Virus record (IMG/VR): IMGVR_UViG_3300009788_000035
Location: 1-48,461 of that record
Origin: a virus
DNA length: 48,461 nt
Direction: 5' to 3' (one strand)
In this document: positions 1-48,461 of the stretch, piece after piece
How positions within the stretch are numbered: the first letter of the stretch is position 1
Layout: each line of letters opens with the position of its first letter
Notes under the pieces: generated by a model
Databases searched by the model: none
Seen by the model: only the letters and a program-made list of their open reading frames with translations
Told to the model about the DNA's origin: nothing
Program-made: the position numbers and the translations under genes

Positions 1-123
1 ATATAACTGCCCACGCAATGTACAGAGTTTCTTGGGTAAGCTCTATCATAGTTACTTTCCTCATAGTAGTTAATAGTTTAGGAATACATGCTTTCCAATA
101 GTAAATATCTCCCCGCCAAGTTC
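1..123. repeat. Left copy of 123-bp direct terminal repeat
   Basis: The first 123 bases recur exactly as the last 123 bases (48339-48461). The genome is therefore circular, circularly permuted or terminally redundant, with a unit length of 48,338 bp. The repeat ends inside coding sequence: bases 1-49 on the minus strand are the first codons of the membrane-protein gene listed at 48163-48387, and bases 70-123 are the end of ardA. A repeat of this size is most simply an assembler overlap; a true short packaging repeat cannot be excluded. Confidence 0.95.
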
Positions 124-579
124 CATATCTCTTCCCATTCTTTCGTAATCAATATAGGCTGCTAAGTGATCGGGTATCTCGCCGTAGCAGGGCTCCATTA
201 ACTCCGCAGCATAATCTCCTATTGTATCATGGCAACCCATGTAAAATTCCTCTGCTATTTTTACTGCATCATCTAACTCATAAATATCTAGTAGACCAGC
301 ACCAAACTCGGGGTACTCTTCTATAAAACAAGCTATTTTATGTATCTCAGCAATGTCTTGGTTACCTTTCATGTTCAAACACCCAAACCCTAAATGGTTC
401 TGTATTGTGAACTGTCCCTTGATACCCTTATCGTATTCTGGACTACAGTAGAGCATCCTGTCTATTTTAATCCTTATGTCAGCGGGGGGATCTGTGGGGT
501 CTACCCAAACCCCATGTATCTTACCTCTCTTTAATGCTGCCGAACATGCTACATAAATTGCTATATAATTCATAATCAT
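70..579 (-). CDS. ardA: Anti-restriction protein ArdA
   Basis: 169 residues, recognised as an ArdA-family protein. ArdA proteins are acidic DNA mimics that inhibit host type I restriction-modification enzymes. Family features are visible: an N-terminal stretch IYVACSAALKRGKIHGVWVD, a central FGCLN followed by IACFIEEYPEFGAGLL, and a C-terminal IDYERMGRDMELGGEIFTI. The length is typical of ArdA. The start is preceded by GGAGTAACGTAACT, the start cassette shared by many left-arm genes; an in-frame ATG two codons later is also possible. Its place among small early genes fits a function needed as DNA enters the cell. Confidence 0.93.
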   Translation of the reverse strand: MIMNYIAIYVACSAALKRGKIHGVWVDPTDPPADIRIKIDRMLYCSPEYDKGIKGQFTIQNHLGFGCLNMKGNQDIAEIHKIACFIEEYPEFGAGLLDIYELDDAVKIAEEFYMGCHDTIGDYAAELMEPCYGEIPDHLAAYIDYERMGRDMELGGEIFTIGKHVFLNY

Positions 580-586
580 AGTTACG

Positions 587-790
587 TTACTCCTCTCTTT
601 TGTTACTAAACTTAAGGTGTAGATACTCCAATACTTTCTTTTCTACCTTGACTACATATGCAAACTCTAACCAGAGTATTGTAGCTAGATACAAACCATA
701 CTTACTGTCCATCTCAGTGGCAACCACTAACAGTATAAGGATAAGTAACTTAGTTAGATGATGCAACCGTAATACGCTATTGTGTGACAT
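587..790 (-). CDS. Small membrane protein
   Basis: 67 residues, not recognised. Two hydrophobic segments (about residues 13-26 and 33-48) predict two membrane helices joined by a short loop containing EMDSKYG, followed by a charged, lysine-rich tail (KVEKKVLEYLHLKFSNKREE). The start has an AAGGAG ribosome-binding site about 12 bases upstream. It lies between ardA and a gene for an early protein of unknown family; several other tiny membrane proteins occur in this left-arm cluster. The role is unknown; an effect on the host membrane is only a guess. Confidence 0.65.
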   Translation of the reverse strand: MSHNSVLRLHHLTKLLILILLVVATEMDSKYGLYLATILWLEFAYVVKVEKKVLEYLHLKFSNKREE

Positions 791-820
791 GTTGTTTATA
801 CTCCTTTGTGTATATGTGTG

Positions 821-1399
821 TCATATCATTCCGTGTCTTTCGAGGATATGGGTAGCTTTCTTAAAGTAATCCTTATTGTTGGGGTTAACATTAAGGTTAT
901 CCATGTCCTCCATAACATACTCACAAGCATCTACTAGCCCTTGTTTCCAAGACTCCTCAAAGCTTCCTTGTGGTCCCTGGTATAGCAATTCCAGGTAGGG
1001 TTTAGTCTCCTTACAGTTAGTTAGGAAGTCAACAATACAGAAGTCTGAGTTACAACAGTACCATGCAGCACGTAATGCAAAGTCTATGTTGACACCTTCC
1101 CGTATTATAGACGTACCATAAGGGGTAGATGTTGGTCTCCGTTGTGGGTACAAGCTTGGCCCTGTGTAGTCGTGTACTGCTTTAACTACAAAGTTACTCG
1201 CTGTTATCGTTGTTGTTGGTGTCGTCATAGTAGTTACTCCTTCCTGTACCCTCTCTTCACTCTGTCCATCCATCGAATGCCAATATGGTCCCTCACTACT
1301 CTGTCTATCCAGGATAACCCTCGCTTCCTCTTGTAGTTTCAATTTTTGCTCTGCTTGTAGCCTTATTACTTCCTTATTTACTTCTGATTCATTTGTCAT
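821..1399 (-). CDS. Early protein, three-member paralogous family, possible dual start
   Basis: 192 residues, function unknown. The C-terminal 135 residues are paralogous to the proteins at 1416-1817 and 46856-47245, sharing the pattern FL..CK..KPYLELLYQGP...F..SW..GL..ACEYV. The N-terminal 57 residues are charged, probably a coiled coil (RLQAEQKLKLQEEARVI), and absent from the paralogues. Both the ATG at 1399 (AAGGAGAGTAACGCAACT upstream) and an in-frame ATG at 1228 (AAGGAGTAACTACT upstream) have excellent ribosome-binding sites. Two isoforms of 192 and 135 residues are therefore likely, the shorter matching the paralogues in length. Confidence 0.8.
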   Translation of the reverse strand: MTNESEVNKEVIRLQAEQKLKLQEEARVILDRQSSEGPYWHSMDGQSEERVQEGVTTMTTPTTTITASNFVVKAVHDYTGPSLYPQRRPTSTPYGTSIIREGVNIDFALRAAWYCCNSDFCIVDFLTNCKETKPYLELLYQGPQGSFEESWKQGLVDACEYVMEDMDNLNVNPNNKDYFKKATHILERHGMI

Positions 1400-1415
1400 A
1401 GTTGCGTTACTCTCC

Positions 1416-1817
1416 TTATATCATACCGTATTCTGTTAGAGCACGTACAGCTTGTTCAGCGTAACTCTTACCAGATATATAGGCCATCTTAGGTCTTGTC
1501 TCTATGTCCTCTATAACAAATTCACAAGAACCCTTTAGCCCCCTCTCCCAAGATGCTCTAAATGTGGATTTAGGTCCAACATAAAAGAACTCCAAGTACT
1601 TCTTAGCTATCGTGCATTCGTGTAGAAACCCGTCCAAACCCGCCTCCTTAGTAGTATGCCAACCCACCTGTAATGCAAATTCTATTAGTACACCTTCCCG
1701 TATTGTGGTAAACTCGTCATCCCTATCCCTACCATCTGGGCCTATATAGGGACTTGTGTACCTATGTATTACTATCCTTGTAAAAGCATTAAGTGGTTGT
1801 TGTTTTAGCGTCAGCAT
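1416..1817 (-). CDS. Early protein, paralogue of the gene at 821-1399
   Basis: 133 residues, unknown function. It shares with its neighbour a region IREGV.I.FAL..(A/G)W followed by F(L)..C...K.YLE(L/F).Y.GP...F..SW..GL...CE(Y/F)V.ED and a C-terminal (H/Y)GMI. The start ATG at 1817 has AGGAGTAAGACGTA upstream and lies inside the end of the preceding gene (overlap 29 bases), so the two are probably translationally coupled. A third copy lies at 46856-47245 in the same operon direction. No catalytic motif is apparent; the conserved cysteines and tryptophans suggest a small folded domain. Confidence 0.75.
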   Translation of the reverse strand: MLTLKQQPLNAFTRIVIHRYTSPYIGPDGRDRDDEFTTIREGVLIEFALQVGWHTTKEAGLDGFLHECTIAKKYLEFFYVGPKSTFRASWERGLKGSCEFVIEDIETRPKMAYISGKSYAEQAVRALTEYGMI

Positions 1818-2070
1818 TACGTCTTACTCCTATATTAACAAGCTCGCAGTTTGAGGGTTCCGATGTAAGTTCTAGCCTACCTCTTAACTTCTCGTGGTTA
1901 TCTGTAAGGACTCTTAGTAAGATTAGCTTTTCATCTGTACTTAGTTTACTGCGTTCCCCTAATCTGTTACTAAATTCATCTACAATGCCTACCAAGTTGT
2001 CAACATGTCTTCCGATGTCCTCTAGTGCCCTACGGTCCTCTGCTTGCAGTTCTGTTATCGTAGCTGTCAT
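1789..2070 (-). CDS. Early protein, paralogue of the gene at 2095-2379
   Basis: 93 residues, not recognised. It aligns with the next upstream gene over HVDNLVG...F.NRL......LST.EKLILLRVLTDNHEKL, a predicted all-helical segment. The tail ends in TTTT because its last codons also carry the start region of the following gene. The start is preceded by AAGGATAGTAAT. Tandem placement next to its paralogue indicates a local duplication. The name of any partner is unknown. Confidence 0.7.
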   Translation of the reverse strand: MTATITELQAEDRRALEDIGRHVDNLVGIVDEFSNRLGERSKLSTDEKLILLRVLTDNHEKLRGRLELTSEPSNCELVNIGVRRNADAKTTTT

Positions 2071-2094
2071 ATTACTATCCTTTAAGTATGCTAA

Positions 2095-2379
2095 TCAATA
2101 GTCTAAGATATTAACCATCTCAGATACATCTCGGTCTATTGAGGTTTCTATCACAATAGATAACCACTCTGCTAGCTTCTCCTTGTGCTCTACAAGTACC
2201 TCTAGTAGGAGTAACCTGCCTGTCGTACTTAGGTAATCTGGTGGTTTCAATCTATCTCTAAAGGCATCTATGACAGTATTGCCTATCAAGTTTTCAACAT
2301 GCTTTCTGATACAATCGGGGCTATCAAACATCTTACCTTCAAATTCATATACTTTTAGTACTTCTATCTCGGTTGTCAT
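2095..2379 (-). CDS. Early protein, paralogue of the gene at 1789-2070
   Basis: 94 residues, not recognised. The core IRKHVENLIG...F.DRL......LST...LLLLEVLVEHKEKL matches its downstream neighbour, so the pair arose by duplication. The first 25 residues (MTTEIEVLKVYEFEGKMF) look like a short beta hairpin not shared with the paralogue. The ribosome-binding site GGGAGTAACTAGACGTA precedes the ATG. It lies within 18 bases of the upstream membrane-protein gene, so it is part of the same leftward operon. Confidence 0.7.
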   Translation of the reverse strand: MTTEIEVLKVYEFEGKMFDSPDCIRKHVENLIGNTVIDAFRDRLKPPDYLSTTGRLLLLEVLVEHKEKLAEWLSIVIETSIDRDVSEMVNILDY

Positions 2380-2396
2380 TACGTCTAGTTACTCCC

Positions 2397-2576
2397 TTAT
2401 GTATTAAAATGATCATTGATAACATTAGCTATCTTGATACCTAACGCTGTAGTACCAAGGACGATTATCACTGTAGACAGCATGATGATAGCAGTCTCAT
2501 TACCTTGGATACCTGCGAAGTATCCACCTATGGATAGACTGACTATGATAGCTAACCAACCATATCTAAGTTTCAT
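2397..2576 (-). CDS. Small two-helix membrane protein
   Basis: 59 residues, not recognised. Starting MKLRYGWLAIIVSLSIGGYF, it has two hydrophobic segments (about residues 7-23 and 29-50) separated by GIQGNET, then a polar end (NVINDHFNT). GAGGAG lies 12 bases before the ATG. It sits between two other small early genes in the same direction and spacing, which supports it as a real gene. Function unknown; a holin-like or host-membrane role cannot be told from sequence. Confidence 0.6.
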   Translation of the reverse strand: MKLRYGWLAIIVSLSIGGYFAGIQGNETAIIMLSTVIIVLGTTALGIKIANVINDHFNT

Positions 2577-2581
2577 GTGAT

Positions 2582-2788
2582 CTATTTACTCCTCTTACTG
2601 CTACTGTTGGTGATTACATCTACAATGCAGTCTATACGGTTAATAGCTGAGTTACAGGAGGGTATACTAGACTTGGTGCTAAGTATAACAGCCTTAGCTC
2701 TCATCCCAGCAAACCCTGAATTGATAGCTTGTATTGCACCTATGATGAGTATAGCTGCTAGTAGTATATATTCTAGTTTAAGTTGCAT
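2582..2788 (-). CDS. Small protein with N-terminal membrane helix
   Basis: 68 residues, not recognised. One hydrophobic helix (about residues 6-22, LEYILLAAILIIGAIQAI) is followed by a polar, Ser/Asn-rich region containing two cysteines. It may be a membrane-anchored or secreted small protein. The start has GGAGTATAAATAAC upstream. It is sandwiched between early genes with 5-base gaps. Confidence 0.6.
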   Translation of the reverse strand: MQLKLEYILLAAILIIGAIQAINSGFAGMRAKAVILSTKSSIPSCNSAINRIDCIVDVITNSSSKRSK

Positions 2789-2793
2789 GTTAT

Positions 2794-3054
2794 TTATACT
2801 CCACTTGTTACGTGACTGTAGTTATCTTGGCAGGGGCTATCATCATCATCATAGTAGTTACATTGGTGCTCTACCATAGCACTACGGGCATAGTCGTTAT
2901 CAGTAGGTTGGTGGAGGCACATATTCATTAGCTCATCATAGCCTATATCAGCATACTCATCAGCTACATATTCTACTATAAAGTGTATGGAAAAATAGGG
3001 ATGCTCATCCACTAACTCATTGACAAGCTTTATTAGTTCTATCTTATGTTTCAT
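2794..3054 (-). CDS. Hypothetical acidic early protein
   Basis: 86 residues, not recognised. The protein is acidic, with a helical N-terminal half (KHKIELIKLVNELVDEH) and a C-terminal half with an aspartate run (YYDDDDS) and three cysteines. Its ATG overlaps the stop of the upstream gene (ATGA), implying translational coupling. Acidic small proteins are common in early phage operons as inhibitors of host enzymes; here this is only a possibility. Confidence 0.65.
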   Translation of the reverse strand: MKHKIELIKLVNELVDEHPYFSIHFIVEYVADEYADIGYDELMNMCLHQPTDNDYARSAMVEHQCNYYDDDDSPCQDNYSHVTSGV

Positions 3055-3257
3055 AAGGGTAGTCCTCTAGGATTGGTGATGTACCCTTTACCAGGTGGTG
3101 GTTGTTGGTTGAGGTATAGAGCACGTAGTGCTACTGAGCTTATACCTGTGTCCTCCGCAATCTCAGCTATTGCAGCATCTACATCCTGATATACCACTGA
3201 CATGATGTTAATGTTCTCTACTAGGTCTTTGTTATCGTACATCAGTACTCTCCTCAT
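3051..3257 (-). CDS. Hypothetical early protein with GYITNPR tag
   Basis: 68 residues, not recognised. A helical body (DVDAAIAEIAEDTGISSVALRALYL) resembles a small helix-turn-helix, followed by a proline-rich linker and the C-terminal GKGYITNPRGLPL. The GYITNPR heptapeptide is also at the C terminus of the next upstream protein, encoded in a 22-bp identical DNA repeat 200 bp away. The gene overlaps both neighbours by 4 bases. DNA binding is a weak inference from the helix pattern. Confidence 0.65.
   Translation of the reverse strand: MRRVLMYDNKDLVENINIMSVVYQDVDAAIAEIAEDTGISSVALRALYLNQQPPPGKGYITNPRGLPL
3067..3088. repeat. 22-bp direct repeat, copy 1
   Basis: A 22-bp sequence beginning CTAGGATTGGTG is repeated exactly 200 bp away at 3267-3288. 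Both copies lie at the 3' ends of adjacent minus-strand genes in the same reading frame, and encode the shared peptide GYITNPR. Confidence 0.9.
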
Positions 3258-3514
3258 TGTGTTAACCTAGGATTGGTGATGTACCCTTCGTATGGTTCCC
3301 ATCCACTGTAGTCAATATCATCGTCTATCTCAGCATCTAGCTTAGCTAAGAAGGATTCGTACTCCTCATCCTCACATAAGGGGAATACCTCCTCATCTAG
3401 GAAGTCATGGGTATCCTTCTGATTGGAGGTTCTCTGTACAGGTGATACTTTCCGTATGATACCTTCGTAGGGTGTTGTTGCTGTATCGGTGTGGGTGTTG
3501 GTAGTGATCTTCAT
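3254..3514 (-). CDS. First gene of the left arm, acidic protein with GYITNPR tag
   Basis: 86 residues, not recognised. It is the promoter-proximal gene of the leftward arm, preceded by AAGAGGATAGAGATT and then by the non-coding hub. The N-terminal 20 residues are threonine-rich, the middle is strongly acidic (DEEVFPLCEDEEYE, DAEIDDDIDYSG), and the end is PYEGYITNPRLTQ. A related PYEGIIRK occurs near residue 16. A small acidic first-expressed phage protein would fit a host-takeover factor, but nothing in the sequence proves a target. Confidence 0.75.
   Translation of the reverse strand: MKITTNTHTDTATTPYEGIIRKVSPVQRTSNQKDTHDFLDEEVFPLCEDEEYESFLAKLDAEIDDDIDYSGWEPYEGYITNPRLTQ
3267..3288. repeat. 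22-bp direct repeat, copy 2
   Basis: Identical to 3067-3088. It encodes the C-terminal GYITNPR of the first left-arm protein. Identity at DNA level as well as protein level suggests a recent duplication or gene conversion rather than convergence. Confidence 0.9.
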
Positions 3515-3682
3515 AATCTCTATCCTCTTAAGCGTATGTTATGTTTAAATCAATCATCTTACATTTACAGTTAAACACCAAGGATGGGATTAAGCAAACT
3601 AAGTACTAGATCAATTAGCTATTGGAGACGTTAGGATACGCTATTGCAGGGTATATGTTGTAAGATATGGCTTACACAGAGT

Positions 3683-3698
3683 GTAGGATATATCCTAC
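3683..3698. repeat. 16-bp perfect palindrome
   Basis: GTAGGATATATCCTAC is its own reverse complement. Together with a looser GTAAG...CTTAC inverted pair just before it (3660-3675), it forms a symmetric site of the kind bound by dimeric regulators, about 170 bp upstream of the first left-arm gene. Confidence 0.75.
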
Positions 3699-3868
3699 GG
3701 TAATCCTTATGGCAGTAGAGGAGTAGGCGGTATGAATGTAAGGAGAGTGGTAAGGAATACATGAGAGGTTATGTAGGTCTTCGTTGGGTGGGGATAGCTG
3801 GAGAGGAGTGGGGATATGATAGGAGGGATTTAATACCCTTACACTTTGTGTGGGTATACCTCAGCGTG

Positions 3869-3888
3869 TGAATACATATATGTATTCA
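3869..3888. repeat. 20-bp perfect palindrome
   Basis: TGAATACATATATGTATTCA is a perfect 20-bp palindrome. It directly abuts the first copy of the hub 15-mer and could be an operator for a dimeric protein or a cruciform or hairpin element. Confidence 0.8.
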
Positions 3889-4119
3889 GAGCATCATAGT
3901 ACTTACATCAATAAGTATGCTCAAGTATACATCCGATGAATACTTCCTTGAGGATAAGATCATCATAGTACTTACTCTTGATGCCAAGGTATTCCGTGAG
4001 GTGTATACCTCATGTATGCCTGCTTCGCAGGAAATCTTATATGAGGAAAAGTCATAAGGAAGCTGAGAGGGGATATTATAAGGGGTACCCAGGGGGTATA
4101 GGGGTCGTGTATACTGCAT
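3886..4119 (-). CDS. Doubtful ORF in the hub
   Basis: A possible 77-residue ORF with GAGGGACTGA before its ATG. The composition is not protein-like and it runs through both 15-mer repeats, so the peptide VSTMM occurs twice. An in-frame ATG-ATG at 3966 within the second 15-mer would give a 26-residue peptide ending at the same stop (3886-3888). I regard it as probably non-coding or at most a leader peptide. Confidence 0.15.
   Translation of the reverse strand: MQYTRPLYPLGTPYNIPSQLPYDFSSYKISCEAGIHEVYTSRNTLASRVSTMMILSSRKYSSDVYLSILIDVSTMML
3892..3906 (-). repeat. 15-mer repeat, copy 1
   Basis: On the minus strand this reads GTAAGTACTATGATG. Identical copies are at 3961-3975 and 45891-45905. The sequence resembles the start cassette of left-arm genes (for example GGAGTAAGTACTATG at 38635) but lacks the GGAG. 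Confidence 0.85.
3961..3975 (-). repeat. 15-mer repeat, copy 2
   Basis: Identical to 3892-3906 and 69 bp from it. On the minus strand it is preceded by AAGA, a weak ribosome-binding match, and carries ATGATG opening a 26-codon ORF that ends in copy 1. Confidence 0.85.
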
Positions 4120-4518
4120 TCAGTCCCTCATAAATATCTAACCAAAATTTTTTTTAATATAGCCCTTGAGGATATCTCCTTAGGGTATACCGTATATGTA
4201 TTACGAATAAGAGGAGAGTCAGAGAGTAGGGAGAGGAGGAGGTGTAATACGTCAGGTAAGTCTCTAGCGTTCATTTCGAGCTATCGCTCTCATTCACTCG
4301 TAATTCCTTGTATCCCTGTGTATAAAAGATACAATTCCTTATAGTATCTGTAATAGAAGATGTAATTGATGACAATATGTATTTATTTTAAATATTTATG
4401 GAACTTATCGTCTTTTTTGTTGTCTAATACAATATAGTTTAAATAGCTCTGAGACTGAGGAAGATCGAAAGAGAGATAATAGAGTATACGCTGAGAGGAA
4501 AGAAGAAGAGATACATAT

Positions 4519-4845
4519 ATGGCTACTAGAAAGAAGAATAAGAAGAGAGACTTCAAGCAAGAGCGTAAGACTCAACTAGCTAGAGAGGGGAGAGAAGGGG
4601 AACGTAAACGTGCTCAAGCTCAAAGGAATGCTAAGAAGGAGGGTAAGAGGAGTACAGGAGATGGTACTGATACAGGGCATAAGAGTTCAGCTAAGAATGG
4701 AGGATCATCTAACTCCTCTAATCTAAAGAAAGAGAATAGATCAAGTAATAGGTCTAAGGGAGGTAAGTCTGGCAATAGATCAGGTAAAGCTTCTGGTGGA
4801 CGTAAGTCATCTCGTAAAGGTATTCCTAATAGGAAGAGTAAGTAA
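4519..4845 (+). CDS. Very basic disordered protein, first gene of right arm
   Basis: 108 residues, about a third Lys or Arg, the rest mostly Ser, Gly, Asn and Ala. The N-terminal 45 residues look helical and charged (KKRDFKQERKTQLAREG); the rest is low-complexity Ser/Lys/Gly (residues 55-108). It has no cysteine or tryptophan. The composition resembles protamine-like or nucleic-acid-condensing proteins, suggesting DNA or RNA binding. It is followed after 6 bases by a 28-codon basic ORF with a similar start (MA.RKK). Promoter-proximal position in the arm carrying virion genes suggests an abundant or early-late product. No family is recognised. Confidence 0.75.
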   Translation: MATRKKNKKRDFKQERKTQLAREGREGERKRAQAQRNAKKEGKRSTGDGTDTGHKSSAKNGGSSNSSNLKKENRSSNRSKGGKSGNRSGKASGGRKSSRKGIPNRKSK

Positions 4846-4851
4846 TATATT

Positions 4852-4938
4852 ATGGCTATACGTAAGAAGGGTAATAAGTATACTGTAGTTTCTGGGAGTA
4901 AGAAGAGGAAGGGTAAGAAAGGGAAGAAGGGTAGATAG
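4852..4938 (+). CDS. Tiny basic peptide
   Basis: 28 residues starting MAIRKKGNKYTVVSGSKKR, with a Lys/Gly tail. The opening resembles small phage proteins of the pattern RKKGNKW.V.S.SG, here cut short by a basic tail. It lies between two genes in the same direction with 6- and 27-base gaps. The ribosome-binding site is weak (AAGAGTAAGTAATATATT). Likely translated with its neighbour; function unknown. Confidence 0.5.
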   Translation: MAIRKKGNKYTVVSGSKKRKGKKGKKGR

Positions 4939-4965
4939 TATTATAGTATTAATAGTAGGAGTTCT

Positions 4966-6348
4966 ATGTTTAATTTGTTAAGTAGGTATATAAGAGATTT
5001 AGGGTACTCTGAGAAGAGGTCTATCCAAGATAATGTTATAGCATTCCTTAAAGATTTTACAGGTAAGGTTAGAGGTAGTATTAATGATCTATCCTCCAGA
5101 TTCCTCAGTATAGAAGGATTTAGAGGGTCATTGAATGATAGTTTTAGGAGCTGGTTAATATCTAAGGGGTTAGCAGGAAAGGCTATTAATGACTTAGCTA
5201 ATGAGCTAGAGGTTGTATTCCCTTCTGATAATTTACTCCTGAATATGCCTCTCAGGTCTAATGTTGATATAGTTAAGGGTTCAGGTTCAAGTACTTTTAA
5301 CAGACCTTCATCAGTAGCTACATACATAGACTCTGTATCAGGGTTTGTTACACCTTCTGCTATCAATGAGCCTAGGTTTGAGAGTAATGGTCTCCTAATG
5401 GAAGTAGGTTCAACTAACCTAGTACTTCAGAGTGAAGATATGAGTACTGCTGATTGGGCAATAGTAGGTACCCTAACTAAGACCCCTGTTAGTGCAATAC
5501 CTACCCCTGATGGCCTTACAGGGGCTACTACAGAGATAGAGTTCCCTGATGCCTTTGCTAGTCTTAGGCAGACTTTTGCAGGTACCAATGGAGCTAATAA
5601 GACTTTTAGTCTTTGGGTATACGTAGAGGATTTAGGCTCAGGAGGGACTACCCTTAAGTGTCAATATGCAGCAGGGTTAGGGGGTAATGTATTCTTAGAT
5701 ACTCTTCCATTAAAGACTTTTGTTAGGGTATCTTTTCCATCTCTACCAAAGGGGGGAGGAAGTGATCATATAAATCTAGCTGTTGGGTTCCCTAATGACT
5801 TAAAACTTAGAATATGGGGTGCTCAGTTTGAGGAGTTAGGTGTAGCTAGTAGCTATATTCCTACCACTACTACTCAGGTAAGTAGGGACTCTGATTCATT
5901 AGCAATCTCTCCTTCAGGGAATATCCCTAGTCCTTCTGCTGATTACAGTATATCAGCTACTTATGATATACTAGGGGATATGTTAGCAGGTGACCAGTAC
6001 CTCTACTCAATAGAAGTTATTGGTGACCCTATGGGGACTATGAGAGATTTTACGGCTGTTACTACAGATACTAAGCCTAGAGTCCAACATGCAGACCTTA
6101 TTACATCTCCTAATCTCTTAGCAGATAATACACCTTTGAGTGTGGCGGTTACTAGAGAGGGTGGGACACTTAAGTTGTATGAAGATGGTGTTAATGTAGT
6201 AACAGGAACTGCTGATACGGTATTTGGGACTACCCTCAATATTAGAATAGGTTCAGAGACTAGTAATGCAAATACCCTAAATGGGCATATAAAAGATTTT
6301 AGAATCTATGACAAAGCTTTAACCTTAGATGAAGTTAAATCATTATAA
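4966..6348 (+). CDS. LamG-type tail or receptor-binding protein
   Basis: 460 residues. The N-terminal 85 residues are helical and charged. The middle (about 85-300) has the pattern of phage carbohydrate-binding-like modules, with GSTNLVLQSEDMSTADW and later LRIWGAQFEELGVASSYIPT, a hallmark of many phage fibre-associated proteins. The C-terminal 150 residues are a concanavalin/LamG-like fold ending NGHIKDFRIYDKALTLDEVK. Such proteins usually decorate tails or capsids and bind surface sugars. AGGAGTTCT precedes the start. Separation from the other tail genes by small genes suggests an exchangeable adsorption module. Confidence 0.75.
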   Translation: MFNLLSRYIRDLGYSEKRSIQDNVIAFLKDFTGKVRGSINDLSSRFLSIEGFRGSLNDSFRSWLISKGLAGKAINDLANELEVVFPSDNLLLNMPLRSNVDIVKGSGSSTFNRPSSVATYIDSVSGFVTPSAINEPRFESNGLLMEVGSTNLVLQSEDMSTADWAIVGTLTKTPVSAIPTPDGLTGATTEIEFPDAFASLRQTFAGTNGANKTFSLWVYVEDLGSGGTTLKCQYAAGLGGNVFLDTLPLKTFVRVSFPSLPKGGGSDHINLAVGFPNDLKLRIWGAQFEELGVASSYIPTTTTQVSRDSDSLAISPSGNIPSPSADYSISATYDILGDMLAGDQYLYSIEVIGDPMGTMRDFTAVTTDTKPRVQHADLITSPNLLADNTPLSVAVTREGGTLKLYEDGVNVVTGTADTVFGTTLNIRIGSETSNANTLNGHIKDFRIYDKALTLDEVKSL

Positions 6349-6409
6349 CACGGGTAATGTGGGGCAGTAGAATGATTAAAAACAATAATAACGCGATGCA
6401 CTTCTACTA

Positions 6410-6485
6410 CTACTGGCTATCTTGACTATCCTCTTTGGGGTTATCAATCCTGGATATAGTTAAAAGGCCGTCTCCCAATCCCATC
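6410..6485 (+). pseudogene. Decayed copy of the spanin-like lipoprotein start
   Basis: The 198-base gap at 6349-6546 has no ORF but contains sequence matching the 5' part of the lipoprotein gene at 7088. The best stretch, 6434-6462, reads TTTGGGGT..TCAA.CCTGGAT.TAGTTAA, compared with 7130-7166. In one frame it encodes LSILDIVKRPSP, against CSTLDVVKKIIP in the intact gene, with the lipobox Cys replaced and an in-frame TGA upstream. It is a remnant left by a duplication flanking the gene at 6547-7074. Confidence 0.6.
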
Positions 6486-6546
6486 CCCCTCGTATGAGTT
6501 TTTTTTAAAATAGAGAATTAAACAACATAAAAAGGAAGTAACGTAA

Positions 6547-7074
6547 ATGGACACATGTATAGAAGTATCAGTAACACCAACAGTAGGCTCAACTGATCCA
6601 ATAACTGTAGTGGTAAAGCCGTGCGATCAGACAGTTACCACGGATACTGGCGAGGTACTAGCGTCTCCACCTACTGTTAACCCATATGAAACATTTGAAA
6701 TAATACCTCGTGCAGTGTATACAGCACTAGCAGGTTCTGTGTACTCCCCAGTATTTGATAGTACAGGATCGAGTATGTACATATATATTAAATCTTTTGT
6801 GAGTACTAATACAACCCTTAATAAACTGTTAATAAAGATTGAAGCTTATGATGCTGTAAATGATACCTACTTTACTGTACCTGGAAGTAGCAGCGACAGA
6901 GTTGTGACACTCCCAAGTAATAGAATTATCCTAGTGAACCCTCCTCCGACAATTACATTCGTAGACAGTATGGAGACAGTTCTCCCCTCTCAGTGGAGGT
7001 TTCGTTGTGACTTATGGGGACCAGCAGGGGCTACTACAGAGTTCTTTGTATCTGGATCATACGTAAAGACATAA
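6547..7074 (+). CDS. Unknown beta-rich protein
   Basis: 175 residues, not recognised. Thr/Val/Ser-rich with alternating hydrophobic residues, so probably an all-beta virion protein; proline-rich stretches at 55-60 and 130-135. It starts after GGAAGTAACGTAA, the same start cassette as left-arm genes, which is unusual in the right arm. It lies between a decayed and an intact copy of the lipoprotein start, suggesting it was inserted by recombination. A structural or receptor-related role is inference from composition and position. Confidence 0.6.
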   Translation: MDTCIEVSVTPTVGSTDPITVVVKPCDQTVTTDTGEVLASPPTVNPYETFEIIPRAVYTALAGSVYSPVFDSTGSSMYIYIKSFVSTNTTLNKLLIKIEAYDAVNDTYFTVPGSSSDRVVTLPSNRIILVNPPPTITFVDSMETVLPSQWRFRCDLWGPAGATTEFFVSGSYVKT

Positions 7075-7087
7075 TAATAATAATTAA

Positions 7088-7471
7088 ATGAAGATACTTC
7101 ATTTCCATATCGCTATAGTCTTAGTTACCATTTTGGGGTGCTCAACCCTGGATGTAGTTAAGAAGATTATCCCAGGGATGGGAGATGATGGAGGCATCAA
7201 GGTAGATGCCCAGATAGGAGATAAGAAGAATGATCTTGGTATAGGAGATAAGAAGGGAGCTGGTGATATTAAAGTAGGCAAAGGTAACGTAGCTGTTACT
7301 ACAGATAACTCTGATAAGTCTGCTAGTATTGAAGGTAATGTAAGGGAAGTTATAGTCAATAATGGCCCTAGCCTATGGTATCTTTTGTTATTGGTAATGG
7401 GATGGATACTACCAATGCCCAGTATAATGTGGAGACAACTAAAAGGGGTCTTTAAGAAAAATGGCAAGTGA
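7088..7471 (+). CDS. Lipoprotein with C-terminal membrane helix, candidate unimolecular spanin
   Basis: 127 residues. The N terminus is a lipoprotein signal (IAIVLVTILGCS, lipobox Cys18). A Gly/Lys/Asp-rich middle follows with IGDKK repeated near residues 42 and 51. A C-terminal hydrophobic helix (about 95-113, YLLLLVMGWILPMPSIMW) ends in a basic tail. A lipobox plus C-terminal membrane helix is the topology of unimolecular spanins (phage T1 gp11 type), which link inner and outer membranes and disrupt the outer one at lysis. No clear ribosome-binding site is visible upstream (ATAATAATTAA). Another lipoprotein role is possible. Confidence 0.5.
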   Translation: MKILHFHIAIVLVTILGCSTLDVVKKIIPGMGDDGGIKVDAQIGDKKNDLGIGDKKGAGDIKVGKGNVAVTTDNSDKSASIEGNVREVIVNNGPSLWYLLLLVMGWILPMPSIMWRQLKGVFKKNGK

Positions 7472-8024
7472 TTATAACCCAACTAATGTAACCCAAGGCT
7501 TTGGTGCTGAGGTTATCATTAATCAGAATTTTAATGAGATAAAGACAGCATTAGATAAGATGCTGTCTAGGTTACAGAATAATGATAATGCATTAGGACA
7601 AGATTTAGATATGGGGACTTTCAATATTATCAATCTCCCCAAAGCTGTATCTCCTACTAATCCTATTAGACTGCAAGAAGCTAACTCCTTAGCCATACCT
7701 GATGTAGTGACTTCTTTAGCTTTCTCATCTACTATTCTCATATCTACAGGTACGACTACAATAGCAGATATTACCTTAGAGGGTAATGCTATAATCAATT
7801 TTTTAGATACTCCTAATGATGGAGCTAGCCTCCTAATTCGTTTACGTCAGGATGCTATAGGTAGTCGATTAGTTACATGGGATGTAGCTCGGTCTAGGTT
7901 CAGTGTGGAACTCCCTGCCCCCGTTTTAACTACAGACCCGTCTAGATTAGATTATGTACTCTTTAGGTATAACGCTGCTGATGATAAATTTGATCTATTA
8001 GCACTTAATAGAAACTTTATATAA
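7461..8024 (+). CDS. Virion-associated protein, fibre-like
   Basis: 187 residues. The N terminus MASDYNPTNVTQGFGAEVIINQNFNEIKTALD resembles the start of many phage fibre-type proteins (QGFG...NENF..I..A), followed by GTFNIINLPKAVSPTNPIRLQ, a common fibre or neck-like segment. The remainder is beta-rich. The ATG lies within the last codons of the lipoprotein gene (11-base overlap). Likely a tail-fibre or adsorption-apparatus part; the family is recognised only by pattern. Confidence 0.55.
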   Translation: MASDYNPTNVTQGFGAEVIINQNFNEIKTALDKMLSRLQNNDNALGQDLDMGTFNIINLPKAVSPTNPIRLQEANSLAIPDVVTSLAFSSTILISTGTTTIADITLEGNAIINFLDTPNDGASLLIRLRQDAIGSRLVTWDVARSRFSVELPAPVLTTDPSRLDYVLFRYNAADDKFDLLALNRNFI

Positions 8025-8037
8025 GGAATAGCTAATA

Positions 8038-8520
8038 ATGGCAGCCGGTGATATAACTTTTTATAACAAATACTTACAAGCAACCTTAGACATCTCTACA
8101 TTCAGTGGTATGCCTGTTGATTTCGATAACGATACTTTGAAGTTAATAATCTTAGATGTTTCACATGTGGTAGATACTGGGGATACAAGTGCAGATGAGC
8201 ACTTGGATGATATTAGTGCAGATGAGGTGGCTACTGGTACTGCATACACAGGGCCAATAACGTTAACTTCTGTAGCTGTATCGGCTCCAGTATCTGGAGT
8301 TGTAGCAGTTAGTGCTGCCAATATCATTATCAATGCCGACTTACCGACGGGGTTTGAGAATGGCCGATTTGGAGTTATTTATAAGGATACTGGGACTCCT
8401 GCTACGTCTCCTTTGATATGTAATATTGATTTGGGAGCAACTATATCCATCCAATCTAACTCTATAGAATTTAATTGGGGTCCGGGTACGGGTCAGATAT
8501 TCACGGTGGCTCAAGTATAA
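8038..8520 (+). CDS. Conserved phage structural protein
   Basis: 160 residues. The pattern FYNKYLQATLD....FDNDTLKLIILD.......DE...D.SADEVATGTAYTG....NADLPTGFENGRFGVIYKDT..P...PLICNIDLG matches a family common in marine phages, usually found among neck, tail or decoration genes. It ends with the stop overlapping the next start (TAATG). AAGGAATAGCTAATA precedes the ATG. Probably a virion protein of beta structure; exact location in the particle unknown. Confidence 0.6.
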   Translation: MAAGDITFYNKYLQATLDISTFSGMPVDFDNDTLKLIILDVSHVVDTGDTSADEHLDDISADEVATGTAYTGPITLTSVAVSAPVSGVVAVSAANIIINADLPTGFENGRFGVIYKDTGTPATSPLICNIDLGATISIQSNSIEFNWGPGTGQIFTVAQV

Positions 8521-9569
8521 TGGCACTTCTCTTCATGGATGGGTGTGACCATTACGGTGTTAAAGCTGATATAGAAGATAAGTATGATACTGTGGAGGGC
8601 ACTACTGAGATAGCACCCTTTAATACTGGTGGTAAGTTTGGTGGAGGGTATATTGGTATATCCACAGATGATATCTCGATAAGGAAGAGTGTAACACCTT
8701 CCGTTACGATGTTTGTCCAAGGGTATTTTTTCTTTAGTGAATCAGATGCATTTGGTACTGATAATCTAATAGTAGCCTTTGATGAGTTTTCTGGAGCGCA
8801 ATGGGGTTTGGTAACCCTAAGTGACGGCCGTGTTGCTGCGCTTAAAGGAGGAGGAGGGGGTACTCAAGGAGTTTCTACGGAAGTACTGGAAAAAGGTAAA
8901 TGGTTATTTTTTGAATTAAAATATGTTATAAACGATCTTATAGGAGAGGTATTTTTTTCAGTAGATGGGGTTACTTTCCTTGATCTTACTGACGCGGATA
9001 TTAAAGGTACCTCTAGCCAAAATTCAGGGGAAGTTGGTTTCTATTGCCCATCGAGTGCCCTAGGGGTGGACTGTAGATGGGATGATATAGTTATAATGAA
9101 CGACTCAGGACCAGCAAATAACGGTTTACTGGGTGCTCACAGAATACAAACATTATACCCAGATGGGGATGGTGTAACTACTGACTTCACACCCACGGGA
9201 GCAGGTACTACCAATGCTGACAGGGTAGATGACGGTGATACTGGTCCTGACGGAGATACTACTTATGTTGAATCGGCTACTATAGGGCATAAGGACTTAT
9301 ACACATTAGATGATTTAGACTCAGCTAATTTCAGGGAGGGTGTTGCTGTTCAAGTAGGGACTGTAGTCCGTAAAGATATTGCGGGGGCAAGGACTTCAAG
9401 GAATCTATTACGAACAGGAGGGACTAATTTTGATGGGACAATATTCTCTCCTTTAGAGAATGAGTATACTCTAGAGTTGGATTTGTACGTTGAGAATCCA
9501 GATACCCTTAGTACATGGGAGATTCAAGATATAAACTCTTTAGAAGTTGGTCAAGAGGTTGTAACATAG
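8520..9569 (+). CDS. Tail protein paralogue 1
   Basis: 349 residues from the ATG that overlaps the previous stop (TAATG). It begins MALLFMDGCDHYGVKADIE and is closely similar over its length to the next gene (MSLLFADGCDHYGVKSDIE). Residues about 15-200 look like a LamG/concanavalin-like sandwich, ending CRWDDIVIMND. The second part has HRIQTLYPDGDG and DDGDTGPDGDTTYVE, shared with both paralogues. The C terminus (GQEVVT) is shorter than in paralogue 2. Just downstream lies out-of-frame remnant sequence of the missing end, so this copy is truncated but may still fold. Confidence 0.75.
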   Translation: MALLFMDGCDHYGVKADIEDKYDTVEGTTEIAPFNTGGKFGGGYIGISTDDISIRKSVTPSVTMFVQGYFFFSESDAFGTDNLIVAFDEFSGAQWGLVTLSDGRVAALKGGGGGTQGVSTEVLEKGKWLFFELKYVINDLIGEVFFSVDGVTFLDLTDADIKGTSSQNSGEVGFYCPSSALGVDCRWDDIVIMNDSGPANNGLLGAHRIQTLYPDGDGVTTDFTPTGAGTTNADRVDDGDTGPDGDTTYVESATIGHKDLYTLDDLDSANFREGVAVQVGTVVRKDIAGARTSRNLLRTGGTNFDGTIFSPLENEYTLELDLYVENPDTLSTWEIQDINSLEVGQEVVT

Positions 9570-9582
9570 AATAGTGATAGGC

Positions 9583-9618
9583 TCTAAGCATACTCAAACT
9601 AACATAGAGGTATTCTAA
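9583..9618 (+). pseudogene. Out-of-frame remnant of a tail-protein C terminus
   Basis: After the stop of tail paralogue 1, frame +1 reads SKHTQTNIEVF and then a stop at 9616-9618. This matches SRHTQTNVEVL in paralogue 2 (around 10750-10783), at nearly identical nucleotides. It is the leftover of a longer C terminus cut off from gene 1 by a deletion or frameshift. Confidence 0.7.
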
Positions 9619-9620
9619 CC

Positions 9621-10967
9621 ATGTCACTTCTATTTGCGGACGGATGTGACCATTATGGTGTTAAATCTGATATAGAGGGAAAGTATGACGTTGTAGATGG
9701 GTCTACTCAGATAGCCCCAGTCAACACTGGCGGTAAGTTCGGTGGTGGGTATATAGGCATATCAGCGGATGATACTGCCATAAGGAAGAACATCACCGCT
9801 GCTACTACTTCATTTTTTCAAGGTTACTTCTTCTTTGGTGGAGCTGATACCTTTGGTACTGACCTCTTAATAGTCACATACGACTCTTCTATTGGAGCAC
9901 AGTGCTGGTTACGTGTTGTTGACTCTGGCGGAACGATTGAAGTAAGAACAACCGCAGGTGTTATTGGGACTTCTACAGAAACCTTGACAAAAGGTCAATG
10001 GTTATTTTTTCAGTTGAAGATGGTTATAAGTAATACTGTAGGAGAAGTTAATTTTACAGTAGATGGTGTTAATTTTCTAAATCTTACTAATGTAGATACA
10101 CAGTCTACTGGTAACGCAAATGTAGGTAGATACGCTTTCTATTGCCCAGGGACATCAAGTATAGATTGTCGATGGGATGACATAGTCTTAATGGATGATG
10201 CAGAAACAGAGAATAATGCATTATTTGATGCCCATAGAATACAAACACTATACCCTGATGCGGATGGATTACAAAATGATTTTACCGCTGTAGGAGCTGG
10301 TACTACTAATGCTGATAGAGTAGATGATGGAGATACTGGACCAGACGGAGATACTACTTATGTTGAGACTTCTACCCTTGATGATAAGGACTTGTGGGAG
10401 TTTGATAATTTAGACTCTTCTGATGTAGGGGCGATAAAGTCCCTACAACTAGTAAATTATATTCGTAAAGATGGTGCGGGGGTAGTAACTGCTAGGAATA
10501 TAATAAGACAAAGCCCTTCACCGACAATTTTTGAAGCGGATGACTTTGTTCCTTCTTCCTCTTATACCGCAAAGGTCAATCCCACCCCATTGAGTACCGC
10601 TACTCTCCTACCGTGGACTATCTCTGAGGTGAATAATGATGTAGAGTTTGGTGTAATGCTGGCAGTGGATGACGCCCCGACTACTATTAGGGCTACTCAA
10701 GGTAGTATGGAAGTGGTTTATATAATAGCTCCTCCATCTACCGCAGTATCTAGGCATACCCAAACTAATGTAGAGGTATTGCATGTACTCATTCCCACAG
10801 TCAATACTGTCCCACCTCAAGTTACATATACTACACTTAATGTAGATTTATTGATAGCGGGTCCACAAATAATGACTACCCCACAGCAGTTTATATACAA
10901 TGGAGTGGGAGCGGATATCCAAGTAAAACAAATATTTTTACCTACATCTTTTTTTATGGGTTTTTAA
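9621..10967 (+). CDS. Tail protein paralogue 2, long form
   Basis: 448 residues. The first 290 are paralogous to the upstream gene (DGCDHYGVK, GGKFGGGYIGIS, CRWDDIVLMDD, AHRIQTLYPDADG, DDGDTGPDGDTTYVE). The C-terminal 110 residues hold successive variants of a short motif: RATQGSMEVV, RHTQTNVEVL, VTYTTLNVDLL, and FIYNGVGADIQV. Similar repeats end tail tube protein B (RITQNCIEVL, RVTQNSIEVL). Probably a tail appendage protein in which the repeats mediate packing against another tail protein. No start problem: ATG at 9621, although its ribosome-binding site is weak. Confidence 0.75.
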   Translation: MSLLFADGCDHYGVKSDIEGKYDVVDGSTQIAPVNTGGKFGGGYIGISADDTAIRKNITAATTSFFQGYFFFGGADTFGTDLLIVTYDSSIGAQCWLRVVDSGGTIEVRTTAGVIGTSTETLTKGQWLFFQLKMVISNTVGEVNFTVDGVNFLNLTNVDTQSTGNANVGRYAFYCPGTSSIDCRWDDIVLMDDAETENNALFDAHRIQTLYPDADGLQNDFTAVGAGTTNADRVDDGDTGPDGDTTYVETSTLDDKDLWEFDNLDSSDVGAIKSLQLVNYIRKDGAGVVTARNIIRQSPSPTIFEADDFVPSSSYTAKVNPTPLSTATLLPWTISEVNNDVEFGVMLAVDDAPTTIRATQGSMEVVYIIAPPSTAVSRHTQTNVEVLHVLIPTVNTVPPQVTYTTLNVDLLIAGPQIMTTPQQFIYNGVGADIQVKQIFLPTSFFMGF

Positions 10968-10983
10968 CTTTAAGGGAGTTAAA
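10963..10983 (+). promoter_or_regulatory. Hairpin overlapping a ribosome-binding site
   Basis: TTTAACT (10963-10969) pairs with AGTTAAA (10977-10983) around the 7-base loop TTAAGGG. The ribosome-binding site AAGGGAG of the next gene (ATG at 10987) lies partly in loop and partly in stem. This could lower translation of that gene. Confidence 0.4.
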
Positions 10984-10986
10984 TTT

Positions 10987-11559
10987 ATGTTCCTAATAGA
11001 CTACAAGAAGTACTTAGGATTATCTGATATTAACTCAGATTTATCTAAGATGAAAGATGAGCTAATGAGATTTAGAACAGAGTCTCTATTTTTTGAAACT
11101 TGCAATGTTAGAAGCAAAGAGAAGTTCCCTCCTATGTATTGTCTTAGGGCTTTTGAAAAGAACGACTTACCCTCTGCATACCTAATCTATATGTTCAGTG
11201 TAGATGAGAATGAAGCAGCTTTGAAGATTGTAGGGTGTTTAGCACACTGGCGTAGGTTATGCTCTCTAAACTGGTTTATTAATGGTAGGACAGAAAGAGG
11301 TTTTGAAGGGATAGCCCAGTGGAGATTAGATATGGCTGCTAGGGATGCCACACAAGCTAAGAAGGTTTTAATGCAGACTTGTAGTGAGGGGAATGTTACA
11401 TCAGCTAAGGCGTTAGATTCCAAGGCTAAGGAAGACGCTAAGTCTGCACACAGTCGTAGCACTATTGTACGAAGAAACAAAGGAGCATCTTATGTTAAAC
11501 CTAAAAAGGAAGAAAGTGTAGTAATAGACTTTTTACAATCTTATAAAAAAGGAGAGTGA
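10987..11559 (+). CDS. Probable small terminase subunit
   Basis: 190 residues. Predicted mostly helical, with conserved-looking tryptophans (AHWRRLCSLNWFINGR, IAQWRLDMAARDATQAKKVLM) and a basic C-terminal tail (KAKEDAKSAHSRSTIVRRNKG). Length and position two genes before the large terminase match the T7 layout (gp18 before gp19). The small subunit recognises phage DNA and regulates packaging. I recognise the protein type from related marine podoviruses only loosely, so the name is by context. Confidence 0.5.
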   Translation: MFLIDYKKYLGLSDINSDLSKMKDELMRFRTESLFFETCNVRSKEKFPPMYCLRAFEKNDLPSAYLIYMFSVDENEAALKIVGCLAHWRRLCSLNWFINGRTERGFEGIAQWRLDMAARDATQAKKVLMQTCSEGNVTSAKALDSKAKEDAKSAHSRSTIVRRNKGASYVKPKKEESVVIDFLQSYKKGE

Positions 11560-11563
11560 TTAG

Positions 11564-11785
11564 ATGGAGAGTTACATGTTCGAGAAGATTGGTGTCATTG
11601 TTTTAATAGCTATATTTGGATGGTTCTACTCTAGACAATCCCATATGGAACTTGAGATGGATTTTAAGGTAAACAAGGATGACTTTGTAGAAGTAAAAGA
11701 AGATATGAAGAATATGTTAAAGCAAGTGACTGAATTGAGGATAGACTTAGGAAGATGGCAGGAAAAAGTAGAAAGGATCAGCTAA
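11564..11785 (+). CDS. Small membrane-anchored coiled-coil protein, holin or inner spanin candidate
   Basis: 73 residues. One hydrophobic helix (about residues 8-21, IGVIVLIAIFGWFY) is followed by a charged coiled coil (DFVEVKEDMKNMLKQVTELRIDLGRWQEKVERI). T7 places its inner-membrane spanin (gp18.5) and holin (gp17.5) near the terminase genes, and a single N-terminal helix plus coiled coil matches the inner-spanin topology, though it is shorter than usual. Its end overlaps the large terminase start by 31 bases. A holin is an equal alternative. Confidence 0.4.
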   Translation: MESYMFEKIGVIVLIAIFGWFYSRQSHMELEMDFKVNKDDFVEVKEDMKNMLKQVTELRIDLGRWQEKVERIS

Positions 11786-13344
11786 GAGAGTTACTAGAAG
11801 TTGATTTAGTAGCTTTTGCTAAGTATATCAATCCTCAATATTGTTATGGGGATATACACGAGCAGGTATTCTCTTGGTTGAGTGATCCTAAAGGTGGAGA
11901 CCATCAGTTGCTCTTAATGCCTAGAGCACACTTAAAGTCTCACTGTATTGCGGTATGGTGTGTTTGGCAGATTACTATTGATCCAAGCAGCACTATTGTA
12001 TACCTATCTGCTGGTGAAGACTTAGCTACTATCCAGGTAGCCTCTATGAAAGGGATGTTTACCAGCGATAGATACAGAACCTTATGGCCAGATATGTTTC
12101 ATAAGGAAGAAGGAAAGAGGAACAAGTGGGCTGCTTGGGGGTTCAATGTAGATCACCCTAAGCGTAGAGAGCTTAATATCCGAGATATGACCATGATGGT
12201 CAAGACTATTAAAGGTAATGCTACAGGGCTACATTGCTCTCATCTAGTGTATGATGATGTTGTAGTCCCTAATAATGCATATACAGAGATAGGTCGTAAA
12301 GAAGTTAAAGCGTGTATCTCCCAATTTGCTTCTATTAGAAATCCTGGGGCTTTTACTAAAGCTGTAGGTACTAGATATCATCCTAAAGATATATACCAAG
12401 ACTTCAGAAATGCTGTAGTAAAGATTTGGAATAAAGATTTCTACTCCTCTGGTAAAGGGGATTTTGATGGGGAGAAGGCTTTATGGGATATTAAGGAGTA
12501 TGTTGTAGAAACAGCTAAAGATATGTCCGGTGATTACTTATGGCCTAGAACTATTAATCCTTACGATAATAGACCTTATGGTTTCGATGCTCAGATACTA
12601 GCAACCATTCAGTCTCAGTATTTTGCATTAGGGGAGAATTCCCAATTCTATGCTCAGTACTATAATGACCCAAATGATGCATCTAGTAACCGTGTAAATA
12701 GAGACCTCTTCCAATTTTATAATCCTGATAATGTACGGTTTGATGATGGACATTTCTATATTAAGGGAAGGCGTTTAAATATCTCTGCTGCTATGGATGT
12801 AGCGTGGACAGTTAACAAAGGTTCGGACTACACTGCAATAGCTGTCACAGGTATAGATTGTGAGAATAACATCTATGTCCTAGCTTTAGATAGGTTTAAG
12901 ACTCAAGACTACGATGTATACTACGAGCACATTGTGGGCCTACATGTCCAGTGGGGCTTTAGAAAGTTAAGAATTGAGAGTAATGCTGGTGGGCATCTAG
13001 TTGCTAGAGAGATGAAGAGGCTACTCAGAGTTAATGGAGCTAATCTTATTGTAGAGGGTAAAGCTTCTACAGTACACGAAGGTAAGAAGGAAGAGAAGCA
13101 TAGAGCTGTCCTGATACCCCGTATAAAGAATGGTAGCATATACTTCTATAAAGGCGGGCTGACTCCCGTAGCTATAGAAGAGATAGTACTAGAGAGACCT
13201 CCTTACGATGATCTTAAGGATGTTCTTACAACAGCTATATCAATAGCTAATCCCCCATCACGACCGACTACGGGGATAAATAATGGCAAGAATATAAAAC
13301 TTAGGTCTCGATCTAGGTTTGGTGGAATTAGGAGAGCTGCATAA
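11755..13344 (+). CDS. terL: Large terminase subunit
   Basis: 529 residues, the ATP-driven DNA packaging motor with a nuclease domain, T7 gp19 type. The ATPase domain shows LLLMPRAHLKS (Walker A-like, about residues 51-61), STIVYLSAGEDLA, and a Walker B-like HLVYDDVVV near 165. The RNase H-like nuclease domain shows AAMDVAWTVNKGSDYTAIAV (about 344-363) and further acidic residues (RIESNAGG, YDDLKDVL). The protein starts inside the upstream gene and its stop overlaps the portal start (TAATG), so the packaging genes are translationally coupled. Confidence 0.95.
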   Translation: MAGKSRKDQLRELLEVDLVAFAKYINPQYCYGDIHEQVFSWLSDPKGGDHQLLLMPRAHLKSHCIAVWCVWQITIDPSSTIVYLSAGEDLATIQVASMKGMFTSDRYRTLWPDMFHKEEGKRNKWAAWGFNVDHPKRRELNIRDMTMMVKTIKGNATGLHCSHLVYDDVVVPNNAYTEIGRKEVKACISQFASIRNPGAFTKAVGTRYHPKDIYQDFRNAVVKIWNKDFYSSGKGDFDGEKALWDIKEYVVETAKDMSGDYLWPRTINPYDNRPYGFDAQILATIQSQYFALGENSQFYAQYYNDPNDASSNRVNRDLFQFYNPDNVRFDDGHFYIKGRRLNISAAMDVAWTVNKGSDYTAIAVTGIDCENNIYVLALDRFKTQDYDVYYEHIVGLHVQWGFRKLRIESNAGGHLVAREMKRLLRVNGANLIVEGKASTVHEGKKEEKHRAVLIPRIKNGSIYFYKGGLTPVAIEEIVLERPPYDDLKDVLTTAISIANPPSRPTTGINNGKNIKLRSRSRFGGIRRAA

Positions 13345-15167
13345 TGTCGGGAGCTAATAGCTTAGACTTAGATACAATATTTGAGGGTTCTGATCCTTTT
13401 GCTGATGATATAGGCAATAAATGGATGGAATGGAACTCTGCTCGTATACGGTCTAAGGAGCGGTGGAAAGAGACCACCCAGTATGTGTACGCTACCTCTA
13501 CTCGGGAGACCTCTAATGCAATGATGGGAGGCTCTGAGATAGATCAAGAGGGCTGGAATCATAGCACACACGTACCCAAGATAACACAAATTTTTGATAA
13601 CTTGACTGCTAACTACATGTCTTCCTTGCTACCTCATGATGAGTGGTTTAAATTTGTAGGGGAAGACCAAGAGTCAGTAGTTAAGGACAAGAGGAATACA
13701 GTAGAGTCCTACTTAAGAACTAAGCATAGATTGAATGGTTTTAGAACAGAGATACAGAAGTTAATAAATGATTGGACTATCTATGGTAATTGCTTTGCTT
13801 CTGTACACTTTGTAGCCGATACCTCTGCTGACCCAGATGACCCTACACTATTAAAGACTAATTATGTTGGCCCTAAAGTAAGACGAATTAGCCCTTTCGA
13901 TATTGTCTTTAACCCGTTAGCTACTTCTTTTGAGGATAGCCCTAAGATTATTAGGTCTTTAAAGACTCTAGGAGAGTTACAACGAGATGTAGAGGATAGC
14001 CCAGAATTAGGATACTCACAAGAGATTCTTGATAGGGTCTTAAAACTTAGATCTACTCTAAGACAGGCTAATACTGAAGACTTTGATAAAAGTACCCAGC
14101 TTACTTTTGATGGCTTTGGAACAGCTAGCCAGTACTTCCAGTCTGGGTTTGTTGAAATACTGGAATTCTATGGGGATATGTATGACGTACATAATCAGAG
14201 ATTTCTTAAGAATCATGTTATTACTGTTGTTGATCGTTCTTTTGTAATACGATCTGAACCTCTTAAGACATGGTCAGGAAGGCCCCATATCTACCATTGT
14301 GGGTGGAGACTACGACAAGACAACCTATGGGCTATGGGTCCGTTAGAGAGCCTTGTAGGGCTTCAGTACATGATCAATCATCTAGAGAATGCAAGAGCAG
14401 ATGCCTTTGATCAGATGTTAACCCCTACTCGAATAATAGTAGGGAATGTAGAACGAAGAGATGTGGAATCTGGTGCCCCAGGAGGGGAGTACGAGATACC
14501 TGATGGGGAAGGTTCTGTAACTAACTTACTCCCTGATACTACTGTACTAACTGCTGATACTCAGATAGATCGTCATAAGCAAGAGATGGAAGAGTTTGCT
14601 GGTTCTCCTAGGAATGCTATGGGATTCAAAGTCCCAGGTGAACAGACGGCTACAGAAGCATCTATACTAGATAGAGGAGCTTCTAGAATATTCCAGAATA
14701 AAATATCTTTCTTTGAGGAAGAGTTCCTAGAGAAGATAATTAATGCTGAACTAGAAGTAGGTAGAATGAATCTAGATGTCATCGATATAATAAAGGTTGT
14801 AGATGAAGATGGCATAGAGGACTTTATGGAGATAAGTAAGTCTGACTTACAGGCTAATGGTAAATTGGTACCAATAGGAGCTAGACACTTTGCTAGACAT
14901 AACCAACTAGCAGGTAATTTACAGGCTCTTAGTCAAGCATTCTCTATAGACCCCTTGATGCAACAACATTTCCCCTCAATAAAAATGGCAGAACAGTATG
15001 CAGAGTTAATGGCATTCTCTAATAGAGACCTTGTAGCTCCATTTGCACGGATAGGGGAACAAGCTGATGCTCAGAAATTACAGAATGCTGCTGATACACA
15101 AACAGAAACAGAAGATGGTGTCCCTATAGAACCTCCGGTAGAAGAAGATGTTCAAGAATCAATATAG
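13344..15167 (+). CDS. Portal protein (head-tail connector)
   Basis: 607 residues, T7 gp8-type portal by length, position after the large terminase, and content. Recognisable features include RWKETTQYVYATSTRETSN near the N terminus, WNHSTHVPKITQIFDNLTANYMSSLLPHDEWF, a central region HIYHCGWRLRQDNLWAMGPLE, and PGEQTATEASILDRGASRIFQNKI in the stem region. Twelve subunits form the channel through which DNA enters and leaves the head. The acidic C terminus (ETEDGVPIEPPVEEDVQ) overlaps the next gene by 20 bases. Confidence 0.93.
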   Translation: MSGANSLDLDTIFEGSDPFADDIGNKWMEWNSARIRSKERWKETTQYVYATSTRETSNAMMGGSEIDQEGWNHSTHVPKITQIFDNLTANYMSSLLPHDEWFKFVGEDQESVVKDKRNTVESYLRTKHRLNGFRTEIQKLINDWTIYGNCFASVHFVADTSADPDDPTLLKTNYVGPKVRRISPFDIVFNPLATSFEDSPKIIRSLKTLGELQRDVEDSPELGYSQEILDRVLKLRSTLRQANTEDFDKSTQLTFDGFGTASQYFQSGFVEILEFYGDMYDVHNQRFLKNHVITVVDRSFVIRSEPLKTWSGRPHIYHCGWRLRQDNLWAMGPLESLVGLQYMINHLENARADAFDQMLTPTRIIVGNVERRDVESGAPGGEYEIPDGEGSVTNLLPDTTVLTADTQIDRHKQEMEEFAGSPRNAMGFKVPGEQTATEASILDRGASRIFQNKISFFEEEFLEKIINAELEVGRMNLDVIDIIKVVDEDGIEDFMEISKSDLQANGKLVPIGARHFARHNQLAGNLQALSQAFSIDPLMQQHFPSIKMAEQYAELMAFSNRDLVAPFARIGEQADAQKLQNAADTQTETEDGVPIEPPVEEDVQESI

Positions 15168-15420
15168 TCTACATAGAGACCTACAGAGGGAAGCGGGAGA
15201 CCAGGTTAAGGAGTATGACGAGTACTTTACTTCTCAAACTACTAAAAAAATCAGGGAATTACTTACGTCCTATCTAGAAAAGAAGATGGACTCTAAACGT
15301 AAGTTATCAGTAAAAGAGTCCAAATACGAATCCCCTAACTGGGCTTTGTGTCAAGCTGATCGAGTTGGATACGAAAGAGCACTTAGGGATATTTTAAATT
15401 TAATTAAGGATAATAGGTAG
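15148..15420 (+). CDS. Small conserved protein between portal and scaffold
   Basis: 90 residues, helical and charged, with the C-terminal pattern ESPNWALCQADRVGYERALRDILNLI that is common in a small protein found at this position in T7-like marine phages. It starts inside the portal gene. The role is unknown; an assembly-accessory function is inferred only from the neighbours. Confidence 0.65.
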   Translation: MFKNQYSLHRDLQREAGDQVKEYDEYFTSQTTKKIRELLTSYLEKKMDSKRKLSVKESKYESPNWALCQADRVGYERALRDILNLIKDNR

Positions 15421-15423
15421 ACC

Positions 15424-16137
15424 ATGCCAGAATCTTTTAACACCAGCACGTCTGACAAAGGCGAAGCTACTACCACAGATAGTAATAGTCAGGGAACTTC
15501 ATTTAGTGGTGAGGATAAAACCTCAGACAATGAAGAGAAAGTAGAACTCACTAGCGAACAGATTGATACCCTCATAAAGAGAGATAAGAATGCTCAAGAG
15601 CATATCAAGACTCTCGAAACGGAAGCTAAGGACTCTAAGGATAGAGAAGACGGGTATAAGTCTAAGCTCGACAGAGCTAGCAAAGTAGAAGAACTACTCA
15701 ATGGAGATAAGGAGTCTGTTAGTCCAGATGACCTTATCAATGATGTCACTAACAAAGTTGCTAAGCTTTTCAAGGACCAGGATGCAGCAAAAGTTGCTGA
15801 TGGTAACTGGGAACGTGTAACAGCCGTATTGTCTGAGAGGTTCGGATCAAAAACTGATGACGCTGTCAAAGATTTTTGTAAAGAAAATGACTATACCTGG
15901 GACGAAGCAATCAAGTTAGCTAAGAATAAACCTAACATCTTATTGAAACTCATGGGAGTGGATTCTAAAAAAGTCCTTTCTGGTGTTCCTACAGGTGGTA
16001 GCTTAAACTCTCAAGGCTTTGAAAATCAAAATGGTAATCAAGGCAACGAGATTAAAGGAAAGAGCATAATGGATATGAGGTCTGACCGAGAAAGGGTAGA
16101 CTTTTTCAATTCCAAATTAGCTGCTAAACTAAAATAA
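15424..16137 (+). CDS. Capsid scaffolding protein
   Basis: 237 residues. A Ser/Thr/acid-rich N-terminal region (1-45) is followed by charged helical segments (TSEQIDTLIKRDKNAQEHIKTLE), with a C-terminal basic helix (SDRERVDFFNSKLAAKLK) typical of the part of scaffolds that touches the capsid protein. Length, composition and position between portal and capsid genes match T7 gp9. It is expected to fill the procapsid and leave during packaging. Confidence 0.88.
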   Translation: MPESFNTSTSDKGEATTTDSNSQGTSFSGEDKTSDNEEKVELTSEQIDTLIKRDKNAQEHIKTLETEAKDSKDREDGYKSKLDRASKVEELLNGDKESVSPDDLINDVTNKVAKLFKDQDAAKVADGNWERVTAVLSERFGSKTDDAVKDFCKENDYTWDEAIKLAKNKPNILLKLMGVDSKKVLSGVPTGGSLNSQGFENQNGNQGNEIKGKSIMDMRSDRERVDFFNSKLAAKLK

Positions 16138-16176
16138 ATAAAATTTAATCATATTATAAAAATAATGAGGTGACTT

Positions 16177-17166
16177 ATGTCTGGTAATATTACTACCAAT
16201 ACTGATCCCGCCATACGAGCACTCGTGCATTCTGAAGTTATGCTAGAGGTGATACAGGACGGTTTTCTCCCTGACGGAATGTTTCGGGATGTAACCGATT
16301 TCGGAGACGGAACACAATTACAAATACCAACTATCGGGGAAATGACTCTATTCGATTTAGAAGAGAATAAGCCTACTCCTACTTCTGCTATTGACACAGG
16401 TACAGTTAATCTGCTTATCAATGAGCATAAGGGTGTAGCTGGTTATGTTACTGATGAATTGAAGGAAGATGGATACAAGGCTGCTGCTGTTGAAGCACGT
16501 ATTGTACCTCAATCCCTTCGTGCTATCAAGGAGTCATTTGAGACTGATATGCTAGCTACATCGGTCAGTTCTATAAATAGCATAATTACTCTTAGTGACC
16601 CTAATACTGTTAATGGTTTCGATCATCGATGGGTGGCTGGTTCTACTACTGCGGGTATAATTGAGTTAGCGGATTTCATCTATGCTAAGTTAGCTTTTGA
16701 TAAGGCTAATATACCTGATGAAGGTCGTATAATGATAGTCGATCCAGTTGCGGAGGCTACTATTAATGGCTTGGAAAACTTAGTGAATGTATCCAATAAC
16801 CCCCAATTTGAGGGTATGGTTACTACTGGATTCTCCAAAAACCGTAAGTTTGTTAAGAATATCTTCGGTTTTGATGTATGGGTATCCAATCGGCTTCCTC
16901 GTATTACTACGGGTGAAACCATCACTGGTGGTCCACAAGGTACTTCTACTGTTGCCCCTGCCTCTAGCGTGAATAATATCGCTATGTCTATGGCAGATGA
17001 CAGCACTATGCCGTTTATGGGTGCCATGCGCCGGATGCCTCGGGTAGAGGGTAAACGTAATGTATCAGAACGTAGAGATGAGTTTCATGTGACTTCTCGA
17101 TGGGGATTTGCTCCTCAGCGTGGGGAATCTTTGATTTCTATCATCACTGATGCAACTACATTTTAA
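16177..17166 (+). CDS. Major capsid protein
   Basis: 329 residues, T7 gp10-like HK97-fold major capsid protein by position, size and pattern: an N-arm (NTDPAIRALVHSEVMLEVIQDG), then VTDFGDGTQLQIPTIGEMT, a mid-region ADFIYAKLAFDKANIPDEGR.MIVDP, and FGFDVWVSNRLPR. A strong GAGGTGACTT ribosome-binding site precedes the ATG. A 9-bp stem-loop lies downstream of the following gene, possibly limiting read-through so that capsid genes are expressed most. Confidence 0.92.
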   Translation: MSGNITTNTDPAIRALVHSEVMLEVIQDGFLPDGMFRDVTDFGDGTQLQIPTIGEMTLFDLEENKPTPTSAIDTGTVNLLINEHKGVAGYVTDELKEDGYKAAAVEARIVPQSLRAIKESFETDMLATSVSSINSIITLSDPNTVNGFDHRWVAGSTTAGIIELADFIYAKLAFDKANIPDEGRIMIVDPVAEATINGLENLVNVSNNPQFEGMVTTGFSKNRKFVKNIFGFDVWVSNRLPRITTGETITGGPQGTSTVAPASSVNNIAMSMADDSTMPFMGAMRRMPRVEGKRNVSERRDEFHVTSRWGFAPQRGESLISIITDATTF

Positions 17167-17185
17167 CTTATAGGAGTAATAAATC

Positions 17186-17680
17186 ATGTCTAGAGAATTA
17201 TCTTCCATAAAAGCTACTCAGGAGTACGGTCCCAAGAAGACTAATCTTGGTCTTCCTAATACCGTATCTACCTATGGGGTTGTTCGACAAGCTGAGGTCT
17301 ACTTCGATTTTGAAGAGGTTAATGCTGGTCTTCCAACATTTAATGCGGATGATGACTCGGCTGTTACAGTCCTTCCTGCTAACACCTTCCTTAAATCAGC
17401 TACCCTGTATGTAGACACTGCGTTTACATCTGCTGGGTCTGCTACTTTGGAGTTAGGTTTTCAGCAAAAAGATGGGACAGTAATTGATGCTGATGGTATC
17501 GATTCTATAGCTGTTGCTTCTCTTACTGCTGATAGCTGGACTGTGAATGATGGAGCACTAGTCGGTGCTTCTATCGGAGCGCTTGATGCTCAAATATCTA
17601 TAGACGATGCTACTGCGGTTTTTACTGCTGGTACTGGTCGATTGGTTCTTGAGTATTATCTTCCTTTCGCATCTCCATAA
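17186..17680 (+). CDS. Capsid-associated beta protein, decoration candidate
   Basis: 164 residues. After a short N-terminal arm (SSIKATQEYGPKKTNLGLPN), the protein is rich in Thr/Ala/Val with regular alternation, typical of an all-beta virion protein; the last part is GRLVLEYYLPFASP. Placement directly after the capsid gene, before a stem-loop, and a strong AGGAG site suggest high expression in a similar ratio to the capsid protein. A head decoration or minor capsid role is inferred from position. Confidence 0.6.
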   Translation: MSRELSSIKATQEYGPKKTNLGLPNTVSTYGVVRQAEVYFDFEEVNAGLPTFNADDDSAVTVLPANTFLKSATLYVDTAFTSAGSATLELGFQQKDGTVIDADGIDSIAVASLTADSWTVNDGALVGASIGALDAQISIDDATAVFTAGTGRLVLEYYLPFASP

Positions 17681-17687
17681 AGGATTT

Positions 17688-17711
17688 TGGGGGATATTAA
17701 CGTATCCCCCA
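17688..17711 (+). terminator. Stem-loop after the capsid genes
   Basis: TGGGGGATA (17688-17696) pairs perfectly with TATCCCCCA (17703-17711) around a 6-base loop TTAACG. The following bases are TTATTT, a weak U-tract. It is probably a partial terminator or an RNA-stabilising 3' end separating the highly expressed capsid genes from the tail genes. Confidence 0.65.
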
Positions 17712-17727
17712 TTATTTAGGAATTTAT

Positions 17728-18477
17728 ATGGCTAAGTTAACTCTACTTAAGATGGTCCAAAAAATACTTACATCTATGGACTCTGATGATGTAGATGATA
17801 TATCGGATACAGAAGAAGCTTTACAAGTAGTTGATATAATTGAGAATACTTATTTTGATTTTATATCCCAAGGAGATTGGCCTCATCTAAATTCTACATT
17901 TCAACTCAATTCTTTGGGGGATGCTACTAAGCCAAACTTTCTACTCCTACCTGATAGTGTAAAAGATATTGATGTTTTTAAGTATGAAGTGACAGATAAC
18001 GAAGAAGTCAATAGGAATTTTAGTGATATCACTTGGGAAGAGCCTAGAGAATTCTTAGACAGGATGCTTCTTCGTAATTCAAGTGATCCTAATGTCACTA
18101 CGGTCATAACAGACGGTGGTACACCGTTATTTGTATTGAATGATGAATCTCCCACATTCTGGACAGCATTTGATGATGAGAATATAGTTACAGATTCTTA
18201 TGATAGTACCGTAGAGACTACTCTTAATGGGAGTAAAACTATAGTCTTTGGTGCTAAGATACCTGTATTTAGTAAGACTAACTCTTTTATACCAGATTTA
18301 CCCTCTAAGAATTTCCCACTGTTGCTTGCAGAAAGTTCACAAGCATCCCACTTACTTTTAAAACAAACTAATAACCTTGTTGATCAGAAACGAGCTTTGA
18401 GAGGAATGAATGCAATTAGGTCTCAAGCGTGGCGAACACACGAAACAAAAAAAATCCCAGACTTCGGACGAAGATAA
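17728..18477 (+). CDS. Tail tubular protein A / head-tail adaptor
   Basis: 249 residues, T7 gp11-type. The N-terminal half is helical with the pattern TEEALQVVDIIENTYFDFISQGDWPHL, followed by FLLLPDSVKDIDVFKYE, typical of this adaptor family. The C terminus is helical and ends KALRGMNA-like (QKRALRGMNAIRSQAWRTHE). It joins portal to the tail nozzle. Position before tail tube protein B is as in T7. The next gene overlaps its end by 68 bases. Confidence 0.85.
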   Translation: MAKLTLLKMVQKILTSMDSDDVDDISDTEEALQVVDIIENTYFDFISQGDWPHLNSTFQLNSLGDATKPNFLLLPDSVKDIDVFKYEVTDNEEVNRNFSDITWEEPREFLDRMLLRNSSDPNVTTVITDGGTPLFVLNDESPTFWTAFDDENIVTDSYDSTVETTLNGSKTIVFGAKIPVFSKTNSFIPDLPSKNFPLLLAESSQASHLLLKQTNNLVDQKRALRGMNAIRSQAWRTHETKKIPDFGRR

Positions 18478-18661
18478 TATAACCAAGAGGATAGTTGGGT
18501 CTACCAAGAAAGGTAAGAAGATAAATATAAGCCAGGATACAAATGGATACTTCTTTATCCAATTTACAACTGGCGGTGAGCTTCCTTCTATTATGAAAGG
18601 TAAGTTTTTACGGTATGAGGATGCCCAAAATTCAGTCGATGTTTACGTAGCGTCTAAATAA
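18410..18661 (+). CDS. Small conserved protein between tail tube genes
   Basis: 83 residues from the first ATG, which lies 68 bases inside the adaptor gene; a later non-ATG start is possible because the first 25 residues look like a by-product of overlap. The core KRIVGSTKKGKKINISQDTN followed by GYFFIQFTTGGELPSIMKGKFLRYEDAQ looks like a folded beta domain ending in a helix. No function is known to me; its place suggests a virion or assembly role. Confidence 0.6.
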   Translation: MQLGLKRGEHTKQKKSQTSDEDNITKRIVGSTKKGKKINISQDTNGYFFIQFTTGGELPSIMKGKFLRYEDAQNSVDVYVASK

Positions 18662-18662
18662 T

Positions 18663-20684
18663 ATGGCAAGAGTATCACAGAAGAAGCGGTACCTATCCTT
18701 TATAGCCGGTAAGCACTCGGATGGTTCTGCTCTAAATAGTCCTGAGAATACTGCTAGGATTCTAGCGAATGTAGATTTAGATACCAGTGGGCTATTATCT
18801 AGACGGTTAGGTGTGGACTACGAGAAAGACTTTGTACTGTCTACAGATAGCTTTACAGAAGATGATATCAAGAGTAATGGGATACATTTCTATGAGTGGC
18901 TAACCGTTAATGAAGATGGTAATAGAAACTTCTTAGTCGTTAGATTTGGGAATATCTTATACTTCTATAACCCTACCTTAGAACCATTATCTGGTGGGTT
19001 AGTAGGTAGCCTAGACATCTCTACACAGACTGATGATGCTACTGGTGCTAAAAGTTTAGAATTACAGGTAATATCAGGGCGTGGAGTACTCTTTGTAACA
19101 GGGGAGCTGTATGATCCCTTCTTTGTGGAGTTTGATCCTACTGATGACTCATTTACTATTGTTCCCATAGATATAAAAATTAGGGATTTTGAAGGAGTAG
19201 AGGACGGACTTGCCGTAGACACAAGACCTGTAACATTATCAGAACTACATGACTATAACCTACAAAATCAGGGATGGAGAGCTTCTAGAATAAATCAAGT
19301 AGCATTCCCAAGTAATGCTGACATAGAGCATTTAGGTATAAAGACGGACTCTAATGGGGACTTAATATTTGATGTTAATACCTTATTCGCACAAACTTTT
19401 GGTAATACTAGAGCACCTAATGGGCATTTTGTTCTAGATGCTTTTAATCCTAATAGGGCGTTAGTTAGCGGTATTCCTGGGTTACCGGTATCCGGTACTC
19501 TTACACGTCCTAAATCTACAGCATTCTTTTCTGGTCGTGTATGGTTTGGAGCTGTTAAGGGTAAGATATACTTTTCTCAGATACTAGAACAATTAGATAA
19601 AGCAGGTAATTGCTTTCAAGATCAAGACCCTACTTCTGAGTCTTTTAACGAACTCTTAGATACTGATGGTGGGGTATTAGTGATACCAGAGATGGGTATT
19701 TGCCATAAGTTAGTTAGTGTAGGAAGGTCTCTGTTGGTTATGGCCAGTAATGGTATCTGGGAGATAAGCGGAGGAGATGCCCCCTTTACTGCTAATAATG
19801 CAGAACGTAGACGTGTATCGGAAGTAGGTACAGTAGGAGGAGAATCTGTAGTCAAGGCAGAGAACAGGGTATACTTTTGGAGTGAAGAAGGAATCTTTGT
19901 AGTAACACAAGATAGTGTTACTGGCCTTCTAGCAGCAGTTAGCTTATCAGATAATAGAATAAATAGAGATTACAATAACATACCTGCCATAGCTAGGTTC
20001 TTTGCACAGGGTAACTACGATAGGGTAAATAAGCGTGTATATTGGTCTTACCACGATAGCTTAAATGATGATTCTAGTAATATACAAGGTAAATATAATT
20101 CCTGTCTTATATACGATACGGTATTAAATTCTTTTTGGGATTACAGAGTAGAAGATATTGATCCTTCCAATTTTAGCCCCTTTATGGCTGGACTGGTCAA
20201 AAGGGGTGCAAGGAATGAGGGGCAGGTAACCAACTTAGTTGTAGAGCAAGATACCTTAGTAACAGTTAATGGGGTGGAGGTTGCAACAACATCCTCTTTT
20301 ACTTCTGTAGCTGAGGTGCCCATAAAGATATTAACTTTTGCTCCCGAGGGGAGTACCACAACCCGTAAGATAACATTCTCTGAGTTCTGTAGTAGGTCTT
20401 TCCATGATTGGTTCTCACAAGATTCTAAGGGAAAGAATTACAATTCAGTAATAGAGACTAACCCAGAAACACTGGGGGATGGTGTACTAGATAAACAAGC
20501 TACGTACCTTACAACTTTCTATGACTTCCAACGGCAAGGTTTTGGATTCTTAGGGGCAACCCCAAGACCAGACCCCTCTACCGGACTTAGAATTACCCAG
20601 AATTGTATAGAAGTTTTGCGTAAGGGGCAACCAAATTTAAGAGTTACACAGAATAGTATAGAGGTACTAAGGGGCGACTTATAA
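18663..20684 (+). CDS. Tail tubular protein B (nozzle)
   Basis: 673 residues, T7 gp12-type. It starts MARVSQKKRYLSFIAGKHSD with the usual NVDLDTSGLLSRRLGVDYE, and has a long beta-rich body including GHFVLDAFNPNRALVSGIPG and FFSGRVWFGAVKGKIYFSQI, typical of the nozzle beta-propeller. The C-terminal 30 residues are two copies of a motif (LRITQNCIEVLRKGQPN, LRVTQNSIEVLRGDL) that also occurs in the tail protein at 9621-10967. The stop overlaps the next start (TAATG). Confidence 0.88.
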   Translation: MARVSQKKRYLSFIAGKHSDGSALNSPENTARILANVDLDTSGLLSRRLGVDYEKDFVLSTDSFTEDDIKSNGIHFYEWLTVNEDGNRNFLVVRFGNILYFYNPTLEPLSGGLVGSLDISTQTDDATGAKSLELQVISGRGVLFVTGELYDPFFVEFDPTDDSFTIVPIDIKIRDFEGVEDGLAVDTRPVTLSELHDYNLQNQGWRASRINQVAFPSNADIEHLGIKTDSNGDLIFDVNTLFAQTFGNTRAPNGHFVLDAFNPNRALVSGIPGLPVSGTLTRPKSTAFFSGRVWFGAVKGKIYFSQILEQLDKAGNCFQDQDPTSESFNELLDTDGGVLVIPEMGICHKLVSVGRSLLVMASNGIWEISGGDAPFTANNAERRRVSEVGTVGGESVVKAENRVYFWSEEGIFVVTQDSVTGLLAAVSLSDNRINRDYNNIPAIARFFAQGNYDRVNKRVYWSYHDSLNDDSSNIQGKYNSCLIYDTVLNSFWDYRVEDIDPSNFSPFMAGLVKRGARNEGQVTNLVVEQDTLVTVNGVEVATTSSFTSVAEVPIKILTFAPEGSTTTRKITFSEFCSRSFHDWFSQDSKGKNYNSVIETNPETLGDGVLDKQATYLTTFYDFQRQGFGFLGATPRPDPSTGLRITQNCIEVLRKGQPNLRVTQNSIEVLRGDL

Positions 20685-21748
20685 TGACACTTTTGTACGT
20701 AGATAGCTTTGACCATTATGACACAATACATATAGAATCCAAGGGATGGGGGCGTTCTTTTCCTGCTGGGAGTCATGAGATTGCTCTTGTTTCTGGGCGT
20801 AGGGCTACCAATTGTTTGAGTAATGATTCCTCCTCTAATGGTACATCTATTGTACACAACATATCTAGCTCTTCTTCTGCTATCTTGGGGTGTGCTATGA
20901 ATATAACTGGGACTTTCGGTTCTAATAGGACTCTCTTAGCTTTTCAAAATGATTCTGGTGCTGTACATTGCCAGCTAGTAACAACAGGTTCTGACCAGTT
21001 ACAACTTCGTATAGGGTCCGACCCATCATCAGGTACTGTATTAGACACAACAGGAGCAAGTGCGTTTCCGTTGGGGGCTTACTCTTATTATGAATTTAAA
21101 CTGATACCTAGTGATCAGGTAACTGGTGGACTTGTTGAAGTTAAGAAAGATGGTTTAGTTATTCTTACCTCTACCGCTGCTAATACCCTCCAGGCTGACT
21201 TATCCATAGCATCTTTTCAAGCCGCTAAAGGCTATAATGCTTCTGTTATTTTTACAGATGATTTGTATTGTCTTAACCTAGAAGGTTCTGATAATAATGA
21301 CTATCTAGGGGATGTTAGGGTGGATGCCTTGTTCTCTGATAATGATGGTGCGACAGTAAACTTTGTACCCAATGTATCGGGGGGAAACCATGAAATGGTA
21401 GACGATACAACAATCCCAGACGATGATGCTACATTTGTGGAAGCAGGGACTATCACTGATAGAGACTTGTATTCTGTAGATAGTGCTAGTTTAGGTACAG
21501 AGATTCACGGTGTTCAGCAGTGCGTACTAAGCAGGAAGACAGATGCAGGGACAGTGAATATTGCAGTGATAACCGAGAAGCCTGGTGGTTCGGGAGAGAG
21601 AACGACGATAGTGGATTCTACCGCTTCTGAAACGTATAACTATAATTTAGGTGTATTAGAGAGTGATCCCGATGATTCTACTGTCTGGACAGATGGAAAG
21701 ATTAATGCAACAGAGTATGGTTTTAGGGTAGATAACATAATAACGTGA
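20684..21748 (+). CDS. Tail protein paralogue 3
   Basis: 354 residues starting MTLLYVDSFDHYDTIHIES, matching the openings of the two tail proteins at 8520 and 9621 ((M)xLL(F/Y).D.(C/F)DHY). It shares the second domain: D.DGATVNFVP, VDDTTIPDDDATFVE and TDRDLYSVD. The first domain is a LamG-like sandwich. It is more diverged than the other two and directly follows tail tube protein B, which carries the same terminal motif family. Likely a nozzle-associated appendage. Confidence 0.7.
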   Translation: MTLLYVDSFDHYDTIHIESKGWGRSFPAGSHEIALVSGRRATNCLSNDSSSNGTSIVHNISSSSSAILGCAMNITGTFGSNRTLLAFQNDSGAVHCQLVTTGSDQLQLRIGSDPSSGTVLDTTGASAFPLGAYSYYEFKLIPSDQVTGGLVEVKKDGLVILTSTAANTLQADLSIASFQAAKGYNASVIFTDDLYCLNLEGSDNNDYLGDVRVDALFSDNDGATVNFVPNVSGGNHEMVDDTTIPDDDATFVEAGTITDRDLYSVDSASLGTEIHGVQQCVLSRKTDAGTVNIAVITEKPGGSGERTTIVDSTASETYNYNLGVLESDPDDSTVWTDGKINATEYGFRVDNIIT

Positions 21749-21760
21749 TACATATTAAAC

Positions 21761-22066
21761 ATGTCTGAAACAACACAAGAAGATTTAACCGCCTTACACG
21801 GTGTCCAGGTAACTGCTCGATGGGAGTGGACTTCTAAATCTAGTGCAGGGAGATGGACTAACCCCCAACAGGGTATCAAGCCCATGAGAGTACACATCCC
21901 TGATGACCCTTTAGCCCCCTTTAATGATGGGCATGGCATAAGATTCAGTAAGCTAAAGATACGTGGGCATGGTAAGTCTTTAGTTATTAGGTACGATTCA
22001 GAGGATGGTAAGGACTTCCAACTGGTAGGTTGGGCAATACCATTTACCTCGGAGACTGTAGAATGA
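21761..22066 (+). CDS. Small tail-associated protein
   Basis: 101 residues. The C-terminal segment IRGHGKSLVIRYDSEDGKDFQLVGWAIP has the pattern that ends many phage nozzle or stabilisation proteins (RG.GKAL.LR..SE.GKDF.L.GW). Here it is a free-standing protein, as if split from a nozzle protein. The N terminus contains ARWEWTSKSSAGRWTNPQQG. Its stop overlaps the next start (ATGA). Confidence 0.55.
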   Translation: MSETTQEDLTALHGVQVTARWEWTSKSSAGRWTNPQQGIKPMRVHIPDDPLAPFNDGHGIRFSKLKIRGHGKSLVIRYDSEDGKDFQLVGWAIPFTSETVE

Positions 22067-22515
22067 TATACAAGGTTGATAGGCTGAGTAATAATTACGA
22101 TAAGATATTTCCATTGGTTAGAAAGGCTTGGGATGAAGTAGATCAGAGGTCTGAACATATGAAGTTAGACCCCGATATAGATACGTACACCGAGTTAGAG
22201 GATAATGGGATGATACGGCTATACCTAGTGTATCTAGATGAGACTGAGCAGGACTTAGTAGGATTCCTCATTGCAATAATACAGCCTGTACTCCATAGCA
22301 AGAGTAAGTTCCAAGCTACAACTGATGTAGTATACGTAGACCCCAATCATAGAGGAGTTGGGGCTAAGTTGATATCTCTAGCAGAGAATGACTTAAGAGA
22401 AGAGGGAGTTCACTGGTTTTCATTCGCAATGAAAGAAGAGTGGAGTTCCCATAGTAAATTGGCAGAGAAATTAGGTTTTAAGTTAAACGAGAGAATATAC
22501 CAAAAGGTACTGTAA
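22063..22515 (+). CDS. GNAT-fold protein, probable internal virion protein A
   Basis: 150 residues from the ATG that overlaps the preceding stop (ATGA); an upstream in-frame start is less likely. It shows a GNAT acyl-CoA pattern: TTDVVYVDPNHRGVGAKLIS (RGVGA, residues about 88-107) and a C-terminal WSSHSKLAEKLGF. In T7-like phages a protein at this position (gp13 type) often has this fold. It may be a structural protein that kept the fold rather than an active acetyltransferase. Confidence 0.65.
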   Translation: MIYKVDRLSNNYDKIFPLVRKAWDEVDQRSEHMKLDPDIDTYTELEDNGMIRLYLVYLDETEQDLVGFLIAIIQPVLHSKSKFQATTDVVYVDPNHRGVGAKLISLAENDLREEGVHWFSFAMKEEWSSHSKLAEKLGFKLNERIYQKVL

Positions 22516-22516
22516 T

Positions 22517-22936
22517 ATGGCGACTGGTGTAGCAGTATTAGCTTTAGCTACTGGCGCTTCTCAACAGAGGAAAGCGGCTAAATCACAACGTAGAGCACAG
22601 AAGGTCCAAGTACGTAGGGCCGATATAGAGAATGCTAGACAGCGTAGACAACAAGTAGTGACTGCCCGTAGACAACGTGCTTCAGCAATAGCTCAAGCAG
22701 AAGCTTCTGGTATCTCTGGTGGATCACAAATAGCAGGTGCAGCAGGCTCTGTACAGACTCAATCTGCAAGTAACATCTCCTTCCTTAACCAACTAGAGTC
22801 GCTAGATAGGACTAGATTTAGTGCCTTATCAGACGCTAATACGTTCCAAGGACGTGCAGGACTTGCTGGATCGATAGCTGGTGTAGCTTCTGGACCATTG
22901 GGAAGCGAACTAGAATCCTTTTTTAGACCAGGATAA
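22517..22936 (+). CDS. Internal virion protein B
   Basis: 139 residues. A hydrophobic-Ala start (VAVLALATGASQ), a very basic helical part (QRKAAKSQRRAQKVQVRRAD, RQRRQQVVTARRQRASAIAQ), then an Ala/Gly/Ser-rich segment (ASGISGGSQIAGAAGSVQTQ) is the usual pattern of T7 gp14-type ejection proteins. Such proteins sit in the head core and enter the outer membrane at infection. It is flanked by the other core protein genes. Confidence 0.8.
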   Translation: MATGVAVLALATGASQQRKAAKSQRRAQKVQVRRADIENARQRRQQVVTARRQRASAIAQAEASGISGGSQIAGAAGSVQTQSASNISFLNQLESLDRTRFSALSDANTFQGRAGLAGSIAGVASGPLGSELESFFRPG

Positions 22937-22942
22937 ATATAC

Positions 22943-25900
22943 ATGGCGGAAGAATTAGTATCATTACCAGCTAGCGATGATGTCCCATTAGAGGATAATA
23001 TCGCTGGTGATGTTCCGAATCTCTTTGATGAGAATGAAGCTGTTATCCGACAGGAGCCGTTTAGTATTCGAGGGACTAACTTAGGTCATGCGGCTATACT
23101 GAAGAACCATATAGATGGAGAGCATCCAGTACAAGCATTTGCTAACTTCTCTGCTGAAGAGAACACTAATGCATTACTCCAAAAGCTAGCAGGGATTAAA
23201 GCTCAAGTAGATTCCCAGGATATAGTGGATGTCTTTGTAGAGAACCCTGGGGAAACTGTGCCTGAGATGGCTCAGAACACCTCTATCTATAAAGAGATGA
23301 TAGCCCAAGCAGAGGCAAAGGCTGCTGATATACCTCAGCAGATAGTGGAGGCTGCTAGTAGCTTAGATTCGGATGAAAGAATACAGAATAAGATTAAGGC
23401 CCAGCTTACTGTATTAAAGACAGTTCAAGACTTAGTTAAGGACTACAGTACCCTAGAAATGATAGGAGATGCTGCTAAAGCCTTTATTCCTGGTAAACAG
23501 ATACTAGATAACATACAAGCTACTGATTCAGTATTCGGTGCAGATGATGTCATGAGAGACCTAATAGTGGGGTTTAAGTCCCTCTCTGCTGAAGATCAAA
23601 TAGAGAAGTGGCCGTTCATAAAAGAACATCTATTGGATACTCTTCCTAAAGGACGGGCTATCTCAGTTATGTCTAAGTTTATGGACCCTACAGGTGAGGA
23701 TGACTTATCAGATTTTAATGCATTCTGGGCAGCACTAGATTTAGCAGACGTGACTTTTGTAGGGGCTGGTATCGCTAAGCGTATAGTATCCCTACAGAAG
23801 AATCTGAATGGTATCAAGATGCTTAAGGACTTGGAGAGTACAGAGCTTGCTTCTGATATAGCTGCCGGTGCCGTATTAGACACAACAGGTAACACAGCTA
23901 AGGCAGCAGGGGTAGATGATGTAACAGCCGTTAATAACGCCTCCCCCTTTGATGTTAGTGATCTAGATGCTGCTTATGCCTCTGGTATATCTACTGAAAC
24001 ATTGAAGCGTATAGAGGATGTTAAGAACGCACAAGAGAGTGTGGTACGTAGCATAGCCTCAGAGAAAGATACATTGAAGGAGGCATTCCTAACTGAGCCA
24101 GAACGGGCAGCCTCTGAAGCTAAGTTTGTTAAGGGATTAGTAGAGGAAGGTTTCGAGAATATACGTGTGGTAGATAGGTCTGTTGATTCTACTAAGTTCT
24201 CCTATGCGTGGAAGTCTGAGGGTGAGACCGTAGAGGATGTAGCTAGGTTAGACCTACAGTTTGATGATGCTGGTAGATGGGAAACCTCAGCTATCTCTAG
24301 ATTAAAGGCGATAATAGCATCCCCTTCTGTATTCGCTAAGGCTGGGCTTAAAGATGCGTTCCAGCAGGCAGTTAGGCTCGATGCTTTATCTGCTAAAGTG
24401 GGTAACCAGCTACGGGTTCTACAAAGGGAAGCATTAGCCCCCTTGTTGGGAAAGACAGGAATCAAAGGACTAGACCCAGAAATTAGACTGCAATTAGCTG
24501 ATTTAGATACGGTGTTATTACAAGGGGATGAGGCTAGTATCCTATACACTCCTATAGAATTACGGTCTGGTGTCAATGGTGTTAAGCTTAATGACAACCA
24601 GATAGAAACATATTACAACGTACGCAATCTATATGACAACATATTCTCTCTAAGGAATGTAGAGGAGAGACGTAAGCTAGTAGCCCAAGGTATGCGTGAG
24701 ATACAGCTTGGTGAGGACAGTGTAGAGGTAGGTAAAGTATTAGATAGTGCTCAATCCGCATCCTCATCCATTAGGAGTAGCGACGCTAAGTCAGTCTGGC
24801 ATTTGGAAGAGGGGAAGAGTATTGCTGTTGGGGATTTAGACCTCCCTAAATTATACGAAGAGGGTTTTGTACTATCTAGATTAAAACAACCCACTAAGAT
24901 GACTGAGTCAGGGGACAGCTACCAATCTGTATTGATACGTAAGGCTAACCATCTAGACCTACCAGAGCAGGTGTTACACTTTAAAGAAGGGTATGTCCCT
25001 CGTGTTAACAAGAATGCGTATTGGTTTGTTAAGTCGTATACTCCCTTGAATGTAGACGGAGACCTTAAGGTAAGGGGTTCTAGTAATACCTTACGCTTCT
25101 TTGATAATAAGAAAGAGGCAGACGAGTTCGCAGAGACCTTGAAGAAAGATGATCCAGCAGGTGACTATAAAGCATTAGAAGACAGGGAGATGGAGCGCCA
25201 GATAGTAGGTGACTCTAATATCGGTTCAGGAGGAGGACTCTACACCGGTGCTCGTGCTAAAGAGAAGATACCCTTTGGTCCTGATGGCTTACCCTCTGAA
25301 AGGTTTGGAGCCTTTGAAGCCCTAAGTTTGAATATAGGTGGATTACAGAACTTCGTAACTAGGAATCAATGGCGTCTAGGTATGGAGAAGAGGTGGACTA
25401 ACACTGCCGCAGAATTGGGGGTGAAGGTAGATGGCTTTGAGCCTAGACTAGCCCCTGTAGAAACAGAGGCAGGGAGATTCTTACGTAAGGCAGGAGAACA
25501 AATAGAGGAGTGGGCTGGATTCCCCTCCAAGTCAGAACTCTCTTGGGACGGACTAGTCCAGGATACTCTAGAGTGGGCTGTTAATACAGCAGATAAGGGG
25601 CCAGGACTCAAGTTCCTAAGAGGAGAGAAGGTAACCAGTGCTATCCATTACTTGAAGCATAAAGACCCTATATCATCAGCTAGGTCTATGGCTTTCCATA
25701 CCCTACTCGGAGTATTTAATCCAGTACAAATGTGGGTACAGGCTCAAGGGGCTTCTGTAGCCTTGACCATGGCGACTAAATTCTCTGACCCATTAGGTGC
25801 AGTACGAGCTATAAAGAATCAAACACTCCTAGGAATGGCTAGCAGGAGTGAAGGCTCCAAAGAAGCATTGGCTAATATAGCTAAGGCTGGTGGAATAAAG

Positions 25901-27292
25901 ACTACAGAGCTACAAGAGATGCTGACCTTATGGAAGAAGACAGGTTTAGAGGATTCTATCCTAACTACAGCAGATCACTCAGCTTCAGTTAGCGGCCATG
26001 GTATAGGTTCTGATGCCTTACGTAGAGCAGCAGATGCAGGGCTGTTCTTCTATAGAGGTGGTGAGCTATTCAATAGACGGACTTCATTCCTGGTAGCTCT
26101 TAGGGAATTCCAGAGTGCGAATAAAGGGGCTAAGGTAGGAGATAAAGAACTCAAGCGTATCATTACCAGAGCTAATGATTTTATGCTTAACCTAACCAAG
26201 GCCAATAAAGCTTCCTGGCAGAAAGGTATCGCTAGTATCCCAACTCAGTTTATGCAAGTAACTGCTAAGACATTAGAGAGCCTTCTAGGATTAAACGGAC
26301 AGTTCGATAGGGGAGAACGGGCCAAGCTCATGTTTGGCCAATTAGCCCTGTATGGTGCCGCTGGGGTGCCTTTAGGTAACATGGCTGTTAGATGGTACTC
26401 CGAGTCAATGGGGCTAACTCAGACAGATGTAGAAGAGCTGGACCCAGAACTTGTCAAGGGGATAAATGAAGGATTCTGGGGATATTTAGCTCTATCCGCT
26501 TTTGATGCTGATGTTGAGTTAGGTGTTAGAGGTGCCGTATCTTCAGGAGTTGGTAACTTAGTTTCCAGTCTACTATTCTCTGACGCCCCTATATCTGAGA
26601 CACTTGTGGGAGCTTTTGGTAGTGTACCATTAGGTTTCTATCAAGCATTCAGAGAGATAAAACCTATGGTCTTAGGAGAGCTAAACTCTAAGACAGGTGT
26701 TAATGATGGTACTATCTTGAAGAGCTTAGATGCAATAGCTTCCATATCCTCTACTTGGAAGAGTGTAAGAAAGGCTAGGTTCATGCATTATTTTAATCAA
26801 ATGATTAATAGGCGTGGAGAGGTGATCATAGAGAAAGACTTCAGTATAGGAACAGAGGTTGCTACAGCACTTGGGTTTCAACCTTCTGATGCTGTCCGTG
26901 TGCGAGACCTCCAACAACTCAATAAGATGTTACAAGAGGAACGGAATGATAGAACAACAGATATGGTTAACCTCTTTTGGAACTACTCTAGAGAGTTAAG
27001 AACAGCAGACACAGAAGAAGAGAAAGCAGATATTATAGATAAGTTCGACTCTGCTAAAAAGTTGCTTATGAATACCTTACCTACCCCAGCAGATAGAGAC
27101 ATAGTTCGTGAGGCAGTGGCTAGGAAGTTAACTAACCCCAAGTCCAAAGCAGAACGAGAGGTTGTGAAGTTTATAAAGAATTTCAATGATGGCCGGACAG
27201 GGGATATAGAGGATATAAAAGCTACATTAACTGCTAAGGGTCTAATACAGACCGGAGCAATCCTGCAAGATACTACCATAGAACAAGAGTAA
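22943..27292 (+). CDS. Large internal virion (ejection) protein
   Basis: 1449 residues, the largest gene. Size, position after the gp14-like gene, and a mostly helical, charged sequence with Ala/Leu-rich stretches indicate the T7 gp16-type inner core protein that is ejected to span the cell envelope. I see no convincing lytic transglycosylase motif at the N terminus, unlike T7 gp16. Hydrophobic segments near residues 955-975 (SARSMAFHTLLGVFNPVQMW) and 1120-1140 may be membrane-active. Confidence 0.75.
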   Translation: MAEELVSLPASDDVPLEDNIAGDVPNLFDENEAVIRQEPFSIRGTNLGHAAILKNHIDGEHPVQAFANFSAEENTNALLQKLAGIKAQVDSQDIVDVFVENPGETVPEMAQNTSIYKEMIAQAEAKAADIPQQIVEAASSLDSDERIQNKIKAQLTVLKTVQDLVKDYSTLEMIGDAAKAFIPGKQILDNIQATDSVFGADDVMRDLIVGFKSLSAEDQIEKWPFIKEHLLDTLPKGRAISVMSKFMDPTGEDDLSDFNAFWAALDLADVTFVGAGIAKRIVSLQKNLNGIKMLKDLESTELASDIAAGAVLDTTGNTAKAAGVDDVTAVNNASPFDVSDLDAAYASGISTETLKRIEDVKNAQESVVRSIASEKDTLKEAFLTEPERAASEAKFVKGLVEEGFENIRVVDRSVDSTKFSYAWKSEGETVEDVARLDLQFDDAGRWETSAISRLKAIIASPSVFAKAGLKDAFQQAVRLDALSAKVGNQLRVLQREALAPLLGKTGIKGLDPEIRLQLADLDTVLLQGDEASILYTPIELRSGVNGVKLNDNQIETYYNVRNLYDNIFSLRNVEERRKLVAQGMREIQLGEDSVEVGKVLDSAQSASSSIRSSDAKSVWHLEEGKSIAVGDLDLPKLYEEGFVLSRLKQPTKMTESGDSYQSVLIRKANHLDLPEQVLHFKEGYVPRVNKNAYWFVKSYTPLNVDGDLKVRGSSNTLRFFDNKKEADEFAETLKKDDPAGDYKALEDREMERQIVGDSNIGSGGGLYTGARAKEKIPFGPDGLPSERFGAFEALSLNIGGLQNFVTRNQWRLGMEKRWTNTAAELGVKVDGFEPRLAPVETEAGRFLRKAGEQIEEWAGFPSKSELSWDGLVQDTLEWAVNTADKGPGLKFLRGEKVTSAIHYLKHKDPISSARSMAFHTLLGVFNPVQMWVQAQGASVALTMATKFSDPLGAVRAIKNQTLLGMASRSEGSKEALANIAKAGGIKTTELQEMLTLWKKTGLEDSILTTADHSASVSGHGIGSDALRRAADAGLFFYRGGELFNRRTSFLVALREFQSANKGAKVGDKELKRIITRANDFMLNLTKANKASWQKGIASIPTQFMQVTAKTLESLLGLNGQFDRGERAKLMFGQLALYGAAGVPLGNMAVRWYSESMGLTQTDVEELDPELVKGINEGFWGYLALSAFDADVELGVRGAVSSGVGNLVSSLLFSDAPISETLVGAFGSVPLGFYQAFREIKPMVLGELNSKTGVNDGTILKSLDAIASISSTWKSVRKARFMHYFNQMINRRGEVIIEKDFSIGTEVATALGFQPSDAVRVRDLQQLNKMLQEERNDRTTDMVNLFWNYSRELRTADTEEEKADIIDKFDSAKKLLMNTLPTPADRDIVREAVARKLTNPKSKAEREVVKFIKNFNDGRTGDIEDIKATLTAKGLIQTGAILQDTTIEQE

Positions 27293-27298
27293 TACACA

Positions 27299-29128
27299 AT
27301 GGCGGATAGATTACAAAAGACTATAGATGTACAACCTTCAGTAGCTTCTGTGGGGAATCCAGCCCAGGCTGATAATACCATAGCTCAGTCAATTACTAAC
27401 CTTAGTAATATAGCTAGTGATGCAATAATCACTAATCGTAAGGCAGGGCTAGAGGATGAGATACGGGACTTAGGAGACGAGGTCTTTGCAGTACGAGAAG
27501 GTAGAGAACTAGAGGAAACATCCGACAGGTTTAAGTTACTTCAAAAAGCTAAAGATCAAGGTAAGTTAACAGATACCTTTGTCAATATACAGACAGAGAA
27601 AATCCTTAAGCAGACTATTAGTAAGAACCCTAGGTTTGCACCAGAACTACGACAAGAAGCTGCACGGATATTAGGGTTTGATCCAACAGGTTCAGAAGTA
27701 CAAGCATTATTCGGTAAGAGTGGTAGATCATCTGGGTCTAGACCACAATCTCAATTTGATAAGATGCAAGACTTAGCTGATAACTTTGCTGCTGTATTAG
27801 GTAAAGACCCTCAAGATGTCTTAGGGACTATGGTTAAGTCTCAGTTCTTAAAGGACCAGGTAGGGGTACAGGAGAGCTTGAATAAGATAGGACAGTCTAA
27901 CGCTAATGGTATCTTTAATGCTCATCTAGACACCGTAGAAAGCTCTCTTAGTGATGTTGTGGGTAATTTGCAACTCCAAATATCTCAAGGTGGTATTGTA
28001 AATCCTGAAGTAATGAAGGCTTCAGTATCTCAAGCTAAACAAGCTAGCTGGGCTGAGTTCAGATCGTCATTAGGACGGGCTGACCTTAGTACATCTCCTG
28101 CTGACTTACAGACTTTCCGTGCTCAGTTTGAGGAAACTTGGGCTAATGTAGATGAGATGGTTGACTCAGGAACTATGGAGCAGATAGTCACCAGGCAATC
28201 TGGTACCTTGGATAAGTTAGCGTCCATACAAGGGTTTAATGTCTTTGGTCAAGTAGCTGTAGTCAATCAAGCTATGGGGCAAGAGGGAGTTAAGTTCTAC
28301 CTTAATCATGCTACTAAGTTCCAAGACCCTAACCAGCTTAAACTGCTAGAGAAATTTATACCTGCAATAGGGCAAATAACTAATAAGAATTCTGAGGTAG
28401 CTAGAGAATGGTCCAATAGCTTTAATAAAGTAATGGGTATGAGACCTACAGGTGCTGATCCTTCCCCAGGAAAGAGAACCCCTATGGATGATGCTGTATC
28501 ACAAGTACTAATCCGTGATGGGGTTGAGACTGAAATGCGGGATAGGGTCTTAAAGGGTATAGAAGCAGAAGGAAAGACCTTTAAATCCTTTGGCTTCTAT
28601 GGACAACCAGGAGTTCGTGGTCTAGCTACAGATAATGAAGTCCAATACATTAAAGACAGATGGGCTATAGAATCTGACCCACTAGTAGCTCGTATAGCTA
28701 CGTCATTAAATACTAATAAGAACTGGTCTATAGCTGTAGAAGATGGTGAGATCATCCCTAAGTTTGATATTACAAAGATTGGAGAAGGGGGTGGATTCCT
28801 ATCTGCTAATACTTCACAACCTGCTGGTCTATCTGATGACCTTAAGAGGTTAAACTCCCAGAATAAATTACTACAGAATGGATGGTCAGGAGACGTAGGA
28901 GAGAACTCCTTTGGGTTTTTAGAACGTACCTTAAATAAGATAACAACTTTACAAGCTGGTCCTGGGGGTAGCAACGATACCAGTGGTGAATTACAGGAGG
29001 CTATAGATGCTGTTAAAGAAAGTCCTACACCTGCTAATATTGATACTCTGCGTGCTCTTGACCCTGAGCTTGTCGCAGAGGCCGAAAGAAGAGCCTTACA
29101 ATTGGGGGGAACTCCAAATGGCGAGTAG
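27299..29128 (+). CDS. Internal virion protein, core component
   Basis: 609 residues, helical, polar and rich in Gln, Asp and Lys, with no membrane segment. It follows the giant ejection protein by 6 bases, as a second core protein (T7 gp15-like place, though the order differs). Distinctive parts are ADNTIAQSITNLSNIASDAI near the N terminus and GFYGQPGVRGLATDNEVQYI around residue 431. Its end overlaps the lysozyme-like gene by 11 bases. Function is by context. Confidence 0.65.
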   Translation: MADRLQKTIDVQPSVASVGNPAQADNTIAQSITNLSNIASDAIITNRKAGLEDEIRDLGDEVFAVREGRELEETSDRFKLLQKAKDQGKLTDTFVNIQTEKILKQTISKNPRFAPELRQEAARILGFDPTGSEVQALFGKSGRSSGSRPQSQFDKMQDLADNFAAVLGKDPQDVLGTMVKSQFLKDQVGVQESLNKIGQSNANGIFNAHLDTVESSLSDVVGNLQLQISQGGIVNPEVMKASVSQAKQASWAEFRSSLGRADLSTSPADLQTFRAQFEETWANVDEMVDSGTMEQIVTRQSGTLDKLASIQGFNVFGQVAVVNQAMGQEGVKFYLNHATKFQDPNQLKLLEKFIPAIGQITNKNSEVAREWSNSFNKVMGMRPTGADPSPGKRTPMDDAVSQVLIRDGVETEMRDRVLKGIEAEGKTFKSFGFYGQPGVRGLATDNEVQYIKDRWAIESDPLVARIATSLNTNKNWSIAVEDGEIIPKFDITKIGEGGGFLSANTSQPAGLSDDLKRLNSQNKLLQNGWSGDVGENSFGFLERTLNKITTLQAGPGGSNDTSGELQEAIDAVKESPTPANIDTLRALDPELVAEAERRALQLGGTPNGE

Positions 29129-29882
29129 GTCAGGGGTAGAAAGAATCAAGGCAGACGAAGGGAGAAACCCTAGAGGTCATTTAGTCCAGGGTATTCTGCA
29201 TATAGGGATAGGTTCCAATCTAGAGACAGACAACGCTAGAGAGCGCTTACTCATGGCTGGTGTACACCCTAGAGACTTAGACTCTGTAATGAAAGTTAAT
29301 GGTAAGGTACTCACTCCTGAACAAGTAGATGCTCTATTTGATCTAGACTTAAGACAAGCTGAAGTTGATGCAGGAAACTCCTTCCTTAACTTCTCCACAG
29401 TACCTCAATCAATGAAGGATGTACTAGTCAATATGTCTTTCCAACTAGGTAAGACTCGATTAAACCAGTTTAAGAAGCTCAGACAGGCTGTAGAGGGGGA
29501 AGACTGGGCTAAGGCTGCTGATGAGATGTTAGCCTCTAAGTGGGCTAAAAAGGACGCTAAGACAAGGGCTAAGAGATTAGTCAAAGAGGTACGTAAGATT
29601 CAGATGACGCCTATCCCTTCTCCCATATCTAGATCAACCCTAGCTAGGGTTAGGTCAGCAGAGAAGGAGTTCCAACAACAACTCTTCAATCAACGGGCTG
29701 ATGCATTATCCTCTGTTTTTAGCAGGGAGTTTGTTATTGACTCTCTCGCTAATGCACTTAGGAAACAGAAGAGTACTGAACAAGTTGCAGAAGGGGAAAC
29801 TCCAACACCTACACCTCCAGATTCTCCCCAACCAGAACCAACAACAGAAACAGAAATAGTTAATAATGAGAAGGCCGCCTAA
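29118..29882 (+). CDS. Lysozyme-like (GH24) protein with long tail
   Basis: 254 residues from the ATG overlapping the previous stop; an upstream in-frame ATG lies deep in the preceding gene and is unlikely. The start GVERIKADEGRNPRG.....GILHIGIGSNL has the catalytic-Glu region and the IGIG turn of GH24 lysozymes, then LTPEQVDALFDLDLRQAE, VLVNMSFQLGKTRLNQFKKL and WAKAADEMLASKWAK, standard for the family. The usual catalytic Asp (T4 D20) and Thr (T26) are not at the expected places. About 90 extra C-terminal residues end in a Pro/Thr-rich tail. It has no signal sequence. It may be the endolysin or a virion enzyme. Confidence 0.75.
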   Translation: MASRSGVERIKADEGRNPRGHLVQGILHIGIGSNLETDNARERLLMAGVHPRDLDSVMKVNGKVLTPEQVDALFDLDLRQAEVDAGNSFLNFSTVPQSMKDVLVNMSFQLGKTRLNQFKKLRQAVEGEDWAKAADEMLASKWAKKDAKTRAKRLVKEVRKIQMTPIPSPISRSTLARVRSAEKEFQQQLFNQRADALSSVFSREFVIDSLANALRKQKSTEQVAEGETPTPTPPDSPQPEPTTETEIVNNEKAA

Positions 29883-29896
29883 GAGGACAAATAGCC

Positions 29897-31183
29897 ATGG
29901 CTACGGAACACAATACAATTTTAGACCCAGAAATACATGAACCTAAAGGGATTGCTGCTGCTAGCGCCGCTAGAGTATTAGTTTCTGATGGGGCTGGTAG
30001 TGGGGCTTGGACTGGTATTTTACCTAATAAACCTACTAGTATAAATGTAGAGGCTGATTTCCCAGAACAAAGTGGATCAACTATCACCCTACAGTCTGAC
30101 GTTGTCTATGCTATAAGTGACAGCTTCCCTACTGCTAAAAGATTTATAGTAGAGAATAATGCAACACTTATAGGCTTTGGTCCCATTGGTCCAACTCTTA
30201 CATATACAGGAACAGCAGTTATGTTCACTGGGGCAGATGCTAATTTTGATATATTTAGAGTTAGGATAAGTAGCCCCAATGCTACTGAAACATTCAACTT
30301 TGATGACGCAGCTTCCCCTAATACCAAAGAGTTCTCCATACGGTCTTCTACCATAATATCCACACCTAAGCTAGGAACTTTTAATAACCTAGCATTAGTA
30401 GGGTGGGATACTGTGGGTGTAAAGAATTTAGATGATGGTATTACACTTAGTGGTACCGTAGGGACTATATTCGCACTCAATAAAGTAAATATGGTATCAA
30501 CTAGTGCTACATGTAAACATGTTGACTTAGGTAGTGCCATAATACCCACTATCGATTTCCAGGATGTAATATTCTCTGGCCCTGTTGGCGCTGTTGCCAT
30601 CACAGGATTAGCCTCTAGTGGTAATATACCAAGTGGGCAAATAGGGACTGTAGTTGGATGTAATTTTGTAGGAGGGCTAACTGCGCCTTTCTCAGGTATA
30701 GACCCACAAGAGGACATAAGGTGGAGAGCATCGGGGAATAGCGCTAACGTTTCTGACACTAACCCTTCTGCGCTAACAAGCCTGACAGGGAATGCAGTAG
30801 CAACTCTTATGGGTGTTGTCAGTACTCCTGTTAAGTTGGCAGGGGCTACTTGGGTAGATGAAAGGTCGTCTAGGTTCTCCATCTCTTCCGTAGGAACCGT
30901 TACGTATAATGGAGAGAGTACCCTAACTATACCTGTCCATATAGTAGTCTCAGCGGCACCAGCAGCAGGGAATGCAAAGATACTTAAAGTATTCCTAGCT
31001 ATTAACGGAACTGTTATTACTCCCACTGGGATGGGATTACTTACTGATGTAGGAGATAATCAGATATTCAAGACCCTGTGGGAACCTATGCTATCTACTG
31101 GGGATACACTGGAGATATTCATGTCTAATGAGACAGATACCAACAGTATTCTAGCTACTGATGCTCTACTAATGGCTCGATAA
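29897..31183 (+). CDS. Fibre-type protein, last gene of the right arm
   Basis: 428 residues. The start MATEHNTILDPEIHEPKGIA and ARVLVSDGAGSGAW is a common N-terminal module of phage fibre or spike proteins. Residues about 60-280 are a beta-rich shaft, and the last 110 (from about DERSSRFSISSVGTVTYNGE to EIFMSNETDTNSILATDA) look like a jelly-roll C1q/TNF-like head. Likely a host-recognition or capsid fibre protein. It ends 3 bases before the converging left arm. Confidence 0.7.
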   Translation: MATEHNTILDPEIHEPKGIAAASAARVLVSDGAGSGAWTGILPNKPTSINVEADFPEQSGSTITLQSDVVYAISDSFPTAKRFIVENNATLIGFGPIGPTLTYTGTAVMFTGADANFDIFRVRISSPNATETFNFDDAASPNTKEFSIRSSTIISTPKLGTFNNLALVGWDTVGVKNLDDGITLSGTVGTIFALNKVNMVSTSATCKHVDLGSAIIPTIDFQDVIFSGPVGAVAITGLASSGNIPSGQIGTVVGCNFVGGLTAPFSGIDPQEDIRWRASGNSANVSDTNPSALTSLTGNAVATLMGVVSTPVKLAGATWVDERSSRFSISSVGTVTYNGESTLTIPVHIVVSAAPAAGNAKILKVFLAINGTVITPTGMGLLTDVGDNQIFKTLWEPMLSTGDTLEIFMSNETDTNSILATDALLMAR

Positions 31184-31186
31184 GGT

Positions 31187-31558
31187 CTACTTTAGGGAGG
31201 ACTTTTCTCTTACCTTCTTGAATATACGGTTTATCTCTGTAACTAGCCACTCCTGATGATAGGCTACAACTTCTGTATTCTCTACAGCTATAGGGATTCC
31301 CCTAGACTCTAGCATAAAGTGAGTAGCATGTAATGCTTCATGGTATATGGTCTGTATATCTGAATCACTGTGTAGGAATACTAAGCATGAGTCAATATCA
31401 TCATCATCAAGCAGAGGCTTGGTAAACCCACATATCGATTTAGGGGGATGCTCATCATAGTCTTCTTTAGTCTTTTTTCTAAGCTTATCTAAGGATTCCA
31501 ACCCAATTACAAGGTGGATTAAATAGTAGTATGGAGGTACATATATGTGCTTGATCAT
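31187..31558 (-). CDS. Zinc metalloprotease-like protein (HExxH)
   Basis: 123 residues. TIYHEALHATHFMLESRG gives an HExxH zinc motif (His73, Glu74, His77), and VENTEVVAYHQEW downstream may supply the third ligand. This arrangement recurs in small phage-encoded zincin-like proteins. The substrate is unknown; candidates are host proteins or virion maturation. It is the last gene of the left arm, and its stop lies 3 bases from the stop of the right arm. Confidence 0.65.
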   Translation of the reverse strand: MIKHIYVPPYYYLIHLVIGLESLDKLRKKTKEDYDEHPPKSICGFTKPLLDDDDIDSCLVFLHSDSDIQTIYHEALHATHFMLESRGIPIAVENTEVVAYHQEWLVTEINRIFKKVREKSSLK

Positions 31559-31563
31559 ATTAA

Positions 31564-31743
31564 CTATCCTCCCCTATTCCTCTTTCTTTCTTTTTTAACG
31601 ATCTTCATGTGATGTTTGAGCAGGTTAACTACCGTTTTTTCTTTCCCTGGCTCTAGTAATTTTTTATGTAAGTAACCTTTGTACCCTAGATACGTAAAGT
31701 ATATTCTGTCTTCGTCTTCATCCTCTATATGCCTAATAATCAT
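31564..31743 (-). CDS. Small basic hypothetical protein
   Basis: 59 residues, starting MIIRHIEDEDEDRIYFTYLG, ending with a lysine/arginine-rich tail (MKIVKKERKRNRGG). The ATG overlaps the stop of the phosphatase gene (TAATG) and has GGAGTATAGTTA upstream, so it is very likely translated. No family recognised; the basic tail could bind nucleic acid. Confidence 0.65.
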   Translation of the reverse strand: MIIRHIEDEDEDRIYFTYLGYKGYLHKKLLEPGKEKTVVNLLKHHMKIVKKERKRNRGG

Positions 31744-32591
31744 TAACTATACTCCTGTTTCAAACAATCCATACTTAGAAATTCAGGTTCGGCTTGTCCA
31801 TTGCACACACCTCTAAGGTGTACGATGCCTCTCCAGAATCTATCATTTTCTGTAGTATAATGTTCATCATGCTCGAAGAAGCATCCGACCACCAATCCAA
31901 ACACCTTCCTTCCGCAAGCATCTGTGTCTTCCCAGAAATCTCGCATGTGGGAGTGACCACATACACTAGACATATATGCTTTAGATACGATTGATCTAGC
32001 GTGGTTGATTCCTCCGATAGCTCTGCCCATGACTCCGCTAGTGAAGTAGTGCTTATAGCAGATGTTATCGATATTAACAGGCTTAAGAAACGGGTGTACT
32101 TCCCAACCAAACTTCTCTTCTTGTAAGTCTTCATAGCTTATATGTCCAAATAAGGAGGGGGTTTCTCCAGCAGCTCGTTCTATACGATACTCATGGTTAC
32201 CCCTACACTTCACTAACTTAGGTCTATATGTCTTCTTCTTCCATTTGGTATGCGTATTATTGTACCTATCCATAGCACACATAATCTTCTTTTGTGCATC
32301 ATGATAGGAAGCTATATCGTCTACATACCGTCTACCCTCTGCACAGACTTTACCTACGTCATACTTGCCTAGGCTACTCATATCAGCACTATCACCTATG
32401 TCTATGATAACGTCTGGCTGGTGCTCTATAATGTACTCTCCTAGCCATTTGAATCGTCTATTAGATTCACCAGGTTTGGCATGAGAGTCTGGAATGATTA
32501 GATGTTCTTGGCAACCTCTTCGCTTAGCTCTAGACACTTGATAGCTTCCTCCCTTTGTTGAATATATAGTTCCATTAGCATCTCTTGACAC
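31743..32591 (-). CDS. Calcineurin-like metallophosphoesterase
   Basis: 282 residues if the first ATG is used. Metal-binding motifs are in order: IPDSHAKPG (about 33-41), DVIIDIGDSADM, KCRGNHEYR, and CGHSHMRDF. This is the metallophosphoesterase fold, acting on nucleotides, nucleic acids or phosphoproteins. The first 30 residues overlap the upstream gene by 94 bases; a GTG start at residue 19 is an alternative. A second phosphoesterase is encoded at 45194-45670. Confidence 0.85.
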   Translation of the reverse strand: MSRDANGTIYSTKGGSYQVSRAKRRGCQEHLIIPDSHAKPGESNRRFKWLGEYIIEHQPDVIIDIGDSADMSSLGKYDVGKVCAEGRRYVDDIASYHDAQKKIMCAMDRYNNTHTKWKKKTYRPKLVKCRGNHEYRIERAAGETPSLFGHISYEDLQEEKFGWEVHPFLKPVNIDNICYKHYFTSGVMGRAIGGINHARSIVSKAYMSSVCGHSHMRDFWEDTDACGRKVFGLVVGCFFEHDEHYTTENDRFWRGIVHLRGVCNGQAEPEFLSMDCLKQEYS

Positions 32592-32707
32592 TCTTCAATT
32601 CGGTCTATCTCATCGTCATAGCTCTCTACAGAATACTCTAAGCTACTCGCTATCTCAGATAACGTATCGAATACAAAGTCGTATTCTAAATTACTTAGTA
32701 TTAACAT
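32498..32707 (-). CDS. Small acidic helical protein
   Basis: 69 residues, strongly acidic and predicted helical or coiled coil (EIASSLEYSVESYDDEIDRI, ECQEMLMELYIQQREEAIKC). AGGAGG lies 11 bases upstream of the ATG. Its end overlaps the phosphatase start. Function unknown. Confidence 0.6.
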   Translation of the reverse strand: MLILSNLEYDFVFDTLSEIASSLEYSVESYDDEIDRIEECQEMLMELYIQQREEAIKCLELSEEVAKNI

Positions 32708-32710
32708 CTT

Positions 32711-32941
32711 TTAATAGCCTCCTGCGCAAGAATAGAGTCCTTTCTCAAATCCGTCTGAATACCCTATGGAGATGGCAAGAGACAATAAATCGTACTGTGT
32801 CATATCAGCTCCTTTTACCTTCTTCATTTTCAAGTCTTCAATACAGAATTTAGGGCTATCATAGTCTGTTCTAACTATCCCCTCTAGGTACCAATCATTA
32901 TCTTCCATTAGCCCCTTAGACTTTTCATCTACACTCTTCAT
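32711..32941 (-). CDS. Hypothetical protein
   Basis: 76 residues, not recognised, mixed alpha/beta, with a C-terminal LLSLAISIGYSDGFEKGLYS pattern suggestive of a helix pair. GGAGTAGATT precedes the ATG. It sits in the leftward recombination and nucleotide operon, immediately downstream of endonuclease I. Confidence 0.6.
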   Translation of the reverse strand: MKSVDEKSKGLMEDNDWYLEGIVRTDYDSPKFCIEDLKMKKVKGADMTQYDLLSLAISIGYSDGFEKGLYSCAGGY

Positions 32942-32944
32942 AAT

Positions 32945-33457
32945 CTACTCCTCCAACCACTCTACAGGTACAATTATACCATTCTTCTTATCCTTATGTC
33001 CAACAATATGATAGGGTATACCATTATTTTTACACCAGCCAGAGTACTTTAATAGCTTCCTACTAGTTACCCAACCATCCGAACTAAATACCATTCTTAT
33101 ATCAGCATTAGGGTTATACAACTGTACTTGCTTATGCTTAGTCCTATCCGCACTTGTGAAGTAACCCTTAGTCTCTATGTAGATGGGCTCCCCACCCTTT
33201 GATACAAAGACAAAGTCAACTGTATACTTATGCCATTGTACAATCTTACTGCCTTCAGGTGGGTCTACTATAAGATTATCACTACCCATAATACCAGCAT
33301 CACGGACAACACTGAACCAATCAAAAACACATGCATTACTTTCAAATCCATACACTACCCCAGCCTTATCTAGTTGGTTGCCTACTGACAACTCCAATCC
33401 TGATCGATACCCTAACCTCTTAGCAGTCTTAGTAATTGTTGGTATCTTATTCTTCAT
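32945..33457 (-). CDS. Endonuclease I (Holliday junction resolvase)
   Basis: 170 residues, T7 gp3-type. Catalytic residues of the family are visible: Glu22 in YRSGLE, Asp80 in YTVDFVF, Glu94 and Lys96 in IYIETKG, spaced as in the T7 enzyme. It resolves branched DNA before packaging and degrades host DNA. The ribosome-binding site AAGGAGGGCTAGAG is strong. It is encoded with the exonuclease and reductase, consistent with recycling host DNA into nucleotides. Confidence 0.93.
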   Translation of the reverse strand: MKNKIPTITKTAKRLGYRSGLELSVGNQLDKAGVVYGFESNACVFDWFSVVRDAGIMGSDNLIVDPPEGSKIVQWHKYTVDFVFVSKGGEPIYIETKGYFTSADRTKHKQVQLYNPNADIRMVFSSDGWVTSRKLLKYSGWCKNNGIPYHIVGHKDKKNGIIVPVEWLEE

Positions 33458-33469
33458 CTCTAGCCCTCC

Positions 33470-33604
33470 TTACTTTTCTAGGTCTAATTTCCTCTTACCA
33501 AAAAATAGTCGCGGTGCGTCCATAATAAGATTCACTAACAAGGTGCTCAACACAAAAACAACAATTACTTTACCTACAACAATTATAGATTCTATCTCCA
33601 TCAT
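33470..33604 (-). CDS. Tiny single-helix membrane protein
   Basis: 44 residues. One long hydrophobic helix (about 6-30, IIVVGKVIVVFVLSTLLVNL) is followed by a basic end (RLFFGKRKLDLEK). The double ATG (ATGATG) overlaps the stop of the upstream gene. Function unknown. Confidence 0.5.
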   Translation of the reverse strand: MMEIESIIVVGKVIVVFVLSTLLVNLIMDAPRLFFGKRKLDLEK

Positions 33605-33756
33605 TCAGCCTTCCTTGCCTTGTCTTGTGCTGTCTTACCAGGTCTGCATACCCCTGTGGTATTCTTACAGTTCTGGTGTGTACGAGGAGTACGCCCCATA
33701 GCGTCCTTATCTCTTTGTTTCATGTATTCATGTCTGTCCTTAATACGCATCTTCAT
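33601..33756 (-). CDS. Small basic protein with paired cysteines
   Basis: 51 residues, very basic, starting MKMRIKDRHEYMKQRDKDAM and containing QNCKNTTGVCRPGKT, in which two cysteines could bind metal or form a small knot. It overlaps the zinc-ribbon gene upstream by 17 bases. No family is recognised. Confidence 0.5.
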   Translation of the reverse strand: MKMRIKDRHEYMKQRDKDAMGRTPRTHQNCKNTTGVCRPGKTAQDKARKAE

Positions 33757-33961
33757 CATCCTCATCATAGCCATCTTCCGCTTCTGCTAATCCTACCTCC
33801 ACTTCAGATAAAAGCCGCCAGTCATCTAGGTCACCTAATACCCTAGTATACTCTCTACCCCCATCTATTGCAACTGACCCACACTTACACCAATTTAAAT
33901 CATGAGTGAAGTGACTCACGATGATATCTTTACACTTTAGACACTGTAATGCTTGTCCCAT
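33740..33961 (-). CDS. Zinc-ribbon-like protein
   Basis: 73 residues. CLKCKDIIVSHFTHDLNWCKC (Cys pairs at about 7/10 and 25/27) followed by GSVAIDGGREYTRVLG is a conserved small phage and bacterial family with a zinc ribbon. The C terminus is very acidic (EAEDGYDEDDEDAY). GGAGCTAAATT precedes the start. Nucleic-acid or protein binding is likely but its partner is unknown. Confidence 0.65.
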   Translation of the reverse strand: MGQALQCLKCKDIIVSHFTHDLNWCKCGSVAIDGGREYTRVLGDLDDWRLLSEVEVGLAEAEDGYDEDDEDAY

Positions 33962-33972
33962 AATTTAGCTCC

Positions 33973-34263
33973 TTATATTCTCTTTTCTATTAACTCAAGT
34001 AGAATCATAAACATAACATCAAGATAAATATATTGAGTCTGATCCTCTTTAATTATTTTTACCAAGTTATCTAGTATGGATTGCAGTTCTTCAACATTCT
34101 CTTCACTTTCTGGCCTCGACACGGTATTAATCCATTTCACAACCTCACTTAGCATTTCTCCGTTAGATGCAAAGCTAGCCAACAGTAAATGATTTTTATA
34201 ATCATCGGCCTTAAGTTTAACTTCTTCGTGTATATCTTTATTCATTTTAGGCCTTAAACTCAT
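33973..34263 (-). CDS. Hypothetical helical protein
   Basis: 96 residues, predicted all-helical (VEELQSILDNLVKIIKEDQ, VMFMILLELIEKRI). The ATG overlaps the reductase stop (ATGA), so translation is coupled to nrdJ. Not recognised. Confidence 0.6.
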   Translation of the reverse strand: MSLRPKMNKDIHEEVKLKADDYKNHLLLASFASNGEMLSEVVKWINTVSRPESEENVEELQSILDNLVKIIKEDQTQYIYLDVMFMILLELIEKRI

Positions 34264-36323
34264 ATCTCACATTGTCCACCTGCACATGCTGCCTCTGATG
34301 TTAAGGTGGTATTATCGTTATCCTCATATACACGGGATAAGTCTACATCATGCAGCTTACCCACCATGTCCTTGTAGGTCTCTTCTGATATGTCCTCAAA
34401 TGGAGCCTGCTTATATGTGCCACCGGAATAAGGTAAGACAGACAGACCATTAAAAGAATCTTTATTATCCCACAACCACGCCCCTACTGCCTCCCATTCG
34501 TCATCTCTAACAGATATAGTACAGGACACATTATGACAGTTTTGACCGTCTATATGCCCCGGTCTAACCCACTCAGTGTTCCATCTAGATACCCTACGTA
34601 GTAGGTCATGGGATGGCTCAGTCCTCAGTATGGAGCCGTCAGGGGCCTTAATGGGTATCTTTATGATTGCATCTACATCAGGGTTAAAGTACTCAAGTTC
34701 TATCAGCTCAGGGTTGTTAGCTTCTAAGTATTTGCATAGTGTCTCTATCCTACCTATACGCATTCTGCGTATGTAATAATCGTTATGCCAGGCATGGATA
34801 CCTGAGCTTACCCCTAAGACTAAAGAAGAGGTTCCAGATGGCTTAACAGTAGTGCATCTAGCTGCTGGATTAATCCCTATTATTTTAGAATAATTAATGT
34901 TAGCGTCTACAACGCTCTTAGCTGAGGCTACCAGGTCCAGATTTGCACAAGCCCCTGAGCCTATCCCCGTCTGACCTACACCCAATAGAGCATCCCTCTC
35001 TGTGTTGACCTTCCATATATCTCGTAAGTAATGGAAGTCAGTATACGATGCCTGTAGGGTAGCTATAAGGGATGCTTTGTAGCATCTGTTGTTGAGGTCT
35101 TCTTGGTCTGCAACATCTGAGACATTGACCTCTACTAGATTGCAGAACTGGTAGGGGCGTAAGGCTATCTCACAGCAGGGATTAGTACCCCATTCTTTAT
35201 CATTAGAGAAGTATACTCCAGGTTCCCCAGCATTAGACTCTTCTATCCGTCTCCACAACAGACTGAAGTCCCGTTCAGTTACCCTATGTCTTAGGACTAC
35301 TGCTGAGTTATTAGCCCGTCCTCTCTGGGGTTGGAAGTGGTACCATGGAAGAACCTTAGTAGTCCTTATACTGCGTAAATCATCCTCAGATACACAACTG
35401 AGGTTCTTGGTTACCTCTCCATAACCAGGTTCTTTAACCGTAAGCTTTAGATCATAGAGACCTTTATCTCCGATACTCCCACTTTCTTTACCCGCAACAT
35501 CATACTCCTCTATTATTTTCCAATCTGTTATCTCAAAGTTACCCTTACTCCGTAGCATATCCTCATCATCCATAGAGAATAAAGATATCAGAGCAGAACG
35601 TCTTATTCCTCCTGCTAGTACAGCATCCCCTATGTAGCATTGTATATCATGGCACTCTATAGTGCTCAGTCGTGATCCTATCTCTTTCTTGCTGAGTATC
35701 TTCTCTAAGCTCTCCAAGCATAGCTTCAGAGGTGCAGGGCCAGGAGCCTTACCTCCGCTAGTGACCAATGGTACCCCCCTAGCTCTAATATCTGAGTAAT
35801 CAAATATAGGCTTACTTTCGCCTAAATAGTAGGATTCAAACAATACTTTGATAGAGTCGGCCCAACCCTCTATGGAATCTCCTATAAGAAACCTCTTATA
35901 TCTACTTGAGGTACCCTTGATTCTGGGCATCCTCTCTACGTGATGTCTCTGAACAGAGTACCCTACTCCCGTACCTCCTAACAATAGGAACATTGTCTCA
36001 CTAAATGAGTCTATATCCTCTATAGGGAGATAAGCACAGTTATAGATACGTGAGGGATTCAGCTCTATTGGCTTACCCCCGAACTGCATAGACCTCATAG
36101 AGGGCAGTATCTTCTTAGTGTATACTAAGCTATATGCATCCTCTATATCGGATTCCAAGCTAGGGAATTTCTTTATGTGCATGTCCTTATTTCTTGTAAC
36201 AAGTTCTTTCCAGGTCTCTCTCCGTCCTAAGTCTACATCATACTTAGCATACTTGCTGAATACAGTGATGTCACTTAACGTATTTACTGATATATCTTCT
36301 TTGATCATGTTGGGAATTTCCAT
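34260..36323 (-). CDS. nrdJ: Class II (adenosylcobalamin) ribonucleotide reductase
   Basis: 687 residues, single-chain class II type. It reduces ribonucleoside triphosphates to deoxynucleotides using vitamin B12. Redox cysteines line up with the Lactobacillus enzyme: Cys96 (RIYNCAYLP), the radical Cys383 with Glu385 (NPCCEI), Cys394 (QFCNLVEVN, 11 residues on as expected), and a C-terminal pair in CAGGQCEI. Other marks are GGTGVGYSVQRHHV and PQRGRANNSAVV. Residues about 262-325 form a segment between MLRSKGNF and LPWYHFQPQ that I would not expect in a short class II enzyme. Overlaps the exonuclease gene by 19 bases. Confidence 0.93.
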   Translation of the reverse strand: MEIPNMIKEDISVNTLSDITVFSKYAKYDVDLGRRETWKELVTRNKDMHIKKFPSLESDIEDAYSLVYTKKILPSMRSMQFGGKPIELNPSRIYNCAYLPIEDIDSFSETMFLLLGGTGVGYSVQRHHVERMPRIKGTSSRYKRFLIGDSIEGWADSIKVLFESYYLGESKPIFDYSDIRARGVPLVTSGGKAPGPAPLKLCLESLEKILSKKEIGSRLSTIECHDIQCYIGDAVLAGGIRRSALISLFSMDDEDMLRSKGNFEITDWKIIEEYDVAGKESGSIGDKGLYDLKLTVKEPGYGEVTKNLSCVSEDDLRSIRTTKVLPWYHFQPQRGRANNSAVVLRHRVTERDFSLLWRRIEESNAGEPGVYFSNDKEWGTNPCCEIALRPYQFCNLVEVNVSDVADQEDLNNRCYKASLIATLQASYTDFHYLRDIWKVNTERDALLGVGQTGIGSGACANLDLVASAKSVVDANINYSKIIGINPAARCTTVKPSGTSSLVLGVSSGIHAWHNDYYIRRMRIGRIETLCKYLEANNPELIELEYFNPDVDAIIKIPIKAPDGSILRTEPSHDLLRRVSRWNTEWVRPGHIDGQNCHNVSCTISVRDDEWEAVGAWLWDNKDSFNGLSVLPYSGGTYKQAPFEDISEETYKDMVGKLHDVDLSRVYEDNDNTTLTSEAACAGGQCEI

Positions 36324-37108
36324 AGTTGTCCTTCGTATTGTAACATGAATAGTAGTCTAGCATTCTCTAGTAAGAATTGGTCTGCATATGATCCAAACCG
36401 ATCTTTGTATTTAGCATGTACATGGTCAAACATTTCTTTCTCATTGTTAAATTCTTCTAAGTCCTTAACTAACTTGCTCTTAGCTCCGACACCAAAGAGT
36501 CCAGGTATGTTGTCTACTGTATCCCCCGTTAGTATCTGGGTGTAGAACCAACGTAAGCCCTCCATTTTAAGTATGAAGTGTAACTCTCTCTCCTTACAGT
36601 TACCAGCCCCCCAACCGTAGTGCCAACCTGGAACCATCCTTAAGTCTTTATCTCGTGATAGTATAACAGTACTGTAAATTGGGGGAACGATGTCTCCGAA
36701 GGTGCTCACTTTAGTATCCTCGTAGCACCTCTCATCCCTGCTAATAGCTTCATACTGCCTTATAGCAATAGCATCATCAGCCTCCATACCATGGACCACC
36801 TCTGCCCCACAGTTGGTACGCAGTTCTTCACGTATAGCCTCCCAGTGTGGCCCCTTCTCTGTGGGTCTATGCCCCTTGTATGGCTTGATAGTAGCTACGT
36901 CATACCTGAAGTTAGACTTATCTAGAGAGGTAATGAAGATATTCATCACAGATACTCCAGAACGTTCTTGTATCTTCTCTAGCCTGTCATACATCCTCTT
37001 CATAACCCATCCTACGGGTATATCATCCCCGTCTGAGTCTACTGCACTAGCAAACTCATACGGTATAATATCCCCATCTAGTAGACCTACTGCATCATTT
37101 GATAGCAT
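36305..37108 (-). CDS. 5'-3' exonuclease (FEN/T7 gp6 type)
   Basis: 267 residues. Acidic metal-binding motifs of the flap endonuclease family are in order: LLDGDIIPYE (Asp near 11-13), MEADDAIA (about 107-114), ILSRDKDLRMV (about 149-159), and TGDTVDNIPGLFGVGAKS (helix-hairpin-helix, about 193-210). It removes RNA primers and degrades host DNA. The ATG overlaps the preceding stop (TAATG). Confidence 0.92.
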   Translation of the reverse strand: MLSNDAVGLLDGDIIPYEFASAVDSDGDDIPVGWVMKRMYDRLEKIQERSGVSVMNIFITSLDKSNFRYDVATIKPYKGHRPTEKGPHWEAIREELRTNCGAEVVHGMEADDAIAIRQYEAISRDERCYEDTKVSTFGDIVPPIYSTVILSRDKDLRMVPGWHYGWGAGNCKERELHFILKMEGLRWFYTQILTGDTVDNIPGLFGVGAKSKLVKDLEEFNNEKEMFDHVHAKYKDRFGSYADQFLLENARLLFMLQYEGQLWKFPT

Positions 37109-37446
37109 TACTGTAGTGTTCCTGTACCTGCATTAGGCTTACTATTCCCAGTGAAGTTAAGTAATTTACCTACGGTACTACTAGGAGCGGGAGAAGTAGG
37201 GGGTGAGGGGATTAGATACGTCTCATTTTCTATAACAGAGTTCCACAGCTCGGCTGCTACGAGGCAATTTACTAAACAGTTGCTACCCGCCTCTGCTACA
37301 CCAGTTGATATATTACGTACTTCATAGGCACAGTACACCCTCTCTGTACCCCCATCCAAATACATCTCTCTCTTATGTATAGGAACTAAGTTAACTTTAA
37401 AGTGTTTATTCTCAAATAGGGTATTGGTGTCTTCAGTCTTTATCAT
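37108..37446 (-). CDS. Hypothetical protein with proline/serine-rich tail
   Basis: 112 residues. The N-terminal 75 residues are a compact mixed fold (FKVNLVPIHKREMYLDGGTE, VYCAYEVRNISTGVAEAGSN, CLVNCLVAAELWNSVIEN), followed by a disordered Pro/Ser/Thr tail. Not recognised. It overlaps the next gene upstream by 14 bases. Confidence 0.55.
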   Translation of the reverse strand: MIKTEDTNTLFENKHFKVNLVPIHKREMYLDGGTERVYCAYEVRNISTGVAEAGSNCLVNCLVAAELWNSVIENETYLIPSPPTSPAPSSTVGKLLNFTGNSKPNAGTGTLQ

Positions 37447-37774
37447 CTTTCTTGTCCTCTGCTGTTAGGAATAGCTCTAACCTAGCCATTGCATTCCACG
37501 CAACAGCAGTTATATGTAGTAGCCCTGACTCCTTATCTATTACTTCATCTTCCAGCAAGTGGTGCCGCATCATTGCATCGCTGTATCTATGGTAGGCATC
37601 ATCCAAGTGCCTCCAATTACCCCATGCATACTTCTTAGCCCCAAACTGTGATAGTTTAGTTACTGAGGATATAGCCTGGGGGAAGTAGCTAGTAAAACCT
37701 TGATAAATTTGTAGCTTATCATCATCAAACTTCATTCCCTCTTCTCCTATACTTGCTTTAGAACGGTATGTCAT
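37433..37774 (-). CDS. Nucleotide pyrophosphohydrolase-like protein (DUF5664 type)
   Basis: 113 residues from the first ATG, or 100 from the ATG at 37735, which has the better GGAGAAGAGGGA upstream. The pattern KFDDDKLQIYQGFTSYFPQA, FGAKKYAWGNWRHL, DAMMRHHLLEDEVIDKESGL and HITAVAWNAMARLEL is that of the small all-alpha dATP/dGTP diphosphohydrolase-type family widespread in phages. The conserved His, Glu and Asp residues would bind metal. It probably shapes the nucleotide pool alongside the reductase. Confidence 0.75.
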   Translation of the reverse strand: MTYRSKASIGEEGMKFDDDKLQIYQGFTSYFPQAISSVTKLSQFGAKKYAWGNWRHLDDAYHRYSDAMMRHHLLEDEVIDKESGLLHITAVAWNAMARLELFLTAEDKKDDKD

Positions 37775-38399
37775 CGTCTTCTATCTCTTTCTTAGCAGGT
37801 TCCTCATCACCGTCTAAGAACTCCTCTAAGTCAGACCCTGAGTACTTGACACCCCTACGTATCCAATTCTGTGTACTAGGCCATAACTTGGAGAACACTT
37901 CTTTATCAGGTAAACCTGTATCAAAGATAACCTCATTGTACTCCACCCCTGACACATCTATATCATCAGGGCACTCAGAAAACCCCTTACAGTTAGCATA
38001 GGTTCCCTTGTCTTTTACTTCTTCATGAACTATTTTTACATAGCACGGTCGCCCAATGAGTCCTTGTAGAGGTCCAGCACATGACTCCATAACATCATGA
38101 TTTGGATCGAGAGCTTCACAGAAATCAAACATGTTCCCTCGTGAAGCCCCTGGATTCACCCTAATGGGATAAGGGGATGTGACCATATGTTTGGTTTCAC
38201 CCTCTTTATCCTCGTATGTATCCTTTACTAGGGTTAAGATGGGAAGAAACATAGCCTTATCTTCCTTCTTCTCTCCTTTCCATTCTCCTCCGTCTTGGAT
38301 ACCTAGATCAATTAGTCCTGATAGGACAGCTAATCTCATACCCTTCTTGGGGATAGCGAAATCTCCTTTAGACTCGCCCTTAGCTACTGTTAAACCCAT
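37758..38399 (-). CDS. Single-stranded DNA-binding protein
   Basis: 213 residues, T7 gp2.5-like by length and position near the replication genes. The hallmark acidic tail ending in an aromatic residue is clear (EDDDIPF), preceded by LDGDEEPAKKEIE. The body has GMRLAVLSGLIDLGIQDGGE and PYPIRVNPGASRGNMFDFCE, typical of phage single-strand-binding OB folds. It coats single strands and recruits the polymerase and helicase through the tail. Confidence 0.88.
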   Translation of the reverse strand: MGLTVAKGESKGDFAIPKKGMRLAVLSGLIDLGIQDGGEWKGEKKEDKAMFLPILTLVKDTYEDKEGETKHMVTSPYPIRVNPGASRGNMFDFCEALDPNHDVMESCAGPLQGLIGRPCYVKIVHEEVKDKGTYANCKGFSECPDDIDVSGVEYNEVIFDTGLPDKEVFSKLWPSTQNWIRRGVKYSGSDLEEFLDGDEEPAKKEIEDDDIPF

Positions 38400-38635
38400 T
38401 ATATTTTCTCCTTTTCATTACATAAAGTCATTAGGGCATTACTATAGCCATCCCAATTACTAACACCTGCTTCCAGCAGAGCGTGTAATACTTTCCTATC
38501 TTGTACATAGCAAAAGTACTCGTCTATTGTCATAGTTACAGAATTACCCATAGTTTCTTCCGGTACATTTTTTTGATTTAATTTCTGCATTGCTAATGCA
38601 GCACCTTTTAGTTCATTAACATCCATACCACTCAT
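38399..38635 (-). CDS. Small protein, paralogue of the gene at 38641-38835
   Basis: 78 residues. It shares with its neighbour the C-terminal pattern L(L/M)(E/D)(A/S)GV..W(D/E)GY..A(L/V) and a central T(I/V)..(D/S)EY. The start GGAGTAAGTACTATG is nearly identical to the hub 15-mer. Its stop overlaps the single-strand-binding-protein start (TAATG). Function unknown. Confidence 0.65.
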   Translation of the reverse strand: MSGMDVNELKGAALAMQKLNQKNVPEETMGNSVTMTIDEYFCYVQDRKVLHALLEAGVSNWDGYSNALMTLCNEKEKI

Positions 38636-38640
38636 AGTAC

Positions 38641-38835
38641 TTACTCCTGTTCCTTAAAGGAGGCTACAGCATCCTCATAGCCCTCCCAAGCCTCAACACC
38701 TGAATCCATAAGGTGTTGTAAACGCCCCGCAGTCTTTACCAGAGAATAATACTCAGACCTCTTAACTGTCATATATAAGTTATCATCATCTTTTGTAGTC
38801 TTTGACCATATCGTATTTCTTAATGTATTATCCAT
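38641..38835 (-). CDS. Small protein, paralogue of the gene at 38399-38635
   Basis: 64 residues with MTVKRSEYYSLVKTAGRLQH followed by LMDSGVEAWEGYEDAV, a motif family repeatedly seen in small phage proteins. The ATG overlaps the upstream stop (TAATG), so translation is coupled through this run of small genes. Function unknown. Confidence 0.65.
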   Translation of the reverse strand: MDNTLRNTIWSKTTKDDDNLYMTVKRSEYYSLVKTAGRLQHLMDSGVEAWEGYEDAVASFKEQE

Positions 38836-39026
38836 TATTTAACACCTGTCTTTGCAGACATAGTTCCGAGGATACCAGATATCCCTTTAAAATTTTCTAA
38901 AAATGACTCATTAATTTTAATCTGTTGGCTGTGCCATTTAGTTGATTCCTCCATAAATTCTATTACACTTGTCGCAAATTGAAACTGATCTATTCCCTTG
39001 CCACTTATAGCCTCTATGTGATCCAT
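38835..39026 (-). CDS. Small helical protein
   Basis: 63 residues, helical, containing FATSVIEFMEESTKWHSQQI and INESFLENFKG. It resembles the next upstream protein in its FMEE(S/T)..H..Q..IN segment, so the two may be diverged paralogues. It starts at a TAATG overlap. Function unknown. Confidence 0.6.
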   Translation of the reverse strand: MDHIEAISGKGIDQFQFATSVIEFMEESTKWHSQQIKINESFLENFKGISGILGTMSAKTGVK

Positions 39027-39265
39027 TATCGATTCCCCTTCTCTATAATTTCTAATACATCTGTTATCATGAGATTAACCCGTGATTGCTTATCATTTAC
39101 ATCCGTTGTCATGAGATTAATTCGGGCTTGCTCTGCATTAATCTCAACTTGTTCCTTATGCCTTCGTTCTGTTTCTTCCATAAAATCTGTGACTATTTCC
39201 TGCATAAACTCTAATGACATTTCATTAAGGCGTTCTAGTTCCTTATCGTTACTTGTATCTGACAT
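39026..39265 (-). CDS. Small coiled-coil protein with internal repeat
   Basis: 79 residues, charged helix. The segment ARINLMTTDVNDKQSRVNLM contains a tandem repeat (ARINLMTTDV then SRVNLMITDV), encoded by repeated DNA around 39065-39130. FMEETERRHKEQVEIN resembles the downstream gene. The start has GGGAGCGATATTAAA. First conventional gene downstream of the promoter at 39430-39458. Confidence 0.65.
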   Translation of the reverse strand: MSDTSNDKELERLNEMSLEFMQEIVTDFMEETERRHKEQVEINAEQARINLMTTDVNDKQSRVNLMITDVLEIIEKGNR

Positions 39266-39294
39266 TTTAATATCGCTCCCTTATGTGAGTTAAC

Positions 39295-39390
39295 TTAAGA
39301 TTGGGGGCGGAAATACTTACCACCGGAATCACTCCGCAACGTTATAAGAATGACACCTCTAAGGCTGATGGTATAGTATTTCGTTCCCAT
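39295..39390 (-). CDS. 31-residue leader peptide
   Basis: 31 codons, MGTKYYTISLRGVILITLRS then a Gly/Lys/Arg end. The start is 5 bases after a perfect GGAGGT, but that GGAGGT forms one arm of a stem-loop at 39396-39411. It is the first ORF after the promoter at 39430-39458. It may be a regulatory leader ORF or a small functional peptide. Confidence 0.6.
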   Translation of the reverse strand: MGTKYYTISLRGVILITLRSDSGGKYFRPQS

Positions 39391-39395
39391 ATCTA

Positions 39396-39411
39396 ACCTC
39401 CCGTAGGAGGT
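39396..39411 (-). promoter_or_regulatory. Ribosome-binding-site-sequestering hairpin
   Basis: The transcript reads ACCUCC-UACG-GGAGGU: a perfect 6-bp stem closed by a C(UACG)G loop, a UNCG-type tetraloop known for exceptional stability. The 3' arm is the full ribosome-binding site of the 31-residue leader ORF. The fold would block initiation unless opened. Confidence 0.8.
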
Positions 39412-39429
39412 AACGTTCAACATATATAA

Positions 39430-39458
39430 ATAATAACGCTATAATTTATAGTTGTCAA
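39430..39458 (-). promoter_or_regulatory. Strong sigma70-type promoter, leftward
   Basis: On the minus strand a perfect -35 TTGACA (39458-39453), 17-base spacer, and -10 TATTAT (39435-39430). It lies at the end of the DNA polymerase gene (the -35 overlaps its stop) and drives the small genes, single-strand-binding protein, exonuclease, reductase and endonuclease I. The predicted start site is near 39423. Host RNA polymerase would suffice. Confidence 0.8.
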
Positions 39459-40855
39459 TGAGTTTCTGCCCAATTCTTACCTATATCCGCTGTACCTGCC
39501 ATAGGTACTGTCAGTTTAAGATACTCCCCAGCCTTTACAATAGATTCCTCTAAGATTTTACTAACAGCTGTACTATCTTTATCTAAAACCTCAAACTGGA
39601 ACTCATCATGCACATGGGCTACCATAGTTGCATCATAACCACCTGCCCTTATGGACTTATGCGCATATAAGGTAGCAACCTTCATCATGATAGCCTCTGC
39701 ACTCTGTAGTAGGTACACTAGAAGCATATGAGCACTTCGTACATACACAGGCCTACCGTCTATACCAATGAGGTGACCTCGTTGCATCCACGCTCTTGTA
39801 ATGCCTTTAATTAATCTCTCCACATTAGGGAGATTCTTGATAAACTTTGCTCGCATATTAGTAGCCTCTCTTTTCGTACAACCTATCTGGGAAGCTATCC
39901 TATTATCACTTGCCCCAAAGAGTAGAGCATATATGAATGTCTTGGCAGCACCTCTAGTCTGGCACCCTGATGCTACCATATTGAGGCTATGAATGTCTGT
40001 ACCATCTTCCTTCTTGCCATTAATGACAGCTTCAGTATAAGCGGCGTCACCCATATAGTGGCAGAGCATTCTTAACTGACAACTAGCAGCGTCACAGCCT
40101 ATCAGATTGTAACCTTCAGGAACAATGAATACCTCACGCATCTCATGCCCAAAGACTGCTCCCTTCCAGTTACCATCTTCATCGTACTCACCACCAGGTA
40201 TATTCACTATAGTTTTATGCTTTAGCCTAGCAGTAGGAGTTAGCCCAGTTACATCTGCTGTTATTCTCCCATCAGCCCTAATCATCTTTAGCCAGCCTTC
40301 AAGCTGGGACTTTCGGTGTCTGTACTTAACCCTCTTAACTATATCAAACCCTACAGTAGATTCTACTCCTCTAAAGTTATCATCTCCTGATATCTTAGGG
40401 CTAGTTCTCTTGCCAGTGAGCTTACTTACATTCCACTCCTCTGGTTTCCAACCCACATCTAGTAGGTAGTTCTTTATTTGAGCCACTGATCCAAGATCAA
40501 AAGGAATAAAGTTAATGCGAGTAAATACCCCAACAACTTCAGGGGGATTGTGATTATAAGCAGCTTCGATCCACTCTGTAACTGCTTGACTATATTTTCC
40601 CGATTTGAGAAAAGGTTTTTTAACATATGGAAATACTCCTTTGCTTCGCTTTATTTGTGGGACGCATCTCTTAGGTAACTGAGGTGCAACCCTCTCATCT
40701 ATATCTTCTATGTACGTATTAAGGGTACATATATGTTCCTCCATACGGGACTTATCTACTAAGAACCCTTTACGCTTCTGTTCTACGAGACACTTAGCGA
40801 ATTCTTGCTCTATCTTCAGAGCATGAGACCAGTCCCAAGTATCCGTGTCACTCAT
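39455..40855 (-). CDS. Family A DNA polymerase, polymerase part only
   Basis: 466 residues. Polymerase motifs of the T7/Pol I family are complete: motif A LIGCDAASCQLRMLCHYM (Asp255), motif B RGAAKTFIYALLFGA (Arg301, Lys305, Tyr309), and motif C HVHDEFQFEV (Asp417, Glu418). The Tyr corresponding to T7 Tyr526 is kept; T7 Tyr530 is Phe here. The 3'-5' exonuclease domain is missing from the N terminus and is encoded separately at 42298-42765. Start overlaps the preceding stop by 8 bases (ATGAGTGA). Confidence 0.93.
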   Translation of the reverse strand: MSDTDTWDWSHALKIEQEFAKCLVEQKRKGFLVDKSRMEEHICTLNTYIEDIDERVAPQLPKRCVPQIKRSKGVFPYVKKPFLKSGKYSQAVTEWIEAAYNHNPPEVVGVFTRINFIPFDLGSVAQIKNYLLDVGWKPEEWNVSKLTGKRTSPKISGDDNFRGVESTVGFDIVKRVKYRHRKSQLEGWLKMIRADGRITADVTGLTPTARLKHKTIVNIPGGEYDEDGNWKGAVFGHEMREVFIVPEGYNLIGCDAASCQLRMLCHYMGDAAYTEAVINGKKEDGTDIHSLNMVASGCQTRGAAKTFIYALLFGASDNRIASQIGCTKREATNMRAKFIKNLPNVERLIKGITRAWMQRGHLIGIDGRPVYVRSAHMLLVYLLQSAEAIMMKVATLYAHKSIRAGGYDATMVAHVHDEFQFEVLDKDSTAVSKILEESIVKAGEYLKLTVPMAGTADIGKNWAETH

Positions 40856-41045
40856 GTTCAGGTAACGTACTTATCTGGTGAGAATGATAGGCTCTATACT
40901 CATTAAGTCTCTCCCAGTAAACAACGTGTGACTGTGTAACAGGGTTAACTCCGACCCACACACCTCCGAATCGATCCCCAATGTATACTTTATCTCCTGG
41001 CTCGAATACAACTATACCCTCTTTCTTCATCCTAATAACGCCCAT
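40848..41045 (-). CDS. Small beta protein
   Basis: 65 residues with KEGIVVFEPGDKVYIGDRFG and VVYWERLNEYRAYHSHQI, resembling a small SH3/KOW-like barrel. It lies between the RNA ligase and the polymerase part. No family is recognised. Confidence 0.6.
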   Translation of the reverse strand: MGVIRMKKEGIVVFEPGDKVYIGDRFGGVWVGVNPVTQSHVVYWERLNEYRAYHSHQISTLPEHE

Positions 41046-41056
41046 AATAATTCATA

Positions 41057-41965
41057 TTAAAACAATTCCTTCTTAAGTTCTTTTATCTTCATAATTACTA
41101 ACCCATAAAGCTTCTTAAAATCAATTATAGGATTATGTTTCTTCTTTATTATATTCCATAACTCTTCATTAATCAAGTCATAGTATACCCTATTCAGCAA
41201 TTGAGGCACATACTTACCCTTCCATCCTGAGTCATTACTGTTAACAATCTTAGCGTAGTTCTTATCAACTAAATCAGGAGTGATATACTTATCTGTTATA
41301 TCCTGCTCTACCATCTTAGGACCGTTAATCTCCCCTGCACCCATGGCCTTAGTGTGCTCTTCCTTGAATGCCGTAGAGACAATCTTAGCGTACTCTAATC
41401 TACCATACTTATTCTTATAGTCATAGTTCTTTATTACGATACCCTCACCAAAACCTGCCCCATCTTTTATCAGGTAGGTATTCATCTCTAGTTCTCGTAT
41501 CAGATTCTCATAAGATGGGTTACGGATAACCTTTTGAGGCAGTACATAATCAAGATCATGCTTGTCTAGGTACCTACAGTACTCTCCAAAGCTTAAGTAT
41601 TTACCATAAGCAGTATTATACACATCAAATATGTAGAAGGTATCCCAAGCATCTGCTCTGTATGTCTTAAGGCTATGAGGAACTAACCACTCACCGTATA
41701 GGATATGAAGAGGGTAATCCATAAAGTACTGATTAATACTCACATTGTCCTTCATGGACTTATAAAACCCTCTATTATCACGGTCTAATGTGAGAACTCT
41801 ATTCCTACTTGCGCACTGGATACCTGTAACGCCATCTTCAGGTAGCCATACGGACCCACTAGTGCCATCTAGCTTAGGGAATATGTGACAGCTACCTAAC
41901 TCTATCCCTTCAACTTCATCATTTCCATATCTTTCTATATGGTTGTATTTTCTAAAGTCTTTCAT
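41057..41965 (-). CDS. RNA ligase
   Basis: 302 residues, nucleotidyltransferase fold. Motif I KLDGT with the AMP-accepting Lys (about 33, in FPKLDGTSGSVW), motif III ILYGEWLVPHSL, motif IIIa FYIFDVYN, motif IV GEGIVIKNYDY, and motif V LEYAKIVS are in the expected order. It joins RNA ends with ATP, a function phages often use to repair tRNAs cut by host defences. It is placed between the two halves of the split DNA polymerase. The specific substrate is unknown. The ATG overlaps the preceding stop (ATGA). Confidence 0.88.
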   Translation of the reverse strand: MKDFRKYNHIERYGNDEVEGIELGSCHIFPKLDGTSGSVWLPEDGVTGIQCASRNRVLTLDRDNRGFYKSMKDNVSINQYFMDYPLHILYGEWLVPHSLKTYRADAWDTFYIFDVYNTAYGKYLSFGEYCRYLDKHDLDYVLPQKVIRNPSYENLIRELEMNTYLIKDGAGFGEGIVIKNYDYKNKYGRLEYAKIVSTAFKEEHTKAMGAGEINGPKMVEQDITDKYITPDLVDKNYAKIVNSNDSGWKGKYVPQLLNRVYYDLINEELWNIIKKKHNPIIDFKKLYGLVIMKIKELKKELF

Positions 41966-42273
41966 GATTTCAATACCCGCGTTAACTTAGTATAATTTGA
42001 GGTATCCTCCAGTACTTTATGATAACACCAGCACTCCGCACCATCGTATTCTATTCGACATAATCTCCCCCCGTCCTTAAAATTAATGATTAAGTCTAAT
42101 CGTATTTCGTGATCACCGTATCCCGAGTCATACTCAAAATATGCCATGTCGTAAAACTGTTCCCAGGTAATAAACTCCCTAGTCTCTATACTCCCTATAA
42201 ACAATATGTCTTCAATGCTATGCCCACTTTCTATTACACTCTCTATAGTCTCGCGTAAAAAAGTATCTGTCAT
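41962..42273 (-). CDS. Hypothetical protein
   Basis: 103 residues, mixed alpha/beta, acidic. Contains ITWEQFYDMAYFEYDSGYGD and LDLIINFKDGGRLCRIEYDG, resembling a small beta-sheet domain. Coupled to RNA ligase by an ATGA overlap, so the two may act together. Not recognised. AAGGAGTTAGCAGG upstream of the start. Confidence 0.6.
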   Translation of the reverse strand: MTDTFLRETIESVIESGHSIEDILFIGSIETREFITWEQFYDMAYFEYDSGYGDHEIRLDLIINFKDGGRLCRIEYDGAECWCYHKVLEDTSNYTKLTRVLKS

Positions 42274-42297
42274 CCTGCTAACTCCTTAGTAATATGA

Positions 42298-42765
42298 TTA
42301 TATTTTCTCTACTAATTCTTTCATGACATAATCGTATGCCATATGGTTGATCTCTACATCCTCAGAGCATCTATGCAGCATGTCAGTTGAGAATGCATTC
42401 CAGTCTTCATGTTCCGGCTTCTCCCTACCAAATATCTCTCCAAAATTAGCTAACGCATGCCCCCCTTTCCTATCAGGACAAGCCATCTGTGACATTATAT
42501 AGGTATCTAGTATAGCACCCTTGTACTCATACCCCAGTACCTTATCGAGTAGAGGGATATCATAATCAATTACGTTGTGTCCTATCCATGTGTCTACAGT
42601 TGACATATACTCGCACATATCCTTATATGTGTCAAGAGTAGATAGTACATCACCATTACATATCTTGGTTACGTGTCCTGTCTCTATGTCTTTACCTACA
42701 AGGCACCAGACTGTATCTACCTCTTGTAAGAAACCATTAGCTTCAATATCAATTACTGCTATCAT
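42298..42765 (-). CDS. DNA polymerase 3'-5' exonuclease part
   Basis: 155 residues, DnaQ/T7 gp5 N-terminal type proofreading exonuclease. Exo I is VIDIEANGF (Asp6, Glu8), Exo II IGHNVIDYDIPLL (Asn64 to Asp69), Exo III HRCSEDVEIN (Asp136). The T7 enzyme has this domain fused to the polymerase; here it is an independent protein encoded upstream in the same operon, three genes before the polymerase part. It is probably an obligate partner of it. Confidence 0.9.
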   Translation of the reverse strand: MIAVIDIEANGFLQEVDTVWCLVGKDIETGHVTKICNGDVLSTLDTYKDMCEYMSTVDTWIGHNVIDYDIPLLDKVLGYEYKGAILDTYIMSQMACPDRKGGHALANFGEIFGREKPEHEDWNAFSTDMLHRCSEDVEINHMAYDYVMKELVEKI

Positions 42766-42949
42766 CTTCTTCCCTCCACGTTACGATCATCTCACAAGTA
42801 TCACATTCTAACACGTAAAACTTCCTATCTCCATGATAATATCTCTTATTACGAATCTCTTTATTACATTCTGGGCAAGAATAAAGGATAAACAACCCGT
42901 CTCCATTAAACCTGTATCTAGGATTAATCTGTAGGTTAATTATTATCAT
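42749..42949 (-). CDS. Zinc-ribbon protein
   Basis: 66 residues. Two CxxC pairs, CPEC (about 25-28) and CDTC (about 49-52), make a classic zinc ribbon. The tail is acidic. Encoded between two replication genes, overlapping both neighbours slightly. Nucleic-acid binding is likely; its exact role is unknown. Confidence 0.7.
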   Translation of the reverse strand: MIIINLQINPRYRFNGDGLFILYSCPECNKEIRNKRYYHGDRKFYVLECDTCEMIVTWREEDDSSN

Positions 42950-43157
42950 CTTCTTTATCCAAACGTAAATTATCAGACATTAAGGAAGCTAACTTATAAG
43001 CGTCCCCCACCTGATCTGATGTATCTTTGTAAGTATATAGACAATCTCTTATCTGGTCAAATATACCCTCAAAATAATCTAAGACCTCAAGGAGTAACCA
43101 CCCATGTTCATCTGGATACGTACTCCTAATCCTAGTAAGTATTTCTTCTCTATCCAT
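42936..43157 (-). CDS. Hypothetical helical protein
   Basis: 73 residues from ATG at 43157, preceded by GGAGGGTATTGATA; an upstream TTG is less likely. Helical and acidic with a conserved-looking LLLEVLDYFEGIFDQIRDCL. Immediately downstream of the primase-helicase. Not recognised. Confidence 0.6.
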   Translation of the reverse strand: MDREEILTRIRSTYPDEHGWLLLEVLDYFEGIFDQIRDCLYTYKDTSDQVGDAYKLASLMSDNLRLDKEDDNN

Positions 43158-43159
43158 TA

Positions 43160-44899
43160 TCAATACCCTCCTGATTTAGATGAGAATTCTACCATAACTT
43201 TAGGGAGGAGTCTACCAGTCTCAGGGTTGTACTCTAACGTATCAGCCTCCCCTACATTCCCCCACTCTCTATTCTTGAGTACTCGTATAGTCCGTATATT
43301 CTTATCCTCTCCTTGTTGATCCCCCTCAATTGCAATAATATTATGGCTAAGCTGTTCTATAGCTGCTGATCCTCTTAAGTGGTTCAAAGCAATCTTAGTA
43401 CCATCATTAAAAGACCCCTGGGATGGTCTTCTGAGGTGTACTATCGCTATCACCGATACCCCAGTATCCTCACAAAAGGCTGCTAGCTTAGTCATTAGGA
43501 TATCTAAGTCCTTACGCTCTCCCCCTGGCCCCGAGGATGTTTGACCAGACACAACCATAGAGATGTGGTCTAAGGCTATGATGCTACACTTACAACCATG
43601 AGCAAAGTAGGTCATCTGGTCCATTAAGGAATCGGATGCTAAAGACCCAAAGTGCTTAGTTATCTGATGCCTTCCACATGCTATCAATTCTTTGTAGGAC
43701 TTAGCGAATGCTTCTTTAGGGATACACCCAGGGTCAACTCTTAATTTGGCTATAGGTACGTTATTATCTATGGCTATATAGGACTGGCTTGTCTTACGAT
43801 ATTGCTCTTCTAAGAATATATGACCAATACGTAAATCATAGTTCTTATTTATGTCGTACATGATCTCCCGAGCTAGGGTAGTCTTGCCCATCCCTGAGCC
43901 TGCACAGAAGACTGATAATTCTCCCCCTCCCTCACCGTATCTGAGACCTCCTAGCATCTTTGATAGCTTAGGGTAGGGTAGCTCTAACCCCTTCTTAAGG
44001 GGCGTTAATAGCTCTTCTAGGGTTATGTCGTCCATAGCCATGATTGTCTCGGGACAAGGATTCTTATTTGTCATGATGCAATCAAAGTATAAGTCTCGTC
44101 CTTTCCCCTTTATCAGCATATCGCAGGGGTCATTCTCTTCAAACTTGACAACTCTTAACTTACTCCTATCAACAACTTTACCAGCATCTTCGGCAGCCTT
44201 TCTCCCAGCTTTATCTTGATCAAATACTAAGACAACATCTTCAAACCCTTGTAGGAGATTCTTATTTAAGGCCATCTCTCGTGCTGCTCCTGCTGAACCA
44301 GAAGCCAAGGATACAACGGCTATTCTCTTAATCATTCCCTCCAGACAGTTGTCATGCATAACCTGGTATAAGGCAAGAGCATCTAACTCACCCTCGGTGA
44401 TAAAGATTTTCTTACCCCTCTTAGGGCATACATTAGCACCAAAGAAAGAGGAACCCTTTACGTTACCAATCTTGGAGAAGATTTTCTTACCCGCGTATCG
44501 TACCTTAAACCCTTGTATCTCATTAGATTCAGGTAGAGTAGAAGGGAATAGCCAGGCTATAGGTGTTCTTCCATCCTTCTCAGATACCTGAGTCTTAACT
44601 CCGAAGTGTTTAGCAGTATTGAGGTTTATCTTTCTATCCCCTATACCTGAGAATTTACTGTTATGGGTAGCTTCCGTTACAGCTAGCTTACATTCTTCAG
44701 CAGATAACTCAAGTTTGAACTTCTTCTCTGGCTCTGTATGAGTACCCGAAGGTTCATGGTATCTACACCTGTTACAGTATGCCCCACCATTATCAAAATG
44801 GATAAGGTGATTACCTGTCTTATCCCCTCCGTTAGAGGAGCAAGATGGGCATTTAGAATCACCTATTATCTTTGTGTAGTATTTCTCTTCATGTGACAC
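43160..44899 (-). CDS. Primase-helicase
   Basis: 579 residues, T7 gp4-type bifunctional enzyme. Zinc-binding cysteines 17, 20, 42 and 45; TOPRIM primase catalytic FITEGELDAL (Glu169) and VLVFDQDKAG (Asp227, Asp229); helicase Walker A CAGSGMGKTTLA (about 332-343); Walker B IIALDHISMVV; and GSAAIEQLSHNIIAIEGD. It unwinds DNA and makes primers at the fork. The start is GTG at 44899, with GGAGAGGAATAGCCCGC upstream; an ATG at 44892 is out of frame. Confidence 0.95.
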   Translation of the reverse strand: MSHEEKYYTKIIGDSKCPSCSSNGGDKTGNHLIHFDNGGAYCNRCRYHEPSGTHTEPEKKFKLELSAEECKLAVTEATHNSKFSGIGDRKINLNTAKHFGVKTQVSEKDGRTPIAWLFPSTLPESNEIQGFKVRYAGKKIFSKIGNVKGSSFFGANVCPKRGKKIFITEGELDALALYQVMHDNCLEGMIKRIAVVSLASGSAGAAREMALNKNLLQGFEDVVLVFDQDKAGRKAAEDAGKVVDRSKLRVVKFEENDPCDMLIKGKGRDLYFDCIMTNKNPCPETIMAMDDITLEELLTPLKKGLELPYPKLSKMLGGLRYGEGGGELSVFCAGSGMGKTTLAREIMYDINKNYDLRIGHIFLEEQYRKTSQSYIAIDNNVPIAKLRVDPGCIPKEAFAKSYKELIACGRHQITKHFGSLASDSLMDQMTYFAHGCKCSIIALDHISMVVSGQTSSGPGGERKDLDILMTKLAAFCEDTGVSVIAIVHLRRPSQGSFNDGTKIALNHLRGSAAIEQLSHNIIAIEGDQQGEDKNIRTIRVLKNREWGNVGEADTLEYNPETGRLLPKVMVEFSSKSGGY

Positions 44900-44904
44900 G
44901 CGGG

Positions 44905-45180
44905 CTATTCCTCTCCATCTTCCATAAATAACTCTATCTTGAAAGGGTCTTCTTCGCTACGTGGTAGACCTAATTCGTATATAGAGTATAGGGTGTAAGC
45001 TAACCATTGCTCCTTATCTATCTTTATAACAGCAGAGGTATGTATGTAAGCGTCCTCTTTAAATCTACCCTTAGTATCACCGCTTACCTCTCCTTCAATC
45101 CAGTACGCCTTATCGGAATACCCTATTAGGAACCAATTGTTTAAAGTTCCAGTTATTTCCATTTGTTGATCATCTAACAT
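44905..45180 (-). CDS. Hypothetical protein upstream of primase
   Basis: 91 residues, mixed, acidic end (EDPFKIELFMEDGEE). Contains NNWFLIGYSDKAYWIEGEVS, a beta-rich start suggesting a compact domain. 5 bases before the primase GTG. Not recognised. Confidence 0.6.
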   Translation of the reverse strand: MLDDQQMEITGTLNNWFLIGYSDKAYWIEGEVSGDTKGRFKEDAYIHTSAVIKIDKEQWLAYTLYSIYELGLPRSEEDPFKIELFMEDGEE

Positions 45181-45193
45181 AATTTAATCCTCA

Positions 45194-45670
45194 TTAGTTA
45201 ACTACCTCTTCAAGTGTCCTGGGGACACCATAGGACATCTCAACGCATGCATTGTAGTACCTATCATCATCTAAACTGTGTTGATGTACATGGCCGTGTA
45301 TATTCCCTTGTCTCTTCCGTAATTCTTGTGGGTGCATAGGACAATGAGATATCCAGAATCCTTTATAGCTGCTTAATCCTATAATCTTTTTGAAATACTT
45401 CTGGTATACCCCTATATCAAATTTATCATGATTACCTAAGCATAAGTACTTGGTCCCTAGCATATCATTGAACATATACATCTTGCGTATATCCATACAT
45501 ATATCCCCTAATACCCATACAGTATCTCTCTTTTTTACTACTGAGTTCCATTGGTCAACTAACCATCTATCATGCTCCTCCAGGTTAGTGCCTCCTCTGT
45601 ACTTCCCTGCGAAGTTAAGGATATTCTTATGCCCTATATGGAGATCAGAGATAAAGTATACTTTACTCAT
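45194..45670 (-). CDS. Metallophosphoesterase (second)
   Basis: 158 residues from the ATG that overlaps the preceding stop; upstream in-frame starts lie inside the neighbour. Calcineurin-like motifs: FISDLHIGHKNIL (about 5-17), VWVLGDICMD, LCLGNHDKFD, WISHCPMHP and HGHVHQHSL. This is the small phage and bacterial phosphoesterase family that uses two metals. Substrate unknown; nucleotides or cyclic dinucleotide signals are possible. Confidence 0.85.
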   Translation of the reverse strand: MSKVYFISDLHIGHKNILNFAGKYRGGTNLEEHDRWLVDQWNSVVKKRDTVWVLGDICMDIRKMYMFNDMLGTKYLCLGNHDKFDIGVYQKYFKKIIGLSSYKGFWISHCPMHPQELRKRQGNIHGHVHQHSLDDDRYYNACVEMSYGVPRTLEEVVN

Positions 45671-45824
45671 TATTAAAATCCAGTTCTTTGAATGTAATAT
45701 CCTCTTGTAGACAGTCACATTTAGCTACATACCCGTCTACTTCGTCATACTCCACCTCGAAGAACCCGTCACAGAGTTCACAGTACTCTAGTAGTCCAGT
45801 ATCTTCATACTTGTTCGTATTCAT
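45663..45824 (-). CDS. Small acidic Cys-rich protein
   Basis: 53 residues. CELC (about 16-19) and CDC (about 39-41) could bind zinc; the rest is highly acidic. ACGGAGATTATA precedes the ATG, and its end overlaps the phosphoesterase start by 8 bases. First gene after the candidate promoter at 45854-45883. Confidence 0.6.
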   Translation of the reverse strand: MNTNKYEDTGLLEYCELCDGFFEVEYDEVDGYVAKCDCLQEDITFKELDFNNE

Positions 45825-45853
45825 TATAATCTCCGTTAGTACAATATTTAGTT

Positions 45854-45883
45854 ATTAGACATCAAAAAACAGTTAAAGTTCAA
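45854..45883 (-). promoter_or_regulatory. Candidate leftward promoter for the replication genes
   Basis: On the minus strand TTGAAC (45883-45878), 18-base spacer, TCTAAT (45859-45854). -10 is 5/6 and -35 4/6 of the sigma70 consensus. It overlaps GTTCAACATATAT (45878-45890), a 13-mer also at 39415-39427 beside the other promoter. Weaker than that promoter. Confidence 0.5.
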
Positions 45884-45890
45884 CATATAT

Positions 45891-45905
45891 CATCATAGTA
45901 CTTAC
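45891..45905 (-). repeat. 15-mer repeat, copy 3
   Basis: Identical to 3892-3906 and 3961-3975 (minus strand GTAAGTACTATGATG). It covers the stop codon region of the glutamine amidotransferase gene and sits just upstream of the candidate promoter at 45854-45883. Confidence 0.85.
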
Positions 45906-46600
45906 TTAAAGCACCATGTAGATAACAGCTCCTGATAGTACTTAAACCCCTCAGAGTCTATATCCATAAGCTCTGGGTGAAACTGTACACATAAGCTCTC
46001 AGTTTTAGGATAGTACAAAGCTTCAGGTTCTGAAAACCTTCCCCCTCTACATATATCCAAAAACTCTGTGCTCAGTCCTTTTACATAAGCTAACAAAATG
46101 AAATCCCTCTTGTTTAGAGTCCAAGGATACATTAGCTGATGGTGTGTAGAATTAACTTGTACCCTACCAAAAGCACTCTCGGAGGCCATGTACCCTTCCT
46201 CCAGTCTATCCCTATCAATCGTTATAATCTCATGTGTCTCATCTAAAGGTAACAAATGATTATCTGCCTGCTGTGCTAACTGACCCCCAGACATAACAGT
46301 TAGAAATTGACCTCCTCTACAGATACCAGCCATAGGTATATGGTGACTTACACAATATTCAAATACTGCTATCTCTGCTGTATCTCGTGCTGGGTTACAT
46401 TGAGTAGTGGGTAGTACCTCCTCGCCATATATGGTTGGGTCTACGTCCTCCCCTCCTGTAAATACAACTAAGTCTGCATGGAGTAGACAAGAGTAGTTAG
46501 TAATACTCTCTGCATCAAATATGAGGGTTACATCTCCCCATACTTCAAATGGTTTTAAGTATGGGGTACCTCCGAATACTGTAATACTTTTATCTTTCAT
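45902..46600 (-). CDS. Class I glutamine amidotransferase-like protein (peptidase C26 type)
   Basis: 232 residues. Nucleophile elbow MAGICRGGQFL (Cys94), catalytic His208 and Glu210 in VQFHPE, and DLVVFTGGEDVDP near 44-56, all as in PuuD-type gamma-glutamyl hydrolases and glutamine amidotransferases. The family hydrolyses gamma-glutamyl bonds or supplies ammonia from glutamine. No obvious ammonia-using partner (amidoligase or synthetase) is encoded nearby. Start has GGAGAGATAAAT. A role in nucleotide or DNA-base modification or in host signalling is conjecture. Confidence 0.8.
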   Translation of the reverse strand: MKDKSITVFGGTPYLKPFEVWGDVTLIFDAESITNYSCLLHADLVVFTGGEDVDPTIYGEEVLPTTQCNPARDTAEIAVFEYCVSHHIPMAGICRGGQFLTVMSGGQLAQQADNHLLPLDETHEIITIDRDRLEEGYMASESAFGRVQVNSTHHQLMYPWTLNKRDFILLAYVKGLSTEFLDICRGGRFSEPEALYYPKTESLCVQFHPELMDIDSEGFKYYQELLSTWCFK

Positions 46601-46667
46601 ATTTATCTCTCCATATTAGTTAGCTGATTACTGATACAATAGGTGTAATACAGGGCTATATTCAGGG

Positions 46668-46838
46668 TTAACGGGTATAATAGCCACTCTTAACCCTAAG
46701 AACGATTACCATAAGCCTATGTATGGCTACTACCCCTACCACCCAATACCCTATGGTTAGGACTGTTCCAGTCCCTACTATGCAATACCATAATACTAGT
46801 ATAGCTATTGCAATCATAAGTTTATTTATCTTTAGCAT
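46668..46838 (-). CDS. Small two-helix membrane protein
   Basis: 56 residues. Hydrophobic from about residue 7 to 39 (LMIAIAILVLWYCIVG, VLTIGYWVVGVVAIHRL) and again to 47, with a basic end. The start cassette AAGGAGAGTAACGTAACTATG is perfect, strongly supporting expression. The stop lies within a GGGTTAA...TTAACCC inverted repeat (46665-46695). Function unknown. Confidence 0.6.
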   Translation of the reverse strand: MLKINKLMIAIAILVLWYCIVGTGTVLTIGYWVVGVVAIHRLMVIVLRVKSGYYTR

Positions 46839-46855
46839 AGTTACGTTACTCTCCT

Positions 46856-47245
46856 TTATAACATATCGTTTCTTTTAAGAGCATGTCTTGCGTGCTCTCT
46901 ATCAGTTTTAAGTCTTTCTTCTGGTATTACTATAACATATTCACAAGCATACATTAGCCCGTCTTCCCATGACTCCTTAAACCAACACTCCCCCGGTGGC
47001 CCTCTATATAATAGCGCTAAAAGTGGCTTAACTGTTTTACAGTCTTGTAGAAATTCGTCAACATCAGACTCACCGGTGAATTTCCAAGCATCTACTAATG
47101 CCTCCTTTATTCTATGGGTTTCTCTATAGGAGGCGCTTTCTGAATACAATGGCTCTCTGAATGCCGCAGGTTCAGTGTAGAAATTCACCGCTACTATTTT
47201 AAAGTCAGATAGTACTTTATGTTTATGCATTGAACCCATCATCAT
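46856..47245 (-). CDS. Early protein, third member of the 821/1416 family
   Basis: 129 residues. The conserved block DEFLQDCKTVKPLLALLYRG, F.ESWEDGL.YACEYV matches the two proteins encoded at 821-1399 and 1416-1817. The start (ATGATGATG) follows GGGAGTAACTACT. On the circle it lies about 5 kb upstream of the other two in transcription order reversed, so the family is dispersed within one arm. Function unknown. Confidence 0.75.
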   Translation of the reverse strand: MMMGSMHKHKVLSDFKIVAVNFYTEPAAFREPLYSESASYRETHRIKEALVDAWKFTGESDVDEFLQDCKTVKPLLALLYRGPPGECWFKESWEDGLMYACEYVIVIPEERLKTDREHARHALKRNDML

Positions 47246-47259
47246 AGTAGTTACTCCCG

Positions 47260-47448
47260 TTAGTGTGTAGTAGTACCAGAGGGGATATCTAAATCCACCT
47301 CCTCAGAAATCACAGTGTACCCCCTTTGGGCCAGCTTAATAGCCATTTCCTTAGCTTGTTCCTTGTTATCTGAAGAGATAGTATACTCCTGCCTATCCTC
47401 AAATATAGATTGGGGAGTCCTCTTTACTGCTGTCAGTTTAATAACCAT
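47260..47448 (-). CDS. Hypothetical small protein
   Basis: 62 residues. TAVKRTPQSIFEDRQEYTIS, NKEQAKEMAIKLAQRGYTVI reads as a beta-alpha-beta unit. GAGGATTAAATAGG upstream. Not recognised. Confidence 0.6.
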   Translation of the reverse strand: MVIKLTAVKRTPQSIFEDRQEYTISSDNKEQAKEMAIKLAQRGYTVISEEVDLDIPSGTTTH

Positions 47449-47492
47449 CCTATTTAATCCTCATTTAAGCCTATTCTAGCGTGTTTACGGTG

Positions 47493-47533
47493 TTACCCCT
47501 AGCCTTGGCATAGGTTAGAGATAGTGGGGGTAA
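47493..47533 (-). promoter_or_regulatory. Long structured intergenic stem
   Basis: TTACCCC (47493-47499) pairs with GGGGTAA (47527-47533), and inside it CTAGCCT can pair with AGGTTAG around TGGCAT (one GU pair). The gap of about 100 bases between two left-arm genes is mostly this element. It could be a partial terminator or processing site; there is no clear U-tract. Confidence 0.4.
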
Positions 47534-47551
47534 AACAGCCCTCTATGGGCG

Positions 47552-47971
47552 TTATTTATTCCTAGTAAATTCCAGTATCTCTATCATTACTTTACGTGGC
47601 CTACTACAATTGTAACTGTTGTCTGCTATGTAGCCCTTAACTACCACACCCTCCAAGTGCATTATCTCTAGACGGGCATCCTGCTTAGCTTGCTCAAAGG
47701 ATACCTCTTGCCAGTCTAGGCCGGTGTAAATCCCAAGCTTACTCATGTTAGCCATGTAGTATACCTCGGCCTTCTCACACCATTTTAAGAAGGTTATTAG
47801 AGGAAACGGGCTACAGGTATCCGAGTACTCATCATCATAGATACTAACGAGGGCAGCATACAGAAGTGCCTTAGCTATACATTCTCGACGTGTAATCGAT
47901 TCCTGTACACGAGTGATATCCTCAAGATACTCTCCAAAGTACTGCACAAAGTCTTTCTTATCCGTAGTCAT
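47552..47971 (-). CDS. Hypothetical protein
   Basis: 139 residues from ATG at 47971, preceded by the cassette GGGGAGTAACGTAACT; an in-frame ATG 27 bases upstream lacks it. Helical with CIAKALLYAALVSIYDDEYS and FLKWCEKAEVYYMANMSKLG. Three or four cysteines. Not recognised. Confidence 0.65.
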   Translation of the reverse strand: MTTDKKDFVQYFGEYLEDITRVQESITRRECIAKALLYAALVSIYDDEYSDTCSPFPLITFLKWCEKAEVYYMANMSKLGIYTGLDWQEVSFEQAKQDARLEIMHLEGVVVKGYIADNSYNCSRPRKVMIEILEFTRNK

Positions 47972-47978
47972 AGTTACG

Positions 47979-48173
47979 TTACTCCCCATATATTTCAATT
48001 AGTCTAGCTACACTTAACCCAACTATCATAAGGGATATACACGCCCCGACAATAACGGCGATAATAATGGCGGGTGTGTATCCCTGCATACAGAAGTAGC
48101 CATCTATCAGAATGAAAGTAATAATAATTGTTAGGCTTAGTATAGTATCCTTTACGTTATTGCTAATTGTCAT
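47979..48173 (-). CDS. Small two-helix membrane protein
   Basis: 64 residues. Two hydrophobic helices (about 12-26, ILSLTIIITFILIDG, and 35-58) joined by YFCMQGYTP. AGGAGTAATAACTC upstream. Overlaps the preceding gene by 11 bases. Holin-like topology, but it belongs to the early arm, so a host-membrane role is as likely. Confidence 0.6.
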   Translation of the reverse strand: MTISNNVKDTILSLTIIITFILIDGYFCMQGYTPAIIIAVIVGACISLMIVGLSVARLIEIYGE

Positions 48174-48387
48174 GAGTTATTACTCCTGGCAATCCATACT
48201 TTTTAAAAGTTTCATCTGTACTCTCCATTTCTTCCCGTAATCTTTTCTGCCTTAATTTACTTGCTAACATAATACTCTTCCTCTTGAGTCGATTAGATTT
48301 AATTACTTCGATTGTGATTAGTATCAATAGCGGTAAATATATAACTGCCCACGCAATGTACAGAGTTTCTTGGGTAAGCTCTATCAT
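48163..48387 (-). CDS. Small protein with N-terminal membrane helix
   Basis: 74 residues from ATG at 48387 (preceded by GAGGAAAGTAACT); an ATG at 48402 lacks a ribosome-binding site. A hydrophobic helix (about 10-27, YIAWAVIYLPLLILITIE) is followed by a strongly basic cytoplasmic-type helix (NRLKRKSIMLASKLRQKRLR). It is the next gene after ardA across the contig junction; its first codons are duplicated at 1-49. Confidence 0.65.
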   Translation of the reverse strand: MIELTQETLYIAWAVIYLPLLILITIEVIKSNRLKRKSIMLASKLRQKRLREEMESTDETFKKYGLPGVITHDN

Positions 48388-48461
48388 AGTTACTTTCCTC
48401 ATAGTAGTTAATAGTTTAGGAATACATGCTTTCCAATAGTAAATATCTCCCCGCCAAGTTC
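48339..48461. repeat. Right copy of 123-bp direct terminal repeat
   Basis: Identical to 1-123. Removing one copy gives continuous genes across the junction: the membrane-protein gene and ardA keep their reading frames, as expected for a true circle or permuted molecule. Confidence 0.95.

Follow-up and report, generated by a model that had tools for sequence, protein, structure and literature searches.

Hairpins that sequester a ribosome-binding site (RBS) have been described in the phages T4 and Aeh1 for I-TevI, segB, mobE, soc and e (PMC2988022). In T4 and its relatives, early and middle transcripts that come from upstream promoters fold so that the RBS is hidden, whereas a late promoter is placed so that its transcripts cannot form the hairpin and translation is switched on (PMC2988022). 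Stabilising stem-loops at the 5' terminus of the message are cited for ompA and papA in PMC3997798.

We analysed a locus on the minus strand of the window, which is the whole 48,461-nt stretch of viral DNA, where a hairpin follows a promoter-like sequence. As in T4 and Aeh1, the Shine-Dalgarno (SD) sequence is predicted to lie within a stable stem beside a start codon. Unlike in those phages, the promoter of the window lies upstream, so that its own transcripts always carry the hairpin; in addition, the open reading frame (ORF) is very small and has the character of non-coding sequence, although the score of so short a frame is not absolute. A second promoter whose transcripts would lack the 5' arm was not found inside or just before the hairpin when the minus strand was searched for the consensus sigma70 type. 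Compared with the ompA and papA stabilisers, the locus shares a stable hairpin near the 5' end of the message, but about 12 unpaired nt would come before it if transcription begins at the predicted start. The features of the locus are collected in Table 1.

Table 1. Features in and around the gap behind the DNA polymerase gene (positions in the window).
Feature	Position	Strand	Remark
DNA polymerase gene	39455-40855	minus	upstream side of the gap
Gap from DNA polymerase to next gene, 189 nt	39266..39454	minus	sole real gap in the replication cluster
Sigma70-type promoter TTGACA-17-TATTAT (predicted)	39430..39458	minus	11/12 consensus matches; overlaps the DNA polymerase stop codon
Likely transcription start, A	39423	minus	7 nt past the -10; placed from the promoter position
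Hairpin ACCUCC-UACG-GGAGGU	39396..39411	minus	perfect 6 bp; Shine-Dalgarno formed by the 3' arm
31-codon ORF, probably not a gene	39295..39390	minus	ATG at 39390; stop ends at 39295
Long imperfect stem-loop (GAAAUACUAUACCAUC.../GGUGGUAAGUAUUUC)	~39302..39389	minus	spans the 31-codon ORF
First clearly coding gene past the promoter, 79 aa	39026..39265	minus	codon score resembles those of real genes
63-aa gene	38835..39026	minus	19-residue motif in common with the 79-aa gene
gp5.9-like RecBCD inhibitor, copy 1	38641..38835	minus	Pfam PF25708 above cut-off
gp5.9-like RecBCD inhibitor, copy 2	38399..38635	minus	Pfam PF25708; phrog_6234; similar to copy 1
SSB-like gene	37758..38399	minus	phrog_862, which has no named function

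A predicted internal promoter in the only gap of the replication cluster

Every other gene junction in the stretch from about 34 to 45 kb measures -19 to +24 nt. Because the 189-nt gap is the sole one in the cluster, a promoter at this place is credible. The first-pass annotation had reported a near-consensus TTGACA-17-TATTAT promoter here, and both its sequence and its place on the minus strand proved exact, with the -35 hexamer TTGACA at 39458-39453, a 17-nt spacer and the -10 hexamer TATTAT at 39435-39430. Promoters with at least 11/12 matches are expected by chance about 1.4 times per window, so the promoter by itself is unremarkable. A purine is present at the expected start position, 39423. 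Judged from its sequence, the promoter would be of the host type (sigma70). An ATG at the predicted start shares the frame of the 31-codon ORF and opens a frame of 42 codons; the transcript could start with this AUG.

The promoter had also been described as leading an operon for nucleotide metabolism and recombination. Such genes do lie downstream, but the promoter is internal to a co-directional block that starts far upstream. The gp5.9-like pair is followed by the SSB-like gene and then by genes for a MazG-like or pyrophosphohydrolase-like protein, an exonuclease and a ribonucleotide reductase. The designation of the SSB-like gene is a guess from its position and the acidic C-terminal tail of its product. 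The T7 protein gp5.9 blocks RecBCD through DNA mimicry (PMC9836394). The 79-aa gene matches no family, a peptide-pattern search of IMG/VR gave no relative of it, and its RBS lies outside any stable stem according to the fold prediction.

Two pairs of small neighbouring genes were observed in this stretch. The gp5.9-like copies stand in tandem and have diverged (31% identity across 39 residues). The adjacent 79-aa and 63-aa ORFs have in common the 19-residue motif V..FMEE....H..Q..IN, which suggests a second tandem duplication.

The UACG hairpin and the predicted occlusion of the Shine-Dalgarno sequence

On the minus strand, the hairpin consists of ACCTCC (39411-39406), TACG (39405-39402) and GGAGGT (39401-39396), and the ATG at 39390 comes 5 bases past it. 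The earlier description of an ACCUCC-UACG-GGAGGU hairpin with the RBS as its 3' arm, 5 bases before an ATG, was accurate in every coordinate. The closing pair around the UACG loop is C-G, and cUNCGg loops are very stable. No second hairpin with a 4-nt loop, at least 6 perfect pairs and at least 4 GC pairs occurs elsewhere in the window. Since about 1.6 hairpins of such type are expected by chance per window, the hairpin alone is unremarkable. The probability of finding one inside the 189-nt gap is about 0.007 (0.033 with loops of 3-8), and a strong SD and ATG in which a perfect stem of at least 6 bp contains the SD are expected 0.01 times per window, both tests having been picked after the feature was seen.

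The occlusion of the SD was predicted for transcripts that start at 39423 and extend to eight downstream end points. At seven of the eight lengths, the unpaired probability of the SD core was about 0.03 or less (about 97% or more paired); it reached up to 0.33 at one intermediate length (end at 39350). Given this start site, the folding model agrees with the claim that the hairpin would hide the RBS.

The coding character of the 31-codon ORF

The ORF announced behind the hairpin is present, with its ATG at 39390 and its 31 codons. Its log-odds codon score of -0.16 per codon is below those of all 361 of the 361 31-codon chunks taken from long genes, whose lowest score is -0.114 and whose median is 0.225, and it falls in the lower fifth of the out-of-frame chunks. 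The genes directly past the ORF score 0.16 to 0.26, and the 42-codon frame is likewise low (-0.097). Some other mechanically called short ORFs score equally low, so the codon score leaves room for an atypical short gene, and the codon usage of an ORF of recent origin may well be atypical. The probability that a given ATG in sequence of this kind is followed by an open frame of at least 31 codons is about 0.11. A tblastn search of 50,697 phage records with the 42-residue frame returned no match at E values up to 1, and degenerate patterns of the ORF start had no match in IMG/VR or in GTDB genomes. We consider that the 31-codon ORF is probably not a gene.

A predicted structured leader

The long stem-loop has a predicted energy of -30.2 kcal/mol (z -3.47), and none of 200 shuffles was as stable. 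It is among the lowest 1.5% of the 100-nt windows of the phage; other windows, mostly coding, are lower, and z values below -3 are found in 1.6% of all 100-nt windows, again mostly coding. The entire 144-nt leader is also more structured than its shuffles (z -3.10). The 5' arm of the UACG hairpin starts at 39411, some 12 nt into a transcript that begins at 39423 as predicted, and such a distance is less favourable for 5'-end protection. A search of Rfam returned nothing at the gathering score; the best hit, SraG (21 bits vs 50, E 0.15), lies on the other strand and is at chance level. This second, larger stem-loop had escaped the first-pass annotation, as had the ATG at 39423 and the two gp5.9-like genes.

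We favour, with about even confidence, a sigma70-type promoter that lies inside the gene block, is followed by a structured and probably untranslated leader, and would serve small genes that include the gp5.9-like pair. An ordinary, lineage-specific promoter and leader is the most likely explanation of the locus. A host-type promoter inside the block would boost transcription of the small genes behind it, among them the SSB-like and exonuclease genes and both gp5.9-like inhibitor genes. The transcript would start near 39423 and fold at once, first into the UACG hairpin and then into the long stem-loop, and the outcome would be a compact, mostly untranslated 5' leader. Because GGAGGU forms the 3' arm of the hairpin, it would be hidden, and the 31-codon frame would therefore be translated little or not at all. 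Ribosomes would first load at the 79-aa gene and largely skip the leader. Such a leader would probably protect the 5' portion of the message or set it apart from the first gene; the role of the fold may be protection, spacing, processing or nothing. The sole gap, the near-consensus promoter, the purine start, the structure beyond shuffles, the predicted pairing of the SD core, the poor score of the ORF, its lack of relatives and the two gp5.9-family genes downstream all count for this reading. Against it stand the chance frequency of 11/12 promoters, the about 1.5% of windows, mostly coding, that fold as stably, and the distance of the hairpin from the predicted 5' end; moreover, the combination of SD, hairpin and ATG (0.01 per window) is left as a by-product. 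At present, the locus stands mainly as a well-placed internal promoter.

Alternative explanations

A translational switch is a first alternative. Here the hairpin would block the 31-codon ORF until it was opened by a factor, by heat or by the passage of a ribosome, and the peptide or its translation would regulate the downstream genes. The SD is occluded at a good distance from the ATG, the arrangement is rare by chance (0.01 per window), the ORF ends 29 nt ahead of the next ATG, and its translation would disrupt the long stem. We nevertheless regard a switch as unlikely, given that the ORF scores as non-coding and has no relatives, that there is no second promoter inside the hairpin, and that the RBS of the 79-aa gene is not within a stable stem. 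The first-pass annotation had proposed a translational switch or a means of keeping a leader peptide off, and the analysis lent it little weight: the ORF scored below 361/361 chunks and lacked relatives, and nothing was conserved in the relatives examined. A GGAGG-containing palindrome near an ATG will always resemble a hidden RBS. It is somewhat unlikely, in our judgement, that hairpin and ORF are fortuitous: the promoter gap would be real and its sequence relaxed, a 6-bp palindrome would have arisen there, and both hairpin and ORF would be idle. The 1.6 such hairpins expected per window, the probability of 0.11 for the ORF length and the lack of conservation in the relatives examined fit this possibility; the probability of about 0.007 for a hairpin inside the gap and a whole leader that folds better than its shuffles do not.

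The remaining explanations assign other functions to the same elements. RNase III cutting is found at the borders of the T7 early genes, and the more than 20 predicted pairs, with internal loops, between two genes on one transcript could form a comparable substrate. Cutting of the long stem-loop would part the polymerase message from the later genes and leave hairpin-bounded ends, but nothing in Rfam matched at the gathering score, and we find RNA processing quite unlikely. The ATG at 39423, which lies 7 nt past the -10 and in frame with the 31-codon ORF, raises the possibility of a leaderless gene: its AUG would be the very 5' end of the message and encode a 42-residue peptide, a ribosome would pass through the hairpin, and the inner SD would be incidental. 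Such a gene is highly improbable, as the 42-codon score is low (-0.097) and the 42-residue frame has no relatives. We also considered a transcript whose first RBS is closed off by a UNCG hairpin from the outset, and whose entire leader ORF is folded into a second stem-loop, as a sensor or switch that would couple the unlocking of the 31- or 42-residue peptide to the RecBCD inhibitors and recombination genes; this is very unlikely. If the leader were regulatory, a control point would lie directly ahead of anti-RecBCD genes in a little-studied phage family.

Occurrence of the hairpin pattern in databases

The pattern ACCTCCTNCGGGAGGT-N2-8-ATG was found in at least 119 IMG/VR stretches. Among the 80 matches listed, nearly all of the hairpins run into a T run and are terminators, with the ATG incidental; the remaining listed matches are mostly inside coding frames or ahead of very short ORFs. 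A recurrent viral RBS hairpin was rejected, since the listed loci are overwhelmingly terminators. The hairpin of the window has the stem ACCTCCTNCGGGAGGT in common with the CUNCGG-type intrinsic terminators in phage contigs. However, those terminators enter a U tract, whereas the hairpin of the window goes on as UAGAUAUGGG. An intrinsic terminator on either strand was likewise rejected, as there is no U tract and none was called.

Other arrangements appeared among the matches. A conserved stretch, ACCTCCT(T/A)CGGGAGGT-TTTGTTGTATG(A/C)TAAATAA, recurs with similar upstream sequence at the loci L097, L105, L109, L114, L146, L152, L157 and L165; it is terminator-like and has one variable loop base. 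At L115 and L130, the hairpin ACCTCCTTCGGGAGGT lies between TTGAC and TATACT, about where a promoter-like sequence would have its spacer.

Comparison with related phages

On protein similarity, the phage belongs with the Zobellviridae. Its large terminase subunit (TerL) is 43-46% identical to members of this family, and its polymerase is 40% identical to records classified there. The nearest locus that covers the region, L002, is 53% identical in polymerase, 56% in primase and 55% in exonuclease, and the order of primase, polymerase, SSB and exonuclease is common to both. Searches with the polymerase, primase, ribonucleotide reductase and terminase and with the whole record found none nearer than L002 that covers the region. 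Ribonucleotide reductase matches reached 58%, at loci with little else in common with the window; terminase matches reached 70% (L298 and L299), on contigs that stop short of the replication genes. There was no DNA similarity in phage records, and no genome contigs with the polymerase were found.

The junction behind the polymerase is tight in these relatives. In L002, a new ATG lies within about 15 bases of the polymerase stop, and in L213, L214 and the three named family members Klyazma, Vibrio 1.208.B and Pecta the next gene overlaps the polymerase gene or starts within 25 nt. At the 94 polymerase loci whose downstream sequence could be used, the next ORF lay at a median distance of -14 nt, and the next gene mostly overlapped or abutted the polymerase gene. 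A promoter of at least 11/12 matches behind the polymerase was found at none of the 94 (0/94), and CCTCC-N4-GGAGG was absent from 22 related virus records. Gap, promoter, hairpin and ORF were found in none of the relatives examined, which are Zobellviridae with a closest polymerase identity of 53%. Conservation of the stem and ORF in relatives had been suggested as a check, and its absence from close relatives as a refutation. Neither stem nor ORF was found, and the proposal fails on that count, but the nearest relative has no more than about 53% identity in polymerase. Within the material compared, the feature is confined to this lineage; with the nearest comparison at about 53% in polymerase, close kin may share it.

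The family-A DNA polymerase of the window is split on the minus strand, with one gene for its exonuclease domain (42298-42765) and another for its polymerase domain (39455-40855). Between the two lie a gene for an RNA ligase (41057-41965, PF09414) and a pair of small ORFs. In relatives the polymerase is unsplit: it occupies one 621-aa frame in L002 and a single gene in each of Klyazma, Pecta and Vibrio 1.208.B.
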